In this document: piece after piece, positions 1 through 64,000 of the stretch
How the letters are laid out: each line of letters begins with the position of its first letter
How positions within the stretch are numbered: position 1 is the stretch's first letter
NCBI GenBank assembly: GCA_947497295.1
Contig: CANMFU010000004.1
Location: 89,916-153,915 of the forward strand
DNA from: an uncultured Roseovarius sp.
GTDB lineage: Bacteria > Pseudomonadota > Alphaproteobacteria > Rhodobacterales > Rhodobacteraceae
Direction: 5' to 3'
DNA: 64,000 bases
Made by a program: the position numbers and the translations under genes
Notes under the pieces: generated by a model
Seen by the model: the letters and a program-made list of their open reading frames with translations, nothing else
Databases searched by the model: none
What the model was told of the DNA's origin: nothing

Positions 1-600
1 GGCCAGATCGGCAATTGGCTCGATCACAACCACCAGCATGTAGGCCGCGCCAAAGGTCCAAACGGCGTTCAGATTATCCGCGCCGAAACCCTGACCGTAG
101 AACGCCCAGAATGCGACCCAGGCGACCACGCCGCCCTGATACGCGACCGACAACTTGAACACGTCGGCATAGGCCAGATCAACATAGGCACGATGCTGTG
201 GAATGATGCGATGCGCCAAGGCATCAATGGCAAACAGCGGCACCAGCAGCGTTGTGACATTGACGAAATACATCGGCATATCAGACGGCGCAAAAAACAT
301 GCCCTGCACCAGCAGGCCCAGCGCCAAACCTATCGCTGAGGGCGCCGCACCCAGTAGCAGGAACAATGTTGTGCCGAGGATTAAATGCACCTCGGACACT
401 CCGACCGCGAAATGCGGCAAAAGTTCGAAAAAGACAAAAACGCCGATCGTGGCCAGCACGGTACGGATAGCGAAGGACGCGATGTTGTGCTTGGCCAGAT
501 CATTCGCGATCAGCTTGACAGAATAGGCTGCAGCGACTGCGGCGGTGCCATAGGCAAACGCCATCTTGGCGCCGTCAACGACGCCCGGTTCGATATGCAT
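1..600 (-). CDS. cbiM: CbiM-like cobalt ECF transporter permease (3' end off window)
   Basis: The reading frame starts at the ATG at 600 and stays open to the window edge (200 codons). The product begins Met-His-Ile-Glu-Pro-Gly. That N-terminus is a hallmark of CbiM, where the first residues take part in metal binding. Several hydrophobic segments follow, as expected for a polytopic permease. CbiM is the substrate-specific membrane component of cobalt energy-coupling-factor transporters. A cobalamin riboswitch lies 71 bp upstream and the corrin biosynthesis operon is next to it, so cobalt supply for B12 synthesis is the natural role. The partner genes would lie beyond the left edge. A nickel-type CbiM/NikM homologue is the main alternative, but the riboswitch argues for cobalt. 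Confidence 0.85.
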   Translation of the reverse strand, partial: MHIEPGVVDGAKMAFAYGTAAVAAAYSVKLIANDLAKHNIASFAIRTVLATIGVFVFFELLPHFAVGVSEVHLILGTTLFLLLGAAPSAIGLALGLLVQGMFFAPSDMPMYFVNVTTLLVPLFAIDALAHRIIPQHRAYVDLAYADVFKLSVAYQGGVVAWVAFWAFYGQGFGADNLNAVWTFGAAYMLVVVIEPIADLA

Positions 601-670
601 GAGACAAGTCCCTTGTTAAGTCGCCCCTCCGGCGACGCCAGTTATGATAAGGACGCATGCGCCCTCGGTT

Positions 671-820
671 TTACGGCAGGTCTCCTGACTTGCGGGTCAA
701 TGCGCGCCGGCCCTTCCCAGCCTTTCGGCCAGTGGTTTCACCTTTGCGCTCACCGCTTACAGTTGCGGGGGCAGTCCGGGTCTTTCACCCGATTCCCTTT
801 GAAGCCACAGATGTGGCACC
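671..820 (-). promoter_or_regulatory. Cobalamin riboswitch upstream of cbiM
   Basis: Read on the minus strand, the segment begins GGTGCC, continues with GGGAA and a GGTG/GAAA loop, then the CCCCCGCAACTGTAAGCGG core, CCACTG, GGGAAGG, and ends CAAGTCAGGAGACCTGCC. These are the B12-box and the conserved core elements of the adenosylcobalamin riboswitch, in the right order. It lies between the cobA stop (866) and the cbiM start (600), so it should switch off the cobalt importer when B12 is plentiful. Confidence 0.93.
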
Positions 821-865
821 GTATTCCGACGCTACGTCAAATCGCCGCAGCGCGCAAAGCATAAT

Positions 866-1585
866 TCACCCCTCGGCCAGCGGGCCGTAAAGGATCAGCG
901 CAGGTGCGTCTCCAATCTCAGCCCGCAGCTGATCGGCCAGTTCTGCGACGCTCATCCGGGTCAGGCGCTGATCGGGACCGCTGACATCTTCGGCCAGAAG
1001 GGCGGGCGTATCCGAAGGCAGGCCGTGAACATGCAGCACCTCATACAGTTTTGGAAACGTCCGTTTTCCCATGAAAACAACGGTCGAGGCCATCGGATCG
1101 GCCAGAGCTGGCAGGTTCATATCCTCGGGCAGCCCGCCACTGATGTCGTGCCCGGTCACGAACTGCACACGCCGCGCGCTGAGGCGGCGGGTCAGCGGGA
1201 TGCCAGCGGCGGCGGCGGCGGCGATGGCCGATGGCACCCCGGGAATGATCTCGTAAGGGATACCCGCCGCGCGCAGCGCGATCAGCTCTTCTTCCAGCCG
1301 ACCAAAAAGGCCGCTGTCGCCTGATTTCAGCCGCACAACGCGTTGGTCGATCTGCGCGTATTCAACCAAAAGGCGACTGACCTGGTCCTGACGCGGCGAT
1401 GCACGCCCCGCCCTTTTGCCCACGCCGATCAGGTCGGCCCCGGCCCGCGCATGACTGAGGATGGGGCCAGAAGACAGATCGTCGAACAGCACCGCATCGG
1501 CGCGGTGCAAACGGTCCACCGCCTTCAGCGTCAAAAGCTCGGGATCGCCTGGGCCAGACCCGACAAAGCTAACAAATCCGGTCAT
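866..1585 (-). CDS. cobA: Uroporphyrinogen-III C-methyltransferase (SUMT)
   Basis: This 239-residue protein methylates uroporphyrinogen III at C2 and C7 using SAM to give precorrin-2, the branch point into corrins. It shows the SUMT signatures: an N-terminal VGSGPGDPELLTLKA loop, LKSGDSGLFGR near residue 90, and IPGVPSAIAAAAAAGIPLT near residue 117. The length is usual for the family. Its start overlaps the cobB stop by 4 bp (ATGA), which makes it the last gene of the minus-strand cob operon. No terminator is obvious before the riboswitch that follows it. Confidence 0.93.
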   Translation of the reverse strand: MTGFVSFVGSGPGDPELLTLKAVDRLHRADAVLFDDLSSGPILSHARAGADLIGVGKRAGRASPRQDQVSRLLVEYAQIDQRVVRLKSGDSGLFGRLEEELIALRAAGIPYEIIPGVPSAIAAAAAAGIPLTRRLSARRVQFVTGHDISGGLPEDMNLPALADPMASTVVFMGKRTFPKLYEVLHVHGLPSDTPALLAEDVSGPDQRLTRMSVAELADQLRAEIGDAPALILYGPLAEG

Positions 1586-2895
1586 GTCTCTTCCCCCGTA
1601 ATCAGATGAAAGAACGTACCCGAGACAGTCCCGCGATGCGACCCGGTTTCCGGCACCGGATTACCGTCAGCGTCCGCGACCCTCGCCAGCGGCGCATCGG
1701 GCTGCTCAAGGATTGTCGAATAGTGATATTCATGGCCGCGCAGCCGTGCACCGGGCCGTTGCCCGGGCAAGTGCGCCAGCAGATCGGCCTGACGATAGCC
1801 CAGATGAAATTTGCGCTTTTCATAGCTGGTGACGAGACCCAGAAGCCCCGCCATCGCATGACGCTGCCCGTCCGCGTCGATCAGCGCTGCCCCCAGCGCC
1901 ATATAGCCGCCACATTCTCCATGCACAGGCCGCGTTTCGGCGTGACGCCTCAAACCGCTGCGGAAATTATCCGCCGTAGCCAGCCGCCCCGCATGCAATT
2001 CGGGATAACCGCCGGGCAGCCAGACCAGATCGGCACTTGGGTCCGGCGCCTCATCGGCCAGCGGGGAAAACGGCAGCACCTCGGCCCCTGCCGCGCGCCA
2101 GCCTTCGACCAGATGCGGATAAGTGAAGGAGAACGCCGCGTCCTGCGCCAGCGCGATGCGCTGCGCCGGTGGCGGGGGGAGTGCGCCGCCCTGCCCCGCA
2201 GGCCTGCCGCGCGCCGCAGCCTTGATCGCGCCCAGATCCACATGCTCGCGCAGGAAAGTGGCATAGCCCGCGATAGCGGCCTCCAGATCGGGATGCTCGA
2301 CCGCTTGGATCAGGCCCAGATGCCGCTCGGGCAAGGTCAGATCGCCGCGCCGGGGCAACGCGCCCAGCACTTTCAGCCCCGCCTTTTCCATGCCCATCGC
2401 CGTCAGCCTTTCGTGCCGGGGCGACGCGACACGGTTCAGAATCACGCCGGCAAAGGGCAGATCGGGGTTATACATCCGAAACCCCAGCGCCGCCGCCGCC
2501 GCCGATTGTGCCTGCCCGCTGACATCGACGACCAGCACCACGGGCCAGCCCATGCGCAGCGCCGTTTCCGCACTGGTGCCAAAGCCGCTTTGTCCGCGGG
2601 TGGCGACACCATCGTAAAGGCCCATCGATCCCTCGGCGACGCAAATCTGCGCCCCTTCGGCCTGCGCGGCGATGGCGTTCAGCAGCCCCTCGCCCATCGC
2701 CCAGGTATCGAGGTTGAAGGACGCGCGCCCGGCAGCGGCCAGATGAAACGCCGGGTCGATATAATCCGGCCCCGATTTGAACGGCTGCACCCGCATCCCG
2801 TCCTCGGCGAGCGCCCGCAGAAGGCCCAGCATCACGGTGGTCTTGCCGGTCCCCGAGCATGGGGCCGAAATCATGATCCCCGGCGCATTACTCAT
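1582..2895 (-). CDS. cobB: Cobyrinic/hydrogenobyrinic acid a,c-diamide synthase
   Basis: The product is an ATP- and glutamine-dependent amidase acting on the a and c carboxylates of the corrin ring. The chosen start (2895, 437 aa) gives the expected N-terminus with the nucleotide-binding loop [11 protein letters not shown]. The C-terminal half is a triad glutamine amidotransferase domain, with the nucleophile-region motif [11 protein letters not shown] near residue 330. A longer frame upstream would run through the end of cobM and is rejected. The gene overlaps cobM by 8 bp and cobA by 4 bp, consistent with coupled translation in the cob operon. Confidence 0.92.
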
Positions 2896-3682
2896 CTTTG
2901 TCACTCCAATTGGCCCAACGGCTAGCCGCGCTTTGCGGCCTGTAGCGCCGGTCGTAATCCTTGGCGTAAAGGCAGCTTTCTGCAAACCCCTCGCCTCCCA
3001 GCGCGGGCCCGACAAGGATCAGCGCCGTGCGCGTGATGTCCCGCTCCATCCGCCCGGCGATATCGCCCAGCGTGCCGCGAATGATCCGCTGATCAGGCCA
3101 GGAGGCGCGAAACACGATGGCAACCGGGCAGTTCGCGCCATAGACGGGCGTCAGGCTGCCTGTTACATGGCCCAGATTCTGGACAGAAAGGTGAATGGCC
3201 AGCGTCGCTCCGGTGGCGGCGAAATTAGCCAGCGTCTCGCCCTCAGGCATCGAGGATGCACGCCCCGGCGTGCGGGTCAGCACCACCGACTGCGCAAGGC
3301 CCGGCAGCGTCAGCTCCGCCCCCAGCGCGGCGGCAGCGGCGGCAAAGGACGGCACGCCGGGCGTGACTGACACCGGGATATTCAGGGCGCGCAAGCGGCG
3401 CATCTGCTCGCCCATCGCGGACCAGACCGACACATCGCCGGAATGCAGCCGCGCCACATCCCGGCCGGCGGCGTGCGCGCGCTGCATCTCGGCAATGATC
3501 GCGTCCAGATCCATCGGCGCGGTGTTGACGATATGCGCGCCTTCGGGGCAATGGCTCAGGATTTCTTCGGGTACCAGCGATCCGGCATAAAGGCAGACCG
3601 GGCTGGCCGCGATCAGATCGCGCCCCCGCAGTGTCAACAGATCCGGCGCGCCGGGCCCTGCGCCGATGAAATGAATGGTCAA
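2888..3682 (-). CDS. cobM: Precorrin-4 C11-methyltransferase
   Basis: This SAM-dependent methyltransferase of the tetrapyrrole methylase fold methylates precorrin-4 at C11. Supporting motifs are the N-terminal [16 protein letters not shown] loop, CLYAGSLVP at residues 30-38 and [12 protein letters not shown] near residue 80; the last two are typical of CobM/CbiF. The start is a TTG that overlaps the cobE stop as TTGA, and the protein is 264 residues long. Its 3' end overlaps the cobB start by 8 bp. The operon position between cobE and cobB agrees with the assignment. Confidence 0.92.
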
Positions 3683-4047
3683 TGTCCGTCTCCTTCTGCC
3701 ATGGCACAGGTGGCCATGCGATCGGGTGAAATCTGCCGGGGCGCAATCAGCCGCGCGCCGGGACCGGCTGCCGCCAGCGCTGCCGCCTCGGCCACGCTGC
3801 CGGTGCCATAAGCGGCTTGGGACGGCCGCGACTGCGCCAGAGTTGTCTGAAGTTTCAGGCGCTCGGCGGGAATGGAATGGATACCAAGACCCATCTCATC
3901 CGCCAGCGCCTGCAATATTGCGCTATCCTCTTTGCCCGCCGCCGTTGCCAGCAAGTCCGGCACCGCCACCGCACCTGCCAGCCGCAGCGCCGCGCGCAGG
4001 CTATCCAGACCAGCGCCTGCGCGAAATCCGAACCCGGCCACAATCAT
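3679..4047 (-). CDS. cobE: Cobalamin biosynthesis protein CobE (CbiG C-terminal family)
   Basis: This small protein of about 122 residues starts [12 protein letters not shown] and contains SIPAERL and the [10 protein letters not shown] segment seen in the CbiG C-terminal/CobE family. Its exact step in the aerobic pathway is not settled in general knowledge; it is usually found beside cobM and cobL, as here. The ATG at 4047 overlaps the cobL stop as ATGA, which decides the start against an upstream GTG at 4062. Its own stop overlaps the TTG start of cobM. Confidence 0.85.
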
Positions 4048-5243
4048 AACGCCGCGCTCCACTGCACCACCGGATAGCTGGACTTCCAGCCGCGCCTTCC
4101 CCCCAGCGGCCCGGCCTGCGCCAGTTCAAGCCGCAAAAGATCGCCGCCCAGCCGCGCCTGAGCCTGCGTCAGCAAGCCTTCGGTTTCCAGCGTCACGGCA
4201 TTGGCGACGATCCTTGTGCCACTGGGCAAATACGCCTGCAGCCAGTCCAGCAGCGCGGGCGTCAGCCCGCCGCCCACAAAGACCGCATCGGGCGCTGGCA
4301 GACCGACCAGCGCCTCCGGCGCCGCGCCCTGCACGACGGTCAGGCGGTCCACACCCAGGCGCGCCGCATTCTGCACGATCCGCGCCGCGCGGTCCTCCCT
4401 TGGCTCAATCGTAGTGGCGAAAAGACTGGGATGCGACAGCAACCATTCGATCGCGACAGAGCCAGAGCCGCCACCGATATCCCACAGATGCTCGAACGGG
4501 CGTGGCGCCAGCGCGGACAGGGTCAGCGCCCGAACGGGCCGCTTGGTCATTTGCCCGTCGCTGTCAAACCACGTATCGGGCCGCCCGCCAGCCAGCGGCA
4601 GCGCCTCGCCCGCGCCGCTCACCTGAACAGCCGCGCAGACCGGGTGCGCAAACTCCATATCCGGTAAATCCGCCGCCTTTGCATCTGTGCGCCGCTCGCG
4701 CGGGCCGCCGACCGCCTCATGAATGGCCAGAGCGGACGAGCCGAACCCGACCTGGCAAAGGTAATCGGCCAGCTCCTGCACCGCCGCGCCGTCACGCAAC
4801 AGCACAAGCAGCCGGACACCATTCGCAAGCGCAGGCCGCAGCCGTGCCAGCGGCGCGGCGTGCAGACCGACGCACTCCGTGCGCTCCAGCGGCCAACCCA
4901 TCCGCGCGGCCACAAGTGAGAATGTGGATGGGCCGGGCACGGCTGTCCATTCGCCCGGTGCCAAGTGCCGCGCGATGCTGCTGCCCGCGCCGAACCAGAA
5001 CGGATTGTTTGAAGCCAGCGCCACCACGCGCCGCCCGCGCAACGATAGTAGCTGTGCGATCCCGTCTACAAAAGGCACGGGCCATGCGAGTCGCTCCGCC
5101 GTGATCGCCGGCAGCAGTCCCAGATGCCTTGGCGGACCAATGACGATTTCCGCCGCCTCCAGCGCGGCAAGGCTTGTGCGCGGCAGGCTGTCCGGCGCAT
5201 CTTCGCCTATTCCAACTATGGTCAACCACGGAGCGTCAGCCAT
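4044..5243 (-). CDS. cobL: Precorrin-6Y C5,15-methyltransferase (decarboxylating)
   Basis: CobL is a fusion of a CbiE-like N-terminal tetrapyrrole methylase (LTIVGIGEDAPDSLPRTSLAAL at the N-terminus) and a CbiT-like class I methyltransferase (DIGGGSGSVAIEWLLSHP near residue 260). Together they methylate C5 and C15 and remove the C12 acetate carboxyl. The 399-residue length fits the fused form. The start at 5243 is set by the family N-terminus. Its ATG overlaps the oppositely oriented ATG of cobK by two bases (a CATG sequence), a rare divergent arrangement. The 3' end overlaps cobE by 4 bp. Confidence 0.93.
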   Translation of the reverse strand: MADAPWLTIVGIGEDAPDSLPRTSLAALEAAEIVIGPPRHLGLLPAITAERLAWPVPFVDGIAQLLSLRGRRVVALASNNPFWFGAGSSIARHLAPGEWTAVPGPSTFSLVAARMGWPLERTECVGLHAAPLARLRPALANGVRLLVLLRDGAAVQELADYLCQVGFGSSALAIHEAVGGPRERRTDAKAADLPDMEFAHPVCAAVQVSGAGEALPLAGGRPDTWFDSDGQMTKRPVRALTLSALAPRPFEHLWDIGGGSGSVAIEWLLSHPSLFATTIEPREDRAARIVQNAARLGVDRLTVVQGAAPEALVGLPAPDAVFVGGGLTPALLDWLQAYLPSGTRIVANAVTLETEGLLTQAQARLGGDLLRLELAQAGPLGGRRGWKSSYPVVQWSAAL

Positions 5244-5997
5244 GGAATATAACCTTCTGGTTCTGGGCGGCACCACCGAGGCGACCGCGCTGTGCCAAAG
5301 CCTGAGCGCGGCCGGGATCGGCGGCACCGTATCCTTTGCGGGCAGGGTAAAGCGCCCGGTGCGCCAGCCGCTGCCACAGCGCGTCGGCGGTTTTGGCGGG
5401 GCGCAGGGGCTCGCGCGTTACCTGACGGATCACGCGATCAGCCACGTGGTCGATGCCACCCATCCCTTTGCCGCGCAGATGAGCGCCAATGCCGTCGCCG
5501 CCTGCACCGGCACGAACGTGCCGTTGATCGCACTGACGCGCTCCGCGTGGCGGGCAGAGCCGGGCGATGACTGGACGCATGTGCCGGATATTGCCGGAGC
5601 GGTCGCGGCGCTGAACCGTCCCGCCACCCGCGTCATGCTGGCTGTGGGCCGGATACATCTGGCCGAGTTCGCCCGCAATCCGCAGCATTTCTACCTGCTG
5701 CGCCTGATTGATCAGCCCGACGCGCCGCTGCCCTTTCCCGATTGCGAGATCGTGCAGGATCGCGGTCCGTTCAGCCTTGCGGGCGATCTGGCGCTGATGC
5801 GTACGCACCGCATTGATCTGGTCGTGTCCAAGAATTCCGGCGGCACCGGCGCCCATGCCAAAATCGCCGCCGCGCGTCAGTTGCACGTGCCAATCATAAT
5901 GATCGACCGCCCCGCACTTCCGGCGCGGCGCGAGGCCCATACGGTGGACGAGGTGCTGGCGTGGCTGGCTCATACCGGCACCGAGCGGGGGGTATAG
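5242..5997 (+). CDS. cobK: Precorrin-6A reductase
   Basis: This NADPH-dependent reductase converts precorrin-6A to dihydro-precorrin-6A. The 251-residue protein begins with the LLVLGGTTEATAL nucleotide-binding loop. It carries DATHPFAAQMSANA near residue 72 and VVSKNSGGTGAHAKIAAAR near residue 195, both typical of CobK/CbiJ. It is the only plus-strand gene within the minus-strand cob operon. Its ATG overlaps that of cobL and its 3' end overlaps the 3' end of cobJ by 28 bp, so its mRNA would be fully antisense to the operon transcript. No independent promoter is evident by eye; any promoter would have to lie inside cobL. Confidence 0.93.
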   Translation: MEYNLLVLGGTTEATALCQSLSAAGIGGTVSFAGRVKRPVRQPLPQRVGGFGGAQGLARYLTDHAISHVVDATHPFAAQMSANAVAACTGTNVPLIALTRSAWRAEPGDDWTHVPDIAGAVAALNRPATRVMLAVGRIHLAEFARNPQHFYLLRLIDQPDAPLPFPDCEIVQDRGPFSLAGDLALMRTHRIDLVVSKNSGGTGAHAKIAAARQLHVPIIMIDRPALPARREAHTVDEVLAWLAHTGTERGV

Positions 5998-6722
5998 ACA
6001 AACGGCGCTCCATCCCGTTCGATCACGCGCGTGTCCGATGTACCGACCAGAACCATGGTGCGCATGTCGGCCATTTCGGGCCGCGCATCCGGCAGGGGGA
6101 CGATGTGGATCACTTCATCTGCGGTCGAAACCGCGCGGGCAAAGATCATCGGGCGGGCATCGCAGCACGCGTCATTTAGTATCTCGAGAACACGAGCAAA
6201 CCCTTCTGGGCGGGCCTTGGACCGGGGATTGTAGAACGCCATGGCAAAGTCTGCTTCGGCGGCAAGGCGCAGGCGCTTTTCGATCAGCGACCAGGGTTTC
6301 AGATTATCGCTGAGGTTAATTGCGCAAAAATCATGACCCAACGGCGCACCGACGCGCGCGGCGGCCGCCAGCATGGCGGTGATCCCCGGCAGCACCTCAA
6401 TGTCCAGCGCGCGCCATGCGGGCGGCCCGGCCTCCACCGCCTCGAACACCGCCGCCGCCATGGCGAAAACCCCCGGATCTCCCGATGATACCACGACAAC
6501 GCGCCGGCCAGCGACGGCCATTTCCAGCGCATGGCGCGCGCGGTCAAGCTCGACCCGGTTGTCGCTGGGATGCAGCGTCAGGCCCGCACGAGGCGCAATG
6601 CGTGCCACATACGGAATATAGCCGACCACATCCGTCGCACGGCCCAGCGCGGCAGTAACCTGCGGCGTCACCAGATCACCTGCCCCCGGCCCCAGCCCTG
6701 CGATGACCAGTGAGCCGCTCAT
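5970..6722 (-). CDS. cobJ: Precorrin-3B C17-methyltransferase
   Basis: CobJ methylates precorrin-3B at C17 and drives ring contraction. The 250-residue protein has the LVIAGLGPGAGDLVTPQV N-terminal loop, VGYIPYV near residue 35, VVSSGDPGVFAMA near residue 80 and AFYNPRSKAR near residue 165, all characteristic of CobJ/CbiH. Its ATG overlaps the cobI stop region by 4 bp. The C-terminus is encoded across the last 28 bp of the convergent cobK gene. Confidence 0.93.
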   Translation of the reverse strand: MSGSLVIAGLGPGAGDLVTPQVTAALGRATDVVGYIPYVARIAPRAGLTLHPSDNRVELDRARHALEMAVAGRRVVVVSSGDPGVFAMAAAVFEAVEAGPPAWRALDIEVLPGITAMLAAAARVGAPLGHDFCAINLSDNLKPWSLIEKRLRLAAEADFAMAFYNPRSKARPEGFARVLEILNDACCDARPMIFARAVSTADEVIHIVPLPDARPEMADMRTMVLVGTSDTRVIERDGAPFVYTPRSVPV

Positions 6723-7462
6723 GGTCGCCGCCCGTTGCCATGCACCAGCACGATCGTGAAATAGGGTGTGACGCGGTCCTCAGCCTGCGACAGTTTTTGG
6801 ACGGTCTGGCCCTGCATGCTGGCATATTCCACCAGCCATGCCGCGTCATATTTACCCGCGCGGCGCAAAGCGCGGCGTACCTTGTCAATATTGCGCCCGA
6901 CCTTCATCAAAACCAGCGCATCGGCAGCAGCGATGTGGCGGGTCAGAACATCCTCAGGCAGGGTCGCCATGAGAACGCTGAGAACGTCATCCCCCCAGGT
7001 CATGGGCTGGCCCGAGGCTGTCCACGCCGCCGACATGCCGGTAGTTGCAGGAACCACCTGCACCGGGACCTGCCCGCTCAGCCGCGTGTAAAGATGCATG
7101 AACGAGCCGTAGAAAAACGGATCGCCCTCGCAAAGCACAACGACATCTTCGCCGCTGTTGACCACGCCGCGCAGATGAGTGGTGCACTCCGTATAAAACG
7201 CCGAGAGAGCGGCGTTGTAGTCAGGATGCTCTACCGGAATTTCCGTGGTGACGGGGTATTCCATGGCAAACTCCACGGTGTCTGCGGGCAGCATGCCCTC
7301 GACCATGCCGCGCGCGCGGCCTGTCCGCCCCTTCTTGCGAAAGAACGCGACATGCCGGGCACCGGTCACAAGGCGGTGGGCGCGCACGCTCATCAGGTCG
7401 GGATCGCCGGGACCAAGGCCGACGCCGTGGATCGTGCCCGTTGGCCGTGATGCAATGCTCAT
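6719..7462 (-). CDS. cobI: Precorrin-2 C20-methyltransferase
   Basis: CobI makes precorrin-3A from precorrin-2 by SAM-dependent methylation at C20. The start at 7462 (247 aa) overlaps the cobH stop as ATGA and gives the family N-terminus with HGVGLGPGDPDLMSVRA. CEGDPFFYGSFMHLY near residue 115 and VPATTGMSAAWTA near residue 140 are typical. The sequence upstream of 7462 in this frame is the shifted reading of cobH and is not part of the gene. It belongs to the minus-strand cob operon. Confidence 0.93.
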   Translation of the reverse strand: MSIASRPTGTIHGVGLGPGDPDLMSVRAHRLVTGARHVAFFRKKGRTGRARGMVEGMLPADTVEFAMEYPVTTEIPVEHPDYNAALSAFYTECTTHLRGVVNSGEDVVVLCEGDPFFYGSFMHLYTRLSGQVPVQVVPATTGMSAAWTASGQPMTWGDDVLSVLMATLPEDVLTRHIAAADALVLMKVGRNIDKVRRALRRAGKYDAAWLVEYASMQGQTVQKLSQAEDRVTPYFTIVLVHGNGRRP

Positions 7463-8088
7463 TCCGCGCGGCTTGCGATAGCGTTGATCGCGGCAACGGT
7501 GATGGCACTGCCGCCCAAACGCCCCTCGATAATGCAGCATGGTGTCGGCTGATCCGCCCAGAGCGCGTTCTTGCTCTCGCGCGCGCCGACAAATCCGACG
7601 GGGCAGCCGATGATCGCGGCAGGGCGCGGGCAACCGGGATCCTCCAGCATGTTCAGCAGATGGAACAGGGCGGTCGGCGCGTTGCCGATCGCCACCAGCG
7701 CCCCCGCCAGATGCGGGCGCCACAGCTCCAGCGCGGCGGCAGAGCGCGTGTTCGACATCTCGCGGGCAAGCTCTGGCACGCCGGGATCGCGCAGGGTGCA
7801 GATGACCGCGTTACCCGCCGGTAGGCGCGTTCGCGTGACGCCCTCGCTGACCATACGGGCGTCGCACAGGACCGGCGCGCCAGCGGCCAGCGCGGTGCGG
7901 GCGGCGCGGGCAAAATCCGGCGACATGCGGATATGTTGCTCCAACCCCACCATCCCGGCGGCATGGATCATGCGCACGGCAATCGGTTCCTCATCGGGGC
8001 TGAAGCGGGCCAGATCAGCCTCGGCGCGGATCATGGCGAAGGATTGCGCGTAGATCGCGGCGCCATCAGTCTGGTAGGTATAGCTCAT
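7459..8088 (-). CDS. cobH: Precorrin-8X methylmutase
   Basis: CobH moves the C11 methyl group to C12, yielding hydrogenobyrinic acid. The 209-residue product carries RMIHAAGMV, which holds the family's catalytic histidine (His42 here), then ARMVSEGVTR and the C-terminal IGCPVGFVGARESK segment. Length and motifs match the family throughout. The start overlaps the cobG stop by 4 bp and the stop overlaps the cobI start by 4 bp. Confidence 0.94.
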   Translation of the reverse strand: MSYTYQTDGAAIYAQSFAMIRAEADLARFSPDEEPIAVRMIHAAGMVGLEQHIRMSPDFARAARTALAAGAPVLCDARMVSEGVTRTRLPAGNAVICTLRDPGVPELAREMSNTRSAAALELWRPHLAGALVAIGNAPTALFHLLNMLEDPGCPRPAAIIGCPVGFVGARESKNALWADQPTPCCIIEGRLGGSAITVAAINAIASRAE

Positions 8089-9218
8089 TTTGTTCCGCTC
8101 ACTTCGGCCAGAATGTCATCGGGGTTTAGCGCGTATCGCTCAGGGGTGTCGCCTGCGCGGCCATGGCGCAGCATATCAAACCGGCCCTCCCGCCCGATCA
8201 ACGTCACGTCCGCAGGCCGCTGGCGCGCGCAGCCCTTGGCGCAGCCGGAGACGTGCAGCGTGCCACTGCCATGAGGCGCAAGGCGCCGCGCAAAGGCGCG
8301 CGTTTCGACGCTGGCCGCGGGGCAAAAGGGCGCGCCGGGGCAGGCATCGACTCGCATCAACGGATCGTGCGGATCGGTGACGAAGGCGGGTCCCTCGGGG
8401 AGCACGCCACCCTCCAGAAGTAATTTTCGCCACGGCGTGACGCGGATCGCGGCCAGATTTTGCGCGCGGATAACCCGCGCCAGTGCAGCAGCATCCACAT
8501 GGCCGAATGCAGCGCCGATCAAGACGCCGCCATTCTGCTTGCCAATCTGCGGCCGCGATGCCGCTCTCGGGGCAGATGCATCGCACCACTCCGGTGGCAA
8601 TGCTATCGCGGCAAGGATGCGCGCCATGCGGCGCCGGTCCGGCGTGATATGCTCCGCCAGCCAGTGCGCCATGTCGATCAGCGCCGGGATTGCGTTTTCT
8701 TCGGTAATCGCCCGTCCCGCCACTGCACCATCAGCCCGCAGGATCAGGCCGGATGCAGAGCGCTCAATGCGGAAATCCGCACTGTCGCTTGTCAGCAGCG
8801 GATGCGCCCCACAATCCACCGCAAAGCCAACCTTGGCGGGCAGGTCCGGCAGATCCGCGAGCCGCGCCAGCAAAGCCAGAGTGAGGCGATGAACTGCATC
8901 CCCTTCCTGCCAGAACGGCGCGACCAAGATGTTGCGTCGCCCTTCCAGCGCCGGGTCCGCATCGAGCAGGTCCAGATCGCGCAAGCGGTTCAACAGCGCA
9001 GTGTGATCGCCCGTCCTCACGCCGCGTATTTGCAGGTTGGCGCGGCTGGTCAGGTCCAGATACCCATGCCCATATCGCTGCGCCAAATCGCACAGGCCCA
9101 GTGCCTGCGCCGCCGTCAGCCGCGCCAGTCGCGGGCGGATGCGCACAACCAGCCCGTCGGCGGCCATCATCGGCCGATACGCACCGGGACACCAGCCCTT
9201 GACCATGGGCGCGCTCAT
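8085..9218 (-). CDS. cobG: Precorrin-3B synthase (CobG)
   Basis: CobG is the oxygen-dependent enzyme of the aerobic route: it hydroxylates C20 and forms the gamma-lactone of precorrin-3B, using a 4Fe-4S centre. The protein belongs to the nitrite/sulfite reductase superfamily. It has an N-terminal ferredoxin-like half and, toward the C-terminus, the cluster cysteines CPGAPFC and GCAKGC. The start at 9218 (377 aa) overlaps the cobN stop as ATGA. Its presence, with cobN, marks this as the aerobic late-cobalt pathway. Confidence 0.9.
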   Translation of the reverse strand: MSAPMVKGWCPGAYRPMMAADGLVVRIRPRLARLTAAQALGLCDLAQRYGHGYLDLTSRANLQIRGVRTGDHTALLNRLRDLDLLDADPALEGRRNILVAPFWQEGDAVHRLTLALLARLADLPDLPAKVGFAVDCGAHPLLTSDSADFRIERSASGLILRADGAVAGRAITEENAIPALIDMAHWLAEHITPDRRRMARILAAIALPPEWCDASAPRAASRPQIGKQNGGVLIGAAFGHVDAAALARVIRAQNLAAIRVTPWRKLLLEGGVLPEGPAFVTDPHDPLMRVDACPGAPFCPAASVETRAFARRLAPHGSGTLHVSGCAKGCARQRPADVTLIGREGRFDMLRHGRAGDTPERYALNPDDILAEVSGTK

Positions 9219-12200
9219 GCGCCTGCCCCCAGACCAGCCATCACCGAATTGCGCCGCGTCTGCCACAGCCCCGCCTCCAGCAGCCCGGAAAACCGTGCCT
9301 GCATCGCACGGTGCGCTTGCGGGTTGGCGTCTTGCAGGAAGCCATCAGTTTCGGGATCACCCAGCGTCGCGTCGTGGTAAAGGTCAAACAGATGCGGCGG
9401 CACTGCGCCTGCCAGATGCGCGAAGCTGGCCATGTGATCCAGTGTCGCGGCAATTTCAGCAGCGCCGCGAAACCCGTGCTGTTTCATCCCCTCGATCCAT
9501 GCGGGCTGCGCGGCGCGGGCGCGCACGACGCGGGCAATCTCTTCGCTCAAGCTCCGGGCACGGGGGCGGTCGGGATCGGTATTGTCCAAATGATACAGCG
9601 CCGCGGTGCCGCCTGTGACCGTTTGCGCGGCGGCGAAACCCGCCTCATGCGCCGCGTAATCGCTGGCCAGCAGCAGGTCTGTTTCGGGCAGATCCTGCGG
9701 ATGCACGAAACAATCTGCCTGTGCGACGCGGGCGCGGATGCCGGCCGCATCACGCACCGCCGCCTCGCCGTCCAGTGCCCATGCGCTGGCGTTAAGCCAT
9801 GCCAGCCCCGCCTTTTCGCGGCCCTCCTCGGTGTAATCGTCCAGCGCAGCGCCCATCCCCAGGCCGAAGGACCCCGGCGCCGGGCCATAGACGCGCGCCA
9901 AGTCCACACATCCAGCATAGGGGTTCCAATCCGGCGCCTCATCGCGGGCGGCCAGCGCCCGCACCGCTTGGGCAAAAAGCGCCGAGAGCGTCGGGAACAC
10001 GTCGCGGAACAGGCCCGAGACGCGCAAGGTGACGTCGATGCGCGGGCGGTCCATTTCCGCCAGCGGCAGCACCTCGATGCCTGACACACGCTCGGACCCC
10101 GCATCCCAGACGGGCCGCACGCCCAGTAAATGCAGCGCCATGGCGTACTCCTCGCCCGCCGTGCGCATGGTGGCCGAACCCCACAGATCGACAATCAGGC
10201 CGCGCGGCCAGTCGCCCTCGTCCTGTAGGTGACGCCGGATCAGCTCATCGGCCAGCCGGACACCCTGCGCACAGGCCGCGCGCGTAGGCACAGCGCGCGG
10301 ATCGGTGGTGAACAGGTTCCGCCCCGTCGGCAGCACGTCGCGCCGCCCGCGATAGGGCGACCCGGAGGGGCCCGCCGGGATGCGCCGCCCGGCCAGCGCG
10401 TCCAGCAGGGCCTGCCGCTCACCGGCCACTGACCCGGCCGTAGCAAAGGGCGTATCGCCCTGTGGTGCGCGACCCCAGATGTGCAGCCCCTCGGCAAACT
10501 GGCTATCCTTGATGTCACACACGAAACGGTCGATCCGACCGATTGCCTCGGCGCTGCACCCGGCACGATCAAGGCCCAGATCCTTCTCAAGCCCCTGTGT
10601 CTGCGCCTCCTCGCGGATATCGCTCTGAAGCCGGTCGCGGCGGCGCGGATCAAGGCCGTCGGCGTTTGAGAACTCGTCCAGAAGCGCCTCCAGCCGGGCC
10701 AGCCGCTCGGGCGTACCGCTGGCACGCAGGGGCGGCGGGATATGGCCCAGCGTGACCGCGCCGATACGCCGCTTGGCCTGCGCAGCCTCGCCGGGATCGT
10801 TGACGATAAAGGGGTAGATGACGGGCAGCGCACCGGTCAGAACCTCGGGCCAGCAGGTTTCCGACAGGGCCACCGATTTGCCGGGGAGCCATTCCAGCGT
10901 GCCATGCGCGCCGATATGCACCAGCGCGTCCGCATTGCTTTGCAGCCAGAGATAAAAGGCGACATAGGCATGGCGCGGGGTGCGGGACAGATCGTGATAG
11001 CTGTCCTCGCGGCCCTTTTGCGTATCACGCTCGGGTTGAAGCGCGATCCACGCCTTGCCGCGCCTTGTGGCGGCGAAGTGGAAGGCGCCGTCGCGGCAAT
11101 CGGGGTCGTCCTCGGGATCACCCCAGACATCGGCCAATGTCGCGCGCAACTCTGCCGGAAGGCGGCTGAGCGCGGTCTTGTAATCCGCGACGGGCCAAGC
11201 GGTTTCGCGCCGCAAAAGCGCCTCGTGCAAGGGCGTGCCACCTGCCCCGATGTCATAATTCGCGCCGCGCAGGTCATTCAGGATCGCCTCGGCAGATTGC
11301 GGCGCGTCCAGACCGACGGCATGGCCCATGTTCCAGTCCTTGCCGGGATAGGTGGACAGGATCAGCGCCACGCGGCGCTGCGCCGCAGGTAGCGCCGCCA
11401 GTCTGGTCCAGCCCTGGACGCGGTCCGCAATGGCGGCGATCCGGCCCGTATCGGCACGATGCGCAAAGCGCGAGTATTGCAGATGCGCATCCTTTTTGCC
11501 CGGATCCTTGAAACTGGCAACGCCGCCCATGATGCGCCCGTCTACCTCGGGCAAGACCACATGCATGGCCAGATCGGCGGGCGACAGGCCCCGCTCTGCC
11601 TCGGCCCAGGCCTTGCGGGTGGAGGTCGCCAGCGCGACCTGGAAAACCGGCACGCCTGCGACGTCCAGCGGCGATGTGCCGCCCTCGCCCTTGCCGGAAA
11701 AGGCCGTGGCGTTGACGATGGCGGCGGGGGCCAGCGCGGCCACCTGACGGCGCAGCCAGCCTGCTGCTTCCGGCGCCTTGAGCGAAGGCGCGAATAGCGC
11801 GGTCACGTCAAATCCCCGTGCACGGAAGGCGGCGAAGAGCGCAGTGATCGGCGCAAGGTCAGCTGCCACCAGATAGGAGCGGTAGAAAACCAATAGGATG
11901 CGCGGCTGGCCAACCAATGCAGCGCCGGACCCCAGCGCCAGAACCGGGCAGCAGGCCGCCTCTTCCGGGGTCCAGGCCCCCACCTGCGGCAGGGATTTGG
12001 CGCCGCGCACCGGCCCGGCATATAGCCCCGCCGCCAGCGCCATCTGCGCCAGCGCCGCCTGCGCCGCAACCGCACCGCCGGTATCGCACAGATGCGCCAG
12101 CCGTCGCAGCGTGGATTTCGGCACGGTGGAGAGTTCGTCCAGTCGCGCATCGGGGCGGCCATCGGCAGGCAACACGGCCAGCGCGATACCCTTTTGCTGC

Positions 12201-12520
12201 GCCAGCGCACGGATCTGTTGCAGCCCGTAGGGCCAATAGGGCACACCGCCGATCAGGCGGATCAGGATGCCGCGCGCGCCACTCAGGGTCTGCTCGACAT
12301 ACGTATCGACGGACAGAGGGTGCTTCAGCGCAACGATATTGGCCAGCCGCAGCGTCGGCAGCCGCCCCTCCGGCCCGCCGCCCCGATGCCAGCCTCCCGC
12401 AAAAGCGCCAAGGTCGGAATCCGAGAGCGACAGCACCACCAGATCCGCGGCGTCCTGCCCCAGATCCATCGGTGTTTCGGCCTCTTCCAACCCGTGGCTT
12501 TCGCGGAAAACGACATGCAT
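9215..12520 (-). CDS. cobN: Cobaltochelatase large subunit CobN
   Basis: CobN (1101 residues) is the large subunit of the ATP-dependent CobNST chelatase that inserts cobalt into hydrogenobyrinic acid a,c-diamide. Motifs of the CobN/magnesium chelatase H family are present: STYPGKDWNMGHAVGLD near residue 390, HIGAHGTLEWLPGKSVAL near residue 540 and GMKQHGFRGAAEIAAT near the C-terminus. It starts five bases after the cobW stop and overlaps cobG. The cobS and cobT partner genes are not in this window. The length is somewhat shorter than the longest family members but no domain seems to be missing. Confidence 0.93.
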   Translation of the reverse strand: MHVVFRESHGLEEAETPMDLGQDAADLVVLSLSDSDLGAFAGGWHRGGGPEGRLPTLRLANIVALKHPLSVDTYVEQTLSGARGILIRLIGGVPYWPYGLQQIRALAQQKGIALAVLPADGRPDARLDELSTVPKSTLRRLAHLCDTGGAVAAQAALAQMALAAGLYAGPVRGAKSLPQVGAWTPEEAACCPVLALGSGAALVGQPRILLVFYRSYLVAADLAPITALFAAFRARGFDVTALFAPSLKAPEAAGWLRRQVAALAPAAIVNATAFSGKGEGGTSPLDVAGVPVFQVALATSTRKAWAEAERGLSPADLAMHVVLPEVDGRIMGGVASFKDPGKKDAHLQYSRFAHRADTGRIAAIADRVQGWTRLAALPAAQRRVALILSTYPGKDWNMGHAVGLDAPQSAEAILNDLRGANYDIGAGGTPLHEALLRRETAWPVADYKTALSRLPAELRATLADVWGDPEDDPDCRDGAFHFAATRRGKAWIALQPERDTQKGREDSYHDLSRTPRHAYVAFYLWLQSNADALVHIGAHGTLEWLPGKSVALSETCWPEVLTGALPVIYPFIVNDPGEAAQAKRRIGAVTLGHIPPPLRASGTPERLARLEALLDEFSNADGLDPRRRDRLQSDIREEAQTQGLEKDLGLDRAGCSAEAIGRIDRFVCDIKDSQFAEGLHIWGRAPQGDTPFATAGSVAGERQALLDALAGRRIPAGPSGSPYRGRRDVLPTGRNLFTTDPRAVPTRAACAQGVRLADELIRRHLQDEGDWPRGLIVDLWGSATMRTAGEEYAMALHLLGVRPVWDAGSERVSGIEVLPLAEMDRPRIDVTLRVSGLFRDVFPTLSALFAQAVRALAARDEAPDWNPYAGCVDLARVYGPAPGSFGLGMGAALDDYTEEGREKAGLAWLNASAWALDGEAAVRDAAGIRARVAQADCFVHPQDLPETDLLLASDYAAHEAGFAAAQTVTGGTAALYHLDNTDPDRPRARSLSEEIARVVRARAAQPAWIEGMKQHGFRGAAEIAATLDHMASFAHLAGAVPPHLFDLYHDATLGDPETDGFLQDANPQAHRAMQARFSGLLEAGLWQTRRNSVMAGLGAGA

Positions 12521-12524
12521 TGTG

Positions 12525-13583
12525 CTACTCTGCCGCCGCAGTGCGGGCAGCGCCCAGCGCGGTGCGGATCACGCCCGCATTGATATCGTGATGCTCGGCG
12601 ATGACAACCAGCCGCCCGGCGCGCGCCTCACCCGGCTTCCACGGGCGGTCGAACTGGTGCCGCACGCGCGCGCCCACGGCCTGAACCAGCAGGCGCATTG
12701 GTTTGCCCGCAACGGCGGCATAGCCCTTGATTCGCAGAATGTTGTGATCATTGGCCAGCCCTTCGATGGCGCGGACCAGATCGGCGGGGTCGGTGACTTC
12801 GGGGATGTCCACGACGATGCTTTCGAAATCGTCGTGCTCATGGTCATCCGCGCCATCGTGATGCGAGGGGCGCGCGTCGATGTCATCCTCTGCCGCGGCC
12901 TCCAGCCCCAGAATGATGCGCGGGTCAATGACACCCTCGGCCACTTCGACCACGGGGATCGCGCGGTGGGATTCGGCAGCAATGATCTCTTTCGCGCGGG
13001 CCACGCCGTCCGGTCCGGCAAGGTCAGGCTTGGTCAGAAGGATGATGTCAGCGCAGGAAATCTGATCCTCGAACACCTCTGACAGGGGCGTTTCGTGGTC
13101 GATGCTGTCATCGGCCAGACGCTGCGCATCGACGCGCGCGACATCGCTGGCAAACCGGCCCGCCGCCACAGCCTCGGCATCGGCCAGCGCGATCACGCCG
13201 TCGACGGTGATTTTCGAGCGGATGTCGGGCCAGTCGAACGCTTTCAGCAGCGGCTTGGGCAGGGCCAATCCCGAGGTTTCGATCAGGATATGGTCGGGGC
13301 GTGGGTCCAGCGCCATCAGCGCCTCGATCGTCGGGATGAAATCATCGGCGACGGTGCAGCAGATGCAGCCGTTGGCCAGCTCCATGATGTTTTCCGCCGG
13401 GCAATCGGGGATCGCGCAGGATTTCAGTATATCGCCATCGACGCCGACATCGCCGAATTCATTGACGATCACTGCAAGCCGCCGGCCGCCCGGATTCTGC
13501 ATCAGCTGGCGCACCAGCGTGGTTTTGCCCGAGCCGAGAAAGCCGGTGATGACGGTGACGGGAAGTTTTGACAGGTCAGACAT
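12525..13583 (-). CDS. cobW: CobW-family GTPase/metallochaperone
   Basis: The protein is a G3E-class P-loop GTPase with Walker A GFLGSGKTT at residues 11-19 and the CICCTV metal-binding motif near residue 72. A histidine/aspartate-rich stretch near residue 240 (HHDGADDHEHDD) precedes the C-terminal CobW domain. Proteins of this family are thought to deliver metal ions; beside cobN a cobalt-loading role is likely. The start at 13583 overlaps the stop of the DUF1636 gene by 8 bp. The order DUF1636-cobW-cobN is commonly seen in Rhodobacterales. Confidence 0.92.
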   Translation of the reverse strand: MSDLSKLPVTVITGFLGSGKTTLVRQLMQNPGGRRLAVIVNEFGDVGVDGDILKSCAIPDCPAENIMELANGCICCTVADDFIPTIEALMALDPRPDHILIETSGLALPKPLLKAFDWPDIRSKITVDGVIALADAEAVAAGRFASDVARVDAQRLADDSIDHETPLSEVFEDQISCADIILLTKPDLAGPDGVARAKEIIAAESHRAIPVVEVAEGVIDPRIILGLEAAAEDDIDARPSHHDGADDHEHDDFESIVVDIPEVTDPADLVRAIEGLANDHNILRIKGYAAVAGKPMRLLVQAVGARVRHQFDRPWKPGEARAGRLVVIAEHHDINAGVIRTALGAARTAAAE

Positions 13584-13971
13584 TCGGGGCCTCCAGTGGG
13601 GGAATGCGGGCAACGCAGTTACGCTTGAAATGTTCGGGACGTTCGCGCCAGGGGATCAGCCCGTCGGGCTGCGCGTGATAGCGCGCGGCGCCGTCCAGGA
13701 TCATTGCGGGGCCCGCCAGCTCATCGACATTGGCAAAAACATAGGTCCACCGCGCGCCGCCGCGCAGCGCAACAGTGCAGCCGTGATCGCAGTTTTGCAG
13801 GCACTCGACCGGCGTCATGCGCACGCCTTCAGGCAGTGGCAGCGCCTCCAGCGCGTCGAACAGAACCTGCCCGGGCCAGCGATCATCGCCCGGCTCGGTG
13901 CGGCCGCGGCGGCATTTCGTACAGACCAGTAATTCGGTTGGATCGGGTGTCGCTTCTGCGCTGTCTTTCAT
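13576..13971 (-). CDS. DUF1636 ferredoxin-like protein
   Basis: This 131-residue protein carries cysteines Cys17, Cys20, Cys57, Cys61 and Cys65 spaced like a thioredoxin-fold 2Fe-2S ferredoxin, the picture expected for DUF1636. The family regularly sits next to cobW in cobalamin loci, but no reaction has been assigned to it. Here it is the first gene of the riboswitch-controlled operon and overlaps cobW by 8 bp. A role as electron donor, for example to CobG, is inference only. Confidence 0.85.
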   Translation of the reverse strand: MKDSAEATPDPTELLVCTKCRRGRTEPGDDRWPGQVLFDALEALPLPEGVRMTPVECLQNCDHGCTVALRGGARWTYVFANVDELAGPAMILDGAARYHAQPDGLIPWRERPEHFKRNCVARIPPLEAPNV

Positions 13972-14080
13972 GCCTCAAAGCCCCATGTATCAGGGTCGCG
14001 GGCATGAGATGACGAGAGGATACCGGCAGCCGGAATCGCCCCGACACCGACACACCCCGTCCGGTTTCGTCCTTTTTGTG

Positions 14081-14255
14081 CTGGCAGGTCTCCCGGCTTG
14101 CGGATTCAGGGCGGCTGGCCCTATGGCTGATCTGCCTTCCCGGCGGTTGCCAGTGGCGGTGATCGGCCTTTCCGTTCACGGTCGCGGGGGCGGCTGTACT
14201 TGACCGCGACGACACGCGGCTGCACATTCCCTTTTCACCTGCCGAGGCAGGCACC
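14081..14255 (-). promoter_or_regulatory. Cobalamin riboswitch of the main cob operon
   Basis: On the minus strand the element reads GGTGCCTGCC near 14255, then AAGGGAA, a long P-arm, CCCCCGCGACCGTGAACGG, GCCACTGG, CGGGAAGG and finally CAAGCCGGGAGACCTGCCAG near 14081. This order of conserved boxes defines a cobalamin riboswitch. It lies 110 bp upstream of the DUF1636-cobW-cobN operon, so operon expression should fall when adenosylcobalamin is abundant. A minus-strand open frame across this element is fortuitous. Confidence 0.94.
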
Positions 14256-14312
14256 AACACAAGCCGCAGCTTTCGCCCAAAGCCCACAGTCTGTCAAGCC
14301 GAAGGAAACCCC

Positions 14313-14924
14313 ATGACCACTGACCTGAACGCCCGCCACAATGAAAAGATGCGCAAAATCAAGGCTGCGCGCGACAAGATGATGGAAACCAAGACCGAGG
14401 AAAAAGGCCTGATCATGGTTCATACCGGGTCCGGCAAAGGCAAATCATCGTCCGGGTTCGGCATGATCATGCGCTGTATTGCGCATAGGATGCCCTGCGC
14501 CGTGGTGCAGTTCATCAAGGGAAATTGGGAAACCGGCGAAAAGACGTTTCTGCGCGAGCGATTCGCAGATGAATGCCGGTTTTTCGTGTCGGGCGAAGGC
14601 TTCACTTGGGAAACGCAGGACCGCGAGCGCGATATCGCCGCCGCGCAAAACGGCTGGAAAATTGCGCAGGAGCAGATCCTCGACCCCGAAATTCAGTTCG
14701 TCCTGCTGGACGAGATCAACATCGCGCTGCGCTATGATTATCTGGATATCGACGAGGTGGTGGATTTTCTGCTGCACCAGAAACCCCATATGACGCATGT
14801 CTGCCTCACGGGCCGCAACGCCAAGCCTGAACTGATCGAGGCCGCCGATCTGGTCACCGAAATGACGCTGATCAAGCATCCCTTCCGCGATGGAATCAAG
14901 GCGCAGAACGGCATCGAGATGTAG
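14313..14924 (+). CDS. cobO: Cob(I)yrinic acid a,c-diamide adenosyltransferase
   Basis: CobO transfers the adenosyl group of ATP to reduced cob(I)yrinic acid a,c-diamide or cobinamide. The 203-residue protein has the CobA/CobO/BtuR P-loop [12 protein letters not shown] at residues 37-48, [12 protein letters not shown] near residue 69 and [11 protein letters not shown] near residue 132. It diverges from the riboswitch-led operon and precedes cobQ by 7 bp, so cobO and cobQ are probably co-transcribed. No riboswitch is visible on the plus strand in front of it. Confidence 0.94.
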
Positions 14925-14931
14925 CGCGGGC

Positions 14932-16380
14932 ATGGCGCGCGCGCTGATGATCCAGGGCACCGGCTCGAACGTGGGCAAGTCGATGCTGGTGGCGGGGCTG
15001 TGCCGCGCCGCGCGCCTGCGGGGCCTGTCCGTGGCGCCCTTTAAGCCGCAGAATATGTCCAACAACGCCGCCGTGACGGCCGATGGCGGGGAAATCGGCC
15101 GCGCGCAGGCGCTTCAGGCGATGGCGTGCGGGCTGGCTGCGCACAGCGATATGAACCCGGTTCTGCTCAAGCCCGAAACGGAGATGGGCGCGCAGGTTGT
15201 GGTGCAGGGCAAGCGCCTGACCACCACCCGTGCGCGCGATTATGCAGCGCTGAAACCAGCGTTGATGAGCGCTGTTCTGGACAGTTTCCAGCGCCTGCGC
15301 GCCAAGTACGATCTGGTCATCGTCGAGGGCGCCGGCAGCCCTGCCGAAATCAACCTGCGGCAGGGCGACATTGCCAATATGGGCTTTGCCGAGGCCGCAA
15401 ACGTGCCGGTCGTGCTGTGCGGCGATATCGACCGGGGCGGCGTGATTGCGCAGATCGTCGGCACTAAGACGGTGATGCCGACGACGGATGCGGACCGAAT
15501 AAAAGGATTTATAATCAACAAGTTTCGCGGTGACCCTGCGCTTTTTGACGACGGATACGCTGCGATTTCCCAGATGACCGGATGGCGCGGTTATGGCGTT
15601 GCCCCGTGGTTCGCGGATGCGTGGCGCCTGCCGGCAGAGGATGCGCTTGATATCGTGGACACGCCGAGGGGCGACGGCTTTCACATCGTCTGCCTGCGCC
15701 TGTCGCGCATCGCCAATTTTGACGATCTCGATCCACTCAGCCAGGAAGCCAATGTGCGTGTCACCATGTTGCCGCCCGGCCAACCCATTCCGGCAGACGC
15801 GGATCTGGTCATTTTGCCGGGATCAAAATCGACGCGCGGTGATCTGGAGTTTCTGCGTGCGCAGGGCTGGGACATTGACCTGATCGCACATCACAGGCGC
15901 GGCGGACGTGTTCTGGGGATCTGCGGCGGGTATCAGATGCTGGGCCATCGTGTCGCAGACCCCATGGGCATTGAGGGCCCGCCGGGCGACACACCGGGCC
16001 TTGGCTTGCTGGATGTCCGGACCGTTATGGGCGGTGACAAACAACTGACCGAAGTACGCGCATGTCATACAATGCTGGACCTGCCCTTCACCGGCTACGA
16101 GATCCATATCGGACGCAGCGACGGCCCCGATTGCGCCCGCCCCTTCGCCCATGTACGCGGACGACCAGAGGGCGCGGTATCGCCGTGCGGACGCGTTGCA
16201 GGCAGCTATCTGCACGGCATGTTCGCCGACGATGTGTTTCGGCGCGCGTGGCTCGCAGAGCTTGGTGCGCAGCCGTCGGACACGGCCTACACTTCCCGCG
16301 TCGAAGACACGCTCGACGCGCTGGCCGAGCATCTGACGACGCATCTGGATGTGCCCGGCCTACTGGCGCTGGCGACCTGA
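14932..16380 (+). CDS. cobQ: Adenosylcobyric acid synthase
   Basis: CobQ amidates carboxyls b, d, e and g of adenosylcobyrinic acid a,c-diamide using glutamine and ATP. The start at 14932 gives [20 protein letters not shown], the family's N-terminal nucleotide-binding loop. [14 protein letters not shown] follows near residue 37, and the C-terminal triad amidotransferase domain has [11 protein letters not shown] and GSYLHGMF. At 482 residues it is full length. It follows cobO after 7 bp. Confidence 0.94.
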
Positions 16381-16739
16381 TATCAGTCGCCCGGGTTCTG
16401 GCGATCCGCGTCGCCTACGCTGTTGAACGCCCGGAACAATCCTGCCATCGGCGCCCTGAGGCCGCATTTTTCCAAAGGCATGCGATTGCCAAGCAATATG
16501 TCGAGAGGCATCAAAACGATTGCGGCAGCCAAGACTGTTCGCACGATTATCCGATAATTCTGCGCCTGCATGGGTTCAAGGCTTTGATAAGTGGACAGGA
16601 TAATTGCCGAAATGTCGCGGCAGTCGAAACTGAAGCGCACCGGGATTGCCCGAGGCTGTTTTTGTCATGGTTACGCGGTCATGTCTGATCTTACCAAAGC
16701 GGCGCAATAATTGGCTTCGGACTCCGCAGGTGGAATATT
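16381..16739. other. Gene-poor stretch after cobQ
   Basis: No convincing gene is seen here. An 85-codon minus-strand frame (16383-16640) has one hydrophobic stretch but no ribosome-binding site and no recognisable family, so it is not called. The segment separates the cob locus from a cluster of insertion-sequence remnants. Confidence 0.5.
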
Positions 16740-16975
16740 CCCGATAAGAACACCTCGACCGCCGAACTGCACGACAGCCAGGTCTGGGACGAGTTGCTGC
16801 ATGATGACAAAAACGCGGCCTGTGCCAGCAAGCGCTGTGTGAGCGCCAAACGTGAGGCCGTGTTCAAGGGGCCCGGCAAGGTCAGGGGCGTCATTTGCAA
16901 AGCGCCAGAGGGCGGAAACCTGCATCCTCTCAGCGCTGCCGACTGTGCCTCAGTGTCCGATTGGAAATGGGTTGG
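16740..16975 (+). pseudogene. IS5-family transposase C-terminal remnant
   Basis: The plus-strand translation gives TAELHDSQVWDELLHDDKNA near 16760, then KREAVFKGPGKVRGV and KAPEGGNLHPL near 16860-16930. These segments resemble the C-terminal part of IS5-family DDE transposases, where HDSQ and GPGK-containing stretches precede the last catalytic region. The frame has no start, several expected residues are changed, and it ends abruptly just before another IS. It is a short, decayed fragment with no flanking repeats visible by eye. Confidence 0.55.
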
Positions 16976-17029
16976 GTGAATTCAGCAGGTTATTACTCTG
17001 TTCTGTTGCGAAACTGAACGGAGATCGAG

Positions 17030-17809
17030 ATGGCCTGGTCTGAATTGATCCGCAGACGCTATGAGCGCAGCAAGCATCGGTATTCAAGTGATGTATCCGA
17101 TGATGAATGGGCAATTGTCGCGGCGCTCCCGCCCGCCGCCAATCGACTTGGCCGACCCCGAGACGTTGACCTTCGCGATGTCTGGAACGCGATCCAGTGT
17201 GTTGCGGTCGCCGGGTGCGCGTGGTCGCTTTTGCCGAAGGATTTTCCACCTGTTTCGACTGTGCGATACTAGTTCTATGGGTGGCGCGACAACGGGCTTC
17301 TTGCGGAGATTAACCATGCGCTGGTTGTTCTGGCACGCTGTACAGAAGGTCGAAACCTTACACCTACAGCTGGTGTAATCGACAACCAAAGCGTGAAAAC
17401 CACTGAAAGCGGCGGGATCTGCGGCTATGACGCGGGCGGACGGATCAAAGGTCGCAAGCGTCACATCATGACCGACACCTGCGGCCATCTGGTCGCGATC
17501 AAGGTTCATGCTGCCAGCATGCAGGACCGTAACGGCGCGCCAGCTGTGTTCGCTCTGCTCAAGCGTGAGGCCCCGAAACTGCGTCACGTATTTGCGGATG
17601 GCGGGTATGCGGGACCAAATTTGCGTGGAGCGCTGATCGGCATAGGCCGCTGGGTTATCCAGATCGTGAAGCGCTCCGACACAGCCCAAGGCTTCGAGGT
17701 GATCCCGCGAGGATGGGTCGTGGAGCGGACCTCCGCGTGGCTTGGACGCTGCCGTCGATTGGCCAAGGATTGCCCTGCAATCGCCGAGAGGGAACGCGTC
17801 GTTCTATAA
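17030..17809 (+). pseudogene. IS5-family (IS427-like) transposase with in-frame amber codon
   Basis: A continuous frame of 260 codons is interrupted only by a TAG at 17270-17272, where the family has a tyrosine in the STVxYYF region. The N-terminal part ([26 protein letters not shown]) and the C-terminal part (GVIDNQSVK, GYDAGGRIKGRKRHI, FADGGYAGP, WVVERTSAWLGRCRRLAKD) are in the same frame and keep the DDE-region motifs. The extreme C-terminus is replaced at about 17790 by an IS3-family fragment, so the element has lost its right end. An upstream sequence at 16980-17029 may contain its left end. Confidence 0.85.
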
Positions 17810-17954
17810 ATGGCGGGCGAAGTATGGCGGCATGGATGCGTCCATGGTCAGCCAGATGAAGGCCATGGAGGAAGAGAACCGCAGGCTGGAGCGAATGTAT
17901 GCAGACCTGAGCATGCAGGCAGATTTGCTGAAGAAAGCCCTCGGAAACAAGTGA
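17787..17954 (+). pseudogene. IS3-family orfA, C-terminal fragment
   Basis: The frame reads NASFYKWRAKYGGMDASMV and then a leucine-zipper-like coiled coil ending ADLLKKALGNK, the usual C-terminal half of an IS3-family orfA protein. The N-terminal helix-turn-helix is missing because the fragment is joined directly to the truncated IS5 transposase. The matching orfB follows in the usual orientation. Confidence 0.75.
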
Positions 17955-18016
17955 CTGGGCCATCCATTGCCCGGCAGTGGCTTGCCTGCAAACTATGAGA
18001 GGATCAACGCCGCGAG

Positions 18017-18720
18017 ATGGCCGGGAATGCGGTGGTGCGACCCGGGGCCAGTGTCGCTTTGGCCTGCCGGGCCTTTAGTGTCAGCGAGACCTGTTATCGC
18101 TATGGCCCCAAGCTGCGCGCCGAGAACGAAGGAATTGCCGAGTTGCTGACCGGTTTGACCGGTGCTCGCAAAACTTGGGGATTTGGCCTGTGTTTTCTGC
18201 AGTTGCGTCACGTGAAGGGGCGCCCATGGGACCACAAAAAGGTTTACCGCGTCTATTGCGAGCACGAACTGAACCTTCGGATCAAGCCCAGAAAGCGGTT
18301 GAAGCGTGACAAACCCGATTCGCTGGCCGTGCCAGATGCGCCAAACGTGACCTCCCTCTCGCGCATGCAGGCATGCGCTGCCGGGCAGCGGGTCCATGGA
18401 CTTCATGGCGGACCGTCTGGGTGACGGCCGTGCGTTTCGGTTGTTGAACGTGCTGGATGATTTCAACCGCGAGGGACTGGGCATTGAGCTCGACTTCACG
18501 CTGCCCGCCGAGCGCGTTATCCGGAGCCTGAACCGGATCATCGAATGGCGCGGCAAACCTGGGAAGATCAGGGTTGATAATGGCCCTGAATACATCAGTG
18601 AAAAGCTGAGAAAATGGGCTGACACGCAAGGGATTACAATTCAGCATATCCTGCCGGGACAGCCCCAACATGGGCATCGGCGGCATTAGACCCGCCCAGA
18701 AACTGAGAATGGCCGCATAA
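18017..18720 (+). pseudogene. IS3-family orfB transposase, disrupted
   Basis: The frame opens with SVALACRAFSVSETCYRYGPKL and runs through KTWGFGLCFLQLR and LRIKPRKRLKRDKP to DAPNVT. There a 37-bp insertion (about 18354-18390) containing a perfect inverted repeat shifts the frame. The integrase core resumes as [31 protein letters not shown] and VDNGPEYIS. Near 18660 the sequence jumps from PGQP to [17 protein letters not shown], omitting the segment with the last catalytic glutamate. The gene is dead in two ways. A 3' flank ending in a G-rich stretch near 18750 may be the IS end. Confidence 0.85.
18361..18378. repeat. Small palindrome inserted in IS3 orfB
   Basis: GCGCATGC and GCATGCGC are perfect inverted repeats separated by AG. 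They form the centre of a roughly 37-bp insertion relative to the expected transposase sequence. Confidence 0.7.
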
Positions 18721-18804
18721 GTTCTACGGATGCACCCTGTTAAAAATGGGGGGATTGCCGAACGAGCTTAGTACATTTGTTTCGCCCATACTAACCCACG
18801 TGCA

Positions 18805-19278
18805 CTATACGCGGTATAGCCTAACCTTTGCGACGGCCAATTCTGCTTGGAATTCACGGCCAATGGCAAGGATCCCGACCCGCCTAAGCTTTGCGGAATC
18901 GAAAATGGCATCAGTTCTGTGAGGCATGAGTGAGTCAAATGGCACTCGAAGCACCTGCCATTTCTGAATAGTTGCGAACTCTTTTCGGAAGGATTGCCAA
19001 GGACGGGTCAACTGGTCAGTGCGGAGGCGGATATCGTAGCGCTCTCCATTGCCCCAGACATCCATTTCTATTCCATCCCAGTTACTCGCGTCGAACACAG
19101 CGCCATCTGCGAGCAAATCGAAAGCGATCTGGATAAACCCGCCATTGCTGTCGAGAGACACATCTCCGCGCAAAACAGCAGCATTGCGACCCTGGAACAT
19201 TTCCCGCGACATGCCTCCGTCCGACTTGCCGCCCATGACGTCATCAGCCACGAATTTCCAATTTGGATTAAGTTCCAC
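18805..19278 (-). CDS. CIA30-domain protein
   Basis: This 157-residue protein begins WKFVADDVMGGKSDGG a few residues in, a recognisable start of the CIA30 (complex I intermediate-associated protein 30) domain. It continues with GGFIQIAFDL, a DVWGNGERYDIRLR strand pair, and the terminal RRVGILAIGREFQAELAVAKV stretch of the jelly-roll-like fold. Bacterial members are uncharacterised; a carbohydrate-binding-like fold is known for the family. No signal peptide is seen. It stands alone between IS remnants, so context gives no function. Confidence 0.75.
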   Translation of the reverse strand: MELNPNWKFVADDVMGGKSDGGMSREMFQGRNAAVLRGDVSLDSNGGFIQIAFDLLADGAVFDASNWDGIEMDVWGNGERYDIRLRTDQLTRPWQSFRKEFATIQKWQVLRVPFDSLMPHRTDAIFDSAKLRRVGILAIGREFQAELAVAKVRLYRV

Positions 19279-19465
19279 CTTTTCTGCCCTCTTTTTTACC
19301 TGCGGGAAGATTAACAGATTAGTTTCGCCCCACCTTTCACCAAGCTACCTCCGCGCCTCACTCTTGTAGAAGCCGGAAAACTCTCCTCAGGGGTGGTGCA
19401 AGGTTCGGGGATAGCCCAGGCGCAGGTTACACTAAGGGTATGCTTGGACCACTCAAGGGCGACAC

Positions 19466-19555
19466 TCAAACCGCTCGACCTGCGCCGTCGGTTCTGTGAA
19501 CCTGACACACATCCTTCGCCAAATCGAGCCCGATTGTGGCAATCTCCGACAGGGC
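19466..19555 (-). pseudogene. IS110-family transposase N-terminal remnant
   Basis: The minus-strand reading SEIATIGLDLAKDVCQVHRT closely resembles the N-terminus of IS110-family DEDD transposases, including the first catalytic aspartate in GLDLAK. The frame stops after GRAV, about 30 codons in. The remainder of the gene is absent from the window. Confidence 0.6.
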
Positions 19556-19621
19556 CGCTCTCCTTTGTGGATCATTGCGGACCCAACTTGGCCCATCGAT
19601 GCCATCATGGCCGGTCATATA

Positions 19622-19675
19622 ATCAAGGTCACTGTCATCAAGGTCACTGTCATCAAGGTCACTGTCATCAAAGTG
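19622..19675. repeat. 15-bp tandem repeat
   Basis: The unit ATCAAGGTCACTGTC occurs three times in perfect tandem followed by a diverged partial copy. Read on the minus strand it encodes a DSDLD repeat fused in frame ahead of the IS110-like remnant. No other array in the window has this unit. Confidence 0.85.
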
Positions 19676-19783
19676 ATCCGAAAAGTCTGTTAGCCCGTAA
19701 ATATCACATAAGACGCACAAGAAATGTGTCCGTCAATTAACTCTGCATTCCAACTGGAAATGTAAGATCAAGGGGAGCAAAAG

Positions 19784-20050
19784 ATGAGCCAACTGATAGT
19801 CAAAGTATGGAACTTCATATTTAATGCTGATGCAAGTCCGCTTCGTAATATTCCCAATGTTTCGACGCGTCACTATGTGCTGCAGGCCTTGGGATTCATG
19901 TGGGCAGTAGCTTTTGCCGTCGCAATCGGAAGTTATACCGTATTGGCGGTGAGCATTATTGGGCATGCTGTATTGATAGCAGCCGCTGCGATTACGGTCA
20001 TTACTTATACTGCCGCTGCGAAGAAGCCTGAACTATTCGGTAACGAATAG
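19784..20050 (+). CDS. Small two-helix membrane protein, unknown
   Basis: The 88-residue protein is preceded by a good ribosome-binding site (AGGGGAG, nine bases before the ATG), which supports it being a real gene. Two hydrophobic segments are visible: around residues 33-54 (VLQALGFMWAVAFAVAIGSYT) and 56-75 (VSIIGHAVLIAAAAITVITY). The tail is short and charged. I do not recognise a family. It is isolated between IS debris and a broken transporter. Confidence 0.6.
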   Translation: MSQLIVKVWNFIFNADASPLRNIPNVSTRHYVLQALGFMWAVAFAVAIGSYTVLAVSIIGHAVLIAAAAITVITYTAAAKKPELFGNE

Positions 20051-20384
20051 CCCGGCATTGCTCATGGGATGGATATCCAATCCTTGCAGGATCGCAATCT
20101 GCCAATGTGATAGATGCTCGGGCATTTTCTTCGCCTAATTCCGTCTGTCCATGTGACAGGGGCCGGAAGACTGTCGCGGCCGACGCAGAGCGGTTTATGG
20201 ACGCGTCGTTGAGCTGCGTCATAGGGTCTGTCACTGTTGAAATGGAATATCAGCAGAGCCGGATCTTCGGCGCGAGGTTGATCATCAGCGCGGGTCGTTA
20301 GTTTGGTTAGGTGGATCAATCGGAAATTATGTGTGTCTCCCGATACGGCGCTGGTCTGAACACATCCGGTGGGATGGCTTGACC
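20051..20384. other. Intergenic stretch without recognisable genes
   Basis: Short open frames exist on both strands, but none has a ribosome-binding site, a recognisable motif or coding-like composition. No repeats, RNAs or clear terminators are seen by eye. Confidence 0.5.
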
Positions 20385-21028
20385 TTACGCTTCGGTCCGA
20401 CGCGGCAGTGCGAGAACGACCCCGATCGGGCAGAGTTTCAGCACCCAGAGCACCACGCCATAGGCCACGGTGAGTTCTCGCAATGACACATCGGTATTCT
20501 GTGCGCCAAGGGTGAAACCAAAGATTTGCAACGCTGGCAGGACAACGAAGGCGGCCAGAGCAAGGCGAGCTTGCCCGCGAAAAACCACAATCCGAAGGCT
20601 TGGGAAGCGCTGATACCCGCTTGGGTCAGCGCAGCTGAAAACATCGCCGGCACGATCACCATGTCAGCGCCCAATGTTGCCCCCGAAGTCACACAGACCG
20701 CCGCGACAGCCGGTACCGATCCTGGATCGAGAAAGGCGGCACCGACGAACCCCGCCACCGCCAGCGGCATGGCGATCAACGGGACCGACCGCAGCCCGAT
20801 GCGGTGGTTCAGCCATGCCCATGCGGGCACGTTTATACCGGCGCAGAGGAACAACAGGATCAGAAACGGCCCCGCCATTCCCTGCACCTGCAGTTTGTCC
20901 TCGACGAAAAACAGAAACAGCGTCGAGGTGATCGCCACCGGCAGCGCGTTGACAAGCGCCAGCAGCAGCAATCGCAACGCACCGGCCTGCGCCAGCCCGC
21001 GAACCGAGATCGGAGTTCCAGGCAGCAC
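20385..21028 (-). pseudogene. MFS (GPH-type sugar:cation symporter) pseudogene
   Basis: The minus-strand frame from about 21028 gives transmembrane helices typical of GPH-family symporters (ITSTLFLFFVEDKL, FLILLFLCAGINVPAWAWLN, SGATLGADMVIVPAMFSAA). Near 20570 it shifts; the expected C-terminal helices (LALAAFVVLPALQIFGF, VLKLCPIGVVLALP) continue in another frame to 20385. The N-terminal half of about 400 expected residues is missing. The gene is truncated and frameshifted, consistent with the surrounding decay. Confidence 0.75.
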
Positions 21029-21114
21029 TGGCCTGCGCCGCTGAGTGCGAGCAGACCAAGTGTGGTATTTTATATTACAGCCGCATTCCGCTGATTAAAC
21101 TCCGTTGCCCGCCA

Positions 21115-22395
21115 TCAGAACCTTTGTCCCACCGAGATGTAGAGCAAGCTGTCGCCTTCGTCGCTGATGGAGCCATCCACCGCAAAGTCGACGGGGAATT
21201 TCTTGGATACTCGGTATCTCAAACCCAAGCCTACCGCTGATCCGACGTCATCCAGATCATTAAATCCGCCGCCGACAGCACCCACACCGCCGAAGGCGAC
21301 CACACCTATCCGCTTGCCCAGCCTTTTGCGATACTCGACCTGCGAGGACAGAAGTGCATTGTCCAGAAATTCGGTGATGTTGAAGCCGCGGAACGAGTCT
21401 GTGCCGCCCAGTGAGCATAGATCGTAGAAAGGGACACGTCCTGGGGCCGAGCATCCGGCCAATCGGACCGCGACAACGCCGTCATCGCCGGCAGTGAAGT
21501 ACTTGTCGTAGGTCAGAATGGACTTGAAGTATTCTTTCCCAAATCTGTTGGACGGCTTGTTGTAGGTGCCGGAAAACGCGAGGTTGAATCCGGAGGTCGG
21601 ATAGATCTTGTCGTCCAGGCGCGCGTAATCTGCGACAACGCCAAAGCCGACCGAACTGAAGCCATCGGGCAATCGGATATTTGTCGGGAGGTTCGGAAAA
21701 ATTGGGTCCGATGATCTTATGGTCGATTCAAGATAACGCGCACTCACCCCGAGCTGAAATTCCGGGGTGATGCCATAGAGGAGCTTGAGCTTGATCAACT
21801 CGCCCTCTTGTTCGAGGGGGAGTGTTCCGAATCGTGATATCAAATCATAGTTGATATCCGCATCGATGTAGGTGGCACCAATGGACCACCGATTATCCAT
21901 GAAGTTCAGATTGAATGTGAGCCCATAGCCTTCGGACCCGTTTTGAGAGCCCAAATAACCGATACCAACCATGGACGTATCCGATCCCTCGTCAATGTTG
22001 AAAAGGTATCCCGCCCCTATCGCGAGCCCGCTGTCGATCATCGGGTCGCTGAACGGTACCGGCGCAACGATCACCGATCCGCTTCGCAGGCCGAATTCCG
22101 GCTTGGAGGATGCCTTGTTCAGGGGAGAAAGCTTGTGATCCAGGTTGCTCTCGGCGGCCACCACCGGCCCGGGATGTCCAGCAATGGCGTAGAGGCAGAT
22201 AACCCAAAGCGCCACGACCCGCCTGAACGTTGCGGCCCGTGCTCGGGAAAGCCCGCCCTGCCTGAAGGCATTTCTAAGCCTCACCAACGGAGAGACGACT
22301 GCTGACAGAACAGTGCGCGGCCCGCATGCGCCGTGAGAACGACTGATGCTCTGCAAGTATTCCTTGGTTGGAAAGCGAGAGCTGAGACTGAACAT
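21115..22395 (-). CDS. Outer-membrane beta-barrel protein (surface antigen D15-like)
   Basis: The ATG at 22395 has a GAGGAA ribosome-binding site nine bases upstream and is preferred over an upstream start at 22503. The 426-residue product has a hydrophobic signal-like stretch (VVALWVICLYAIAGHPGPVVA). Its barrel has many alternating strands and ends in the outer-membrane signature phenylalanine (SVGQRF). Sequences such as DDKIYPTSGFNLAFSG and GTDSFRGFN resemble the C-terminal barrel of Omp85/D15 surface antigens; no POTRA domain is seen. It is the last gene of a four-gene minus-strand envelope run. Confidence 0.7.
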   Translation of the reverse strand: MFSLSSRFPTKEYLQSISRSHGACGPRTVLSAVVSPLVRLRNAFRQGGLSRARAATFRRVVALWVICLYAIAGHPGPVVAAESNLDHKLSPLNKASSKPEFGLRSGSVIVAPVPFSDPMIDSGLAIGAGYLFNIDEGSDTSMVGIGYLGSQNGSEGYGLTFNLNFMDNRWSIGATYIDADINYDLISRFGTLPLEQEGELIKLKLLYGITPEFQLGVSARYLESTIRSSDPIFPNLPTNIRLPDGFSSVGFGVVADYARLDDKIYPTSGFNLAFSGTYNKPSNRFGKEYFKSILTYDKYFTAGDDGVVAVRLAGCSAPGRVPFYDLCSLGGTDSFRGFNITEFLDNALLSSQVEYRKRLGKRIGVVAFGGVGAVGGGFNDLDDVGSAVGLGLRYRVSKKFPVDFAVDGSISDEGDSLLYISVGQRF

Positions 22396-22509
22396 ACAAC
22401 AATTCCTCAATGGGGATGGATTTCCGAGAATAAGAGCAGTCAAACAGGTATTTCTTGAGCCACCTGCCGGTCGACGGCCGGATGAACCCTGTTTGCACGT
22501 CACATCATC

Positions 22510-23691
22510 TTAGAACAACAAAAGTTTGCGCAGGATCTGAAACAGATCCTTCAGGGGTAGCTGCGTCGCGCCGGCTGCGAAGACGGGAAGTACTGCCGCC
22601 GCGGAAATAGGCAGAAGTGCCGTGCGCTGGATCAGCACTGTGGACAAGTTTCTGGCGGCCTTGAATATCGCACCGGGGTCCGACACGGGCCTCGCCGGCG
22701 ATATCTCGTCCTCGGACGCCTTACTGATGCTCTCTTGCAGCACACTATGCTCTTGGGCGATGTGATATCGCGTGGCCTGGGCCTGCGCGATATCCTGCGT
22801 TCTTTGCTGGAGGTCTTTAATGGGTCCGGTGAAAAACAGCATCGGCAAGGCGAGCAGGCCGTTCGTGATCAGAACCCAGATGACCATGACCGCAGTAAAA
22901 GTGGTTGCGCTGATGGTCTCTGCATTCAGATGCCCGGCGATTGCCGCCCCCAGGTTGCAGCTCAGAGCAAGAACAAAGAGCGTGTATGTATTGGGAAATG
23001 CGCCCACAAAGCCGAGCCCGCCGGCACCGTCGGGATGGGTGACCGTCAGCCGCAACTCCAGCGCCGCAATCGCCTTCAGGAACAACCCCACGACGACGAT
23101 GCGCCAAATCCAGCGCGCCACGAGGAAAAAATATATCGGGCTGCTGACCCATAGGCACCAAAGAGCAGTGTAAGAAAAACGGTCTCCGCCACTGCCAACG
23201 GTGAAGGCCCAGGAGGCCTCATCAAAGGCCCCAAGTGTGTAAGCTGTTCCAAGTGATAAACCGCAGGCTATGAGGAAGCAGATGATCTCGGCCAAGGAGG
23301 AATTGCGGCGCCGCACGGCAAGGGCCGCCGCGGATGCAGCCGCTGCCTGCGAGCCGGTCGCAAGCAGTGGGCGGCTGAGCAGAGGTTTCAGAACTGCCGC
23401 GAGTTGACGTTCCGCGACCGGTTCCATCGCGATGAGCAAGCTAATCCCGACAAGAAATCGCGACAGCACCGGCAAGTGAAGAAGGAAGGATGTCTCGGAA
23501 GTGTCTCCAAACGCCGATCCTTCGAAGATGCTGATGACCAGAGGCACACCCCATGCAATCAGGACAGACAAAAGCGCCCGGGTAACCGGTCGCAATTGGT
23601 CCTCCTTCACAAGGCCCAGCCGCGACTGCATCCTGTAGTAGAGCCCCCCGCGCGAAATCCTTGCAGCTTCGATAGTCAGGTCTTCATTCAT
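22510..23691 (-). CDS. Polytopic inner-membrane protein, unknown
   Basis: The 393-residue protein has about six hydrophobic segments and the motif THPDGAGGLGFVG in a loop near residue 217. That motif recurs in a family of uncharacterised bacterial membrane proteins. A charged region (residues 295-345) precedes a final hydrophobic helix. No enzyme signature is visible. It lies between the Phenol_MetA_deg-like and D15-like genes on the same strand with gaps of about 115-125 bp, so a joint envelope role is likely but unproven. Confidence 0.65.
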   Translation of the reverse strand: MNEDLTIEAARISRGGLYYRMQSRLGLVKEDQLRPVTRALLSVLIAWGVPLVISIFEGSAFGDTSETSFLLHLPVLSRFLVGISLLIAMEPVAERQLAAVLKPLLSRPLLATGSQAAAASAAALAVRRRNSSLAEIICFLIACGLSLGTAYTLGAFDEASWAFTVGSGGDRFSYTALWCLWVSSPIYFFLVARWIWRIVVVGLFLKAIAALELRLTVTHPDGAGGLGFVGAFPNTYTLFVLALSCNLGAAIAGHLNAETISATTFTAVMVIWVLITNGLLALPMLFFTGPIKDLQQRTQDIAQAQATRYHIAQEHSVLQESISKASEDEISPARPVSDPGAIFKAARNLSTVLIQRTALLPISAAAVLPVFAAGATQLPLKDLFQILRKLLLF

Positions 23692-23816
23692 CCACCAGGC
23701 ACCCCGGATGGCGCGGGATCTGGCGGCCGCGATCGCGGTTTCGGTGACCGGGCCGACCGATCGAGATCCCCGAGGCTTGCTTGTTCATTCACACGCTCCC
23801 CCAATTGGCCGCGTCA

Positions 23817-24674
23817 TTATCCTTTCGGGAAAAGGAAGGTGAGAAATGCACGTGCCCCCCAGCCTTCGGGCCCGGTCGGCGTGCTGTTGGCCCAATAGCG
23901 AGCGCCGACGCCGATGCTGACCGGTTGATCCCCGATCCGTGTCAGTTTCGAAACCTGCGCATTTATGGGAACCGACCACTCCTCGGACTCCCAGTTGTAG
24001 GAAGTTTCAGTGTTGAGAGTGTATGTCCACGCGGTAGCAGAGGTATAGGAGACGAAAGGTTGGAAGAACGTGTTGTTGATATCCGCGCGGCTACTGTCAC
24101 CACCGACGGACCAGACATGGTTCGCCAAAGCACCGATGGTCCATCCGTCCGATTGCGTCAGAGCAACCGCCGTCGGGCCGAGCGCCCATTTCTCTGCGCC
24201 CAGCAGACTGTCCGTGGCTGTGGGCAATACCGCGACCGGTCCCACGCCCCAGATCCATTTTCCGAAAGCGGGCTGAACAGGCGAGAAGAACGCGCTGATA
24301 GTCGTATCACCCAGGCCGAACTGATCGCCGGCACCGGGAAAGATGTCGCTCTGCGACGTGACGGGCAGGATCACGCGCGTGATCAAATTCCAGTCATTGT
24401 TAAGTGATACCGGGATGACCGGCTGGATATTGAGGGTCGCGCGTTCACCATTATCTGCCGGTCCGATGTTCGAGTCGTAATTCCATTGAAGCGGCACGCT
24501 GATCAAAGACGATATCGGGTTGGCCAGCTTCTTGGCCAAATCAGTATCCTGCGCATGCGCGACAGGTGCGCAGACCAAAGATACGCTGGCCGCGAGAATT
24601 GCATTTGATCGGCATCCCCAGCCTCGGGAAAGTACTGATGTCTTCGCGTCAGCATTCACAGAGCTGTTTTTCAT
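23817..24674 (-). CDS. Phenol_MetA_deg-like outer-membrane protein
   Basis: The 285-residue precursor has a signal peptide ending near AHA-QDTD. Its body reads KLANPISSLISVPLQWNY, LNIQPVIPVSL and IFPGAGDQFGLGD, as in proteins annotated as MetA-pathway of phenol degradation or transporter-like. These are predicted outer-membrane barrels, and the chain ends with a short aromatic strand. A GGGAG ribosome-binding site lies seven bases before the ATG. It follows the upstream barrel gene after 23 bp and is probably co-transcribed. The substrate is unknown. Confidence 0.7.
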   Translation of the reverse strand: MKNSSVNADAKTSVLSRGWGCRSNAILAASVSLVCAPVAHAQDTDLAKKLANPISSLISVPLQWNYDSNIGPADNGERATLNIQPVIPVSLNNDWNLITRVILPVTSQSDIFPGAGDQFGLGDTTISAFFSPVQPAFGKWIWGVGPVAVLPTATDSLLGAEKWALGPTAVALTQSDGWTIGALANHVWSVGGDSSRADINNTFFQPFVSYTSATAWTYTLNTETSYNWESEEWSVPINAQVSKLTRIGDQPVSIGVGARYWANSTPTGPEGWGARAFLTFLFPKG

Positions 24675-24697
24675 TCCATTGCTCCCAAATATTATAG

Positions 24698-25480
24698 TTA
24701 GAATCGCAGGGTAATCCCGATAACGGGCCCGTACATTTCAAGTTCGAGGTCGGCGGTGTCGCCGTCATAGTCGAAGCGCATATAGCGAAATCCGGCATTG
24801 GCGCTGAACCGGTCGCTGAGTGCATATTCAAGGCCACCGAAGATATCGTAGGAAATGTCGGACCCTGCGCCGAATCCGCCGATGCTCGCAAAGCCGCCCA
24901 GAGACACCTTTTCATTCAGCTCAATGCGACCGCGAAGCCCGATCATCGGATCGACCCAGGTCTTGTCAATCCTGGCGTCGAAACCCGCACCGACCGGACC
25001 GCCGCCAACCAGCCCGACATCTGTCCGGACATCGACCACGCGGATACCGCCATAGCCCTGAAGCAATTTGCCATCCTCCTCGTAAAGCGCATAGCCAAGC
25101 GCCGCCGAGGCAAGCTGCATCTTGACGTCAACAGTCGTTTGCCCGGCGAAGGGTCCGCCGAGCGTGCCGCTCTCTCCCAGATCGGTGTAGATGGCGTCGT
25201 AAAGCAGACTGAACTTTCCGAACCGACTTTCGCCCGCGACCATGTAAGTGCAGTCGAGCGCGTCTATGATGTCACCCGGCTTGGCGGACGAATTGGCAGA
25301 ATTGCCCCCGCTCCCCGTCACCTCCGTGTCCACCCAAGGCACGAGACCGTAAAGCGTCAAACTGTTTTGGTACTCCTGCGCCATGGCTGCGCCGGCCGTC
25401 ATCGTCACTGCAGCGGTCGCAGATATGACAATCAAAGTCGGCCGTTGCCGTATAGCAGGCCTGCCAATCGGCCGTGTCAT
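24698..25480 (-). CDS. Predicted outer-membrane beta-barrel protein
   Basis: From the ATG at 25480 the product has an N-terminal basic region and hydrophobic signal (LIVISATAAVTMTAGAAMA), then QEYQNSLTLYGLVPWVDTEV. It ends in a strand closing with the outer-membrane phenylalanine (IGITLRF). Repeated strands such as LQGYGGIRVVDVRTDVGL and FSANAGFRYMRFDYDGD suit an 8- to 10-stranded barrel. The upstream extension of the frame to 25921 is read across the AraC-type gene and is not used. The ribosome-binding site is weak, so the start is uncertain. Confidence 0.65.
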   Translation of the reverse strand: MTRPIGRPAIRQRPTLIVISATAAVTMTAGAAMAQEYQNSLTLYGLVPWVDTEVTGSGGNSANSSAKPGDIIDALDCTYMVAGESRFGKFSLLYDAIYTDLGESGTLGGPFAGQTTVDVKMQLASAALGYALYEEDGKLLQGYGGIRVVDVRTDVGLVGGGPVGAGFDARIDKTWVDPMIGLRGRIELNEKVSLGGFASIGGFGAGSDISYDIFGGLEYALSDRFSANAGFRYMRFDYDGDTADLELEMYGPVIGITLRF

Positions 25481-25703
25481 CCTTCGGTGCCGCAAGTGTT
25501 TGTCCTCGAGAGCTTCATCTGGATTCTCCAAATATGGGTTAATGAGGTAGCATCCGAAGCCGGCCCCCCCAGAATGCCGCTGGCCTTGCAGGATGCATGA
25601 TACAGGCGGCCGATCTGTGTGATGGATACCTTCCTGAGCGCGTGCATTTCGGTCAATTTCAAGCTGCCATTCTACTAATGGACCTGGACCAATTCTGCCC
25701 ATT

Positions 25704-26072
25704 TCACGCCAATCTACTTCTTGTGGCGCGCGCGACACACGCGGTCCTGAAGACACTTGGGGCGCAACCCGCCCACCGGGTGAAGGCACGGCTGAACCCG
25801 CCAGGAGTGCTGTAGCCAAGTCTTCTGCCGATCTCTTGGATCTGAAGATCAGTGTCGCACAGCAAGGCGGCGGCAATCTCATACCGGCTCTGCTCAACCA
25901 ACGACCAGAAGCAAACGCCACGTTGATTTAATCTGCGCTGAAGCGTTCGGGGGCTGACACTGAGATGTCTGGCTACAGTTTCCAGAGAGACGGTCCCCGC
26001 CAAGGCAAGTCCAGAGATCACGGATCTTAACTTGGAGTGCCCCGGCTCGAGTTCCTTCGTATGGCGGGCCAT
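25704..26072 (-). CDS. AraC-type DNA-binding domain, stand-alone or truncated
   Basis: The 122-residue protein consists almost only of the two helix-turn-helix motifs of an AraC regulator: VSLETVARHLSVSPRTLQRRLNQRG, then IQEIGRRLGYSTPGGFSRAFTRWAG. The roughly 200-residue ligand or dimerisation half found in most AraC proteins is absent. It may be a remnant of a full regulator or a free-standing HTH protein. It diverges from the full AraC gene at 26183 and points toward the envelope genes. Confidence 0.65.
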   Translation of the reverse strand: MARHTKELEPGHSKLRSVISGLALAGTVSLETVARHLSVSPRTLQRRLNQRGVCFWSLVEQSRYEIAAALLCDTDLQIQEIGRRLGYSTPGGFSRAFTRWAGCAPSVFRTACVARATRSRLA

Positions 26073-26182
26073 GTATGCTAACCTCAGGTAAAGATGTCTG
26101 TGCCGACAGATTGAACGAATCGGTTCGACAGATCAGACCATTGTGCGCCAAAATTTGCGCAACAACGCGAGGAGGATCGCAT

Positions 26183-27235
26183 TTGGGAGGGAGACTTGCG
26201 CTTGTCAGGGCAACTCATCTGCTCGACTATATAGCCGTGCTACGCGATGCGGGCGCTCCGGTTGACCGCGACCTTGCACGCTCACGCTTGCCTCCACGCA
26301 TAGAAGAAACGCCTGACCTTTATGTAAGCGTTCCAATTGTGCTTGAATGGGTTGCACGGACCGGCCACGATTTCCACCCCATGGAGCTGGGCCTTCTTGG
26401 TGCGCAAAAAGCTTCTCTGGCATCTCTGCGTCCGGCTCATCAAACAGCAATCATGGCCGCACAAACCGGCCTGAAGCGTCTTGAGGCCGTGATTGCGATT
26501 GCAAGGTTTGAGGACAGTGCCCTTGACGTCAGTATTCGGCAGGAGGGCGATGATATGCGTGTTGCCTGCGCTATGGCCGACTTTGGCCAGCATCGTTTTC
26601 TATGTCTTGCCGAATGGTTGAACGTGCAAGGAGTCATTTCCGTTATACGTAGTGTCTTGGGATCTGCGTGGTGCCCGAGCGAGATCTGTTTCGTCTCCCC
26701 CATGTGCGTTCCCCCTGCGGTCCAGGCGGCCTTTCCCAACACCCGTATCATGGTGGGCCAGCCGAATACGTCCGTTGTCGTCTCGCGCGCGGAACTTGCC
26801 CGATCCACCTGCAATCCGCTGACATCTGAATCTGGAGTGCCTGCGGCGCTGGCGTCATTGGACGTGGAGGATGGTCAATCTGCGTGGGAGTTCATTGGAT
26901 TGATGCGCATGATGATTCAGCCCTATCTTAACGACGGCCGGATCGACATATCCATAGCCGCTGAGATAGCGGGTATTAGCGCCCGAACCTTGCAACGCAG
27001 GCTCAAGATGAGCGGCAGCACCTATTCGCAGATCCTGCAGGAGGCGCGCTTTGCACTTGCGCGCACGCGCCTCGAAGATCCCGGCATGAAAGTGACAGAT
27101 GTGGCCATGATGGTAGGCTACGACAGCCCGCAACATTTCACTCGCGCCTTCCGCCGGTTCACAGGCGTTACGCCATCTCAGTATCGCGACCAACGCATCG
27201 CAGAAGCCTCTGAGACCGATCAAGCGGTCGCCTGA
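26183..27235 (+). CDS. AraC-family transcriptional regulator
   Basis: The protein has an N-terminal Arabinose_bd-like half (THLLDYIAVLRDAGAPVDRDL, then a central region ending near residue 230). Its C-terminal AraC HTH pair carries ISIAAEIAGISARTLQRRLKMSG and VTDVAMMVGYDSPQHFTRAFRRFTG. I place the start at a TTG at 26183 because an AGGAGG sits seven bases upstream; it gives 350 residues, the usual size. An ATG at 26075 in the same frame lacks such a site. It lies 265 bp upstream of three DUF1254 genes and is their likely regulator. Confidence 0.8.
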   Translation: MGGRLALVRATHLLDYIAVLRDAGAPVDRDLARSRLPPRIEETPDLYVSVPIVLEWVARTGHDFHPMELGLLGAQKASLASLRPAHQTAIMAAQTGLKRLEAVIAIARFEDSALDVSIRQEGDDMRVACAMADFGQHRFLCLAEWLNVQGVISVIRSVLGSAWCPSEICFVSPMCVPPAVQAAFPNTRIMVGQPNTSVVVSRAELARSTCNPLTSESGVPAALASLDVEDGQSAWEFIGLMRMMIQPYLNDGRIDISIAAEIAGISARTLQRRLKMSGSTYSQILQEARFALARTRLEDPGMKVTDVAMMVGYDSPQHFTRAFRRFTGVTPSQYRDQRIAEASETDQAVA

Positions 27236-27499
27236 AAAAGCTTGGATGTCGTCACACACATGTGGCGTGTTCACAACGCCGCACTGCACGAACCCGGCAA
27301 TGGCAGGAATGGCCGTCCGCCGGTCCGGCATCCCCTTGGTTCAAGGCGCCCCTGCCGTGCTTGCGCTTGAACTCGACCTGTAACGGGCCAGCGGCACAGG
27401 ACCTGGCGGAATTTTCAAGACAGCATTCCCAGTATGGCGCGAAATGGGCAGAGCGATCGCGGGGGGAGGGGTAGTCTGATGACTTCGAGGGGAATCATC

Positions 27500-29044
27500 A
27501 TGGAAACGCGGACAATGAACCGTTTGACAATCAAGGGTGCGCTCGCACTCCTCGTGGGCTGCGCCACTGGAATGACTGCAGGCTCCGCGTCACTTGCGCA
27601 AAACACCGCTACCTATTCGGCAGATGTTCCTGCCAAGATCACGACGCCCGATAGCACTGACACCCGAATTGGCACGCTGAACTTCAAGGACGGCGCGCCC
27701 GATAACAAGACCGTTGAACTTGTCTATGACAACCTCGATTTCATGCGCGGCGTGCAGGCATTCTTGACCGGCGTTTCCGCCACCTCGATCCGCGCGGTAT
27801 GTAACGGCTTTGATAGCATCGGCATCAAGGCAAACGAGGCCTTTGGCATTACCGAAGACCTCATGGATGCACGGTCCCTTTTCCTCACGCCGAACACGAC
27901 AACCGTTTACGGCTTCACCTGTTTCGATCTCTCCGAGGGGCCGATGATCATGGAGGTGCCGACCGGCGTGCTTGGCCCAGTGGATGACGCAGATTTTCGT
28001 TGGGTCAACGATATCGGTGTGACCGGGCCGGATGCCGGCAAGGGGGGCAAATACCTGTTTGTGCCGCCCGGCAACACCGACGCCATGCCCGAAACAAGTT
28101 ATTTCGTTCAAAAACCGCGGACCAATACTTTGCTTCTGTTCTTTCGGGCGTTTGTGAAGGATGGCGATATCGCCGCTGCGGTTGACCATGTGAAGTCAGG
28201 CACCAAGGTCTATCCGCTGACTGCCGTCGATAATCCGCCTGCGACCAAATTCGTCAATGCATCGGGCCAGCAATTCAACACGATCAGCGCCAATGACTTC
28301 AGCTTCTACGAAGAGCTGAACCAGGTCGTGCAGGCCGAGCCTGCCGATTGGGTGGATCCCGCCACTGTCGGCCTCTACGCGTCGATCGGCATCCGCAAAG
28401 GTCAGGACTTTGCGCCTGACGAGCGGATGGAGAAAATCCTGACCGAGGCGGCTGCGGTGAGCAACGCCACGGCGCGGAGTTTCCTTTTCGCATCGCGCGA
28501 GCCATCCGCGAATTTTTATGAGGACCGCCAATGGTTCGCGCCTTTCATCGGCGGCAGCTATCTGTTTCAGGACGGGCCTGAGCGGCTGATGGACGCGGCC
28601 ACGATGTTCTTTTACGGCTACACCGGCATCACCCCGGCGATGGCCCTCAAGAAGGCCGGCGCGGGATCGGTCTATGCGATGACGGTCCGCGATTCCGATG
28701 GCGCGTACCTCGATGGAGCCAAGACCTACAAGGTGACGCTGCCCGGACCGATCCCGGCCAAGGATTTCTGGTCTTTCGTGGTCTATGACAATCAGACCCG
28801 GTCCCTTCTGGAGACCGATCAGAAGATGGCGGGCGTGGACAGCAATGACACGGCGATGATCGTGGACGCGGACGGAACTACCGAGATCTGGTTCGCTCCG
28901 GAGGCGCCCGAAGGTCAGGAAGCCAACTGGGTTCAGACCATTCCGGGCAAGGGATACAACGTTTTGTTCCGGCTCTATGGACCGCTTGAGCCCTGGTTCG
29001 ACAAGAGCTGGAAAGTCGGCGATCTGGAGCCGGTGCAAAAGTGA
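27500..29044 (+). CDS. Secreted DUF1254/DUF1214 protein, copy 1
   Basis: The start at 27500 follows a GAGGGG site. The 514-residue precursor has a signal peptide (LTIKGALALLVGCATGMTAGSASLAQ), so it should be periplasmic. The N-terminal DUF1254 domain shows LVYDNLDFMRGVQAFLTG, ending with LTPNTTTVYGFTCFDLSEGP. The C-terminal DUF1214 domain shows YKVTLPGPIPAKDFWSFVVYD and ANWVQTIPGKGYNVLFRLYGP. The biochemical function of this domain pair is not established. It is the first of three tandem homologues and differs from the others by a longer N-terminus. Confidence 0.85.
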   Translation: METRTMNRLTIKGALALLVGCATGMTAGSASLAQNTATYSADVPAKITTPDSTDTRIGTLNFKDGAPDNKTVELVYDNLDFMRGVQAFLTGVSATSIRAVCNGFDSIGIKANEAFGITEDLMDARSLFLTPNTTTVYGFTCFDLSEGPMIMEVPTGVLGPVDDADFRWVNDIGVTGPDAGKGGKYLFVPPGNTDAMPETSYFVQKPRTNTLLLFFRAFVKDGDIAAAVDHVKSGTKVYPLTAVDNPPATKFVNASGQQFNTISANDFSFYEELNQVVQAEPADWVDPATVGLYASIGIRKGQDFAPDERMEKILTEAAAVSNATARSFLFASREPSANFYEDRQWFAPFIGGSYLFQDGPERLMDAATMFFYGYTGITPAMALKKAGAGSVYAMTVRDSDGAYLDGAKTYKVTLPGPIPAKDFWSFVVYDNQTRSLLETDQKMAGVDSNDTAMIVDADGTTEIWFAPEAPEGQEANWVQTIPGKGYNVLFRLYGPLEPWFDKSWKVGDLEPVQK

Positions 29045-29119
29045 TCACAAATAACATTACCGACCGCGCTGTCGGCACGGTCATGCAAGGAAAAAAGAAA
29101 TACAAATGGGAGACCTTCA

Positions 29120-30520
29120 ATGAAAATAACAAACCTCAGTCTTGCTGCGGCCGTTGCGGCGGCAGCCCTGCTTGCGCCGGTGGCTCATGCGCAGGATGTC
29201 ACTCCGGAAGAGGCGCGCGAAATTGCCAAGGAAGCCTATACCTACGGCTACCCGCTGGTCGACAACTACCGCGTCAATTATTCCTTCTTCGTCGATGAAA
29301 GCAGCCCGGAATTCAAAGCCCCCTGGAACGAGCTCGCGAACATCAACAGGGTATTCACGCCCGCCGATACAGCGGTACAGTCGCCCAATTCGGACACGCC
29401 CTATTCCTGGGCGGGATTGGATCTGCGGGCCGAGCCCATCGTGATTTCCCTGCCCAAGATCGAGGCGGACCGCTACTATTCCGTCCAGATCTGGGATGCG
29501 TACACGTATGTTATCGGTTACGCAGGATCGCGCACCACCGGCAATGATGCCACGAATATCATGGTGGTCGGGCCCAGCTGGACCGGCGAGACACCGGACG
29601 GCATCGACCATGTCTACACGTCCGATACCGAATTCGGCATGGCCGCGATGCGCACGCAATTGTTCAACCCCGACGATATCGGCAATGTCGAGGCCATCCA
29701 GGCGCAGTACCAGATACAGCCCCTATCGGCTTTCCTTGGGACCCCGCCACCGCCGGCCGCTCCGGACATGGATTTCATCGAGCCGCTCAGCGCCGAAGAC
29801 CAGAAAACGTCGCTTGAGTTCTTCAACATCATGAACTTCGTGCTGAGCTACAGCCCGCCGGTGCAGAGCGAGGCGGCGCTCAGAGAACGCTTCGCCAAGA
29901 TCGGCATCGAGGGCGGCAAGACCTTTGACCCCTCCACCCTCTCGCCGGAGATGACGGCGGCCATCGAAGCAGGCCGCGACGATGCCTTGGCGGATTTCGC
30001 TGCCGGAGCGCAGAAGTTGAATGTCGGCGAAATCACCTCCGGTGACATTTTCGGCAGCCGCGACTTCCTTGGGAACAACTACCTCTATCGCTGGCTTGGC
30101 ACGATCGGAATCTACGGAAACGCCAAGGAAGAGGCGATGTATCCGGTCTTGGCCGTTGATTCCACGGGTCAGACATTGAACGGCGCGAACCGCTATACCT
30201 TGCATTTCCCTGCGGACGCACTGCCTCCTGTGAACGCTTTCTGGTCCCTCACGATGTACGAGCTTCCGGCAAGCTTGCTCGTGGCCAACCCGCTTGACCG
30301 CTACCTTCTGAACTCGACGATGATGGATCAATTCGTCAGGGACGATGATGGCGGGCTGACCCTCTACTTCCAGAACGAATCGCCCGGGAAGGACAAGGAA
30401 GCCAACTGGCTGCCCGCGCCCGAGGGTCCTTTCTGGGTCGTCTTGCGTCTCTACTGGCCAAAGGAAGCCGCATTGGACGGCAGCTGGAAGGCACCCTCCA
30501 TTGAGCGCGTGACCAACTGA
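29120..30520 (+). CDS. Secreted DUF1254/DUF1214 protein, copy 2
   Basis: The 466-residue precursor carries a signal peptide (ITNLSLAAAVAAAALLAPVAHAQ). Its DUF1254 domain holds AKEAYTYGYPLVDNYRVNY, SPNSDTPYSWAGLDLRAEP and KIEADRYYSVQIWDAY. Its DUF1214 domain holds NRYTLHFPADALPPVNAFWS and ANWLPAPEGPFWVVLRLYWP. A GGGAG site lies eight bases before the ATG. It starts 75 bp after copy 1 and is probably in the same transcript. The role is unknown. Confidence 0.87.
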   Translation: MKITNLSLAAAVAAAALLAPVAHAQDVTPEEAREIAKEAYTYGYPLVDNYRVNYSFFVDESSPEFKAPWNELANINRVFTPADTAVQSPNSDTPYSWAGLDLRAEPIVISLPKIEADRYYSVQIWDAYTYVIGYAGSRTTGNDATNIMVVGPSWTGETPDGIDHVYTSDTEFGMAAMRTQLFNPDDIGNVEAIQAQYQIQPLSAFLGTPPPPAAPDMDFIEPLSAEDQKTSLEFFNIMNFVLSYSPPVQSEAALRERFAKIGIEGGKTFDPSTLSPEMTAAIEAGRDDALADFAAGAQKLNVGEITSGDIFGSRDFLGNNYLYRWLGTIGIYGNAKEEAMYPVLAVDSTGQTLNGANRYTLHFPADALPPVNAFWSLTMYELPASLLVANPLDRYLLNSTMMDQFVRDDDGGLTLYFQNESPGKDKEANWLPAPEGPFWVVLRLYWPKEAALDGSWKAPSIERVTN

Positions 30521-30693
30521 AACCAGTCCGCCCGGTGAGGCAGCTCACCGGGCGGCGTGCGCCACGGCAAGCGCGCCGCCTGCTTTCGATGACCCCAGCC
30601 TGCGAGTACGGCCAGAATACGCAGGAACATCGGGTTGAGCGCACCAGGCGCGGGGCGAGTCGCAACGAACCGATAAACCAAGGAGTGGAAACC

Positions 30694-32166
30694 ATGATAC
30701 TTAGACGCCTGACATCAAAGCTGATGATGGCCGCCGCTGCCCTCTGCTTTGCGATGCCCGCGCAGGCGGATGACACGGCAGCCGTCCCGAAACCCGAAGA
30801 GGTGGCCGCGCAGGCTTATCTCTATGGTCTGCAACAGGCGATTTACTACGGCACCCGCTGGACCTACACCCAGAACGAGGCAACGACCAACGTGGTCCTC
30901 CCCGGCCTGAATCAGTTCTATTGGATCCGCAAGCAGATCACCCCGGACTACCCTATCGTTACGCCCAACGCGACCACCCTGTATGGCTCTGGCTTTCTGG
31001 ATCTGCGCGCAGGCCCGGTCGTCGTGGAAATGCCCGAAATTACCGATCGCTATTTCAGCCTTCAGATTCAGGATCAGTACGGCATTTTTCGGTTGATCGT
31101 CGGCTCGCCGTTTAACGGCACGGAGGCGCGTAAGTATATCCTGGTGCCGCCGGGATTCACCGGCGATGTGCCGGCCGACTTCCCGACCACCGACATCGTC
31201 AAGTGGCCGGCATTGACGGCCTTTGCCATTGTTCGGATGGCAGTCGAGAACAACTCTGCCGCCGAATTCAAGATCCTCAATGACCTTCAGGATCAGGTAA
31301 CCATGACGCCACTGGCCGACTGGCTGGCCAATGATCACAAGGGCATTGCGCAGGCCGACAGAAAGAAGGTTCTGGGCGATTTTCCGATCCCCGACGGCAT
31401 GCCTGAATATCAATTCGGTCAGGTCGACAAGCAGACGCCCGAGCAATATTTTACCCTGCTCAATGTCATCTTGAACGACCCAACCATGCCGACGGACGCG
31501 GACTCGCTCATGGAAGTCGAGATGCTGAAGCAACTTGAGGCATTCAACATCGGCAAGGGTCTGACCTTTGACTGGGACACGCTGACCGCCGAGCAGCAAA
31601 AGGCGCTGGAGACCGGTTTCAAAGCCGGGTTCGATAATACCCGCAAGGCGTTGAAAACCAGCATGATCGACATGAACGGCTGGGGAATCACACGCAACGA
31701 GGGCGGATTTGAGACCCACTGGCTGGATCGCGCGGTGATCGCGGATGCTGCCTGGGGCGCGCCCGACAAGAACATATCGCACGTCGGAGGGTTCCTGTTT
31801 ACCGATGCCGATGGCGAGCTGTTCAGCGGCAAGAACAAGTACACGTTGACCTTCGACATGAACGATCTGCCGCCAGTGACCCAGTTCTGGTCGATTCCGA
31901 TCTACGATGCCAATGGCTATTTCGTTGCAAACGAAATCAACCGCTATACCGTCAACAGTTTCATGTTGGAAGCGGGTGACATTGCGCCCAATGACGGCAA
32001 GCTGGTGTTTTACATCCAGCACGAAAAGCCCACCGATCCGGAGCAAGCCAAGAACTGGCTTCCGGCTCCGCCTGACGGGTTCCGTTTCGCTGCGCGTTTC
32101 TACGGACCCTATGCCCCGATCGTGAATGGTACCTATGATATGCCGAAGGTGGTGCGTGTAAAGTGA
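30694..32166 (+). CDS. Secreted DUF1254/DUF1214 protein, copy 3
   Basis: The start at 30694 has AAGGAG upstream. The 490-residue precursor begins with a signal peptide ending AMPAQA-DD. DUF1254 motifs include QAYLYGLQQAIYYGTRW, TPNATTLYGSGFLDLRAGP and TDRYFSLQIQDQYG. The C-terminal DUF1214 part has KYTLTFDMNDLPPVTQFWSI, NEINRYTVNS and NWLPAPPDGFRFAARFYGP. It follows copy 2 after 173 bp and ends just before a clear terminator, so it is the last gene of the DUF1254 transcription unit. Confidence 0.87.
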   Translation: MILRRLTSKLMMAAAALCFAMPAQADDTAAVPKPEEVAAQAYLYGLQQAIYYGTRWTYTQNEATTNVVLPGLNQFYWIRKQITPDYPIVTPNATTLYGSGFLDLRAGPVVVEMPEITDRYFSLQIQDQYGIFRLIVGSPFNGTEARKYILVPPGFTGDVPADFPTTDIVKWPALTAFAIVRMAVENNSAAEFKILNDLQDQVTMTPLADWLANDHKGIAQADRKKVLGDFPIPDGMPEYQFGQVDKQTPEQYFTLLNVILNDPTMPTDADSLMEVEMLKQLEAFNIGKGLTFDWDTLTAEQQKALETGFKAGFDNTRKALKTSMIDMNGWGITRNEGGFETHWLDRAVIADAAWGAPDKNISHVGGFLFTDADGELFSGKNKYTLTFDMNDLPPVTQFWSIPIYDANGYFVANEINRYTVNSFMLEAGDIAPNDGKLVFYIQHEKPTDPEQAKNWLPAPPDGFRFAARFYGPYAPIVNGTYDMPKVVRVK

Positions 32167-32184
32167 CGACCTGAGCAGGATTTA

Positions 32185-32221
32185 AAACGGGGCTTTGGAG
32201 CAACGCTTGATAGCCCCGTTT
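32185..32221 (+). terminator. Rho-independent terminator after the DUF1254 genes
   Basis: A perfect 10-bp stem (AAACGGGGCT paired with AGCCCCGTTT) with a 17-base loop lies 19 bp after the stop of copy 3. The stem's own 3' arm ends in TTT. Confidence 0.8.
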
Positions 32222-32429
32222 GCATTTACAGGTCTTATTCGATCCAGGTGGCACCGTTTCCTGAAAAAAGCGTATCGCAAGCGAGGAAACGCGCGCGAAA
32301 TGCCCCAGAAACCTTATACAAAAAAAGCGGCCTTGTTGCATAAAGCGGCTGCTGACCGGACTTTCCCCTGCCCTAGACACACCTAACCCACGGCCTTTGT
32401 GACGGGAATGCGGAGTACAGGATATCCGT

Positions 32430-33639
32430 TCATGATGCGATCCCGTCCTGCGTCAGGACAAAGGTGAATTCGGTCGTCGTACTGCGCTCTGGCCCGGTGC
32501 GTGTGGGTTCCGGCACAGATGCGAGTTTCTGGAATTTTTCACCTTCAAGCGCCTGACAGACGTTCGCCCAGTTACGATCCAGACCACACATGTCATGCAG
32601 ATCGCCTGCTCGTATCGTCACTGACGGGCAGGCCAGATTCGCGGGCGGGGTCAATGAAATAGGTGAGGGCAACGCGGCGCGCGCGCTCTGCCCGGCGCAT
32701 CAGGTTGGTATACTGTTCCGGCAACGGTAAGGGCTCGTCATCCTGATCAACGATGATGTAACCCGCCTAGTGCAGGCGCGCGGCGGCATCATGCGGCTGG
32801 CTCCACCCTCCATTGAACACATTTGCAGGCTTGTCGAGCAGAAACCCAACGATTGGCTTGGTCGGAAAACGCGTGTCGGCGCGTGGCTTGCTGGATCGCA
32901 CCCAATACTTGCATGGCTCTCCAAACTTTGAAAACACATCCGCCGGAGCACCAGATGTTTGGGATTGTTCAAAGGCGTCCATCGCTGCTTCGATCCTGTC
33001 GCGCGTAAAGATGGGATCGCTGCTGTTGGCCCCATTGCGATGAATGCGATACCCCAAAGCCTCCAGCCTGGCGAAGGATTGCGCCTCACCAAAGCCATTG
33101 AAGAACTCCGCCGCCGAAAGAGCGCGACCTTGGGGAAGGTGGCCCAAGGCGGCCGCGACGGTCGCTTGGGCCGGGTAGCGGTGCTCTGCGCCGTCATCGC
33201 TCACCCATACCTCGGGGCTGGCAAAGCCGCCGCGCGCAAGGAACGCTTTCAGCCCAAGCTGGTCGCACTCCTGCATCACAGAATCGACCTCCTTGCGCGT
33301 GAGACGGTCCAGCAGAGCTTGGTGCTCTGTCTTGTTTGGCATAGACTTCTGTTCGGTCAGGAAGGCGTGATAGAGCTTCAACGACTGCTGGAGGCTGGCA
33401 AGACCGGTGCGCAGGACGCCATCTATAGGCACCGGCGACGGATTTGGGCGTTCGGCGCGCTCGTCATCTGCCGTGTAGGTAAAGCGGTTTAGAATGCTGT
33501 CACGATCTTCCTGCCCGAATAGCTCGTCGAGGTCACCGAGCTGCTGCTCAACGCGTTTGGCGCTGCTCACCCGGGAGGAAGCCGTTGCATCCGTCTGTCC
33601 TTGCTCTACCCACCACTTCCGGAGCTCATCATGTCTCAT
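32430..33639 (-). pseudogene. Decayed gene of unknown function (nonsense plus frameshift)
   Basis: The main frame starts at 33639 with RHDELRKWWVEQGQTDATAS and reads 290 residues to a TAG at 32767. Beyond the stop the same frame stays protein-like for about 60 codons (AGYIIVDQDDEPLPLPEQYT, then RRAERARRVALTYFIDPARE). A neighbouring frame then continues VTIRAGDLHDMCGLDRNWAN to 32430. I read this as one ancestral gene broken by a nonsense codon and a frameshift. The N-terminal region resembles one I associate with accessory nuclease or defence proteins, but this is weak and no catalytic motif is seen. Confidence 0.5.
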
Positions 33640-33866
33640 CGCTTTGCCCGTTCATTGTCCTGAACGGTGTTGTTGCGAGGTCAGGAAGCCGAGGGCAAAA
33701 TCCTTGTGCGTTCATCACCGTCGGGAAATCTACGATTGGATAGTGGCGGGAACTGGAGTCGCGCGCAACTGCAAGCTACCCGCCATTGTCCGCGAATCCC
33801 CGCTTATACACGCTGGTGTTGTTTTTCTGGTCTGGTGTGGCGTTGATGTAGAGCGGACAAGCAAAA

Positions 33867-33887
33867 GCCCGACTGATTAGGTCGGGC
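33867..33887 (-). terminator. Native terminator of the tRNA-Met gene
   Basis: On the minus strand GCCCGAC, a 7-base loop and GTCGGGC are followed by TTTT. It lies 30 bp downstream of the tRNA 3' fragment, where a tRNA terminator would be expected. Confidence 0.7.
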
Positions 33888-33917
33888 ATTAAGCATTCGA
33901 TATTGTGTAATTTATTT

Positions 33918-33962
33918 GTTGCGGGAGTAGGATTTGAACCTACGACCTTCAGGTTATGAGCC
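33918..33962 (-). other. tRNA-Met 3' half: prophage attachment scar
   Basis: On the minus strand the segment starts inside the anticodon stem-loop (GGCTCATAACC, anticodon CAU). It continues through the variable loop, a full T-arm (GTAGGTTCAAATCCTAC) and the acceptor 3' strand TCCCGCA, and ends at the tRNA 3' end. The 5' half (acceptor 5' strand and D-arm) is absent; the sequence beyond 33962 is unrelated. This is the product expected when a phage integrates into a tRNA 3' end and an intact tRNA is rebuilt at the other junction, which must lie beyond the right edge. Confidence 0.85.
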
Positions 33963-34323
33963 GAAATCACCGTGATTCCAATAGCTTTGTGATAACAGTG
34001 ACTTATGCGATAAGCGTTTGATCTAACGGATATATCCACTCCGCAATCCCCCACATTCAAATGCACTCAGCCGGAAAATCAGCTTGAAATACGTAGTCGC
34101 AGGTTGATGTGGCGTTGATGTTGCCGGTCCACTGCCCTGACAAATCATGATCGCAATCGGCCCAAAGCAGGGCTTAAAGCTTCGCGCAGAGTAGGTCCGA
34201 GACAGCCCACCTCTGGTATGCTTTCCATCTTTTCAGCAAATATTCACAGGCAGGCTTGAATACAAGGAGTATGCTCACCAAATAGTGATTGCCCGCGGGA
34301 ATTGGCCCACGGGTTTGGCCGTT

Positions 34324-34452
34324 GAACTTGTCAACCTCTTTATGGTGACCTGGCAGCACGATGCCGAACAGCATCGCCGCGACCAGAGCCAGACTGAACG
34401 AGACACTGAGCATAGCTCGGACCTCCACGGTTACATTATACCACCTCGCGTT
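34324..34452 (-). other. neo: Neo-type never-ending ORF repeat unit (129 nt, 43 codons)
   Basis: Read antisense to the ncRNA, this 129-nt unit has no stop in one frame and stops in the other two. It contains TATAAT (34440-34435), then GGAGGT and, seven bases later, an ATG at 34413, followed by MLSVSFSLALVAAMLFGIVL. CGTT occurs at 34320-34323 and 34449-34452, exactly 129 nt apart, and offers a short homology for template jumping. Head-to-tail copies would put TTGACA (34334-34329) 17 bp before TATAAT and keep the frame open indefinitely. As in published DRT2, the gene would exist only in concatemeric cDNA. The exact borders and the transcribed strand are inferred. Confidence 0.75.
34329..34440 (-). 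promoter_or_regulatory. Split promoter reassembled by cDNA concatenation
   Basis: A perfect minus-strand -10 (TATAAT, 34440-34435) has no -35 upstream in the chromosome; the hexamer 17 bp away is ACGGGC. A perfect TTGACA lies at 34334-34329, downstream of the -10. In a 129-nt tandem repeat the spacing from TTGACA to the next TATAAT is exactly 17 bp. Confidence 0.75.
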
Positions 34453-34600
34453 TCGAGGCCCGTGTCTGCGAGACGTTCGGAAAAGAGACGCTGAACGTAT
34501 ACGCTGACAGAAGGTGGCGTGCGTTCGGGGGACGCCCGGCCTTAAAAACCGGAGCCCAGGGTCAGGGCCAGTCCTCCGAACTCTGCGACAAGGAGGATTG

Positions 34601-35896
34601 ATGTCGCTCGATTGGTTTAAGTCCAGAGGCTACCGTCATTTCGATCTGCCCGTAGGCGAGAAATTCGCCAGCAAGGTAATGGACTCGAACTTCGTGCTTC
34701 AGCACTCGTTTCTCCCGCTGCTGCACTATACGAAGTCCGAGAAGCGCTACAAGAAGTGCCCGAAGACTGGGGCGCGGACGATTACCTCAAAGGACCGCCC
34801 TATCAAATACGCATCGCATCGGGATGCCTGCATACTTTCGTTCTACGCCAGCGAGATGAATAAGTTGCTGGACGCGCACTATGAGGCCGCAGATCTGTCC
34901 GACAGCGTGCTGGCCTATCGTGCTCTCGGACGCGGCAACTACGATTTCTCAGCTGAGGTGCTTGCCTTCGCCAAGAGCCATGCCCCGGTCACAATACTGG
35001 CATTCGACGTCAGCAGCTTCTTCGACAATCTTGACCACACGCTTCTGAAGCGCCGTTTGAAGTCCGTGCTTGGCGTTCCGTCGCTCCCTAGGCATTGGAT
35101 GCGCGTGTTTCGAGCAATTACAGCCTTCCATTACGTTGATTTGGAAGAACTGAAAGCGAACCCCACCCTCTCCCCCAGACTGAAGAAGAACAGTCGGGAC
35201 CGGATCGCCAGTGTCGAGGAACTGAAAGCCAACGGCATCAAGTTCCACCCGAACCCGGAACTGGCAAAAGGGCATCGGCGTGGCATCCCTCAGGGCACCC
35301 CCATCAGCGCGGCGGCGTCGAACCTATACATGATTGATTTCGACGCCGCTGCGCACGCTTATTGCGACAGCATCGGCGCGCTGTATCGTAGGTATTCGGA
35401 TGACATTTTGGTGATCTGCGAACCTGCTCACGCGATAGCGGCCGAGGCCAAGATCATGGACCTCATCAAAGCGGAGAAGTTGGAGATTTCGCCGCACAAA
35501 ACTGAAAAGACCGAGTTCACAGGCACAGGCGCTGTTCTGTCCGAGAAAGCGGCGCAATACCTCGGCTTCGCGCTTCACGAAGCGGGACCTGCTATTAGGG
35601 AAAGCTCTCTTGCACGCCAATGGCGGAAGATGCGAAGAGCGATGCGCCGGACCCGTAAGATTGCAGAGCGCAACATCGCATCTGGAAAGTCGACCAAGGC
35701 ACACACCAAGCGTCTGTATCGCCGATTTACCCACCTGAAGGTGCGCGACGACGAAGGTGTTCGGATCGTTCGAAACTTTTCGTCCTATGGACGACGCAGC
35801 GCTGCCGCATTTGGTGAAGACGAGAAAATCTCCAAGCAAATAAAGCGGTTTGAAAGTGCAGCGCTTCGCGAGATCGAGAAGCTCAAGAAGCTGTGA
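34601..35896 (+). CDS. drt2: DRT2 (UG2)-type antiphage reverse transcriptase
   Basis: The 431-residue protein has reverse transcriptase motifs in order: ILAFDVSSFFDNLDH (catalytic Asp136), RRGIPQGTPISAAASNLYM (residues 227-244) and YRRYSDDIL with the catalytic pair at 267-268. AAQYLGFAL and an arginine/lysine-rich thumb-like C-terminus follow. There is no maturase, HNH or retron signature. The N-terminus (WFKSRGYRHFD, PIKYASHRDACILSFY) and the C-terminal SSLARQWRKMRR fit DRT2. DRT2 reverse-transcribes its upstream ncRNA into tandem cDNA; phage infection leads to expression of a growth-arresting repeat protein. The ATG has AGGAGG upstream. The location near the prophage attachment site suits a cargo defence gene. 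Confidence 0.85.
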   Translation: MSLDWFKSRGYRHFDLPVGEKFASKVMDSNFVLQHSFLPLLHYTKSEKRYKKCPKTGARTITSKDRPIKYASHRDACILSFYASEMNKLLDAHYEAADLSDSVLAYRALGRGNYDFSAEVLAFAKSHAPVTILAFDVSSFFDNLDHTLLKRRLKSVLGVPSLPRHWMRVFRAITAFHYVDLEELKANPTLSPRLKKNSRDRIASVEELKANGIKFHPNPELAKGHRRGIPQGTPISAAASNLYMIDFDAAAHAYCDSIGALYRRYSDDILVICEPAHAIAAEAKIMDLIKAEKLEISPHKTEKTEFTGTGAVLSEKAAQYLGFALHEAGPAIRESSLARQWRKMRRAMRRTRKIAERNIASGKSTKAHTKRLYRRFTHLKVRDDEGVRIVRNFSSYGRRSAAAFGEDEKISKQIKRFESAALREIEKLKKL

Positions 35897-36292
35897 ACCG
35901 ATTGCGAACCGGACCTTTTTATTGTCGCATTGCATTGAAACCAGCCATCTGTTCAAAACGCAGCTAACGACGGCTCCCGGCTGAACCAAAGCCGTTTGCA
36001 CGGCCACAGCGCCTTTGCTGACTATGCCACCAGGGTCGTTTCCGCTTTTCCACAGATTCGTACGTGTGGCCCTCTTGCTCCGAATCGAGCACCCGTGCAG
36101 GTTGAACGTGTGGGGAGAGCAGTCCTCAACCAAAAGCAAAACAGGTCTATCGGATAAACCATTTCGGCCGTTAGAGGCGCGTTAACGCCCACCAGGTCGT
36201 TCCACCCGGACACTTACCCTGCGCCGTCAAGGCGCGGGCTGCATGCGGTTTGAGCTCAGATCATCCTCGGTTCATTTGAGGAGGTTTCAGCC
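35897..36292. other. Intergenic region after the DRT2 RT
   Basis: A short T-run (CCTTTTTATT) about 20 bp after the RT stop may end the transcript, though the preceding hairpin is weak. A small GCGCC/GGCGC hairpin lies near 36221-36236. No gene is supported; the last 20 bp carry the strong GAGGAGG site of the next gene. Confidence 0.5.
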
Positions 36293-36892
36293 ATGGCCCT
36301 GCCGCCCCGCGTTTTTTTCACCCTTCATGAAGCCTCAGCCCGCTGGGGCTGCAATATCGCTGACATCGCCGGTTGGGCACATACAGGCAGATTCCGCATC
36401 CTGACAGGGATCGCCCCTGTTCGCTGTGGCGAAGAAATCATTGCAGACATGGTCGTGCTGTCGCCTATGGAACTGCTCCCGCTATTCCGTCGGTGTGGCA
36501 CCGGCCCTTCTGAAGGCGTCATGCGACGCATCCAGCCTCTGGCCCGCCACGACTGGATGCTGATCACGGATCCCCCAGACGGACTGTCCGTTGGGTTGGC
36601 TGACATGCTGATCTTGGCTGAGGAGGTTCATGCCTTCGAAGAGGAAAACGATATGGTTCGGCGCGTGGCGGCTGGGCCTGGCGCGTCAAAATCCTATGAC
36701 TGGGAGGGGATGACGGTTGCCTTGATGCTGCGCATTCACGACCACGGGCTGCCCGCGACCCAAGCCGAGCTGGTCGCCGAGATGCAGGACTGGTTCGCGG
36801 ATCAGACGGACGGCAAGAAGATGCCCGACAGCCGGAGCATTCGGCGGCGGATCACACCGATCTGGAGAGCCCTGCGACGAGAGGACGCGTGA
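36293..36892 (+). CDS. Prophage protein of unknown function, possible N-terminal HTH
   Basis: The 199-residue protein has an excellent ribosome-binding site (GAGGAGG, nine bases upstream). Its N-terminus FFTLHEASARWGCNIADIAGWAHTGRFRI looks like a MerR/excisionase-style winged helix that would place a recognition helix near residues 15-28. The C-terminal half includes DWEGMTVALMLRIHDHGLPAT and RSIRRRITPIWRALRRE, reminiscent of regulators in rhodobacterial prophages. It converges on the integrase gene with 25 bp between stops. No enzymatic motif is seen. Confidence 0.65.
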   Translation: MALPPRVFFTLHEASARWGCNIADIAGWAHTGRFRILTGIAPVRCGEEIIADMVVLSPMELLPLFRRCGTGPSEGVMRRIQPLARHDWMLITDPPDGLSVGLADMLILAEEVHAFEEENDMVRRVAAGPGASKSYDWEGMTVALMLRIHDHGLPATQAELVAEMQDWFADQTDGKKMPDSRSIRRRITPIWRALRREDA

Positions 36893-36917
36893 TGATCCGG
36901 ATCCGCGCCGATCCGCG

Positions 36918-38183
36918 TCAGGCCGACTTTTTGTCGCCGTGATCGTCCGCGTCGTGAACCAGCTTCGGTTTCGGTCGGAAAGCGCTGGCCACGGCATCGA
37001 CCCCCGCGCGCAGGGGCGACTCCATCAGATGCGCATAGCGCAGCGTGGTCTGCGTCTGGCTGTGGCCCAGCAGCTTGCCGATCATTTCCAGTGACGCCCC
37101 GCCGCTGACCAGCAAGGAGGCAAATGTGTGGCGCAGGTCGTGGATGCGCACGTCCTGCAGCGCGCATTGCTTCTGGATCTGCGCCCAGAACCGCCGCACC
37201 TCCTGCACCGGCTGGCCGGGCGTATCGCCGGGGAACAGCCACGGTGTCCCGTTAGGCACCGACAGCTGGCGCTGGCGCACGATGGCGGCGGTCTCGTCCG
37301 AGATCGGCACGCGATGCACACGGCGCTGTTTTGTCATCATCGGTGGTTTCGACCAGCTCAGATGTTCAAGGTTGAACTGTTCGAACCGCGCCTGCCGCAC
37401 CTCGCCCAGCCGCGCGCCGGTCAGCATGCACATGCGGATGATGTCGGCAGCTCGCCGGTCTTCTGCCGCATCCAGTGCGGCGCCGAGGCTGGTGATTTCC
37501 TCCTTGGACAGGAACCGCTCGCGGGGCGTCTCGATGCGGCGATGAAAGCGCTGGGCGGGGTTGTCGGTGCACCAGCCCCATTCCACCGCCAGCGTGAACA
37601 TCTTGCGCAACACCTCTCCCATCCGGTTGGCGCGCACCGGCGTTGGCTTCGCGGGCTGCAGCTTTCGCGCCCGGTTGTTGGGTTTGTCCTTGTGCGGACG
37701 CGCCCGGCCCTCAGCGATCTTGTTCAGCAGCTTGTCGACGTCGGTCGAGGTGATTTCCGTCACAAGTTTTCGGCCCCAGACCGGGGCCACCAGCTTGGTC
37801 AGAGAGGCGCGCTGGTCGGCGGCATTGCGTTCTGCCAGCTTTGGCAGGTGCTGGGCGCAGTAGCGCTCGATCAGGTCGTTCACACGCGGCGCTTCGCGCA
37901 GCGCCCCGCGCTGGGCCAATGGGTCCGCCCCGGCATCGATCTCGCGGCGGATTTCCTTGGCCCGCTCGCGTGCCGCTGACACCGGCCATTCCGGCCAGCG
38001 CCCGAAGGTCATCCGGCGCTGCCGCCCGGCGTGGCGATAGTCGATCGTGAAAGCCCGCCCGCCGCCGCGATAGATGCAGGCAGCGAACCCGCGCACGTCT
38101 GTGTCGAAGATCTGGTAATCGCGCCCAACGATGGGCACGGCCTCGCGGAGTACTTTCTCGGTCAGCTTTGTGCGCTCGGCCAT
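36918..38183 (-). CDS. int: Tyrosine-recombinase phage integrase
   Basis: The 421-residue protein has the P4-type integrase layout: an N-terminal DUF4102-like arm-binding domain (residues 1-90, with DTDVRGFAACIYRGGGRAF), a SAM-like core-binding domain, and a catalytic domain. The catalytic residues are Arg258 (TGARLGEV), His348 and Arg351 (HDLRHT), His374 (LLGHS) and the nucleophile Tyr383 (TLRYAH). The start at 38183 follows AGGAC and gives the usual size. It lies about 3 kb from the tRNA-Met scar and presumably catalysed that integration. Confidence 0.93.
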   Translation of the reverse strand: MAERTKLTEKVLREAVPIVGRDYQIFDTDVRGFAACIYRGGGRAFTIDYRHAGRQRRMTFGRWPEWPVSAARERAKEIRREIDAGADPLAQRGALREAPRVNDLIERYCAQHLPKLAERNAADQRASLTKLVAPVWGRKLVTEITSTDVDKLLNKIAEGRARPHKDKPNNRARKLQPAKPTPVRANRMGEVLRKMFTLAVEWGWCTDNPAQRFHRRIETPRERFLSKEEITSLGAALDAAEDRRAADIIRMCMLTGARLGEVRQARFEQFNLEHLSWSKPPMMTKQRRVHRVPISDETAAIVRQRQLSVPNGTPWLFPGDTPGQPVQEVRRFWAQIQKQCALQDVRIHDLRHTFASLLVSGGASLEMIGKLLGHSQTQTTLRYAHLMESPLRAGVDAVASAFRPKPKLVHDADDHGDKKSA

Positions 38184-38269
38184 GTGTCCTGTCCTTCTTG
38201 CATCCGACATGAGGCGTGGTTTCGCCGTACTATCAAGGCAAGCATGAACGGCAGGTGGCGGGGAGGCGC

Positions 38270-38680
38270 GGGGTGGCGGAAAGGTCGCCCCCTTTGTGCC
38301 ACCCCTTGTTTTACTGGCGATCCGGCGCTGGGCAGGGCAGTTGTCGGTCGGAGGCACCGCGATCACAGATCCCTGGCGCGCGCAAAACGATGCCAAAAGA
38401 CCCGGAATCGATGCACCGGAACACGCCGATTTTGTAAATCTCCAACAAATTCAATGGGTGGCAGGGGTGCCGTGCCGGGTGCCACCCCCTCTTTGCCCGC
38501 CAATGCCGGTAAACCCTCTGTAAATCCGGCTGTTCGCGGGTGTTTGCGGCTTTGGCCTGCGTTTCGCATCCCCCACGACCACGGGCCGCGCGGCGCAGCT
38601 TCACCCCACCTGACCCGTAAAACTCAAGAACACCCAATAAAACAAGGGGTGGCACAAAGGTCGCCGCCTTTCCGCCACCC
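38270..38680. repeat. Three GGGTGGC-type dyads and a long inverted repeat
   Basis: Three hairpin-forming dyads share GGGTGGC and GCCACCC arms: 38270-38305, 38456-38487 and 38646-38680. The outer two also share inner AAAGG/CCTTT arms and outward extensions of the type CCTTGTTTTAYTGG. They therefore form an imperfect inverted repeat of about 45 bp per arm. The roughly 590-bp region between the integrase start and the HTH gene holds no protein gene. Roles as binding sites for the flanking HTH protein, a control region or an origin are all possible. Confidence 0.75.
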
Positions 38681-38775
38681 TACGCCTCGCCGCCACCCCT
38701 TCGCCTCTGCGCTCACTGATCTCTGCAAACGCCCCCCGACACGACCAGTCACGGGGCCAGAACAGGGAGACACCC

Positions 38776-39033
38776 ATGCCGCATCTCGGATCGATGCCAG
38801 AAACGACGGAAAAGCCCCGCAAGCTGCTGGTCGGCTGGATTAGCCGTCTCGACCTGGCGCTGGAACTCGGCCTGTCGGTCGACACCCTGCGCCGCTGGGA
38901 GGCCCAACGCACCGGCCCGCCCTGCGTGCGCGCCGGGCGCAAGGTCTATTACCGCCGCGCCGCAGTCGAGGACTGGCTGGAGGAGCAGGAGCAGGCCGCC
39001 CCGCGCCGCCGCCGTGTCGGAGGGCGCCGGTGA
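38776..39033 (+). CDS. Helix-turn-helix DNA-binding protein (excisionase/AlpA-like)
   Basis: The 85-residue protein has a MerR-like HTH core (SRLDLALELGLSVDTLRRWEAQRTGPP, then RAGRKVYYRRAAVEDWLEEQ), as found in phage excisionases and AlpA-type regulators, with a basic tail. A GGGAG site precedes the ATG. It is the first gene after the dyad-rich control region and diverges from the integrase, where an excisionase or early regulator would be placed. Its stop overlaps the following start. Confidence 0.75.
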   Translation: MPHLGSMPETTEKPRKLLVGWISRLDLALELGLSVDTLRRWEAQRTGPPCVRAGRKVYYRRAAVEDWLEEQEQAAPRRRRVGGRR

Positions 39034-39263
39034 TGCACAAGTCAATTTGGCCCGCAGACCGACTTGCAGAGGCCCGCGCCGTCGTGGCGGACGTGGTCCA
39101 CCATTCCGACCACCTGATCCGGCTCGCCTGCGACGTGCTCGTTCAGCATGGCGTGACGGAACAGGAACGCGAGGACGCCCGCATCCTGCTGGTAGTCGTC
39201 GATGCACGGCAGCCAACCCGTAACGCCCCACAGCGGGATCAAGATGGGAGGGGCGCGCAATGA
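39033..39263 (+). CDS. Small prophage protein, unknown
   Basis: A protein of about 76 residues reads HKSIWPADRLAEARAVVADV and VHHSDHLIRLACDVLVQHGV, with a helical, histidine-containing middle. It can start at the ATG at 39033 or the GTG just before it; both overlap the end of the HTH gene. Its stop overlaps the start of the nuclease gene by 4 bp, which supports it as a coupled member of the early operon. I do not recognise the family. Confidence 0.55.
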   Translation: MHKSIWPADRLAEARAVVADVVHHSDHLIRLACDVLVQHGVTEQEREDARILLVVVDARQPTRNAPQRDQDGRGAQ

Positions 39264-39652
39264 GGCGTCGTGGAACCCCCGAGGCCGATCTGCAGCGTGC
39301 GGTGGTACAGGCGTTACGCGTTGCCCTGCCGCGCACGGCCATCATTCATCACTGCGCCAATGAAGTGACCGAGGCCGGGCCGCGTGGTGTCCGACGTCAG
39401 GCGATCCTGGTCGGCATGGGCGTGCACGCGGGTTTTGCCGACCTGATGGTGCTCTGCGACGGTCGCGTACTGTTTCTGGAACTCAAAGCCCCGAAAGGCC
39501 GATTGCGCCCCAACCAGGAGGCGTTTCGCGATGCCGCGCTGGCGCAGGGCTTTGGCTGGGCGCTGGTCCGCAGTCTCGACGACGCGCTGGGGGCGTTGGC
39601 CGATCATGGGTTCACCACCCGTGTCCGTCCAGCGCGGAGGGTTGCATCATGA
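39260..39652 (+). CDS. VRR-NUC domain nuclease
   Basis: The 130-residue protein has the PD-(D/E)XK core of the VRR-NUC family: GTPEADLQRAVVQALR at the N-terminus, then GFADLMVLCDGRVLFLELKAPKGRLRPNQ with the catalytic aspartate, glutamate and lysine. Stand-alone VRR-NUC proteins are common in phages and probably cut branched or structured DNA during replication. It overlaps both neighbours by 4 bp and lies in the prophage early operon. Confidence 0.85.
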   Translation: MRRRGTPEADLQRAVVQALRVALPRTAIIHHCANEVTEAGPRGVRRQAILVGMGVHAGFADLMVLCDGRVLFLELKAPKGRLRPNQEAFRDAALAQGFGWALVRSLDDALGALADHGFTTRVRPARRVAS

Positions 39653-40617
39653 GCCACAAGGCAACCGTCTGGGCCATCCAGCAACGCGGATTAAAGCCTG
39701 CGACCAAGATCGTGCTTTGGTTCCTCTGTGACCGGCACAATCCGGACTTCGGCTGTTTCCCGACGCAGGTACGATTGGCCGAGGACGCGGAAATGTCGGT
39801 CTCAGCGCTGAACAACCATCTCACCAAGCTTGAGGAGCTGCGCCTGATCACCCGGGTTCGCAGCTATGATCCGCGCACCCACAAGCGCAAAGCAACGCGC
39901 TACATCCTGGGGTTCGAGGATGGGTTTCCACCAGAGCCAACTCCGAAAACCGGAGATGGAATTGCAGGAACGGAGGAAGAACAGAACGCCGACCCAACTC
40001 CTGATTCCGGACATGGAGCCATCTCCGGATTTGCGGCAAAGCCATCTCCTGATTTTGCCCAAAGCCATCTCCGAAATCCGGAGATTAACCTTGTAAGAGA
40101 ACCCCTAAGTAAACCAGTAAAGGAGGAGGAGGACGCGGCTGCGCGCGATTCCGATTTTGATCGGTTCTTTGACGAGCTTCTCTCGGCGCTGGGCTTTGCC
40201 ACCAATGCGACCCTCCCTGCCTGGTGGCAGTGCTGGCCAGCGCGGCTGCACGTTCGCCGCTGGATCGATGACCTCGGGTTGTCTGAGGACCGGATCATCG
40301 AGGTCGCGACCCAGACCCGGAACGATCACCCCAACCCGCCCGATGGGCCCAAGGCGCTGGATCGGTTCATGGAACGCGCCGCCCAGCGCGATGTGCAGGC
40401 GGCTGCCGCAAATGTCAGTGCCCTGAAATTCAAACGCAGCCGCAAGGCCCAAGGCAAGCCACCGCCCAGCCCGGATGAACTGGCGGCCTTTTACGCCGCC
40501 AAGGTGAACTCCGACGAATACCTGCCAAACGGCATGATCAGCACCGCCATGTGCAGTTTGATGCTGGCGCGCGGGCTGGTGACAGCGGACAGGCTGCGTC
40601 AGCGGGGAGTGCGGTGA
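39649..40617 (+). CDS. Phage replication-initiator-like protein (HTH N-terminal domain)
   Basis: The 322-residue protein has an N-terminal winged-helix domain (residues 1-90, KPATKIVLWFLCDRHN, QVRLAEDAEMSVSALNNHLTKL). A low-complexity linker (95-160) is encoded by 23-bp DNA repeats. The C-terminal domain includes WWQCWPARLHVRRWIDDLGL and PDGPKALDRFMERAA. This layout, HTH plus linker plus C-terminal domain, resembles phage O-like or DnaD-like replication proteins, and the internal repeats look like iterons. It overlaps the VRR-NUC gene by 4 bp. The assignment to replication is inference from layout. Confidence 0.65.
   Translation: MSHKATVWAIQQRGLKPATKIVLWFLCDRHNPDFGCFPTQVRLAEDAEMSVSALNNHLTKLEELRLITRVRSYDPRTHKRKATRYILGFEDGFPPEPTPKTGDGIAGTEEEQNADPTPDSGHGAISGFAAKPSPDFAQSHLRNPEINLVREPLSKPVKEEEDAAARDSDFDRFFDELLSALGFATNATLPAWWQCWPARLHVRRWIDDLGLSEDRIIEVATQTRNDHPNPPDGPKALDRFMERAAQRDVQAAAANVSALKFKRSRKAQGKPPPSPDELAAFYAAKVNSDEYLPNGMISTAMCSLMLARGLVTADRLRQRGVR
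39936..40086 (+). repeat. Five 23-bp iterons inside the replication gene (candidate prophage origin)
   Basis: Related 23-mers of the form GCCATCTCCKGATTTGCNNNAAA occur at 39936-39958, 39993-40015, 40018-40040, 40041-40063 and 40064-40086. The last three are exactly contiguous. They are followed at 40081-40122 by a locally AT-richer segment (GATTAACCTTGTAAGAG and on). The lambda origin has the same plan: iterons within gene O followed by an AT-rich unwinding region. Confidence 0.7.
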
Positions 40618-40622
40618 ATGGC

Positions 40623-41864
40623 ATGGTGTCACGTCCCCGGCACGGATTGTCCCTCTGCGCAGGCGGCGGAGGCCTTGATCTGGGCCTCATGCTCGCCGAG
40701 CCTGGCTATCACAGCCGCGCCTTTGTCGAGTGGGAGGACTGGCCCCGCGCCGTCCTCATTGCCGCCCAGCACGCGAGGTATTTTGCACCAGCGCCGATCT
40801 GGGACGATCTGCGCTCATTCGATGCCCTCCCATTCTTCGGTGCCTTCGACATCGTCTTGGCAGGATATCCCTGCCAGCCCTTCAGCGCCGCCGGAAAACG
40901 TGACGGTGCCGCCGATCCCCGCCACCTCTGGCCCGACGTCGCCCGTATCATTGCCGAGTGCAGCCCCGAGTGGGTCTTACTCGAGAATGTCGCCGGTCAC
41001 GTCAGCCTCGGCCTTGAGACCGTGCTGCGAGAGCTTTGGGACATGGGCTACACGCCTGCGGCGGGCCTGTTCAGCGCGGCAGAAGTCGGCGCGCCGCACC
41101 AGCGACAGCGCATCTTCATCCTGGCCCACACCGATGAGCCTGCATCCCGGCACCGCCAGTTACAATCCGGCGGGGAACAGCGATTTCACCCGCAAGGCGG
41201 AGGCAATGGCGCTGGGCATCACCAACTGGTCGACACCAAAGGCGACCGACGGCGCGAAGGGTGGGCCGGGCCAGACCTATGGCTCGGGCGGGAGGCCACC
41301 CTTGCCAGCGCAGGCGGCGCAATGGCAGACCCCGGTGGAGGACGATCAGGCGGACCGGCTGCACGGCAAGATCAACAGCCGGGGCGAGCCGAAGCTGTCG
41401 GCACAAGTCCTGCAATGGCCCACCCCGGCGGCCCAAAACTGGAAGGGCAGCAGCCCGGCCAGCGTGACGCGGGCAGATGGCAAAAGCCGGATGGATATCC
41501 TGCACTACCGGGCAGAACAGGGGTTCACCCACCCGGACCCGGCGATCACGCCGCATGGGCGGCGGTCCTCGCGGCACGCCCCGATCTCGCGCCCGCTCTG
41601 GGCTTCAATGATTGCCTCGCATGGGCGGGCCGTCTCGCGTCGGATCCTGAAGGCCCGGACGCGGCGGCGGCTCAATTCGATCTTCGTCGGATGGCTGATG
41701 GGCTGGCCCATCGGGCACGCGCTCTGCGCCTGCTCGGCAACGGAGTTCACCCACTGGCAGCAGCGCATGCGTGGCGCACTCTCGCAGCTGCCCATGGCCT
41801 CGGGTCCGTGGATCTGGCGACCGAGCGAGGAGCCGGTGGGCCCGGTGCAAATGAACCTCTTTGA
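40623..41864 (+). CDS. dcm: DNA cytosine-5 methyltransferase (Dcm family)
   Basis: In frame 1 the motifs of a C5 methyltransferase appear in order: LCAGGGGLDLGL (motif I), GYPCQPFSAAG with the catalytic cysteine (IV), ENVAGH (VI), QRQRIFIL (VIII), then RRMADGLAHR and RLLGNGVHPLAAAHAW (IX/X). From about 41130 the frame-1 codons lose the high GC3 seen upstream, and an overlapping frame takes over that bias. The true 3' structure is therefore uncertain. The start may be this ATG or a GTG at 40614. It likely modifies prophage or host DNA to evade restriction. Confidence 0.75.
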   Translation: MVSRPRHGLSLCAGGGGLDLGLMLAEPGYHSRAFVEWEDWPRAVLIAAQHARYFAPAPIWDDLRSFDALPFFGAFDIVLAGYPCQPFSAAGKRDGAADPRHLWPDVARIIAECSPEWVLLENVAGHVSLGLETVLRELWDMGYTPAAGLFSAAEVGAPHQRQRIFILAHTDEPASRHRQLQSGGEQRFHPQGGGNGAGHHQLVDTKGDRRREGWAGPDLWLGREATLASAGGAMADPGGGRSGGPAARQDQQPGRAEAVGTSPAMAHPGGPKLEGQQPGQRDAGRWQKPDGYPALPGRTGVHPPGPGDHAAWAAVLAARPDLAPALGFNDCLAWAGRLASDPEGPDAAAAQFDLRRMADGLAHRARALRLLGNGVHPLAAAHAWRTLAAAHGLGSVDLATERGAGGPGANEPL

Positions 41865-41880
41865 AGGATGGCAGCCATGA
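41134..41880 (+). CDS. Overlapping ORF in the 3' half of dcm (WLMGWP family)
   Basis: Shifted relative to the dcm frame, a 248-codon ORF reads SLHPGTASYNPAGNSDFTRK, repeated WPTP-like units (NWSTPKATDGAKGG, QWQTPVEDD, QWPTPAAQNWKGS) and SIFVGWLMGWPIGHALCACS. All of these are familiar from phage methyltransferase-associated proteins. Third-codon GC is visibly higher in this frame than in the dcm frame, and its stop overlaps the next gene's ATG as ATGA. It is either a genuine overprinted gene or the natural C-terminus of the methyltransferase reached by a frameshift near 41125. Confidence 0.55.
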   Translation: MSLHPGTASYNPAGNSDFTRKAEAMALGITNWSTPKATDGAKGGPGQTYGSGGRPPLPAQAAQWQTPVEDDQADRLHGKINSRGEPKLSAQVLQWPTPAAQNWKGSSPASVTRADGKSRMDILHYRAEQGFTHPDPAITPHGRRSSRHAPISRPLWASMIASHGRAVSRRILKARTRRRLNSIFVGWLMGWPIGHALCACSATEFTHWQQRMRGALSQLPMASGPWIWRPSEEPVGPVQMNLFEGWQP

Positions 41881-42554
41881 GCATGCAGGGACGAATTACC
41901 CGCACGAGTGGTGCAAAAGTCAAACGCGTGCTGGGCGTGCAGGTAGCGCTGGAATGGGCGTTCCGGGTGGAAAAGGCACAGCTGGAATTGCCGCCGCCAG
42001 AGGATGTGGTCGAGGAGGGCTTCGGGTTTGGCCTCGAATATGTCCTGATGCAGCGTGCCGCGTTGGGCTGCAAGGTCGATGGCGGCCAGCACAAGATGGG
42101 CAGCTACACCCACGCGGACGCCGAGGTCATCGCTGCCACCGTGGCCGGGATGCCCGACAGTCTGGGCGGCATCCGCATGGCCATCCGCATCACCGAACTG
42201 GCCCGCGCCGGGTTGACCCCCGACTGGATGCCCGGTGTCGTACCGCGCTGTGTGCCGGTCGCGACGCGGCAAAATCAGCATGGTGTTCGGGCCGTGACGG
42301 AGATTGTGAGCACTGAACGGGTGCTGACTCGCGGTAAATGGCGATCGGTCGAGGTCTTGGCCTGTCCGGTCACATGGCGGCCGCATCCGGAGCAGATTGC
42401 ATCCGCCCGGCGCGGATATGAGGATTGGTGGCAGGCGCTGGGCTGGGTCCGGGATGGGCTGGTGGTGTGCGGTATGCTGCGGGAGGTGGAGGTGACAGCA
42501 GCGATGCCGAGAGTGCGACCTTGGGCTGCAAGCTCGCCAGGCAGTGAAAGATGA
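41877..42554 (+). CDS. Prophage early-region protein, unknown
   Basis: A protein of about 225 residues starts at 41877 with AAGGA upstream and ATGA overlap with the preceding ORF. It contains VQVALEWAFRVEKAQLELP, ADAEVIAATVAGMPDSLGG and a tryptophan-rich C-terminal part (WRPHPEQIASARRGYEDWWQAL). That tail resembles late regulators of some prophages but I cannot name the family. It is the last plus-strand gene before the inserted minus-strand defence block, with 14 bp between the convergent stops. Confidence 0.6.
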   Translation: MSMQGRITRTSGAKVKRVLGVQVALEWAFRVEKAQLELPPPEDVVEEGFGFGLEYVLMQRAALGCKVDGGQHKMGSYTHADAEVIAATVAGMPDSLGGIRMAIRITELARAGLTPDWMPGVVPRCVPVATRQNQHGVRAVTEIVSTERVLTRGKWRSVEVLACPVTWRPHPEQIASARRGYEDWWQALGWVRDGLVVCGMLREVEVTAAMPRVRPWAASSPGSER

Positions 42555-42568
42555 GGGTATCCCAAACC

Positions 42569-44626
42569 CTATGCGAACTTGATGAACAGCTCATCCTCGA
42601 GACCCAGTTCGGTCAGGGTGTATTTCATCCGCTCGAATTTAGTCGTCGAATCGATGTTGCCCTCGACGAAATAGCCCTCCGCGACCTGAACCGACTGGCG
42701 CAAGCTGGCGGGGTCGGCGGCCAGTTGGATGCGATCACCAAGCTTCGTACCGTGGAAAGCGTCAGGTTGCTCAGAAAGCAGACGCTGGATGACCTCGACG
42801 TAAAGACGGCTGACCTGCGTCACCCAGAGCCGGTTTCCGAGGAAAACCGCATATTCCAATTTTTTGAATTTCGGTTCTTCCGCCTCGAAGATATTGACCT
42901 CATCAACATCCGAGCCGACCAGCACGTCCACGCTGGGGGCGGGCCAGACCTCAAGAAACCGCTGTGCGATGCGCTCTGCCCGCGCTTCGATCTGTGCGAC
43001 GTTCCAATGATCAAGGGTCTGCAGGTCGCGATTGAGCCAGAGCCGACTGTAGCGGTAGCCTTGTTCAGCACCATCGTGGTTCATGTCCCGCTTTGCGGTA
43101 AATGTCTTGTTACCAAGTCGACCGTTGTTGCCTGACAGCGTCAGGTTGCCGATCGTGTTGAGGAAGTGCTCTCCCATCGCCGCATAGTCGTCCTCGTCGA
43201 GGATGCTGCGCCATTCCGGATCAGGGTTTTGCGGGAAGATATGCTCGACCGTGATTCCGGGCACCGTGACATCGACGATCTCTCGGTTGTTGTGGTTCTC
43301 GAGCCTGTCAAAGAAATAGGTGCGCGTGCGCCCCTTTACGCTGTACATGTCCTTCTCCTTGAGAACCGCCAGCACCTCGGGGTCGCGCGGGAAACGCTGT
43401 GTGCCGCCACGCTGCATCAGCGCGCGCTGGATCGATTTGAGGTATTCCGCGGGTTCCACCCGATCGTAAAGGCCCATAAAGATCTTGTTCAGCGCGTTGG
43501 TAGGTAGGCCCAAGATGGCGCGACGCCAGACATAGCTCTGTACCAAACGCAACACTGCAGCATAGTCGTCTCGGGAAATCACCCCGGCCTGGAAATCCCG
43601 ATAGACCGGCATCAGGAACGGATAGGACACGTTGATTTCGAGTGTGCGGATATAGCCGAGTTCGCGCGCGATCACGGCGTCCGTTTCCAGATCAGGATTA
43701 AGCAGGCGCGCATAGACGTTCGACAGATCGCGGATTTCGACAAGCGCATCCATCAGCTCGGGCGAGTTTGGTGTGGGAAAGCGCTCTTTGAACTTGGCGT
43801 AGACCGCGCCCTTGTTAGGAATGTCCTTCTGCTTCAGTGTCAGATAGTCACGGATGAAATCTGACACGCGGCTTTCATTCACCTCGAGATTTCGCGCATT
43901 GCGCTCGATTGGCTCCCAGAACTTGCGGAACACCTGCTCCTGCTCTTTGCGCGGCAATCCCATAAGGATGTAGTTGCGGATTAGGTCAGCCTGCGAAAGC
44001 TCCAGACCCGTCGAATTCAGGCTCTCGAATATGCGCTGCGGGTTGTCCTTCTGGCGGTCCAGCGCAATGTCGACAAAGATGAGTTTGGACAGTCCCTTAA
44101 GGACAATTGCCACGTTGGACGCGTCGATCCTGGTCTGAAAGAAGCGGAAATTCTCGACCAACCGCGAATACCCCCTGACCTTAACCGCTTCCTGTGGATC
44201 CATTAGCTGAGCCAGCGCGGCCTTGTTGTTGTCGGTGGGTTTCAGCTTCAGCTTCTCGGTGTCTTCTGCAAATTCGTTGATCAGGAATGTCTTGTAGACG
44301 CGCTGGGCTTCGCGCTCTTCACCCGCGGTAATCAGGTAACGGAAGATGGCGATGTAGATAAGCGTCAGCGTGGTCAGGCGCTGCTGGCCATCAATGATCG
44401 TAAATTCGCGAAGTCCTGAGACAGTGTAAACATCATCATGAACGTAAACGACGCTGCCAATGAAATGCCCGGACAGATCGTCTATGCCCCCAACTTCCAG
44501 AATATCCTTGAACAACTGCGCGCATTGCGTCTTCGCCCAGTCATAATTACGCTGATAGACAGGAATCGCGAAAGACGTCTCATTGCTGGCCAGAAAACGA
44601 TCAACCTTGGTCTCTGCTGCCTTCAC
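42569..44626 (-). CDS. GmrSD-like DUF262/DUF1524 endonuclease
   Basis: From a GTG at 44626 (GGGAG upstream) the 685-residue protein begins ETKVDRFLASNETSFAIPVYQRNYDW, the DUF262 (GmrS/DndB-like) nucleotide-binding entry. The FTIIDGQQRLTTLTLIYIA motif follows. Near residue 470 the DUF1524 HNH-like nuclease motif VEHIFPQNPDPEW appears, with NTIGNLTLSGNNGRLGN. Fused GmrSD-type proteins are modification-dependent or otherwise antiphage nucleases. It lies 211 bp downstream of hsdR on the same strand and completes a defence block. Confidence 0.88.
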   Translation of the reverse strand: MKAAETKVDRFLASNETSFAIPVYQRNYDWAKTQCAQLFKDILEVGGIDDLSGHFIGSVVYVHDDVYTVSGLREFTIIDGQQRLTTLTLIYIAIFRYLITAGEEREAQRVYKTFLINEFAEDTEKLKLKPTDNNKAALAQLMDPQEAVKVRGYSRLVENFRFFQTRIDASNVAIVLKGLSKLIFVDIALDRQKDNPQRIFESLNSTGLELSQADLIRNYILMGLPRKEQEQVFRKFWEPIERNARNLEVNESRVSDFIRDYLTLKQKDIPNKGAVYAKFKERFPTPNSPELMDALVEIRDLSNVYARLLNPDLETDAVIARELGYIRTLEINVSYPFLMPVYRDFQAGVISRDDYAAVLRLVQSYVWRRAILGLPTNALNKIFMGLYDRVEPAEYLKSIQRALMQRGGTQRFPRDPEVLAVLKEKDMYSVKGRTRTYFFDRLENHNNREIVDVTVPGITVEHIFPQNPDPEWRSILDEDDYAAMGEHFLNTIGNLTLSGNNGRLGNKTFTAKRDMNHDGAEQGYRYSRLWLNRDLQTLDHWNVAQIEARAERIAQRFLEVWPAPSVDVLVGSDVDEVNIFEAEEPKFKKLEYAVFLGNRLWVTQVSRLYVEVIQRLLSEQPDAFHGTKLGDRIQLAADPASLRQSVQVAEGYFVEGNIDSTTKFERMKYTLTELGLEDELFIKFA

Positions 44627-44837
44627 CCCGTGTCTCCCAAACCACCATTCAGACGCGACGCTATGAGATCGCGGCCTAAGAGTCACGCGGGGTTGGCTAG
44701 GTTTCCGGGGCAAGGGGCAGTTAAGACTGAATATTTCCTGATGCGACGCGACAAGTACTTGGCGTCGTCGCCCGACTTATCACGACTGGCAACACGCAGA
44801 AGTGAACACGCCTGACTAGTTCGCGCCAACAGTATCC

Positions 44838-47800
44838 CTAGACTTGCCCGCCCACTCCTTTGAACTTTTCGACGAACGTTGAAATCTTTTCAAAGACGGT
44901 CGTCTTCTTGGTCCGAAACTGCGGATTTAGCGGGCTCATTTTCGGGAGTATAGCATTTAGGTCAGCGCCGTTTTCACTTGCAAATTCGCGTTTTATGGAA
45001 GCCGAAATATAACGCTTCGCAGCGTCAGAGTTTAGATCTTCTGACTTGATAAGCTCCTCGACTTCCTTGCGTTGTTCAGCCTGAGCAAACGAAAAAAATG
45101 CGTCAATCACACCAGCTTTGTCATCAATCTGGTCAAGATCAGTCTGATTAATGAAGTCCACTATCAGACTCTCTTTTGCTCGATTACCAAGACTACCGCG
45201 AATGACGCGGCGAGCATCGTCAATCAGATCCCCCTTGCTCTTCACCTTCTTATTTTTGTCGAAGATTAGCTCGAGGATGTAGTCGAGGTTGATCTCCTGC
45301 GATTTGAGAAGGTCCACCTCAAAGACTACGTCATCCCACTCGATATTGCTCTGTTCTTGCTCAGCCGACGACTTTGCCCGGCGCAGCCAATCGCGAATAT
45401 CATTGTACGTCGATCTATAGTCTTGAATTGCTCTGTCGGAAGGCAGGTCTATTGCCTCCAAGTCACGAAGGTCATCGTCGCTCAAGTAGTGCTTTTGCTT
45501 GAACTCCTCGACGGCATAAGGGTCTGTTGGGTCCAGCCCCTGATAGGCATTCAATGCAGTGAACTCATCGTAGTTCCGAAGGACATTCTCTATCCTCAGA
45601 TACTCACCAAAGAGCTTTGCAAACTCCTTCTTGTCTTCTTCTTTGACAATCTCGTCCGGCTTGGGAAAGCGTTCGCTTAACTCGTTCAGAACATCGATGA
45701 ACCCGCGACGCGCAGTACCTGTTTCCTGATCGGCGAAACCATTCATGTATTCGTCGTAGCTCTTCTCCAGCACGACGTTCTTTGTGTTCTTGTCACCAAA
45801 CAACGTAATCGCATCAACGGTGGCTTGCTCCAAGTCCCTGAACGCTACGATATTGCCAAATGTCTTCGTCGCATCGAAGATTCGGTTGGTCCTGGAGAAC
45901 GCCTGCATCAAGCCATGGTAGCGGAGGTTTTTGTCGACGAACAATGTATTGAGCGTCGGAGCGTCAAAGCCAGTAAGGAACATGCCGACGACAATGAGTA
46001 GGTCGATATCCCTCGAGCGAACCCGGCTGGCGAGGTCGCGATAATAGTTCTGAAAACCGCTACTATCGACACTAAAATTCGTCTTAAAGAATCCATTATA
46101 GTCATCGACTGCCGCGCTTAAAAATTCCTTCGCGCTGCTATTCATCGCTGACACATCAAAGCTCTCGTCCTGAATGTCCCCGATCGCATCTTGCTCTTCG
46201 TTGGCTGCAAACGAGAAGATCGTCGCGATCTTGAGCGGCTTTTCACTGTCTACTTGCAGAGCGTTTAAGGTTTCATAGTAGAGCTTTGCCGCATCCACAC
46301 TGCTGACGGCAAACATGGCGTTGAACCCATTGCTCCCCGCCTGCGTCCTGTGGGTTTTTTGACGGAAGTTGTTCAGTATATACTGCGAAACTTCTCGAAT
46401 GCGTTCAGGATGCAGAAGCGCTTGCTTGTTTTCGGCGGCGCTAAGTTTCTTTTCGTCTTGCTCGGTTTCAATGGCTTTGAACTGGGGACGAACATCGTTG
46501 TAGTCGACCTTGAACTTCAGAACCTTTTCGTCGCGGATGGCGTCAGTGATCACATACGAATGCAACTCACGCCCAAACACGCTTGCAGTCGTTTCAGCCC
46601 CTAGTGCATTCTCAGGAAAGATCGGCGTTCCGGTGAAACCAAACTGATAAAATCGCTTGAACTTCTTCTTCAGATTCTTCTGTGCCTCACCAAACTGACT
46701 GCGATGGCATTCGTCAAAAATGAAGACCACCTGCTGATCATACACCGGCAGATCACCCTCTGATTTCATCAGGTTATTCAGCTTCTGGATTGTCGTGACA
46801 ATGATTTTGTTATCGTCTTTACCCAAGTTGCGCTTCAACCCGGCCGTACTGTCAGAGCCGTTAACGCTGTCAGGGGAAAATCGCTGGTATTCCTTCATCG
46901 TCTGGTAGTCGAGATCCTTACGGTCCACGACGAAGAAGACCTTGTCGATAAATCCCAGCTCAGTCGCTAACCGCGCAGCCTTAAAACTCGTCAGCGTCTT
47001 GCCAGAGCCAGTGGTGTGCCAGATGAAGCCACCACTCTCTGGTTTTCTCCAGTTTTTGGCCTCAAATGAGCTTTTGATCTTCCACAGAATGCGTTCTGTC
47101 GCAGCAATCTGGTAAGGCCGCATGACAAGCAGGGTGTCACTGACATCGAAAACCGAATACTGCAGTAAAACGTTCAGCAGTGTGCGCTTCTGAAGGAAAG
47201 TCGCGGTGAAATCCTTCAGATCCTTGATCAAGCTATTGTCGGACTTCGCCCAGTTCATGGTGAAGTCAAAGCTGTTCTTGTTGCGCTTTGTCGTGTTGGC
47301 GAAATACCGGGTATCTGTGCCGTTCGAAATCACGAAGAGCTGCAGGAACTTAAACAGGGAATTTTCGTTGTTAAAGCTCTCTTTGCTATACCGATGGATC
47401 TGATTGAACGCCTCTCGGATCGCCACGCCGCGCCTTTTCAGCTCGATTTGCACCAAAGGCAAACCATTGACCAAGATCGTCACGTCATAGCGATTAGAAT
47501 GGGAGCCCACTTGCTCGAACTGCTTGATTACCTGCAGTTTGTTGCGTGCCTTGTTCTTTTTGTCGACCAGGTAGATGTTCTGGATGCGACCATCGTCAAA
47601 GACGAAATCGTGGATGTAGTTGTCATGGATTTTGCGGGTTTTTTCGACGATGCTGTCGCTGGGTTTGTCTAGGTAAGTTTCGGCAAAACGCTTCCATTCA
47701 TCAGCCGAAAATTTGACGTTGTTCAGCTCTTCCAGCTGTACCCGAACGTTGGCGAGCATGGCCCCAGGTGTCGTAAGGGCCGACAGGAATTCATAGCCAA

Positions 47801-47948
47801 GACTGACCAGATCCTGAACCAACTCGCGTTCCAGATCATCTTCGCTCTGGTACCGATCAGCGGCGTCCCACTCTTTGGTGTACTTGTCGAGGACGATGAA
47901 ATTCTTAGTTTCCGCGATGGTTTTCGTCTGCTCAACCATTTTGCTCAT
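44838..47948 (-). CDS. hsdR: Type I restriction endonuclease HsdR (type IC)
   Basis: HsdR (1036 residues) is the motor and nuclease subunit. A PD-ExK nuclease motif lies near residue 150-170 ([19 protein letters not shown]), then Walker [10 protein letters not shown] near residue 310, DECHRSQFG near 410, helicase motifs [19 protein letters not shown] and FSRTNR, and a C-terminal assembly domain. The length matches the EcoR124-type subunit. It starts 17 bp before the prrC stop. With hsdM, hsdS and prrC it reproduces the order of the Escherichia coli prr locus. Confidence 0.95.
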
Positions 47949-49128
47949 CCTGTTGCCAATAGGCGTAATTGTTCACCAGGTTATCCAATAAGAGCTTCAC
48001 AGTGTTTTTCTCGGCAGGCGAAGGATCCCGGACCTGCTCATTCGAAAGCGCTGAGTGGGTGAAAGTATTGATTGCCCTTACGTAGGCATCTTTACTGCCG
48101 TCCACCGTGTCAAGCAGATCGCTCCACCTTGCATAGCCCAGGAACCCGGCTGTTTTCTCATAAAGGTTCCGAAGCAGCGTAAAATGGTATCGCTCGACAG
48201 CGTTGCCAGCGATCGCCTCTTCCAACACCTTCTTCAAATGCAAATGATAGGAAAAACTCTTGTTCGCATCGCCGTACTTGACGTTCAGATTGAAGGTCCC
48301 ATCTTCCATCCGCTCAAGCAGATAGCACCCTTCTTTCTTACCCTGCTTTCTTAGGTCAAGCTCGTTGTGCAGAACGTTGTAGAACAATGGACTGTGGGTC
48401 GTGACGACAAATTTCAGTTGCTGCGGCGCAGCTTTGATCAGGTTCGCTAGGTTCACCGCCAATTCGATCAAGTGGTTTTCATCAAGCGAGCTGACTGGGT
48501 CATCAACAAAAACGTACTGCAGCACATTGAACTGATCTGTTGGTCGATCGCCGACCTCGGCAATGCTCAGAACCGAAACCACTTCTTCAAGGAGGGTGAA
48601 GAAGATGCTCCAGATGAAATTGCTTTCTTCACCCTTGGATATCTTGAAGTTACCGGTTTCCTCATCCCCACCGGCTTCAACGGAGAATGTGACTTCAGAA
48701 TTGGCCTTGATCACGATCTCTTTGTCTTGCCCAAGCTCATCCTTGGTTTGAACGGTATATTCTTGGTTGAAAGTGGGTGTCAGCTTGTCATTGGCATATC
48801 GCTGAAAATTTCTAGTGATATTTGGCTCTTGCCCTTGCTCGGTCAAGATCCATTCAGTGAACGTATTCGGCTGGATCACCAATTTGGCATCGCCGTCACC
48901 CTGCAGGTCATTGTTCCAATAAAACAGGTCCTCGGTGAAGGCGTTGTAGTACAGAATTTTTTCGCGCGAGAGCTCGCTTTCCTGACCGTCTTCAGTCTTG
49001 TGAGCGATTAGGTCCTTTAAGGTACGGGACAGCCGAGTTTTACCAGTGCCGTTGAAGGCGTAGATCAACTGCACCTTCTTATCGGCTGCATGCAGCTGTT
49101 GTGCGATCTCCTCGAGGGTCTGGCTCAT
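47932..49128 (-). CDS. prrC: Anticodon nuclease PrrC
   Basis: PrrC is a latent tRNA-Lys anticodon nuclease held inactive by its companion type IC restriction complex and released when a phage inhibits restriction. The 398-residue protein has Walker [13 protein letters not shown] at residues 23-34, [14 protein letters not shown] (58-71), the signature [10 protein letters not shown] (164-173), Walker [17 protein letters not shown] (204-219) and the H-loop THSPLFYN. The C-terminal ribonuclease residues known from E. coli, Arg320, Glu324 and a histidine near 356, are present as Arg320, Glu324 and His358. It sits between hsdS and hsdR, as in E. coli. Confidence 0.95.
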
Positions 49129-50406
49129 TTACGCGGCCTCCTCAGATTTGGGGAAGCTCAAGAGCAGGTCGCGGTAGTGTTCGTATTGCTGCTGACGCAA
49201 CTTGATCTCACGCGGCAGGCCTTCGCTCAGCGAAGCGGTCAGCGTGTTGAACTTGTCGAGGATGTTGACGACGCGGTCTTGCTCTTCGGCAGAGGGAACA
49301 GGGATCAATATCTTGGCGAGGTTGTCGGCATTAACGCGTCTGACCTTTGCGCCGGTAATGTGAATCCGTTTTTGTTTTTGAAACTGCTCCGTTTGGAAGA
49401 AGTAGGCGACAAATTTGGGGTTTAACTTGTGCGAGTAGAAGCATGCGTCGCTGCTAACCGCGATATCCTCATCGCCAAGCCAAGCCACGGCCTTGCAGAC
49501 GTCTTCATCGTTTTCGCTCGTAGTCGCAATAACTAAATCGCCCGGTTTTGCCATGCGAGCTTTCTTCGCAAACTCTTCTGAAACAAAGCTTTTCGTTGTA
49601 TGGGCATAGGTCCCGTAGTGGGTGTAAATCTGACCGTAGTGAATGCAGCCTACTCCAGACTCTGCGAAGTCTTTCTTCTGAAGGCCGCCGCCGCGCGTGA
49701 AGGCTCCAACCCGCTCATCACCCATGGGCAAATGCTCAACATCTTTGCCCCCATAGTCCAGCAATTGCTCTCGATAGTAGTTGTGTTGCTGCTTGCGGGC
49801 TTTAAGCTCGGCTGTCAGCTCGGCTGTCAGCTCGGCTGTCAGCTCGGTGAAACTGTCCAAAATCCGAACAATCTCCGCTTGGATCGAACGTGATTTCTTT
49901 GTGTTCTTGGGGCATGGTATAGGTATCAGGACCTTTGCCAAATCCTTGGCAGAAACATCAATTACCTTTGCCCCCTTTGCGTATTTGCGCTTTTCTTGCT
50001 CGAAAGCAGGCGTTTGAGTAAAATAAGCAAAATACTTCCCCAACACCGACCTGTTGGGCTTGAAGATTGTTGCGTGCCCGCCGGTTACGGCCTGTTCTTG
50101 ACCAAAATAGACCAGGGGCGTTCCTACATCTTCGAAGTTTTCGCTTGTATTGGTAATCACGACATCGCCCGTATCCACTTTTTTTAGGCTTGCAGCGGTC
50201 TCTGGCGAAACAAACGAGATGGTTTCCTCAGTTGAAAGCCCATAAAAAGTATAGATCTGGCCGTAGTGGATCGCGGGCACACCAGTTTCAGTGAAGTCAG
50301 ACTTCGGCAGACCGTTTCCACGGATCAAGTCACCAAGTTCACCCAAAGGAGTCCAGATTACAGCAGCTTCATCCAGCAGCCTTTCCAGAGAACCCAACTT
50401 GCTCAT
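49129..50406 (-). CDS. hsdS: Type I specificity subunit HsdS (type IC)
   Basis: The 425-residue protein has two target-recognition domains, each ending in a conserved [12 protein letters not shown] or [12 protein letters not shown] stretch, and a central spacer with three tandem Thr-Ala-Glu-Leu units (residues 190-201). TAEL repeats are the hallmark of EcoR124-type HsdS, where repeat number sets the distance between the two half-sites. The start overlaps the hsdM stop (ATGA), and the stop touches the prrC start. The recognition sequence cannot be read from the protein. Confidence 0.95.
49805..49840 (-). repeat. 12-bp tandem repeat encoding TAEL in hsdS
   Basis: The plus-strand unit AGCTCGGCTGTC occurs three times in perfect tandem, followed by a diverged copy. 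Each unit adds Thr-Ala-Glu-Leu to the HsdS spacer, so unit gain or loss stays in frame and would change the specificity. Confidence 0.92.
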
Positions 50407-51947
50407 GCCTCGATCTCCGCGACAATGGCGTCGATGTCTGAGCGCAGCTCGTCAATCCTGGCGACCGTGGACACTATTTTCGAATTTAGCTCTTTGATGT
50501 CAACAACTTCGCGGGTGTCTTTGGGCTCCACGTACGCGCTGACGGACAGGTTGTATTCAGCGTCAGCAATCTTGCCATAGCTCACCGTTTCCGCAAGGTG
50601 GGGCACGTTTTCCTTGCTGTCGAACATCCTCATGATCTCGGCAATGTGCCGGTCATCCATGATGTTGATGTTCACGCCCTTACGGAAGAAACCCTCACCA
50701 GTCGCATCGATAAACTGAACGGCGGTGTCTGTCTTATTCTTGGCCAGCACCAAAATAGTTACCGCAATGGTCGTCCCGAAGAACAAGTTTGGTGCGAGTG
50801 CGATTACCGATTCAATATAGTTGTTGTCGACCAGATACTTGCGAATCTTCTGCTCCGCGCCGCCGCGGTAGAAGATACCAGGGAAGCAAACGATCGCGGC
50901 CCGACCCTTGGCCGACAAGTAGTGCAGCGCATGAAGGACAAAGGCAAAATCGGCCTTCGACTTCGGGGCCAGCACACCAGCCGGGGCGAAGCGTTCATCG
51001 TTGATCAGCGTCGGGTCATCCGCGCCCTTCCATTTCACCGAATACGGCGGGTTCGACACGATGGCGTCAAAGGGTTTGTCATCGCCGAAATGCGGGTCTT
51101 CCAGCGTGTTGCCATGCTGGATGTTGAACTTGTCGTAGTTGATGTTGTGCAGGAACATGTTCATGCGGGCGAGGTTGTAGGTCGTGTAGTTGATCTCCTG
51201 CCCGAAGAAGCCGTCTTCGATGATGTGTTTGTCGAACTCATCCTTGGCCTGCAGAAGCAGCGACCCAGACCCCGCCGCCGGATCATAGATCTTGTTGACG
51301 CTCTTTTGCTTGTGCAAGGCCAGCTTCGCGATCAACTTGGAAACATGGGTGGGCGTGAAGAACTCACCGCCTGATTTGCCCGCGTTGGCCGCGTAGTTCG
51401 AGATAAGGAACTCATAGGCATCGCCGAATAGGTCGCCTTCGTTCTCGTCGAATTTCAAGTTCACGCTTTCCACGCCCTTTAGGACTTCCGTAAGACGTTC
51501 GTTCTTTTGCTTAACCGTGTTGCCAAGGCGGTTGCTGGTGGTGTCGAAGTCAGCGAAGAGGCCGATGAGGTCCTGTTCGGACGGATAGCCGCTGGCAGAA
51601 GCCTCGATCGCCGAAAAAATTTCAGCCAATTCGGTATTCAAGCTGTCGTTCTTGCTCGCGGTTTTGACGACGTTTTCAAAGAGCTGGCTGGGATAGATAA
51701 AGTATCCCTTGGTCTTGATCGCATCGACCTTAGCTTCATCTGGGATATCGGCATCAGACATACCTGCATAATTGATGCTCTCGTCACCACCTTCGATGTA
51801 TTTGGTGAAGTTCTCGCTGATGAAGCGATAGAACAATGCGCCCAAGACGAATTGCTTGAAGTCCCAGCCGTCTACTGCGCCTCGCACTCTGTTTGCAATT
51901 TGCCAGATTTCCCGGCGCAACGCTTCAGCCTGTTGCTGACCTGTCAT
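50403..51947 (-). CDS. hsdM: Type I DNA methyltransferase HsdM
   Basis: The 514-residue modification subunit has an N-terminal helical domain ([29 protein letters not shown]), the SAM-binding motif [14 protein letters not shown] near residue 225 and the catalytic SNPPYSVKW near residue 300, making it an N6-adenine methyltransferase. It overlaps hsdS at its 3' end and the small HTH gene at its 5' end, both by 4 bp, so the operon is tightly coupled. Confidence 0.95.
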
Positions 51948-52138
51948 TTTTGCTCCCCTTCTCGTTTTTGTTCCTGCTCAGCAATCCAGCGATCGATCTC
52001 GCTTTTGCGAAACCGCCACGCGCTTCCCACCTTGAAACCGGGAACCTTCCCCTCAGAAGCAAACCGATAGGCCGTTTTCTCAGCGATTTTGAGATACTCA
52101 GCGAGCTCTCTCACGGTCAAAATGTCTTCATTTTGCAT
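51944..52138 (-). CDS. Excisionase-like HTH protein leading the hsd operon
   Basis: The 64-residue protein reads [38 protein letters not shown] and then [12 protein letters not shown], a classic helix-turn-helix of the excisionase/MerR-like group. It is the first gene of the hsdM-hsdS-prrC-hsdR operon and overlaps hsdM by 4 bp. A regulatory role on the operon is likely by position: such a protein could delay restriction until modification is established, or couple it to prophage state. This is inference. Confidence 0.8.
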
Positions 52139-52171
52139 TTCGAAAATGTCCTCTCTGAGGGATTTGTGTTG

Positions 52172-52200
52172 AAACTAGTAGACACTGGTAGAATGAACAA
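52172..52200 (-). promoter_or_regulatory. Candidate promoter of the hsd operon
   Basis: On the minus strand TTGTTC (52200-52195) and TAGTTT (52177-52172) are 17 bp apart, 34 bp upstream of the HTH start. The spacer contains two TAG-centred half-sites (TACCAGTGTCTACTAG) that could form an operator. Confidence 0.4.
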
Positions 52201-52786
52201 GGTTGGTTTTCCGCTAACTTATGCCTGCAGCCTTACAGTTCACGCTCCCTGTAGTGGCAGGTCGGACCTCAACCATAGCTTTGAGAGGGAACACCGAGGC
52301 CCGCATGAAGCGCTTGTTATTGATGCGATCGCATCTGCAGCGAATTTACACTTCCCGCCACCCAAAATCGGGCGGGTGGGCTATGGATTGACAGCGGCCG
52401 CTCGGCGGAAACACACGATCGGCAGCTGATGGTTAGGTCCGTCGTTCCCCCCGCCATGGTTCCTCCCCGCCCTCGATCGTATACGGGGGGGCGCAGCGCG
52501 GCATTTCGCTAGCGACTGGCTTCTTCACCGGGGAATCCAGGCGGAAGCCACCTCGGCGATAACGCGAAATAAAGTCACGATATTACAGCGCCTTACGTTG
52601 GTTGGCCCGGCTCTCAGGGTGGATTTTACTATTTCTGTCAAGAATCCACCCCGTGGAATCCAGGGAAGCCACTTGGACCAGAAGCCAAGCTTCGGAAGCC
52701 ACCCCTCCGCGAAGCCATTGAATCCGCCCGAGATTTTCGTTTGACAAAGCTGCCCCCCTTGACCTACCTATTGATCATCGAAGAAT
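52201..52786. other. Intergenic region between the hsd operon and the methyltransferase genes
   Basis: No gene is supported. Between 52530 and 52730 there are repeated short strings of the type GGAATCCAGG and GGAAGCCAC (near 52540, 52652, 52666 and 52698), often adjacent to each other. The stretch lies at the border between the defence block and the phage late region and may contain an insertion scar. Confidence 0.5.
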
Positions 52787-52821
52787 AGCGCCCGGAGAAC
52801 CCCCCTCTCGGGCGCTTTCGT
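52787..52821 (+). terminator. Rho-independent terminator
   Basis: AGCGCCCG pairs with CGGGCGCT across a 14-base loop and is followed by TTCGTTTTT. In plus orientation it would end transcripts arriving from the left, perhaps the original early phage transcript that the defence block now interrupts. Confidence 0.75.
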
Positions 52822-52912
52822 TTTTCTCCACATCGCGGATCCCGATTCTGCCGCTGCCGGTCTTGGCCGCGCACATCGGCCTGCCCGCCCATCGCCAAAT
52901 GAGAACCACCCC

Positions 52913-54175
52913 ATGGACCTTGTCTTCGCGCCAAGCGAGATTGAGACGTGGCCGATTGATCGGCTGCGCCCCTATGCCCGCAATGCCAAGATGCACGGTG
53001 ACGACCAGGTGGCCAAGATCGCGGCCAGCATGGCGAAGTTCGGCTGGACAGTGCCCTGCATGGTGGCCGACGATGGCGAGCTGATTGCCGGACATGGGCG
53101 GGTGCTGGCGGCCACGATGCTCGGGCTGACCGACGTACCTGTGATCCGGCTCGGCCACCTCGACGAGGCCGAACGCCGGGCTTACCGCATCGCGGACAAT
53201 AAATTGACCGAGTTGGGCGAATGGGACGAGGCCATGCTGCGCGATGAGATCGCGGGGCTGCTGGCCGAGGATTTCGACCTGTCGCTGCTCGGGATCACCG
53301 ACGAGGATCTGGATGCGCTGCTGCGTGATCCGGATGCGCTGGGCGACGACGGGCCGGTGGAGGGCGAGGACGACATTCCCGAACATCCGGTCACGCCAGT
53401 GTCGGTACCGGGCGACCTCTGGCAGCTGGGATCGCACCGGTTGATCTGCGGTGACAGTACGTCCGCCGATGTGGTCGAGCGGCTGCTGGGCGATGTAAAG
53501 CCGCTGCTGATGGTCACCGATCCGCCCTATGGCGTGGAATATGACCCGTCCTGGCGCAATCAGGCGGGCGCGGCCAAGACCAAACGCACCGGCAAGGTGC
53601 TGAACGACGACCGGGCCGATTGGCACGAGGCTTGGGCGCTGTTCCCCGGCGATGTCGCCTATGTCTGGCACGGCGCGCTGCACGCTGCGACCGTGGCCGA
53701 AAGCCTCGTCGCGGCCGGTTTCGCCGTGCGGTCGCAGATCATCTGGGCCAAAGATCGGCTTGTATTGAGCCGAGGCGATTACCACTGGCAGCACGAACCT
53801 TGCTGGTATGCCGTGAAGAAGACCGGCAAGGGCCACTGGGCAGGCGACCGCAAGCAAACGACGCTCTGGCACATCTCGGGCAAGGACCAGGACGCCGCCA
53901 CTGTTCACGGCACCCAGAAGCCGGTCGAATGCATGCGCCGCCCAATCCTGAACAATTCCAGCCCCGGTCAGGCGGTGTATGAACCCTTCATGGGCTCCGG
54001 CACGACTCTGATCGCGGCCGAGACCACCGGCCGGGTGTGTTTTGGGATCGAGTTGAACCCGGCTTACGTCGATGTAGCCATCGAGCGCTGGCAGCAGTTC
54101 ACCGGTGCCAATGCCGTGCTGGCGGAAACGGGCGAGACCTTCGCCGACCTGACGGCCATGAGGCTGGCTTCATGA
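52913..54175 (+). CDS. ParB-domain DNA methyltransferase, DPPY type
   Basis: The 420-residue protein joins an N-terminal ParB/sulfiredoxin-like domain (IDRLRPYARNAKMHGDDQVA, GELIAGHGRVLAA, RAYRIADNKLTELG; residues 15-110) to a beta-class DNA methyltransferase. The methyltransferase has DPPYGVEYDPSW near residue 202 and the SAM motif PFMGSGTTLIAAE near residue 360. DPPY usually indicates adenine-N6 methylation. Such fusions lie just upstream of terminase genes in many alphaproteobacterial prophages. It overlaps the next, homologous gene by 4 bp. Confidence 0.9.
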   Translation: MDLVFAPSEIETWPIDRLRPYARNAKMHGDDQVAKIAASMAKFGWTVPCMVADDGELIAGHGRVLAATMLGLTDVPVIRLGHLDEAERRAYRIADNKLTELGEWDEAMLRDEIAGLLAEDFDLSLLGITDEDLDALLRDPDALGDDGPVEGEDDIPEHPVTPVSVPGDLWQLGSHRLICGDSTSADVVERLLGDVKPLLMVTDPPYGVEYDPSWRNQAGAAKTKRTGKVLNDDRADWHEAWALFPGDVAYVWHGALHAATVAESLVAAGFAVRSQIIWAKDRLVLSRGDYHWQHEPCWYAVKKTGKGHWAGDRKQTTLWHISGKDQDAATVHGTQKPVECMRRPILNNSSPGQAVYEPFMGSGTTLIAAETTGRVCFGIELNPAYVDVAIERWQQFTGANAVLAETGETFADLTAMRLAS

Positions 54176-55545
54176 ACGCTCCAATCCTGCCGGGCCGGAT
54201 CGAGCACTGGCCGGTTGACCGGCTCCGCCCCTATGCCCGCAACGCCAAGACCCATGACGCTGACCAAGTGGCAAAGATCGCCGCCAGCATGGCCGAGTTC
54301 GGATGGACCGTCCCGGTGCTGGTGGCTGCCGATGGCGAGCTGATCGCCGGGCACGGCCGTGTCCTGGCTGCCGCCCAGCTCGGACTGTCCGAGGCCCCGG
54401 TAATCGTGTTGGGTCATCTGACCGAGGCGCAGCGCCGGGCGTATCGCATCGCCGACAACAAATTGACCGAACTGGGCGGCTGGGACGAGGCCCTGCTCTT
54501 GCAGGAATTGCAAGCCCTGCTGGCTGAGGACTTCGACCTCGGGCTGATCGGGATCCCCGAGGACGAACTGGACGCGCTACTGGCCGATGCCGACGACCAC
54601 CCGGCGATCTCCGACGATGCCGCCGACGCGATCCCCGAACCGCCCGCCGAACCGATCACCAAGTCGGGCGATATCTGGGCGCTGGGCAAGCACCGGCTGT
54701 GCTGCGGCGATGCCACCGATCCGGACGTCGTCGCCAGGCTGACGCAGGGCGAACAAGCGACGCTGATGTTCACCTCGCCACCCTATGCCCAGCAGCGCGA
54801 CTATGGCGCGGCCAAGGACAAGGTCGGCGATTGGGACGCATTGATGCAGGGCGTGTTCACAGCGGCCCCGGTCACGGACGACGTCCAGCTTCTGGTGAAC
54901 CTTGGCCTCGTGCACCGCGACGGCGAATGGATGCCCTATTGGGAAGGATGGGTGGAATGGATGCGCAGCTCTGGCTGGCGACGCTTTGGCTGGTATGTGT
55001 GGGATCAGGGCCCGGGTCTGCCGGGCGACTGGAACGGCCGCCTGGCCCCGTCGCACGAGTTCATTTTCCACTTCAACCACAGCTCACGCAAACCACACAA
55101 AACTGTCCCGTCCAAACACGCGGGTGTAACCCTCGGCGGCGGTGGGCTGCGCGGAGCCGACGGCACCGTTCACGCCAAGACCGGCACCGGCAACGCGATC
55201 CAAAGCCACCGCATCCCCGACAGCGTTTTCCGGATCATGCGCCACAAGGGAGGGCTGGGCGCGGCCGGATCGCATCCGGCGGTATTCCCTGTGGCGCTGG
55301 TCGAAGCAGTGCTGACTGCTTTCAGCGATCCGGGCGACCTGATCTATGAACCCTTCTGCGGCTCCGGCACCCAGTTGATCGCTGCCGAACGCGCTGGGCG
55401 AAGGTGTTTCGCGATGGAACTGGACCCGGTCTATTGCGATGTGGCCGTGCGGCGGTGGGAGATGGCGACGGGGCGGACGGCCAGTCGCGCCGCCGAACAG
55501 GACGAGGCTGAGAGCCCGGCTCCTCAAACGAGGAAGCGCGCATGA
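54172..55545 (+). CDS. ParB-domain DNA methyltransferase, SPPY type
   Basis: This 457-residue paralogue has almost the same ParB-like N-terminus as its upstream neighbour (VDRLRPYARNAKTHDADQVA, GELIAGHGRVLAA). Its catalytic domain is clearly different: SPPYAQQRDYG near residue 203 and PFCGSGTQLIAAERAG near 400. SPPY is more common in cytosine-N4 methyltransferases, so target base and site probably differ from the first copy. It starts in the ATGA overlap and overlaps the next small gene in the same way. Confidence 0.88.
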   Translation: MNAPILPGRIEHWPVDRLRPYARNAKTHDADQVAKIAASMAEFGWTVPVLVAADGELIAGHGRVLAAAQLGLSEAPVIVLGHLTEAQRRAYRIADNKLTELGGWDEALLLQELQALLAEDFDLGLIGIPEDELDALLADADDHPAISDDAADAIPEPPAEPITKSGDIWALGKHRLCCGDATDPDVVARLTQGEQATLMFTSPPYAQQRDYGAAKDKVGDWDALMQGVFTAAPVTDDVQLLVNLGLVHRDGEWMPYWEGWVEWMRSSGWRRFGWYVWDQGPGLPGDWNGRLAPSHEFIFHFNHSSRKPHKTVPSKHAGVTLGGGGLRGADGTVHAKTGTGNAIQSHRIPDSVFRIMRHKGGLGAAGSHPAVFPVALVEAVLTAFSDPGDLIYEPFCGSGTQLIAAERAGRRCFAMELDPVYCDVAVRRWEMATGRTASRAAEQDEAESPAPQTRKRA

Positions 55546-55751
55546 CACAGTCCCGACGCATGTCATTTGTCGAAGCCGTCACGAATGTCGTCGTGGGCTA
55601 TATCTTGGCCGTCGCGGCACAGATCGTGGTGTTCCCATGGTTCGGCCTGCACCTGCATATTGGCGAAAACCTGATAATCGGTGCGGTTTTTGTTGGCATT
55701 TCACTCCTGCGCAACTACGCGCTGCGCAGGCTGTTCCAGCGCTGGGGATAA
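55542..55751 (+). CDS. Small two-helix membrane protein (DUF7220-like)
   Basis: The 69-residue protein has two hydrophobic helices (AVTNVVVGYILAVAAQIVVF and NLIIGAVFVGISLLRNYAL) joined by a short WFGLHLHIGE turn and ending RRLFQRWG. Proteins of this shape follow ParB-methyltransferases in many prophages. A holin-like role is possible but not shown. It overlaps the preceding gene by 4 bp. Confidence 0.7.
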   Translation: MTQSRRMSFVEAVTNVVVGYILAVAAQIVVFPWFGLHLHIGENLIIGAVFVGISLLRNYALRRLFQRWG

Positions 55752-55762
55752 GATTCAGATGC

Positions 55763-56302
55763 TTAGGAGGCGTTCAAGCGATGCACCGTGCCGCGCCCCT
55801 CGACCTTTTCCGAGGTGACAGGCAGGCCCAGCCTCTTCTTCAGCGCCCCCGAAATCATGCCCCTCGCGCTATGAGCTTGCCAACCGGTTGCCACGACAAT
55901 CTCGGCGATCGTAGCGCCTTCGGGACGCTGCAGAAGGGTGATGATCTGCGCCTGCTTGGTTCCGGTGCGCGGTGTCGGCGGTTTGGGCGCGGGCGGTTGG
56001 GCGGCATGTGTTCGGATCGCGGCCATGGTCTTGACCACCGCTGGCTCGATCCCGATGGCGAGCAACCCTGCGTCGGTGACCACCAGCGTGGTACCGTGGC
56101 CATCGCCGGTTTCCCGCCAGAGCGGTTCGCCCTTTCGCAGATCGGCGTCGACCTCCTCGAGCCAGCCGCGTCCGATCATCATGCTGACGACCTTTTTCGC
56201 AGCGGCGCCATGCAGCCCCTTGGGCAGCGGCATCGCGAGATTGTCCGGACGCTGGGATGCGGCGCTGAGGATAAGGCTTTGCGTATCGGTGAGTTTGGGC
56301 AT
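55763..56302 (-). CDS. DUF3489 protein
   Basis: The 179-residue product starts PKLTDTQSLILSAASQRPDN, carries a winged-helix-like part (GAAAKKVVSMMIGRGWLEEV), and ends with the DUF3489 core TGTKQAQIITLLQRPEGATI and TGWQAHSARGMISGALKKRLGL. DUF3489 is a short HTH-like domain of unknown function frequent in alphaproteobacterial prophages. The start at 56302 has a GGAGG site. It is oriented against the structural genes, with three other small minus-strand genes upstream. Confidence 0.85.
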   Translation of the reverse strand: MPKLTDTQSLILSAASQRPDNLAMPLPKGLHGAAAKKVVSMMIGRGWLEEVDADLRKGEPLWRETGDGHGTTLVVTDAGLLAIGIEPAVVKTMAAIRTHAAQPPAPKPPTPRTGTKQAQIITLLQRPEGATIAEIVVATGWQAHSARGMISGALKKRLGLPVTSEKVEGRGTVHRLNAS

Positions 56303-56399
56303 GGGGGCCTCCGGTTGTGAGTTGCGACGCGCGGTCGCGCGCCCTTCTACCGGGGCAAGCCCGCCGCATTGGCGGGCTGCATCATGCGGCGTGGCCGGT

Positions 56400-56669
56400 T
56401 TATTCGGCGTATTCGCCCTCGTTGAACGCGCTGTCCGTGATACGCTTGAGCTGGCTCGCGTAATGCTCAAGGGTTCCGACATCGCCCCAATTGATCTCGT
56501 CGGGGTGGGCGTTGAAATGATCCGCGCTGAGGGCCTGCACGCGCTCAAGCATCTCGTCGATCTCCGCCTTTTTCGCAAGGAACGCGCTCAAGGCAGCCTC
56601 TTTATTACGCCGGGCCTTCTCGGCGCGTAGCTGGTGGCGGGGTGTGGTGGCAGGGTTGAGGCGGGCCAT
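56400..56669 (-). CDS. Small prophage protein with coiled-coil, unknown
   Basis: The 89-residue protein starts at 56669 behind AAGGAG. It is strongly helical and charged (HQLRAEKARRNKEAALSAFLAKKAEIDEMLERVQAL) and ends with DVGTLEHYASQLKRITDSAF. I recognise it only as a usual companion of DUF3489 genes. The preceding 20 codons of the frame are not needed. Confidence 0.65.
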   Translation of the reverse strand: MARLNPATTPRHQLRAEKARRNKEAALSAFLAKKAEIDEMLERVQALSADHFNAHPDEINWGDVGTLEHYASQLKRITDSAFNEGEYAE

Positions 56670-56819
56670 GGCGGGGCTCCTTACTTTTGCGCTATCTCTG
56701 CGCTGCTTGAGCGCGGTGGCGAGTTGCATCGTTTGCGTGTCATCACCATCGCTCTGCTGCGCCCATTATCGTAGGCAAATCAGAGCAATATCAGTGCTTT
56801 CTGATTACACTCGGTGGCA

Positions 56820-57038
56820 TTAAATCAGCTGCAGCTCGGCCAACACGGCGCTGGCAGCGGCCAGTTGCGTCGTGGGCAGTTCGACCTTGAGATGCGAGAT
56901 TACGTCCGAGGCCTCGGCGGTGATCCCGTCCTCGCGCAACGCGGCCTCGATAGCGGCGGCGACAGCGTCGGGGCGCGAGCGGTCAAACTGGTCAGGCAGC
57001 GCGTCATGATCGATGCGGATTGTGGTGATGGCGGTCAT
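56820..57038 (-). CDS. Small prophage protein, unknown
   Basis: The 72-residue product reads TAITTIRIDHDALPDQFDRS, AAIEAALREDGITAEASDVI and ends in a helical LAAASAVLAELQLI tail. It is followed by the other small minus-strand genes and overlaps none of them. Coding-like codon use supports it; the function is unknown. Confidence 0.55.
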   Translation of the reverse strand: MTAITTIRIDHDALPDQFDRSRPDAVAAAIEAALREDGITAEASDVISHLKVELPTTQLAAASAVLAELQLI

Positions 57039-57048
57039 ATCCGTCTCC

Positions 57049-57231
57049 TCATTCCTGCTGTTCGATCATGGCAAGGATCGCGCAAGCCATCCCGCCGAGG
57101 AATTCGCTGCGGCGAAAGACGATCTCGTCGATCTCACCCGCCGTGGTGATCGTGGGGTCGACCGCAAGGTCTGTCGCCATGTGCGGCAGCAGGCGGGCGG
57201 CTTCGGTGTTGAAGCGATGGGCGATGGTCAT
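57049..57231 (-). CDS. Small prophage protein, unknown
   Basis: The 60-residue product reads AHRFNTEAARLLPHMATDLA, AGEIDEIVFRRSEFLGGMAC and ends AILAMIEQQE. It is the first of four minus-strand small genes ending with DUF3489 and diverges from the terminase genes. No family is recognised. Confidence 0.5.
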   Translation of the reverse strand: MTIAHRFNTEAARLLPHMATDLAVDPTITTAGEIDEIVFRRSEFLGGMACAILAMIEQQE

Positions 57232-57355
57232 GGGCGTGTCTCCGATCCGGGGGTAATTTCATGATCCGAGAATCGCTCGACGGGCGAGTGTAATCAACTG
57301 AATAAGATTATTATTTCGGTTTAATTCCAATATCTTGAAGGCACATCCAATCGCC

Positions 57356-57892
57356 ATGGAAGGTATGTCCGAGCGCGAGTATTCCGCCCATTCCGGCCTG
57401 TCGCGCGGCGCCATTCAGAAGGCGCGCAAAGCCGGGCGATTGGCGGTTTACAGCGACGGGTCGATCAACGCCGCAGCCTCGGACGTGCGCCGCGCCGAGA
57501 TGACCGACCCCGACCAGCAGCGGCGCAGCACCGGTGGCGACAGTGGCTTTTCGGGGCCAGCTGACAGCTCATCCTACCTCAAGGCCCGCACCGCGCTGAC
57601 GGTCTACCAGGCGCAGGAACGTCAGCTGGCGATCCAGAAGAAGAAGGGCACGCTGGTCGATCGGGCCCGGGTGGAAACGCTGGTGTTTCGACTGGCGCGA
57701 CAGGAACGCGACGTCTGGGTCACCTGGCCCAGCAGGGTGGCGGCGTTGATGGCGGCCGACGTGGCGGCGGAGGTGGAAAAACAATCCGGCATACCGGTGA
57801 TGATCGAGGCCGCGATCCTGCAGAGGGTGCTGGAAACCCATGTCAGAGCGCAACTCGACGCCCTTGCCGATCTCCGGGTCAGCCTCGGATAA
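57356..57892 (+). CDS. Terminase small subunit-like DNA-packaging protein
   Basis: The product has an N-terminal HTH (MSEREYSAHSGLSRGAIQKARKAGR) as in Nu1-type small terminases. A linker follows, then a helical C-terminal domain (YLKARTALTVYQAQERQLAI, VETLVFRLARQERDVWVTWP). I use the ATG at 57356; a second ATG at 57365 and a TTG at 57335 are also possible. Its 3' end overlaps the large terminase gene by 53 bp. In lambda terms it would bind cos and hand DNA to the large subunit. Confidence 0.75.
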   Translation: MEGMSEREYSAHSGLSRGAIQKARKAGRLAVYSDGSINAAASDVRRAEMTDPDQQRRSTGGDSGFSGPADSSSYLKARTALTVYQAQERQLAIQKKKGTLVDRARVETLVFRLARQERDVWVTWPSRVAALMAADVAAEVEKQSGIPVMIEAAILQRVLETHVRAQLDALADLRVSLG

Positions 57893-59906
57893 CGACGACG
57901 ATACGACCGACACCGATCTGACCGAAGATCTCGATCTTGGGTTTGACGGGGCCGAGGACATTCTGCGGTCCTGGCGGCGCGGCATGCGGCCCGATCCCGA
58001 CCTGACGGTGTCGGAATGGGCGGATCAGCACCGCAAGCTGTCCTCGCGGGCCTCGGCCGAACCGGGCCAGTACCGCACCGCGCGCACACCATACTTGCGC
58101 GAGATCATGGATGCGTTGTCGCCGCGCCACTCGGCGCAGCGGATCAGCTTCATGAAGGCGGCGCAGGTCGGCGCGACGGAGGCGGGCAACAACTGGATCG
58201 GCTTTGTGATCCACCACGCGCCGGGCCCGATGCTGGCCGTGCTGCCGACGGTGGAGATGGCCAAGCGGTCATCGCGCGGGCGGCTGGACCCTCTAATTGC
58301 TGAAAGCCCGGCACTTCGGGAACGGGTGAACCCGGCGCGGTCGCGGGACGCGGGCAACTCGATGCTGTCCAAGGAATTCCCCGGCGGCATTCTGGTGCTG
58401 ACCGGGGCGAACTCGGCGACCGGCCTGCGATCGATGCCCGCGCGCTACATCTTTCTCGATGAGGTCGATGCCTATCCGGCTTCCGCCGACGAGGAAGGCG
58501 ACCCGGTCACGCTCGCCGAAGCACGCACCACCACCTTTTCGCACCGGCGCAAGGTGTTCATGGTCTCGACGCCGACCATTCGCGGGCTGAGCCGGATCGA
58601 GCGGGAGTTCGAGGCGTCGGACCAGCGGCGGTATTTTGTGCCCTGTCCGCATTGCGGAGTGATGCAGTGGCTGCAGTTTGAGAGGCTCCGCTGGGACAAG
58701 GGGCGGCCCGACACCGCAGCCTATCATTGCGAGGGGTGTGAAAAACCCATCGCCGAGCATCACAAGACGCAAATGCTGGAGCGCGGCGAATGGCGGGCAA
58801 CGGCAGTGTCCGCCGATCCGCATTCGATCGGCTTCCATCTCTCGGCGCTCTATTCACCGCTGGGCTGGAAAAGCTGGCAGCAGATCGCACAGGATTGGCT
58901 GGCGGCGCAGGGCTCGGAAGAGATGCTGCGCGCGGCGCGCAACACGCTGCTGGGCGAGACATGGGTTGAGTCGGGCGATGCACCGGAATGGCAGCGGCTG
59001 GCTGAACGCCGCGAAGCTTTCGGGGCGCAGATTCCCGAGGGCGGTCTGTTCCTGACGGCTGGCGTCGATGTGCAGAAGGACCGGATCGAGGTCGATGTCT
59101 GGGCTTGGGGTCGCGGGCTGGAAAGCTGGCTGATCGATCACATTGTCATTCCAGGCGGTCCCGACGATCCGGCCTGCTGGGACAAGCTGACGGCGCTCTT
59201 GGGGCAAACATGGACCCATGCCAACGGCGCAGTAATGATGATCGCCAAGCTGGCGATCGACACCGGCTATGAGGCAGCGGCAGTTTATGCCTGGGCGCGG
59301 ACGCAGGGGTTCGAGCAGGTCTCGCCCATCAAGGGCCTTGAGGGCTTCAACCGCGCGACGCCGGTATCGGGCCCGACCTTTGTCGACGCCACCATCGGAG
59401 GCAAGCGTCTGCGCCGCGGCGCACGGCTTTGGTCGATCGCCACCGCTACATTCAAGACCGAGACCTATCGCTTCCTAAGGCTCGAGCGCCCCTCGGATGA
59501 AGATCCGGCGCTGGGCGTGCTGGATGCACCCGGCACCGTGCATCTGCCAGACTGGATCGACACCGAATGGCTGAAGCAGCTGGTCGCCGAACAACTGGTC
59601 ACGGTGCGCAATAAACGCGGCTACAGCCACCCCGAGTGGCAGAAAATGCGCGAGAGGAACGAGGCGCTGGATTGCCGGGTCTATGCAAGGGCGGCCGCAT
59701 GGATACTCGGGGCCGATCGCTGGGACGAAGCGACATGGCGGCGGCTTGAGGAACAGGCCGGGGTGGAAACCCGCCCACCGGTCGCCCCGGTTGCCGTGGG
59801 CAGTGCGGCCTCGGAATCAGACGCGCCGCAACCCGCCAAGGCCGGAGCGCCAACCACGCCACGGCGCAAGCGTCGGGTCTACACACCGAACTTCATGAGG
59901 GATTGA
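57840..59906 (+). CDS. Phage terminase large subunit (GpA family)
   Basis: The 688-residue protein belongs to the lambda GpA-type packaging ATPases. Its ATPase half shows SFMKAAQVGATEAGNNWIGF (Walker A region) and ARYIFLDEVDAYP (Walker B). A zinc-binding pair (CPHCG and CEGCEKP, near residues 260-300) and the C-terminal nuclease domain with AGVDVQKDRIEVDVWAWGRG follow. The length is usual. It starts inside the small-subunit gene. Confidence 0.93.
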   Translation: MSERNSTPLPISGSASDNDDDTTDTDLTEDLDLGFDGAEDILRSWRRGMRPDPDLTVSEWADQHRKLSSRASAEPGQYRTARTPYLREIMDALSPRHSAQRISFMKAAQVGATEAGNNWIGFVIHHAPGPMLAVLPTVEMAKRSSRGRLDPLIAESPALRERVNPARSRDAGNSMLSKEFPGGILVLTGANSATGLRSMPARYIFLDEVDAYPASADEEGDPVTLAEARTTTFSHRRKVFMVSTPTIRGLSRIEREFEASDQRRYFVPCPHCGVMQWLQFERLRWDKGRPDTAAYHCEGCEKPIAEHHKTQMLERGEWRATAVSADPHSIGFHLSALYSPLGWKSWQQIAQDWLAAQGSEEMLRAARNTLLGETWVESGDAPEWQRLAERREAFGAQIPEGGLFLTAGVDVQKDRIEVDVWAWGRGLESWLIDHIVIPGGPDDPACWDKLTALLGQTWTHANGAVMMIAKLAIDTGYEAAAVYAWARTQGFEQVSPIKGLEGFNRATPVSGPTFVDATIGGKRLRRGARLWSIATATFKTETYRFLRLERPSDEDPALGVLDAPGTVHLPDWIDTEWLKQLVAEQLVTVRNKRGYSHPEWQKMRERNEALDCRVYARAAAWILGADRWDEATWRRLEEQAGVETRPPVAPVAVGSAASESDAPQPAKAGAPTTPRRKRRVYTPNFMRD

Positions 59907-59907
59907 G

Positions 59908-60123
59908 ATGGATCTGGAACGGATGCGCGCCCTGTTGGTCGCACTGCAGGAGGCACGCTACGCGGGCGTCCGCTCGGTCAGCTATGACGGCAAGACCATC
60001 ACCTACGGCTCGGATGCGGAACTGACGAACGCAATCAGTGATCTGGAGGCCAGAATTGCCATCGCGGCTGGCACCCCACACCGCCGCCGTCGCTGGGGCA
60101 CCGTTGCCTCAAAAGGTCTGTGA
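59908..60123 (+). CDS. Head-tail joining protein, gpW-like
   Basis: The 71-residue protein starts one base after the terminase stop and reads ERMRALLVALQEARYAGVRS, VSYDGKTITYGSDAELTNAI and SDLEARIA. This matches the small helix-hairpin-helix gpW family that plugs the portal for tail attachment. Its place between terminase and portal is the same as in lambda. Confidence 0.85.
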   Translation: MDLERMRALLVALQEARYAGVRSVSYDGKTITYGSDAELTNAISDLEARIAIAAGTPHRRRRWGTVASKGL

Positions 60124-60126
60124 CCC

Positions 60127-61623
60127 ATGGCGTTTGAAGCCCTCCGTCAACGCATCGGCAGCATCATCGGCGGGTTTGACGCGGCGCAGGCCCATCGGCG
60201 GCTGCGGGGCTTCCGGGCCTCCCGCGCCCATGTGAACACGTTGATCGCAGCTTCGGGCGACACGATCACGGCCCGCGCCCGCTGGCTGGTGCGCAACAAT
60301 GGCTATGCGGCGAATGCGGTGGAGTCCTTCGCCAGCAATGTGGTCGGCGATGGCATCAAACCCTCGTCCACCATCGCCGATGCCGCAAAGAAGGAAGAAC
60401 TGCAGGCGCTGTGGCTGGCTTGGACCGACGACGCCGATGCCGAAGGGCTGACCGATTTCTACGGGCTGCAGCGCCGCGCCGCGCGCGAGGTGTTCCTGTC
60501 GGGCGAGGTCTTCATCCGAATTCGGCCGCGCCGGGCCGAGGACGGTCTGACCGTACCGCTGCAATTGCAGATGCTGCCCGCCGAAATGTTGCCGCTGGAC
60601 ATGAGCCGCGAATTGCCCGGCGTCGGCCTGATCCGGCAGGGGATTGAGTTCGACGGCATCGGCCGCCGCGTCGCTTATCACTTCCTGCGCCGCCATCCAA
60701 GTGACATGACAGACCCGGGACTTGCGGGCGAGACGACACGGGTGCCTGCATCCGAAGTGATCCATGTGCTGGACCCGGTCGAGGCTGGTCAGCTGCGCGG
60801 CGTGTCAAGATTTTCCGCTGCGATCGTCAAGCTGTTCACCTTGGATCTCTACGACGATGCCGAGCTGGAGCGCAAAAAGATCGCGGCGATGTTCGCGATG
60901 TTCATCACCTCCCCCGCGCCGGAAACACCGCTGGAGCCGACCGACGAGGATCTGGAGGTTGAGCCCGGCCAGGTGGTGCGCTTGGATCCCGGTGAGGATG
61001 TGTCCACCCCGGCGACGCCGGACTCGGGCGGGACCTACGAGCCGTTCCAGTACCGGACCTTGCTGCAAATCGCGGCGGCGCTGGGCATCCCCTATGGCTA
61101 TCTGACCGGCGACACGGCGAAGGGCAATTTTTCCAACACCCGGATATCGCTGGTGGACTTTCGGCGCCGCATCTCGGCCTTCCAGCACAGTGTGATGGTA
61201 TATCAGATGGGCCGCGCGGTCTGGACCCGCTGGTTGGATGTGGCCGTTCTGTCGGGAGCCATCAATCTGCCTGGTTATAGCGGCCAGCGCCGCCAGTATC
61301 AGGCCTGCGCCTGGCTGCCGACCAAATGGGACTGGATCGATCCGATGAAGGACGCCTCAGCCGAGATCCTGCAGATCGAAGCGGGTCTCAAATCCCGCAC
61401 GCAGGCAATTTCCGAGCGCGGCTATGACGCCGAACAGGTCGACCGCGAGATTGCCGCCGAGCGTAAACGCGAACTGGCGCTGGGCCTCGACTTCCGCCGT
61501 CCGGGATCCCCGGCGCAGGGGCCGGGAACTGCGGGCGACAGTGACGACAAGCAGGATGGCGCGGAAGGCGACGGTGCGCCGGAAGACACTGAAGACGAGT
61601 CCAACCCCAAGGGTGACACATGA
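60127..61623 (+). CDS. Phage portal protein (lambda gpB family)
   Basis: The 498-residue portal forms the dodecameric channel at one capsid vertex. Motifs include RARWLVRNNGYAANAVESFASNVVGDGIKP near residue 50, REVFLSGEVFIRIRPRR near 130, and GIPYGYLTGDTAKGNFSNTR near 320, all typical of the lambda-type family. The C-terminal tail is acidic and disordered. It overlaps the protease gene by 4 bp. Confidence 0.93.
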   Translation: MAFEALRQRIGSIIGGFDAAQAHRRLRGFRASRAHVNTLIAASGDTITARARWLVRNNGYAANAVESFASNVVGDGIKPSSTIADAAKKEELQALWLAWTDDADAEGLTDFYGLQRRAAREVFLSGEVFIRIRPRRAEDGLTVPLQLQMLPAEMLPLDMSRELPGVGLIRQGIEFDGIGRRVAYHFLRRHPSDMTDPGLAGETTRVPASEVIHVLDPVEAGQLRGVSRFSAAIVKLFTLDLYDDAELERKKIAAMFAMFITSPAPETPLEPTDEDLEVEPGQVVRLDPGEDVSTPATPDSGGTYEPFQYRTLLQIAAALGIPYGYLTGDTAKGNFSNTRISLVDFRRRISAFQHSVMVYQMGRAVWTRWLDVAVLSGAINLPGYSGQRRQYQACAWLPTKWDWIDPMKDASAEILQIEAGLKSRTQAISERGYDAEQVDREIAAERKRELALGLDFRRPGSPAQGPGTAGDSDDKQDGAEGDGAPEDTEDESNPKGDT

Positions 61624-62954
61624 TGCACCACGCCCAGATCGCCCAGCGCGCTTTCAACACGCCGCTGATGGTGGACCCTGCCAAGGCACTGGCCTTCTTG
61701 TCTGGGCTGGGTCCGCGCATCACCGGGCAGGACATCACCTTTCTGGGCGTGGAGACCGATGCCACTGATCAAACGGCTGCCGCCCTGCCTGCCCGCGCGT
61801 CGCTGTTCGGCAATGATCTCGCCCAGCGCCATCAGCGCAATGGAAGCCAGCCCTACGCAGTGGTCGACGGCATCGCGGTGATCGAAATCGCAGGAACGCT
61901 GGTGCATCGCGGGGCTTGGATCGGACAATCCTCGGGGCTGACGTCTTACGAGGGGATCGCCGCCCAGATCGGCGCGGCGATCAGCGACTCGGCGGTGCGG
62001 GGCATTGCGCTCGACATCGACAGCTTCGGCGGTGAGGTCGCGGGGGCCTTCGATCTGGCAGACCGCATCCGGGCCGCACGCGCACGAAAGCCGGTGCAGG
62101 CCTTCGTGGCGGAACATGCGCTGTCCGCTGGCTACGTTCTGGCCAGCCAGGCCGACCGGATTATTCTGCCGCGCACCGGGGCCGTTGGCAGCATCGGGGT
62201 GGTGGCCCTGCACACCGACATGAGCGGCGCGCTGGACCAGAAAGGCATTGCGGTCACGCTGATACATGCGGGGGTCCACAAGATCGACGCCAATCCCTAT
62301 CAGCCGCTGCCCGAGGCCGTGGGCGACCAGATGCAGCGCGAGCTGGAGGTCGTGCGCTTCCTCTTCGCCGAGACCGTCGCCGCCGGGCGCGGGGATCGTC
62401 TCAGCCATGCCGCCGCGCTGGCAACAGAGGCTGCCGTGCTCCGCGGCGCTGATGCCATTGCCGCCGGTCTTGCCGACGAACTGGCCGATCCCGTCACCGC
62501 CTTCCGCGCCTTCGCCGCTGCTTCGCATGGCACCAATCCCACCAGCAGAAAGGGTCCACAGATGACTACCAACTCCACCGACACCCCGAATTCGGATCAG
62601 ATTGCCGCCCCTCCCGCAGCTGAGGTCGCCCCAATTACACCTGAGCGGCCTGCTGTGGCTGTGGATGATGCACCGACGTCCGACGCACCCACCATGAGCG
62701 CCGACGCCATCCGCGCCGAGGCGGCCGAGGTAGCCCAAGTCTGCGCGCAGGCCGCCCGGCTGGGTGTGGATATCGACGCCGCCGACGCTGTTGCGCGCGG
62801 CTTGAAACCCGAAGCCCTGCGCGCCCACGTGCTGGCCGATCTTGCCTCGCGCAGCGATGCGGCGGGCATCATCGCCACTGCCCCGGCTGCCGCTGCCGCC
62901 AAAGACAGCCCCATCATCGCCGCCGCAAAGAAGGCCGCCACAGCCTCGCGCTGA
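61620..62954 (+). CDS. Head maturation protease, S49 family (lambda gpC-like)
   Basis: The 444-residue protein has an S49 peptidase domain with DIDSFGGEVAGAFDLADRIR near residue 135 and the nucleophile serine in AEHALSAGYVLASQAD near 170. The GSIGVVALHTDMSGALDQKG segment and a lysine-containing HAGVHKIDANPYQPLP follow. The last 130 residues are a low-complexity helical scaffold-like domain. It cleaves scaffold and portal during capsid maturation. Confidence 0.92.
   Translation: MMHHAQIAQRAFNTPLMVDPAKALAFLSGLGPRITGQDITFLGVETDATDQTAAALPARASLFGNDLAQRHQRNGSQPYAVVDGIAVIEIAGTLVHRGAWIGQSSGLTSYEGIAAQIGAAISDSAVRGIALDIDSFGGEVAGAFDLADRIRAARARKPVQAFVAEHALSAGYVLASQADRIILPRTGAVGSIGVVALHTDMSGALDQKGIAVTLIHAGVHKIDANPYQPLPEAVGDQMQRELEVVRFLFAETVAAGRGDRLSHAAALATEAAVLRGADAIAAGLADELADPVTAFRAFAAASHGTNPTSRKGPQMTTNSTDTPNSDQIAAPPAAEVAPITPERPAVAVDDAPTSDAPTMSADAIRAEAAEVAQVCAQAARLGVDIDAADAVARGLKPEALRAHVLADLASRSDAAGIIATAPAAAAAKDSPIIAAAKKAATASR
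62562..62954 (+). CDS. Probable nested scaffold protein (Nu3-like internal start)
   Basis: Within the protease gene an in-frame ATG at 62562 is preceded by AAAGGG seven to eight bases upstream. It would give a separate 130-residue scaffold identical to the protease C-terminus: acidic and alanine-rich, with a helix-forming EAAEVAQVCAQAARLGVDID. In lambda the scaffold Nu3 is made exactly this way from within gene C. The start is inferred from sequence only. Confidence 0.55.
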   Translation: MTTNSTDTPNSDQIAAPPAAEVAPITPERPAVAVDDAPTSDAPTMSADAIRAEAAEVAQVCAQAARLGVDIDAADAVARGLKPEALRAHVLADLASRSDAAGIIATAPAAAAAKDSPIIAAAKKAATASR

Positions 62955-62991
62955 TCCCGCGCCCACCCCCCCCAAACATGGAGACTGACCA

Positions 62992-63372
62992 ATGCCCGTC
63001 CTGACGGAACCGCCCAGCATGGGCGATGTCCTCAAATATGAGGTCAACCCGAACTACACCCGCGAAGTGGTCACGCTTCTGCAAGGCATGCCCTATCCAG
63101 TCGGCTCGGTGCTCGGCCAGATCACCGCCAGCGGCAAGTACAAGCTGGCGACCAGCGGCGGCGCTGATGGCGCGCAGACCGCCACTGCCGTCTTGCTCTA
63201 CGCCGTCGACGCCACGCTCGCTGATGCCAGCGGCATTGTGATCGCGCGCGGGCCCTCGCTCGTGTCGCGGGCAGGCCTTGCTTACGACGGCACCGTCGAT
63301 GACAGCGCCAAGATCACCACAAAGATCGGCCAGCTGGCCGCCGTCGGCATCATTGCCCGCGACGGCGTCTGA
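62992..63372 (+). CDS. Head decoration protein (lambda gpD-like)
   Basis: The 126-residue protein reads SMGDVLKYEVNPNYTREVVT, LQGMPYPVGSVLGQITASGKY and ends TTKIGQLAAVGIIARDGV. This is the compact beta fold of lambda gpD-type trimers that cement the expanded capsid. It lies between the protease and the major capsid gene as in lambda. Confidence 0.92.
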   Translation: MPVLTEPPSMGDVLKYEVNPNYTREVVTLLQGMPYPVGSVLGQITASGKYKLATSGGADGAQTATAVLLYAVDATLADASGIVIARGPSLVSRAGLAYDGTVDDSAKITTKIGQLAAVGIIARDGV

Positions 63373-63426
63373 TCCCGAACCAGCCCAGCGCATTCACATC
63401 CATTCCTCTTTCTCCCGGAGCCCCTC

Positions 63427-64000
63427 ATGACCCTTGTCCGCAACCCGTTCGACGCTGGCGGCTATTCGCTGGCCGAGATGACGCAGGCCATCAACATCCT
63501 GCCCAACCTCTACACCCGCCTTGGCCAGATCGGCCTCTTCCGCTTCGAAGGCGTCAGCCAGCGCTCGGTGATCATCGAGCAATACGAGGGGGTGCTGAAC
63601 CTGCTGCCCTCGGTTCCGCTGGGTGGCCCCGCCACGGTTGGCACCCGCGAAGGGCGTGCCATGCGCAGCTTTGCCCTGCCATGGATTCCGCATGATGACG
63701 TGATCCTGCCGGGCGACATCCAGGGAAGCCCGGCGCTGGGCGTATTCGACGCGGCCGATCCGCTGGTGGAGGTGATGAACCGCAAGTTGCAGCTGATGCG
63801 CCGCAAGCACGCCCAGACGCGCGAATACATGGAAATGAACGCTCTGCGCGGCATCGTCAAAGACGGCGCAGGCACCACGCTCTACAACTACTTCACCGAA
63901 TTCGGTCTGGCGCAGATTTCTGTCGACTTCGTTCTGGGCACGGCGGGCACCAATGTGCAGGGCAAGGTCCGTGAGGTGCTGCGCGCGGTGGAAGACAACC
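63427..64000 (+). CDS. Major capsid protein (lambda gpE-like), 3' end off window
   Basis: The ATG at 63427 follows GGAG and opens TLVRNPFDAGGYSLAEMTQA, INILPNLYTRLGQIGLFRFE and IPHDDVILPGDIQG, the start of the E-type major capsid family. The frame is open for 191 codons to the window edge. It is the most abundant structural protein of the virion. The rest of the head and the tail module lie beyond the right edge. Confidence 0.93.
   Translation, partial: MTLVRNPFDAGGYSLAEMTQAINILPNLYTRLGQIGLFRFEGVSQRSVIIEQYEGVLNLLPSVPLGGPATVGTREGRAMRSFALPWIPHDDVILPGDIQGSPALGVFDAADPLVEVMNRKLQLMRRKHAQTREYMEMNALRGIVKDGAGTTLYNYFTEFGLAQISVDFVLGTAGTNVQGKVREVLRAVEDN

Follow-up and report, generated by a model that had tools for sequence, protein, structure and literature searches.

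Can a gene lie antisense in a non-coding RNA and become readable only once a reverse transcriptase has copied it in tandem? The question is raised by 129 nt of DNA from an uncultured Roseovarius sp., studied within a window of 64,000 nt (GCA_947497295.1, contig CANMFU010000004.1, 89,916-153,915 of the forward strand), which is the whole stretch that was analysed and from whose first letter positions are counted. A sequence-only reading had proposed here a never-ending gene (neo) following the logic of the DRT2 systems. Our analysis points to a phage-defence locus of DRT2 type: antisense in its RNA lies a permuted 43-codon neo repeat, which the reverse transcriptase (RT) likely copies into tandem DNA, with a GTT repeat predicted to guide the jumps; we put the probability of this reading at about 0.88.

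The permuted unit and its neighbouring genes

On the minus strand of 34324-34452, TATAAT (34440-34435), the ribosome-binding site GGAGGT (34426-34421), the start codon ATG (34413-34411, seven bases further on) and TTGACA (34334-34329) stand in permuted order, all as the sequence-only reading had named them. The repeat unit, NARWYNVTVEVRAMLSVSFSLALVAAMLFGIVLPGHHKEVDKF, comprises 129 nt and 43 codons. In the chromosomal arrangement the minus strand lacks a -35 ahead of TATAAT, whereas tandem copies with a 129-nt period place TTGACA 17 bp before TATAAT, a split promoter with 12 out of 12 consensus letters. The length is divisible by three, and the three frames hold 3, 9, and 0 stops across three tandem units, the open frame being that of the ATG. 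The letters CGTT, at 34320-34323 and 34449-34452, lie 129 apart, also as had been claimed. When the window was scanned blind to frame and length, the 129-nt unit ranked first with no tie.

The neighbouring gene (34601-35896, plus strand) encodes 431 aa with YSDD at residues 265-268, a form of the YxDD active site that was invariant across 17 aligned RTs. The protein matched the PADLOC models PDLC03757 Drt2 (3.5e-130) and PDLC02173 (3.3e-98), obtained 388.7 bits with the NCBIfam model Drt2 NF041746 (curated cut-off 390), and was only distantly similar to the Klebsiella DRT2 RT of the solved structures in the PDB (phmmer, E about 1e-59). Judged by the PADLOC matches, the gene is a DRT2 (UG2) reverse transcriptase, and its position next door thus suggests that the neo gene at 34324-34452 belongs to the type already described. 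When 57 RTs were placed in a tree, built with a quick method and rooted at the midpoint, the window and 32 other rows of the GTT clade described below (33/57) were on one side of a branch with an SH-aLRT of 100. In a genome of the same genus (G058, locus L003) the DRT2 gene is broken, and an inner stretch matching RT residues about 118-198 is on the other strand from the sequence on either side of it. At L059 the matched RT is not readable through in one frame, and the neo unit is intact.

A tyrosine integrase gene (36921-38270, minus strand) followed by helix-turn-helix genes is found nearby, and the locus may therefore sit on an integrated element. Near this region, 33920-34050 resembles part of a tRNA, which we take to be a possible attachment site; ARAGORN found no tRNA in the window. 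Two cobalamin riboswitches are also present (658-837 and 14066-14273, minus strand).

Length, frame and encoded repeat among the relatives

A protein search gave 810 matches at E ≤1e-30, and of 131 relatives from a genome scan 80 were kept. The window, two loci on rhizobial plasmids (L012 and L013), and 43 of these 80 make up a set of 46 loci from one alphaproteobacterial DRT2 clade, aligned upstream of the RT; L026 was dropped as its upstream DNA is missing. The 36 distant loci of the 80 were used in the shuffle-controlled and the frame-blind scans only.

Measured between the aligned border repeats, with the alignment anchors picked on the CGTT of the window, the template length was divisible by three in 46/46 loci, among which seven lengths occurred (66, 114, 120, 123, 126, 129, and 132). 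The rows are related to one another, so that these counts represent far fewer than 46 independent events. The ATG frame was open in all 46, and the codons upstream of the ATG, readable only across the junction, were likewise stop-free in every locus. Two downstream intervals of the same RNA served as a control: their lengths left residues 0, 1, and 2 in 6, 28, and 12 loci and in 5, 18, and 23 loci, respectively. As all three residues occur there, being in register is a property of the template and does not stem from the way the loci were aligned.

In 43/46 loci the split promoter with its 17-bp spacing stood at the corresponding site, and it was weak in three Sphingomonas loci (L050, L051, and L053). 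The -35 was TTGACA in 30/46 and TTGACG in 10/46, while the -10 was TATAAT in 23, TATAGT in 7, TATATT in 4, and variant in the others. Most loci had a ribosome-binding site of GGAGG type, and the start codon was ATG in 44/46, GTG in one, and missing in one. At L037 (5776-5841) the unit is half the usual length, 66 nt or 22 codons, with a 17-bp split promoter and one open frame, without a ribosome-binding site. The sequence-only reading had staked its case on homologues preserving length modulo three, promoter, and frame, and the alignment bore it out, as did the PADLOC assignment of the RT to Drt2.

The clade was also scanned without the guidance of the alignment. With 20 dinucleotide shuffles of each of 81 related loci, any match was obtained in 116 of 1620 shuffles and none scored above 21; real loci of the clade mostly scored 20-25 in the unguided scan, a run to which the window itself did not belong. 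The shuffle-controlled scan, which required frame and length, arrived at the same period as the alignment in 37/45 loci of the clade. A scan blind to both covered 90 loci, or 64 after near copies were removed. Among these non-redundant loci, units with a score of at least 13 were divisible by three in 30/34 cases and open as well in 28/34; below 13, 17/30 were divisible by three and 12/30 were open. The same scan gave a 12/12 split promoter on a Nitratidesulfovibrio vulgaris plasmid (L104) at a period of 145, which is not divisible by three and is either an exception or a sign of another jump point. In a candidate phylum, Nomurabacteria (L067), it indicated a 135-nt unit with a TGTT repeat and an open frame.

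Over 19 nearest-neighbour pairs of 129-nt units, substitutions numbered 96, 80, and 95 by codon position, with no excess at the third, and thus give no visible sign that Neo is conserved in its exact sequence. Mean hydropathy was positive in 37 out of 39 distinct units, a 19-residue hydrophobic window of at least 1.6 was present in 32/39, and in 34/39 the hydrophobicity exceeded that of controls in which the nucleotides of the middle part were shuffled without creating stops (p<0.05), the five units not above their shuffled controls being L037, L041, L043, L046, and L047. As far as the translated units tell, hydrophobicity is what is kept in Neo, and the protein may have a membrane role. No Pfam family scored over its cut-off for the Neo unit. 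The published Neo is described as hydrophobic and predicted to be helical (PMC11100668, PMC12039810).

RNA structure, primer helix and jump repeat

The predicted DRT2 ncRNA (34289-34588, plus strand) is structured and sits directly upstream of the RT gene, which starts thirteen bases past the predicted 3' end. Its start near 34289 was placed at the onset of conservation, and a predicted promoter -35, TTGAAT (34256-34261, plus strand), coincides with a block of CTTGA/ATTGC type that the alignment shows to be conserved ahead of the RNA. The structure was studied in 30 aligned relatives (328 columns), a hand-picked diverse subset of the 46 with L037 and L044 among those omitted. RNAalifold gave 54 consensus pairs, 36 of them with at least one double change.

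A 5' hairpin resembling SL1 (34292-34313, plus strand) was paired in 191/240 cells over the 30 rows. The template hairpin, whose 5' arm (34317-34321) pairs with 34428-34432, was paired in 94.0% of cells with 18 double-change cells; 0/500 shuffles scored as high on three of five measures, and 444 and 450 of 500 did so on the other two. Another helix joins the template 3' end, UCGCG (34446-34450), a predicted primer-binding site, to the predicted ncRNA 3' end, UGCGA (34584-34588), the predicted RNA primer. This helix was paired in 96.0% of cells with 16 double-change cells, and one of its pairs was doubly changed in 15 of the 30 rows (CG 15, UA 8, AU 6, GC 1). On three of five measures 0/500 shuffles were as high, and the pair- and type-counting measures did not stand out (138 and 182 of 500 shuffles). 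The covariation between RNA 3' end and template 3' end supports self-priming. The Klebsiella primer is attached to the 3' end of its RNA, with the DNA primer carried at A280, a position homologous to 34584-34588 (PMC12039810), so this segment would be the natural primer. As the published description is understood, the Klebsiella helix comprises about two bases, while the one found here has 5 positions and overlaps the repeat.

A 6-bp stem (34308-34313 with 34459-34464) had been proposed to close the template. Its letters are present, but the role did not stand: 62.9% of cells pair (112/180), no double changes occur, and 453/500 shuffles were as high among the 30 aligned relatives. The segment 34308-34313 is better accounted for as the 3' arm of the 5' hairpin, for which 191/240 cells are paired.

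The 3' scaffold (34517-34586, plus strand) matched the Rfam family RF03017, RT-13, with 81.4 bits (gathering 69.1). The 67 positions of the model all belong to the 3' scaffold, leaving template, jump repeat, and primer outside. It scored above its cut-off in 6 out of 7 GTT-clade loci tried, missing L049. RF03016, RT-12, gave no match in the window and matched two of three ACA-type gammaproteobacterial DRT2 loci (L058 and L064). On these matches, RT-13 corresponds to the 3' scaffold of the GTT-type DRT2 RNA and RT-12 to that of the ACA type. Under the name 'RT-13', the literature yielded unrelated papers only. RF03017 was found in 3/385 genomes of the class and 5/394 of the family, with the window's own genome counted in. 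Of six RF03017 loci tried, three could be scored, all with 129-nt open units; the other three were skipped, as a one-strand pattern gave no scaffold. Two of the scored loci were >99% like loci already used, so this held-out test adds little. Among viral contigs, 56 pattern matches included none coding a relative; three phage records gave a distant match, and an ACA-type RNA had no match in E. coli genomes.

In published DRT2 systems, ACA flanks the template on both sides (PMC11100668, PMC12039810), and in Klebsiella defence was abolished once this homology was broken (PMC11100668). In the window both borders are CGTT (plus strand), with the core GTT at 34321-34323 and 34450-34452. Among the 46 loci, GTT was present at both ends in 42 and CGTT in 29, while ACA at both ends, the mark of the Klebsiella type, was found in 0/46. 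Four loci (L033, L037, L038, and L040) lack the full GTT pair and have only GT in common between the ends. By analogy with the Klebsiella mutants, the GTT repeat would set the jump in this clade. The DRT2 logic of the sequence-only reading held, while the change from ACA to GTT and the pairing between RNA 3' end and template had escaped it.

Thirteen loci outside the clade were anchored by hand: seven gammaproteobacterial loci with ACA (L057, L058, and L061-L065), three of Dyella, and three of a second alphaproteobacterial group. In 13/13 the length was a multiple of three and a single frame was open. The Dyella loci L066, L071, and L073 have 129-nt units, an 18-bp spacer, and the apparent repeats ATTAC, ATTGCA, and TTG, and in the first two the copies differ jointly, ATTAC/ATTAC in L066 and ATTGCA/ATTGCA in L071. 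With these hand-set anchors, other repeats seem to be in use in two further clades. In the second alphaproteobacterial group (L074, L089, and L091) the repeats are GTT and the units 108, 102, and 105 nt; the promoter is weak, with 7-8 of 12 letters and a weak -35, and the RNA 3' ends ACCTA/ACCTG seem paired with the template ends TAGGT/CAGGT in two of the three. The Bacteroidota loci (L068-L070, L072, L075-L088, L090, L092, and L093) gave no convincing split promoter of the sigma-70 type that was scanned for. The RNAs upstream of these same DRT2 genes are well conserved.

Proposed mechanism, rival explanations and significance

The locus resembles the Klebsiella pneumoniae DRT2 (PMC11100668, PMC12039810), as described there, in the RT family, the upstream ncRNA, the template between short direct repeats, the split -35 and -10 rejoined at 17 bp and followed by a ribosome-binding site and ATG, and the stop-free frame of a length divisible by three encoding a hydrophobic repeat. 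It differs in having GTT/CGTT instead of ACA and 129 nt instead of 120. In the proposed course of events, the RNA 3' end (34584-34588) would anneal to the template 3' end (34446-34450) and prime synthesis, and copying would proceed to GTT copy 1 (34321-34323). There the nascent end, AAC, would be released and anneal to GTT copy 2 (34450-34452), with 129 nt gained per lap. Second-strand synthesis would rebuild TTGACA-17-TATAAT at each junction, and translation from the ATG at 34413 would run through all laps without a stop, producing a repetitive hydrophobic protein that would halt the cell before the phage completes. For this locus, we infer the cDNA concatemers, phage trigger, transcription, translation, toxicity, and defence from the Klebsiella DRT2.

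Could the minus-strand frame instead belong to a conventional small antisense gene that is transcribed directly from the chromosome and translated once? Gene finders annotate it so in the rhizobial plasmids, where small 'hypothetical proteins' start at the neo ATG (WSG77506.1, L012 3677-3805; AYD04577.1, L013 3671-3805), and in the window a linear ORF (34174-34428) continues beyond the template. Such a gene is extremely improbable in view of the chromosomal TATAAT without a -35, the junction-only codons that are stop-free in all 46 loci, and the preserved length modulo three, for which a linear gene would have no use. The two annotated proteins appear to be linear readings of the first lap of neo. 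The RT might also make tandem-repeat DNA that acts as DNA, like the homopolymer of DRT9 or the repeats of DRT10, with the open frame being incidental. DRT9, DRT10, and telomerase share the repetitive reverse transcription of an RNA template, although template and RT group differ and their products are not described as coding in the accounts consulted; some Class 2 DRTs have been published whose repeat products do not code for protein (PMC12632851), and the lack of a third-position excess in the units would agree with this. On the other hand, divergent loci have retained a length divisible by three, the open frame with its ATG and ribosome-binding site, and the hydrophobic pattern, which makes a product acting as DNA very improbable.

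A more modest objection accepts a plain DRT2 and takes the change from ACA to GTT as meaningless drift, with the RNA structure alone setting the jump. The four exceptional loci that share only GT would fit, as would the well-kept template hairpin and primer helix. Nevertheless, we consider drift unlikely, since GTT stands at both ends in 42/46 loci, two Dyella loci changed at both copies together, and breaking the ACA homology abolished the Klebsiella defence (PMC11100668). A neo repeat copied in tandem with GTT-guided jumps thus remains our preferred reading. A wider rule can be proposed tentatively, at slightly less than even odds: that the jump is addressed by a direct repeat free in its letters, whose copies change jointly, and that the RNA 3' end is a self-primer co-evolving with the template end. 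The repeats on which it draws are ACA in gammaproteobacteria, GTT in this clade, ATTRC in Dyella, and GTT with another promoter in the second alphaproteobacterial clade.

Earlier publications already describe the mechanism and the hidden promoter as well as units of 129 nt, several 129-nt templates being among the 42 homologues of Wilkinson et al. (PMC12039810). In the main texts searched, no alphaproteobacterial or non-ACA neo was found, though one may be in print in supplements or in the journal article by Tang et al.; the covariation of the primer helix and the connection with RT-13 were likewise not found in those main texts. In DRT2 clades of greater divergence, Tang et al. reported more difficulty in annotating Neo and suggested other mechanisms (PMC11100668).

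As a clade with another jump repeat keeps frame, promoter, and start, the mechanism reaches beyond the motif in which it was first described, and the template-jump model becomes a prediction about any matched repeat. The primer helix provides evolutionary evidence for self-priming by the RNA 3' end, and a reading is offered for the Rfam family RT-13. If the wider rule is true, neo would be readable in divergent DRT2 clades where annotation was reported to be hard, and in this clade Neo would consist of membrane-inserting segments repeated in tandem.
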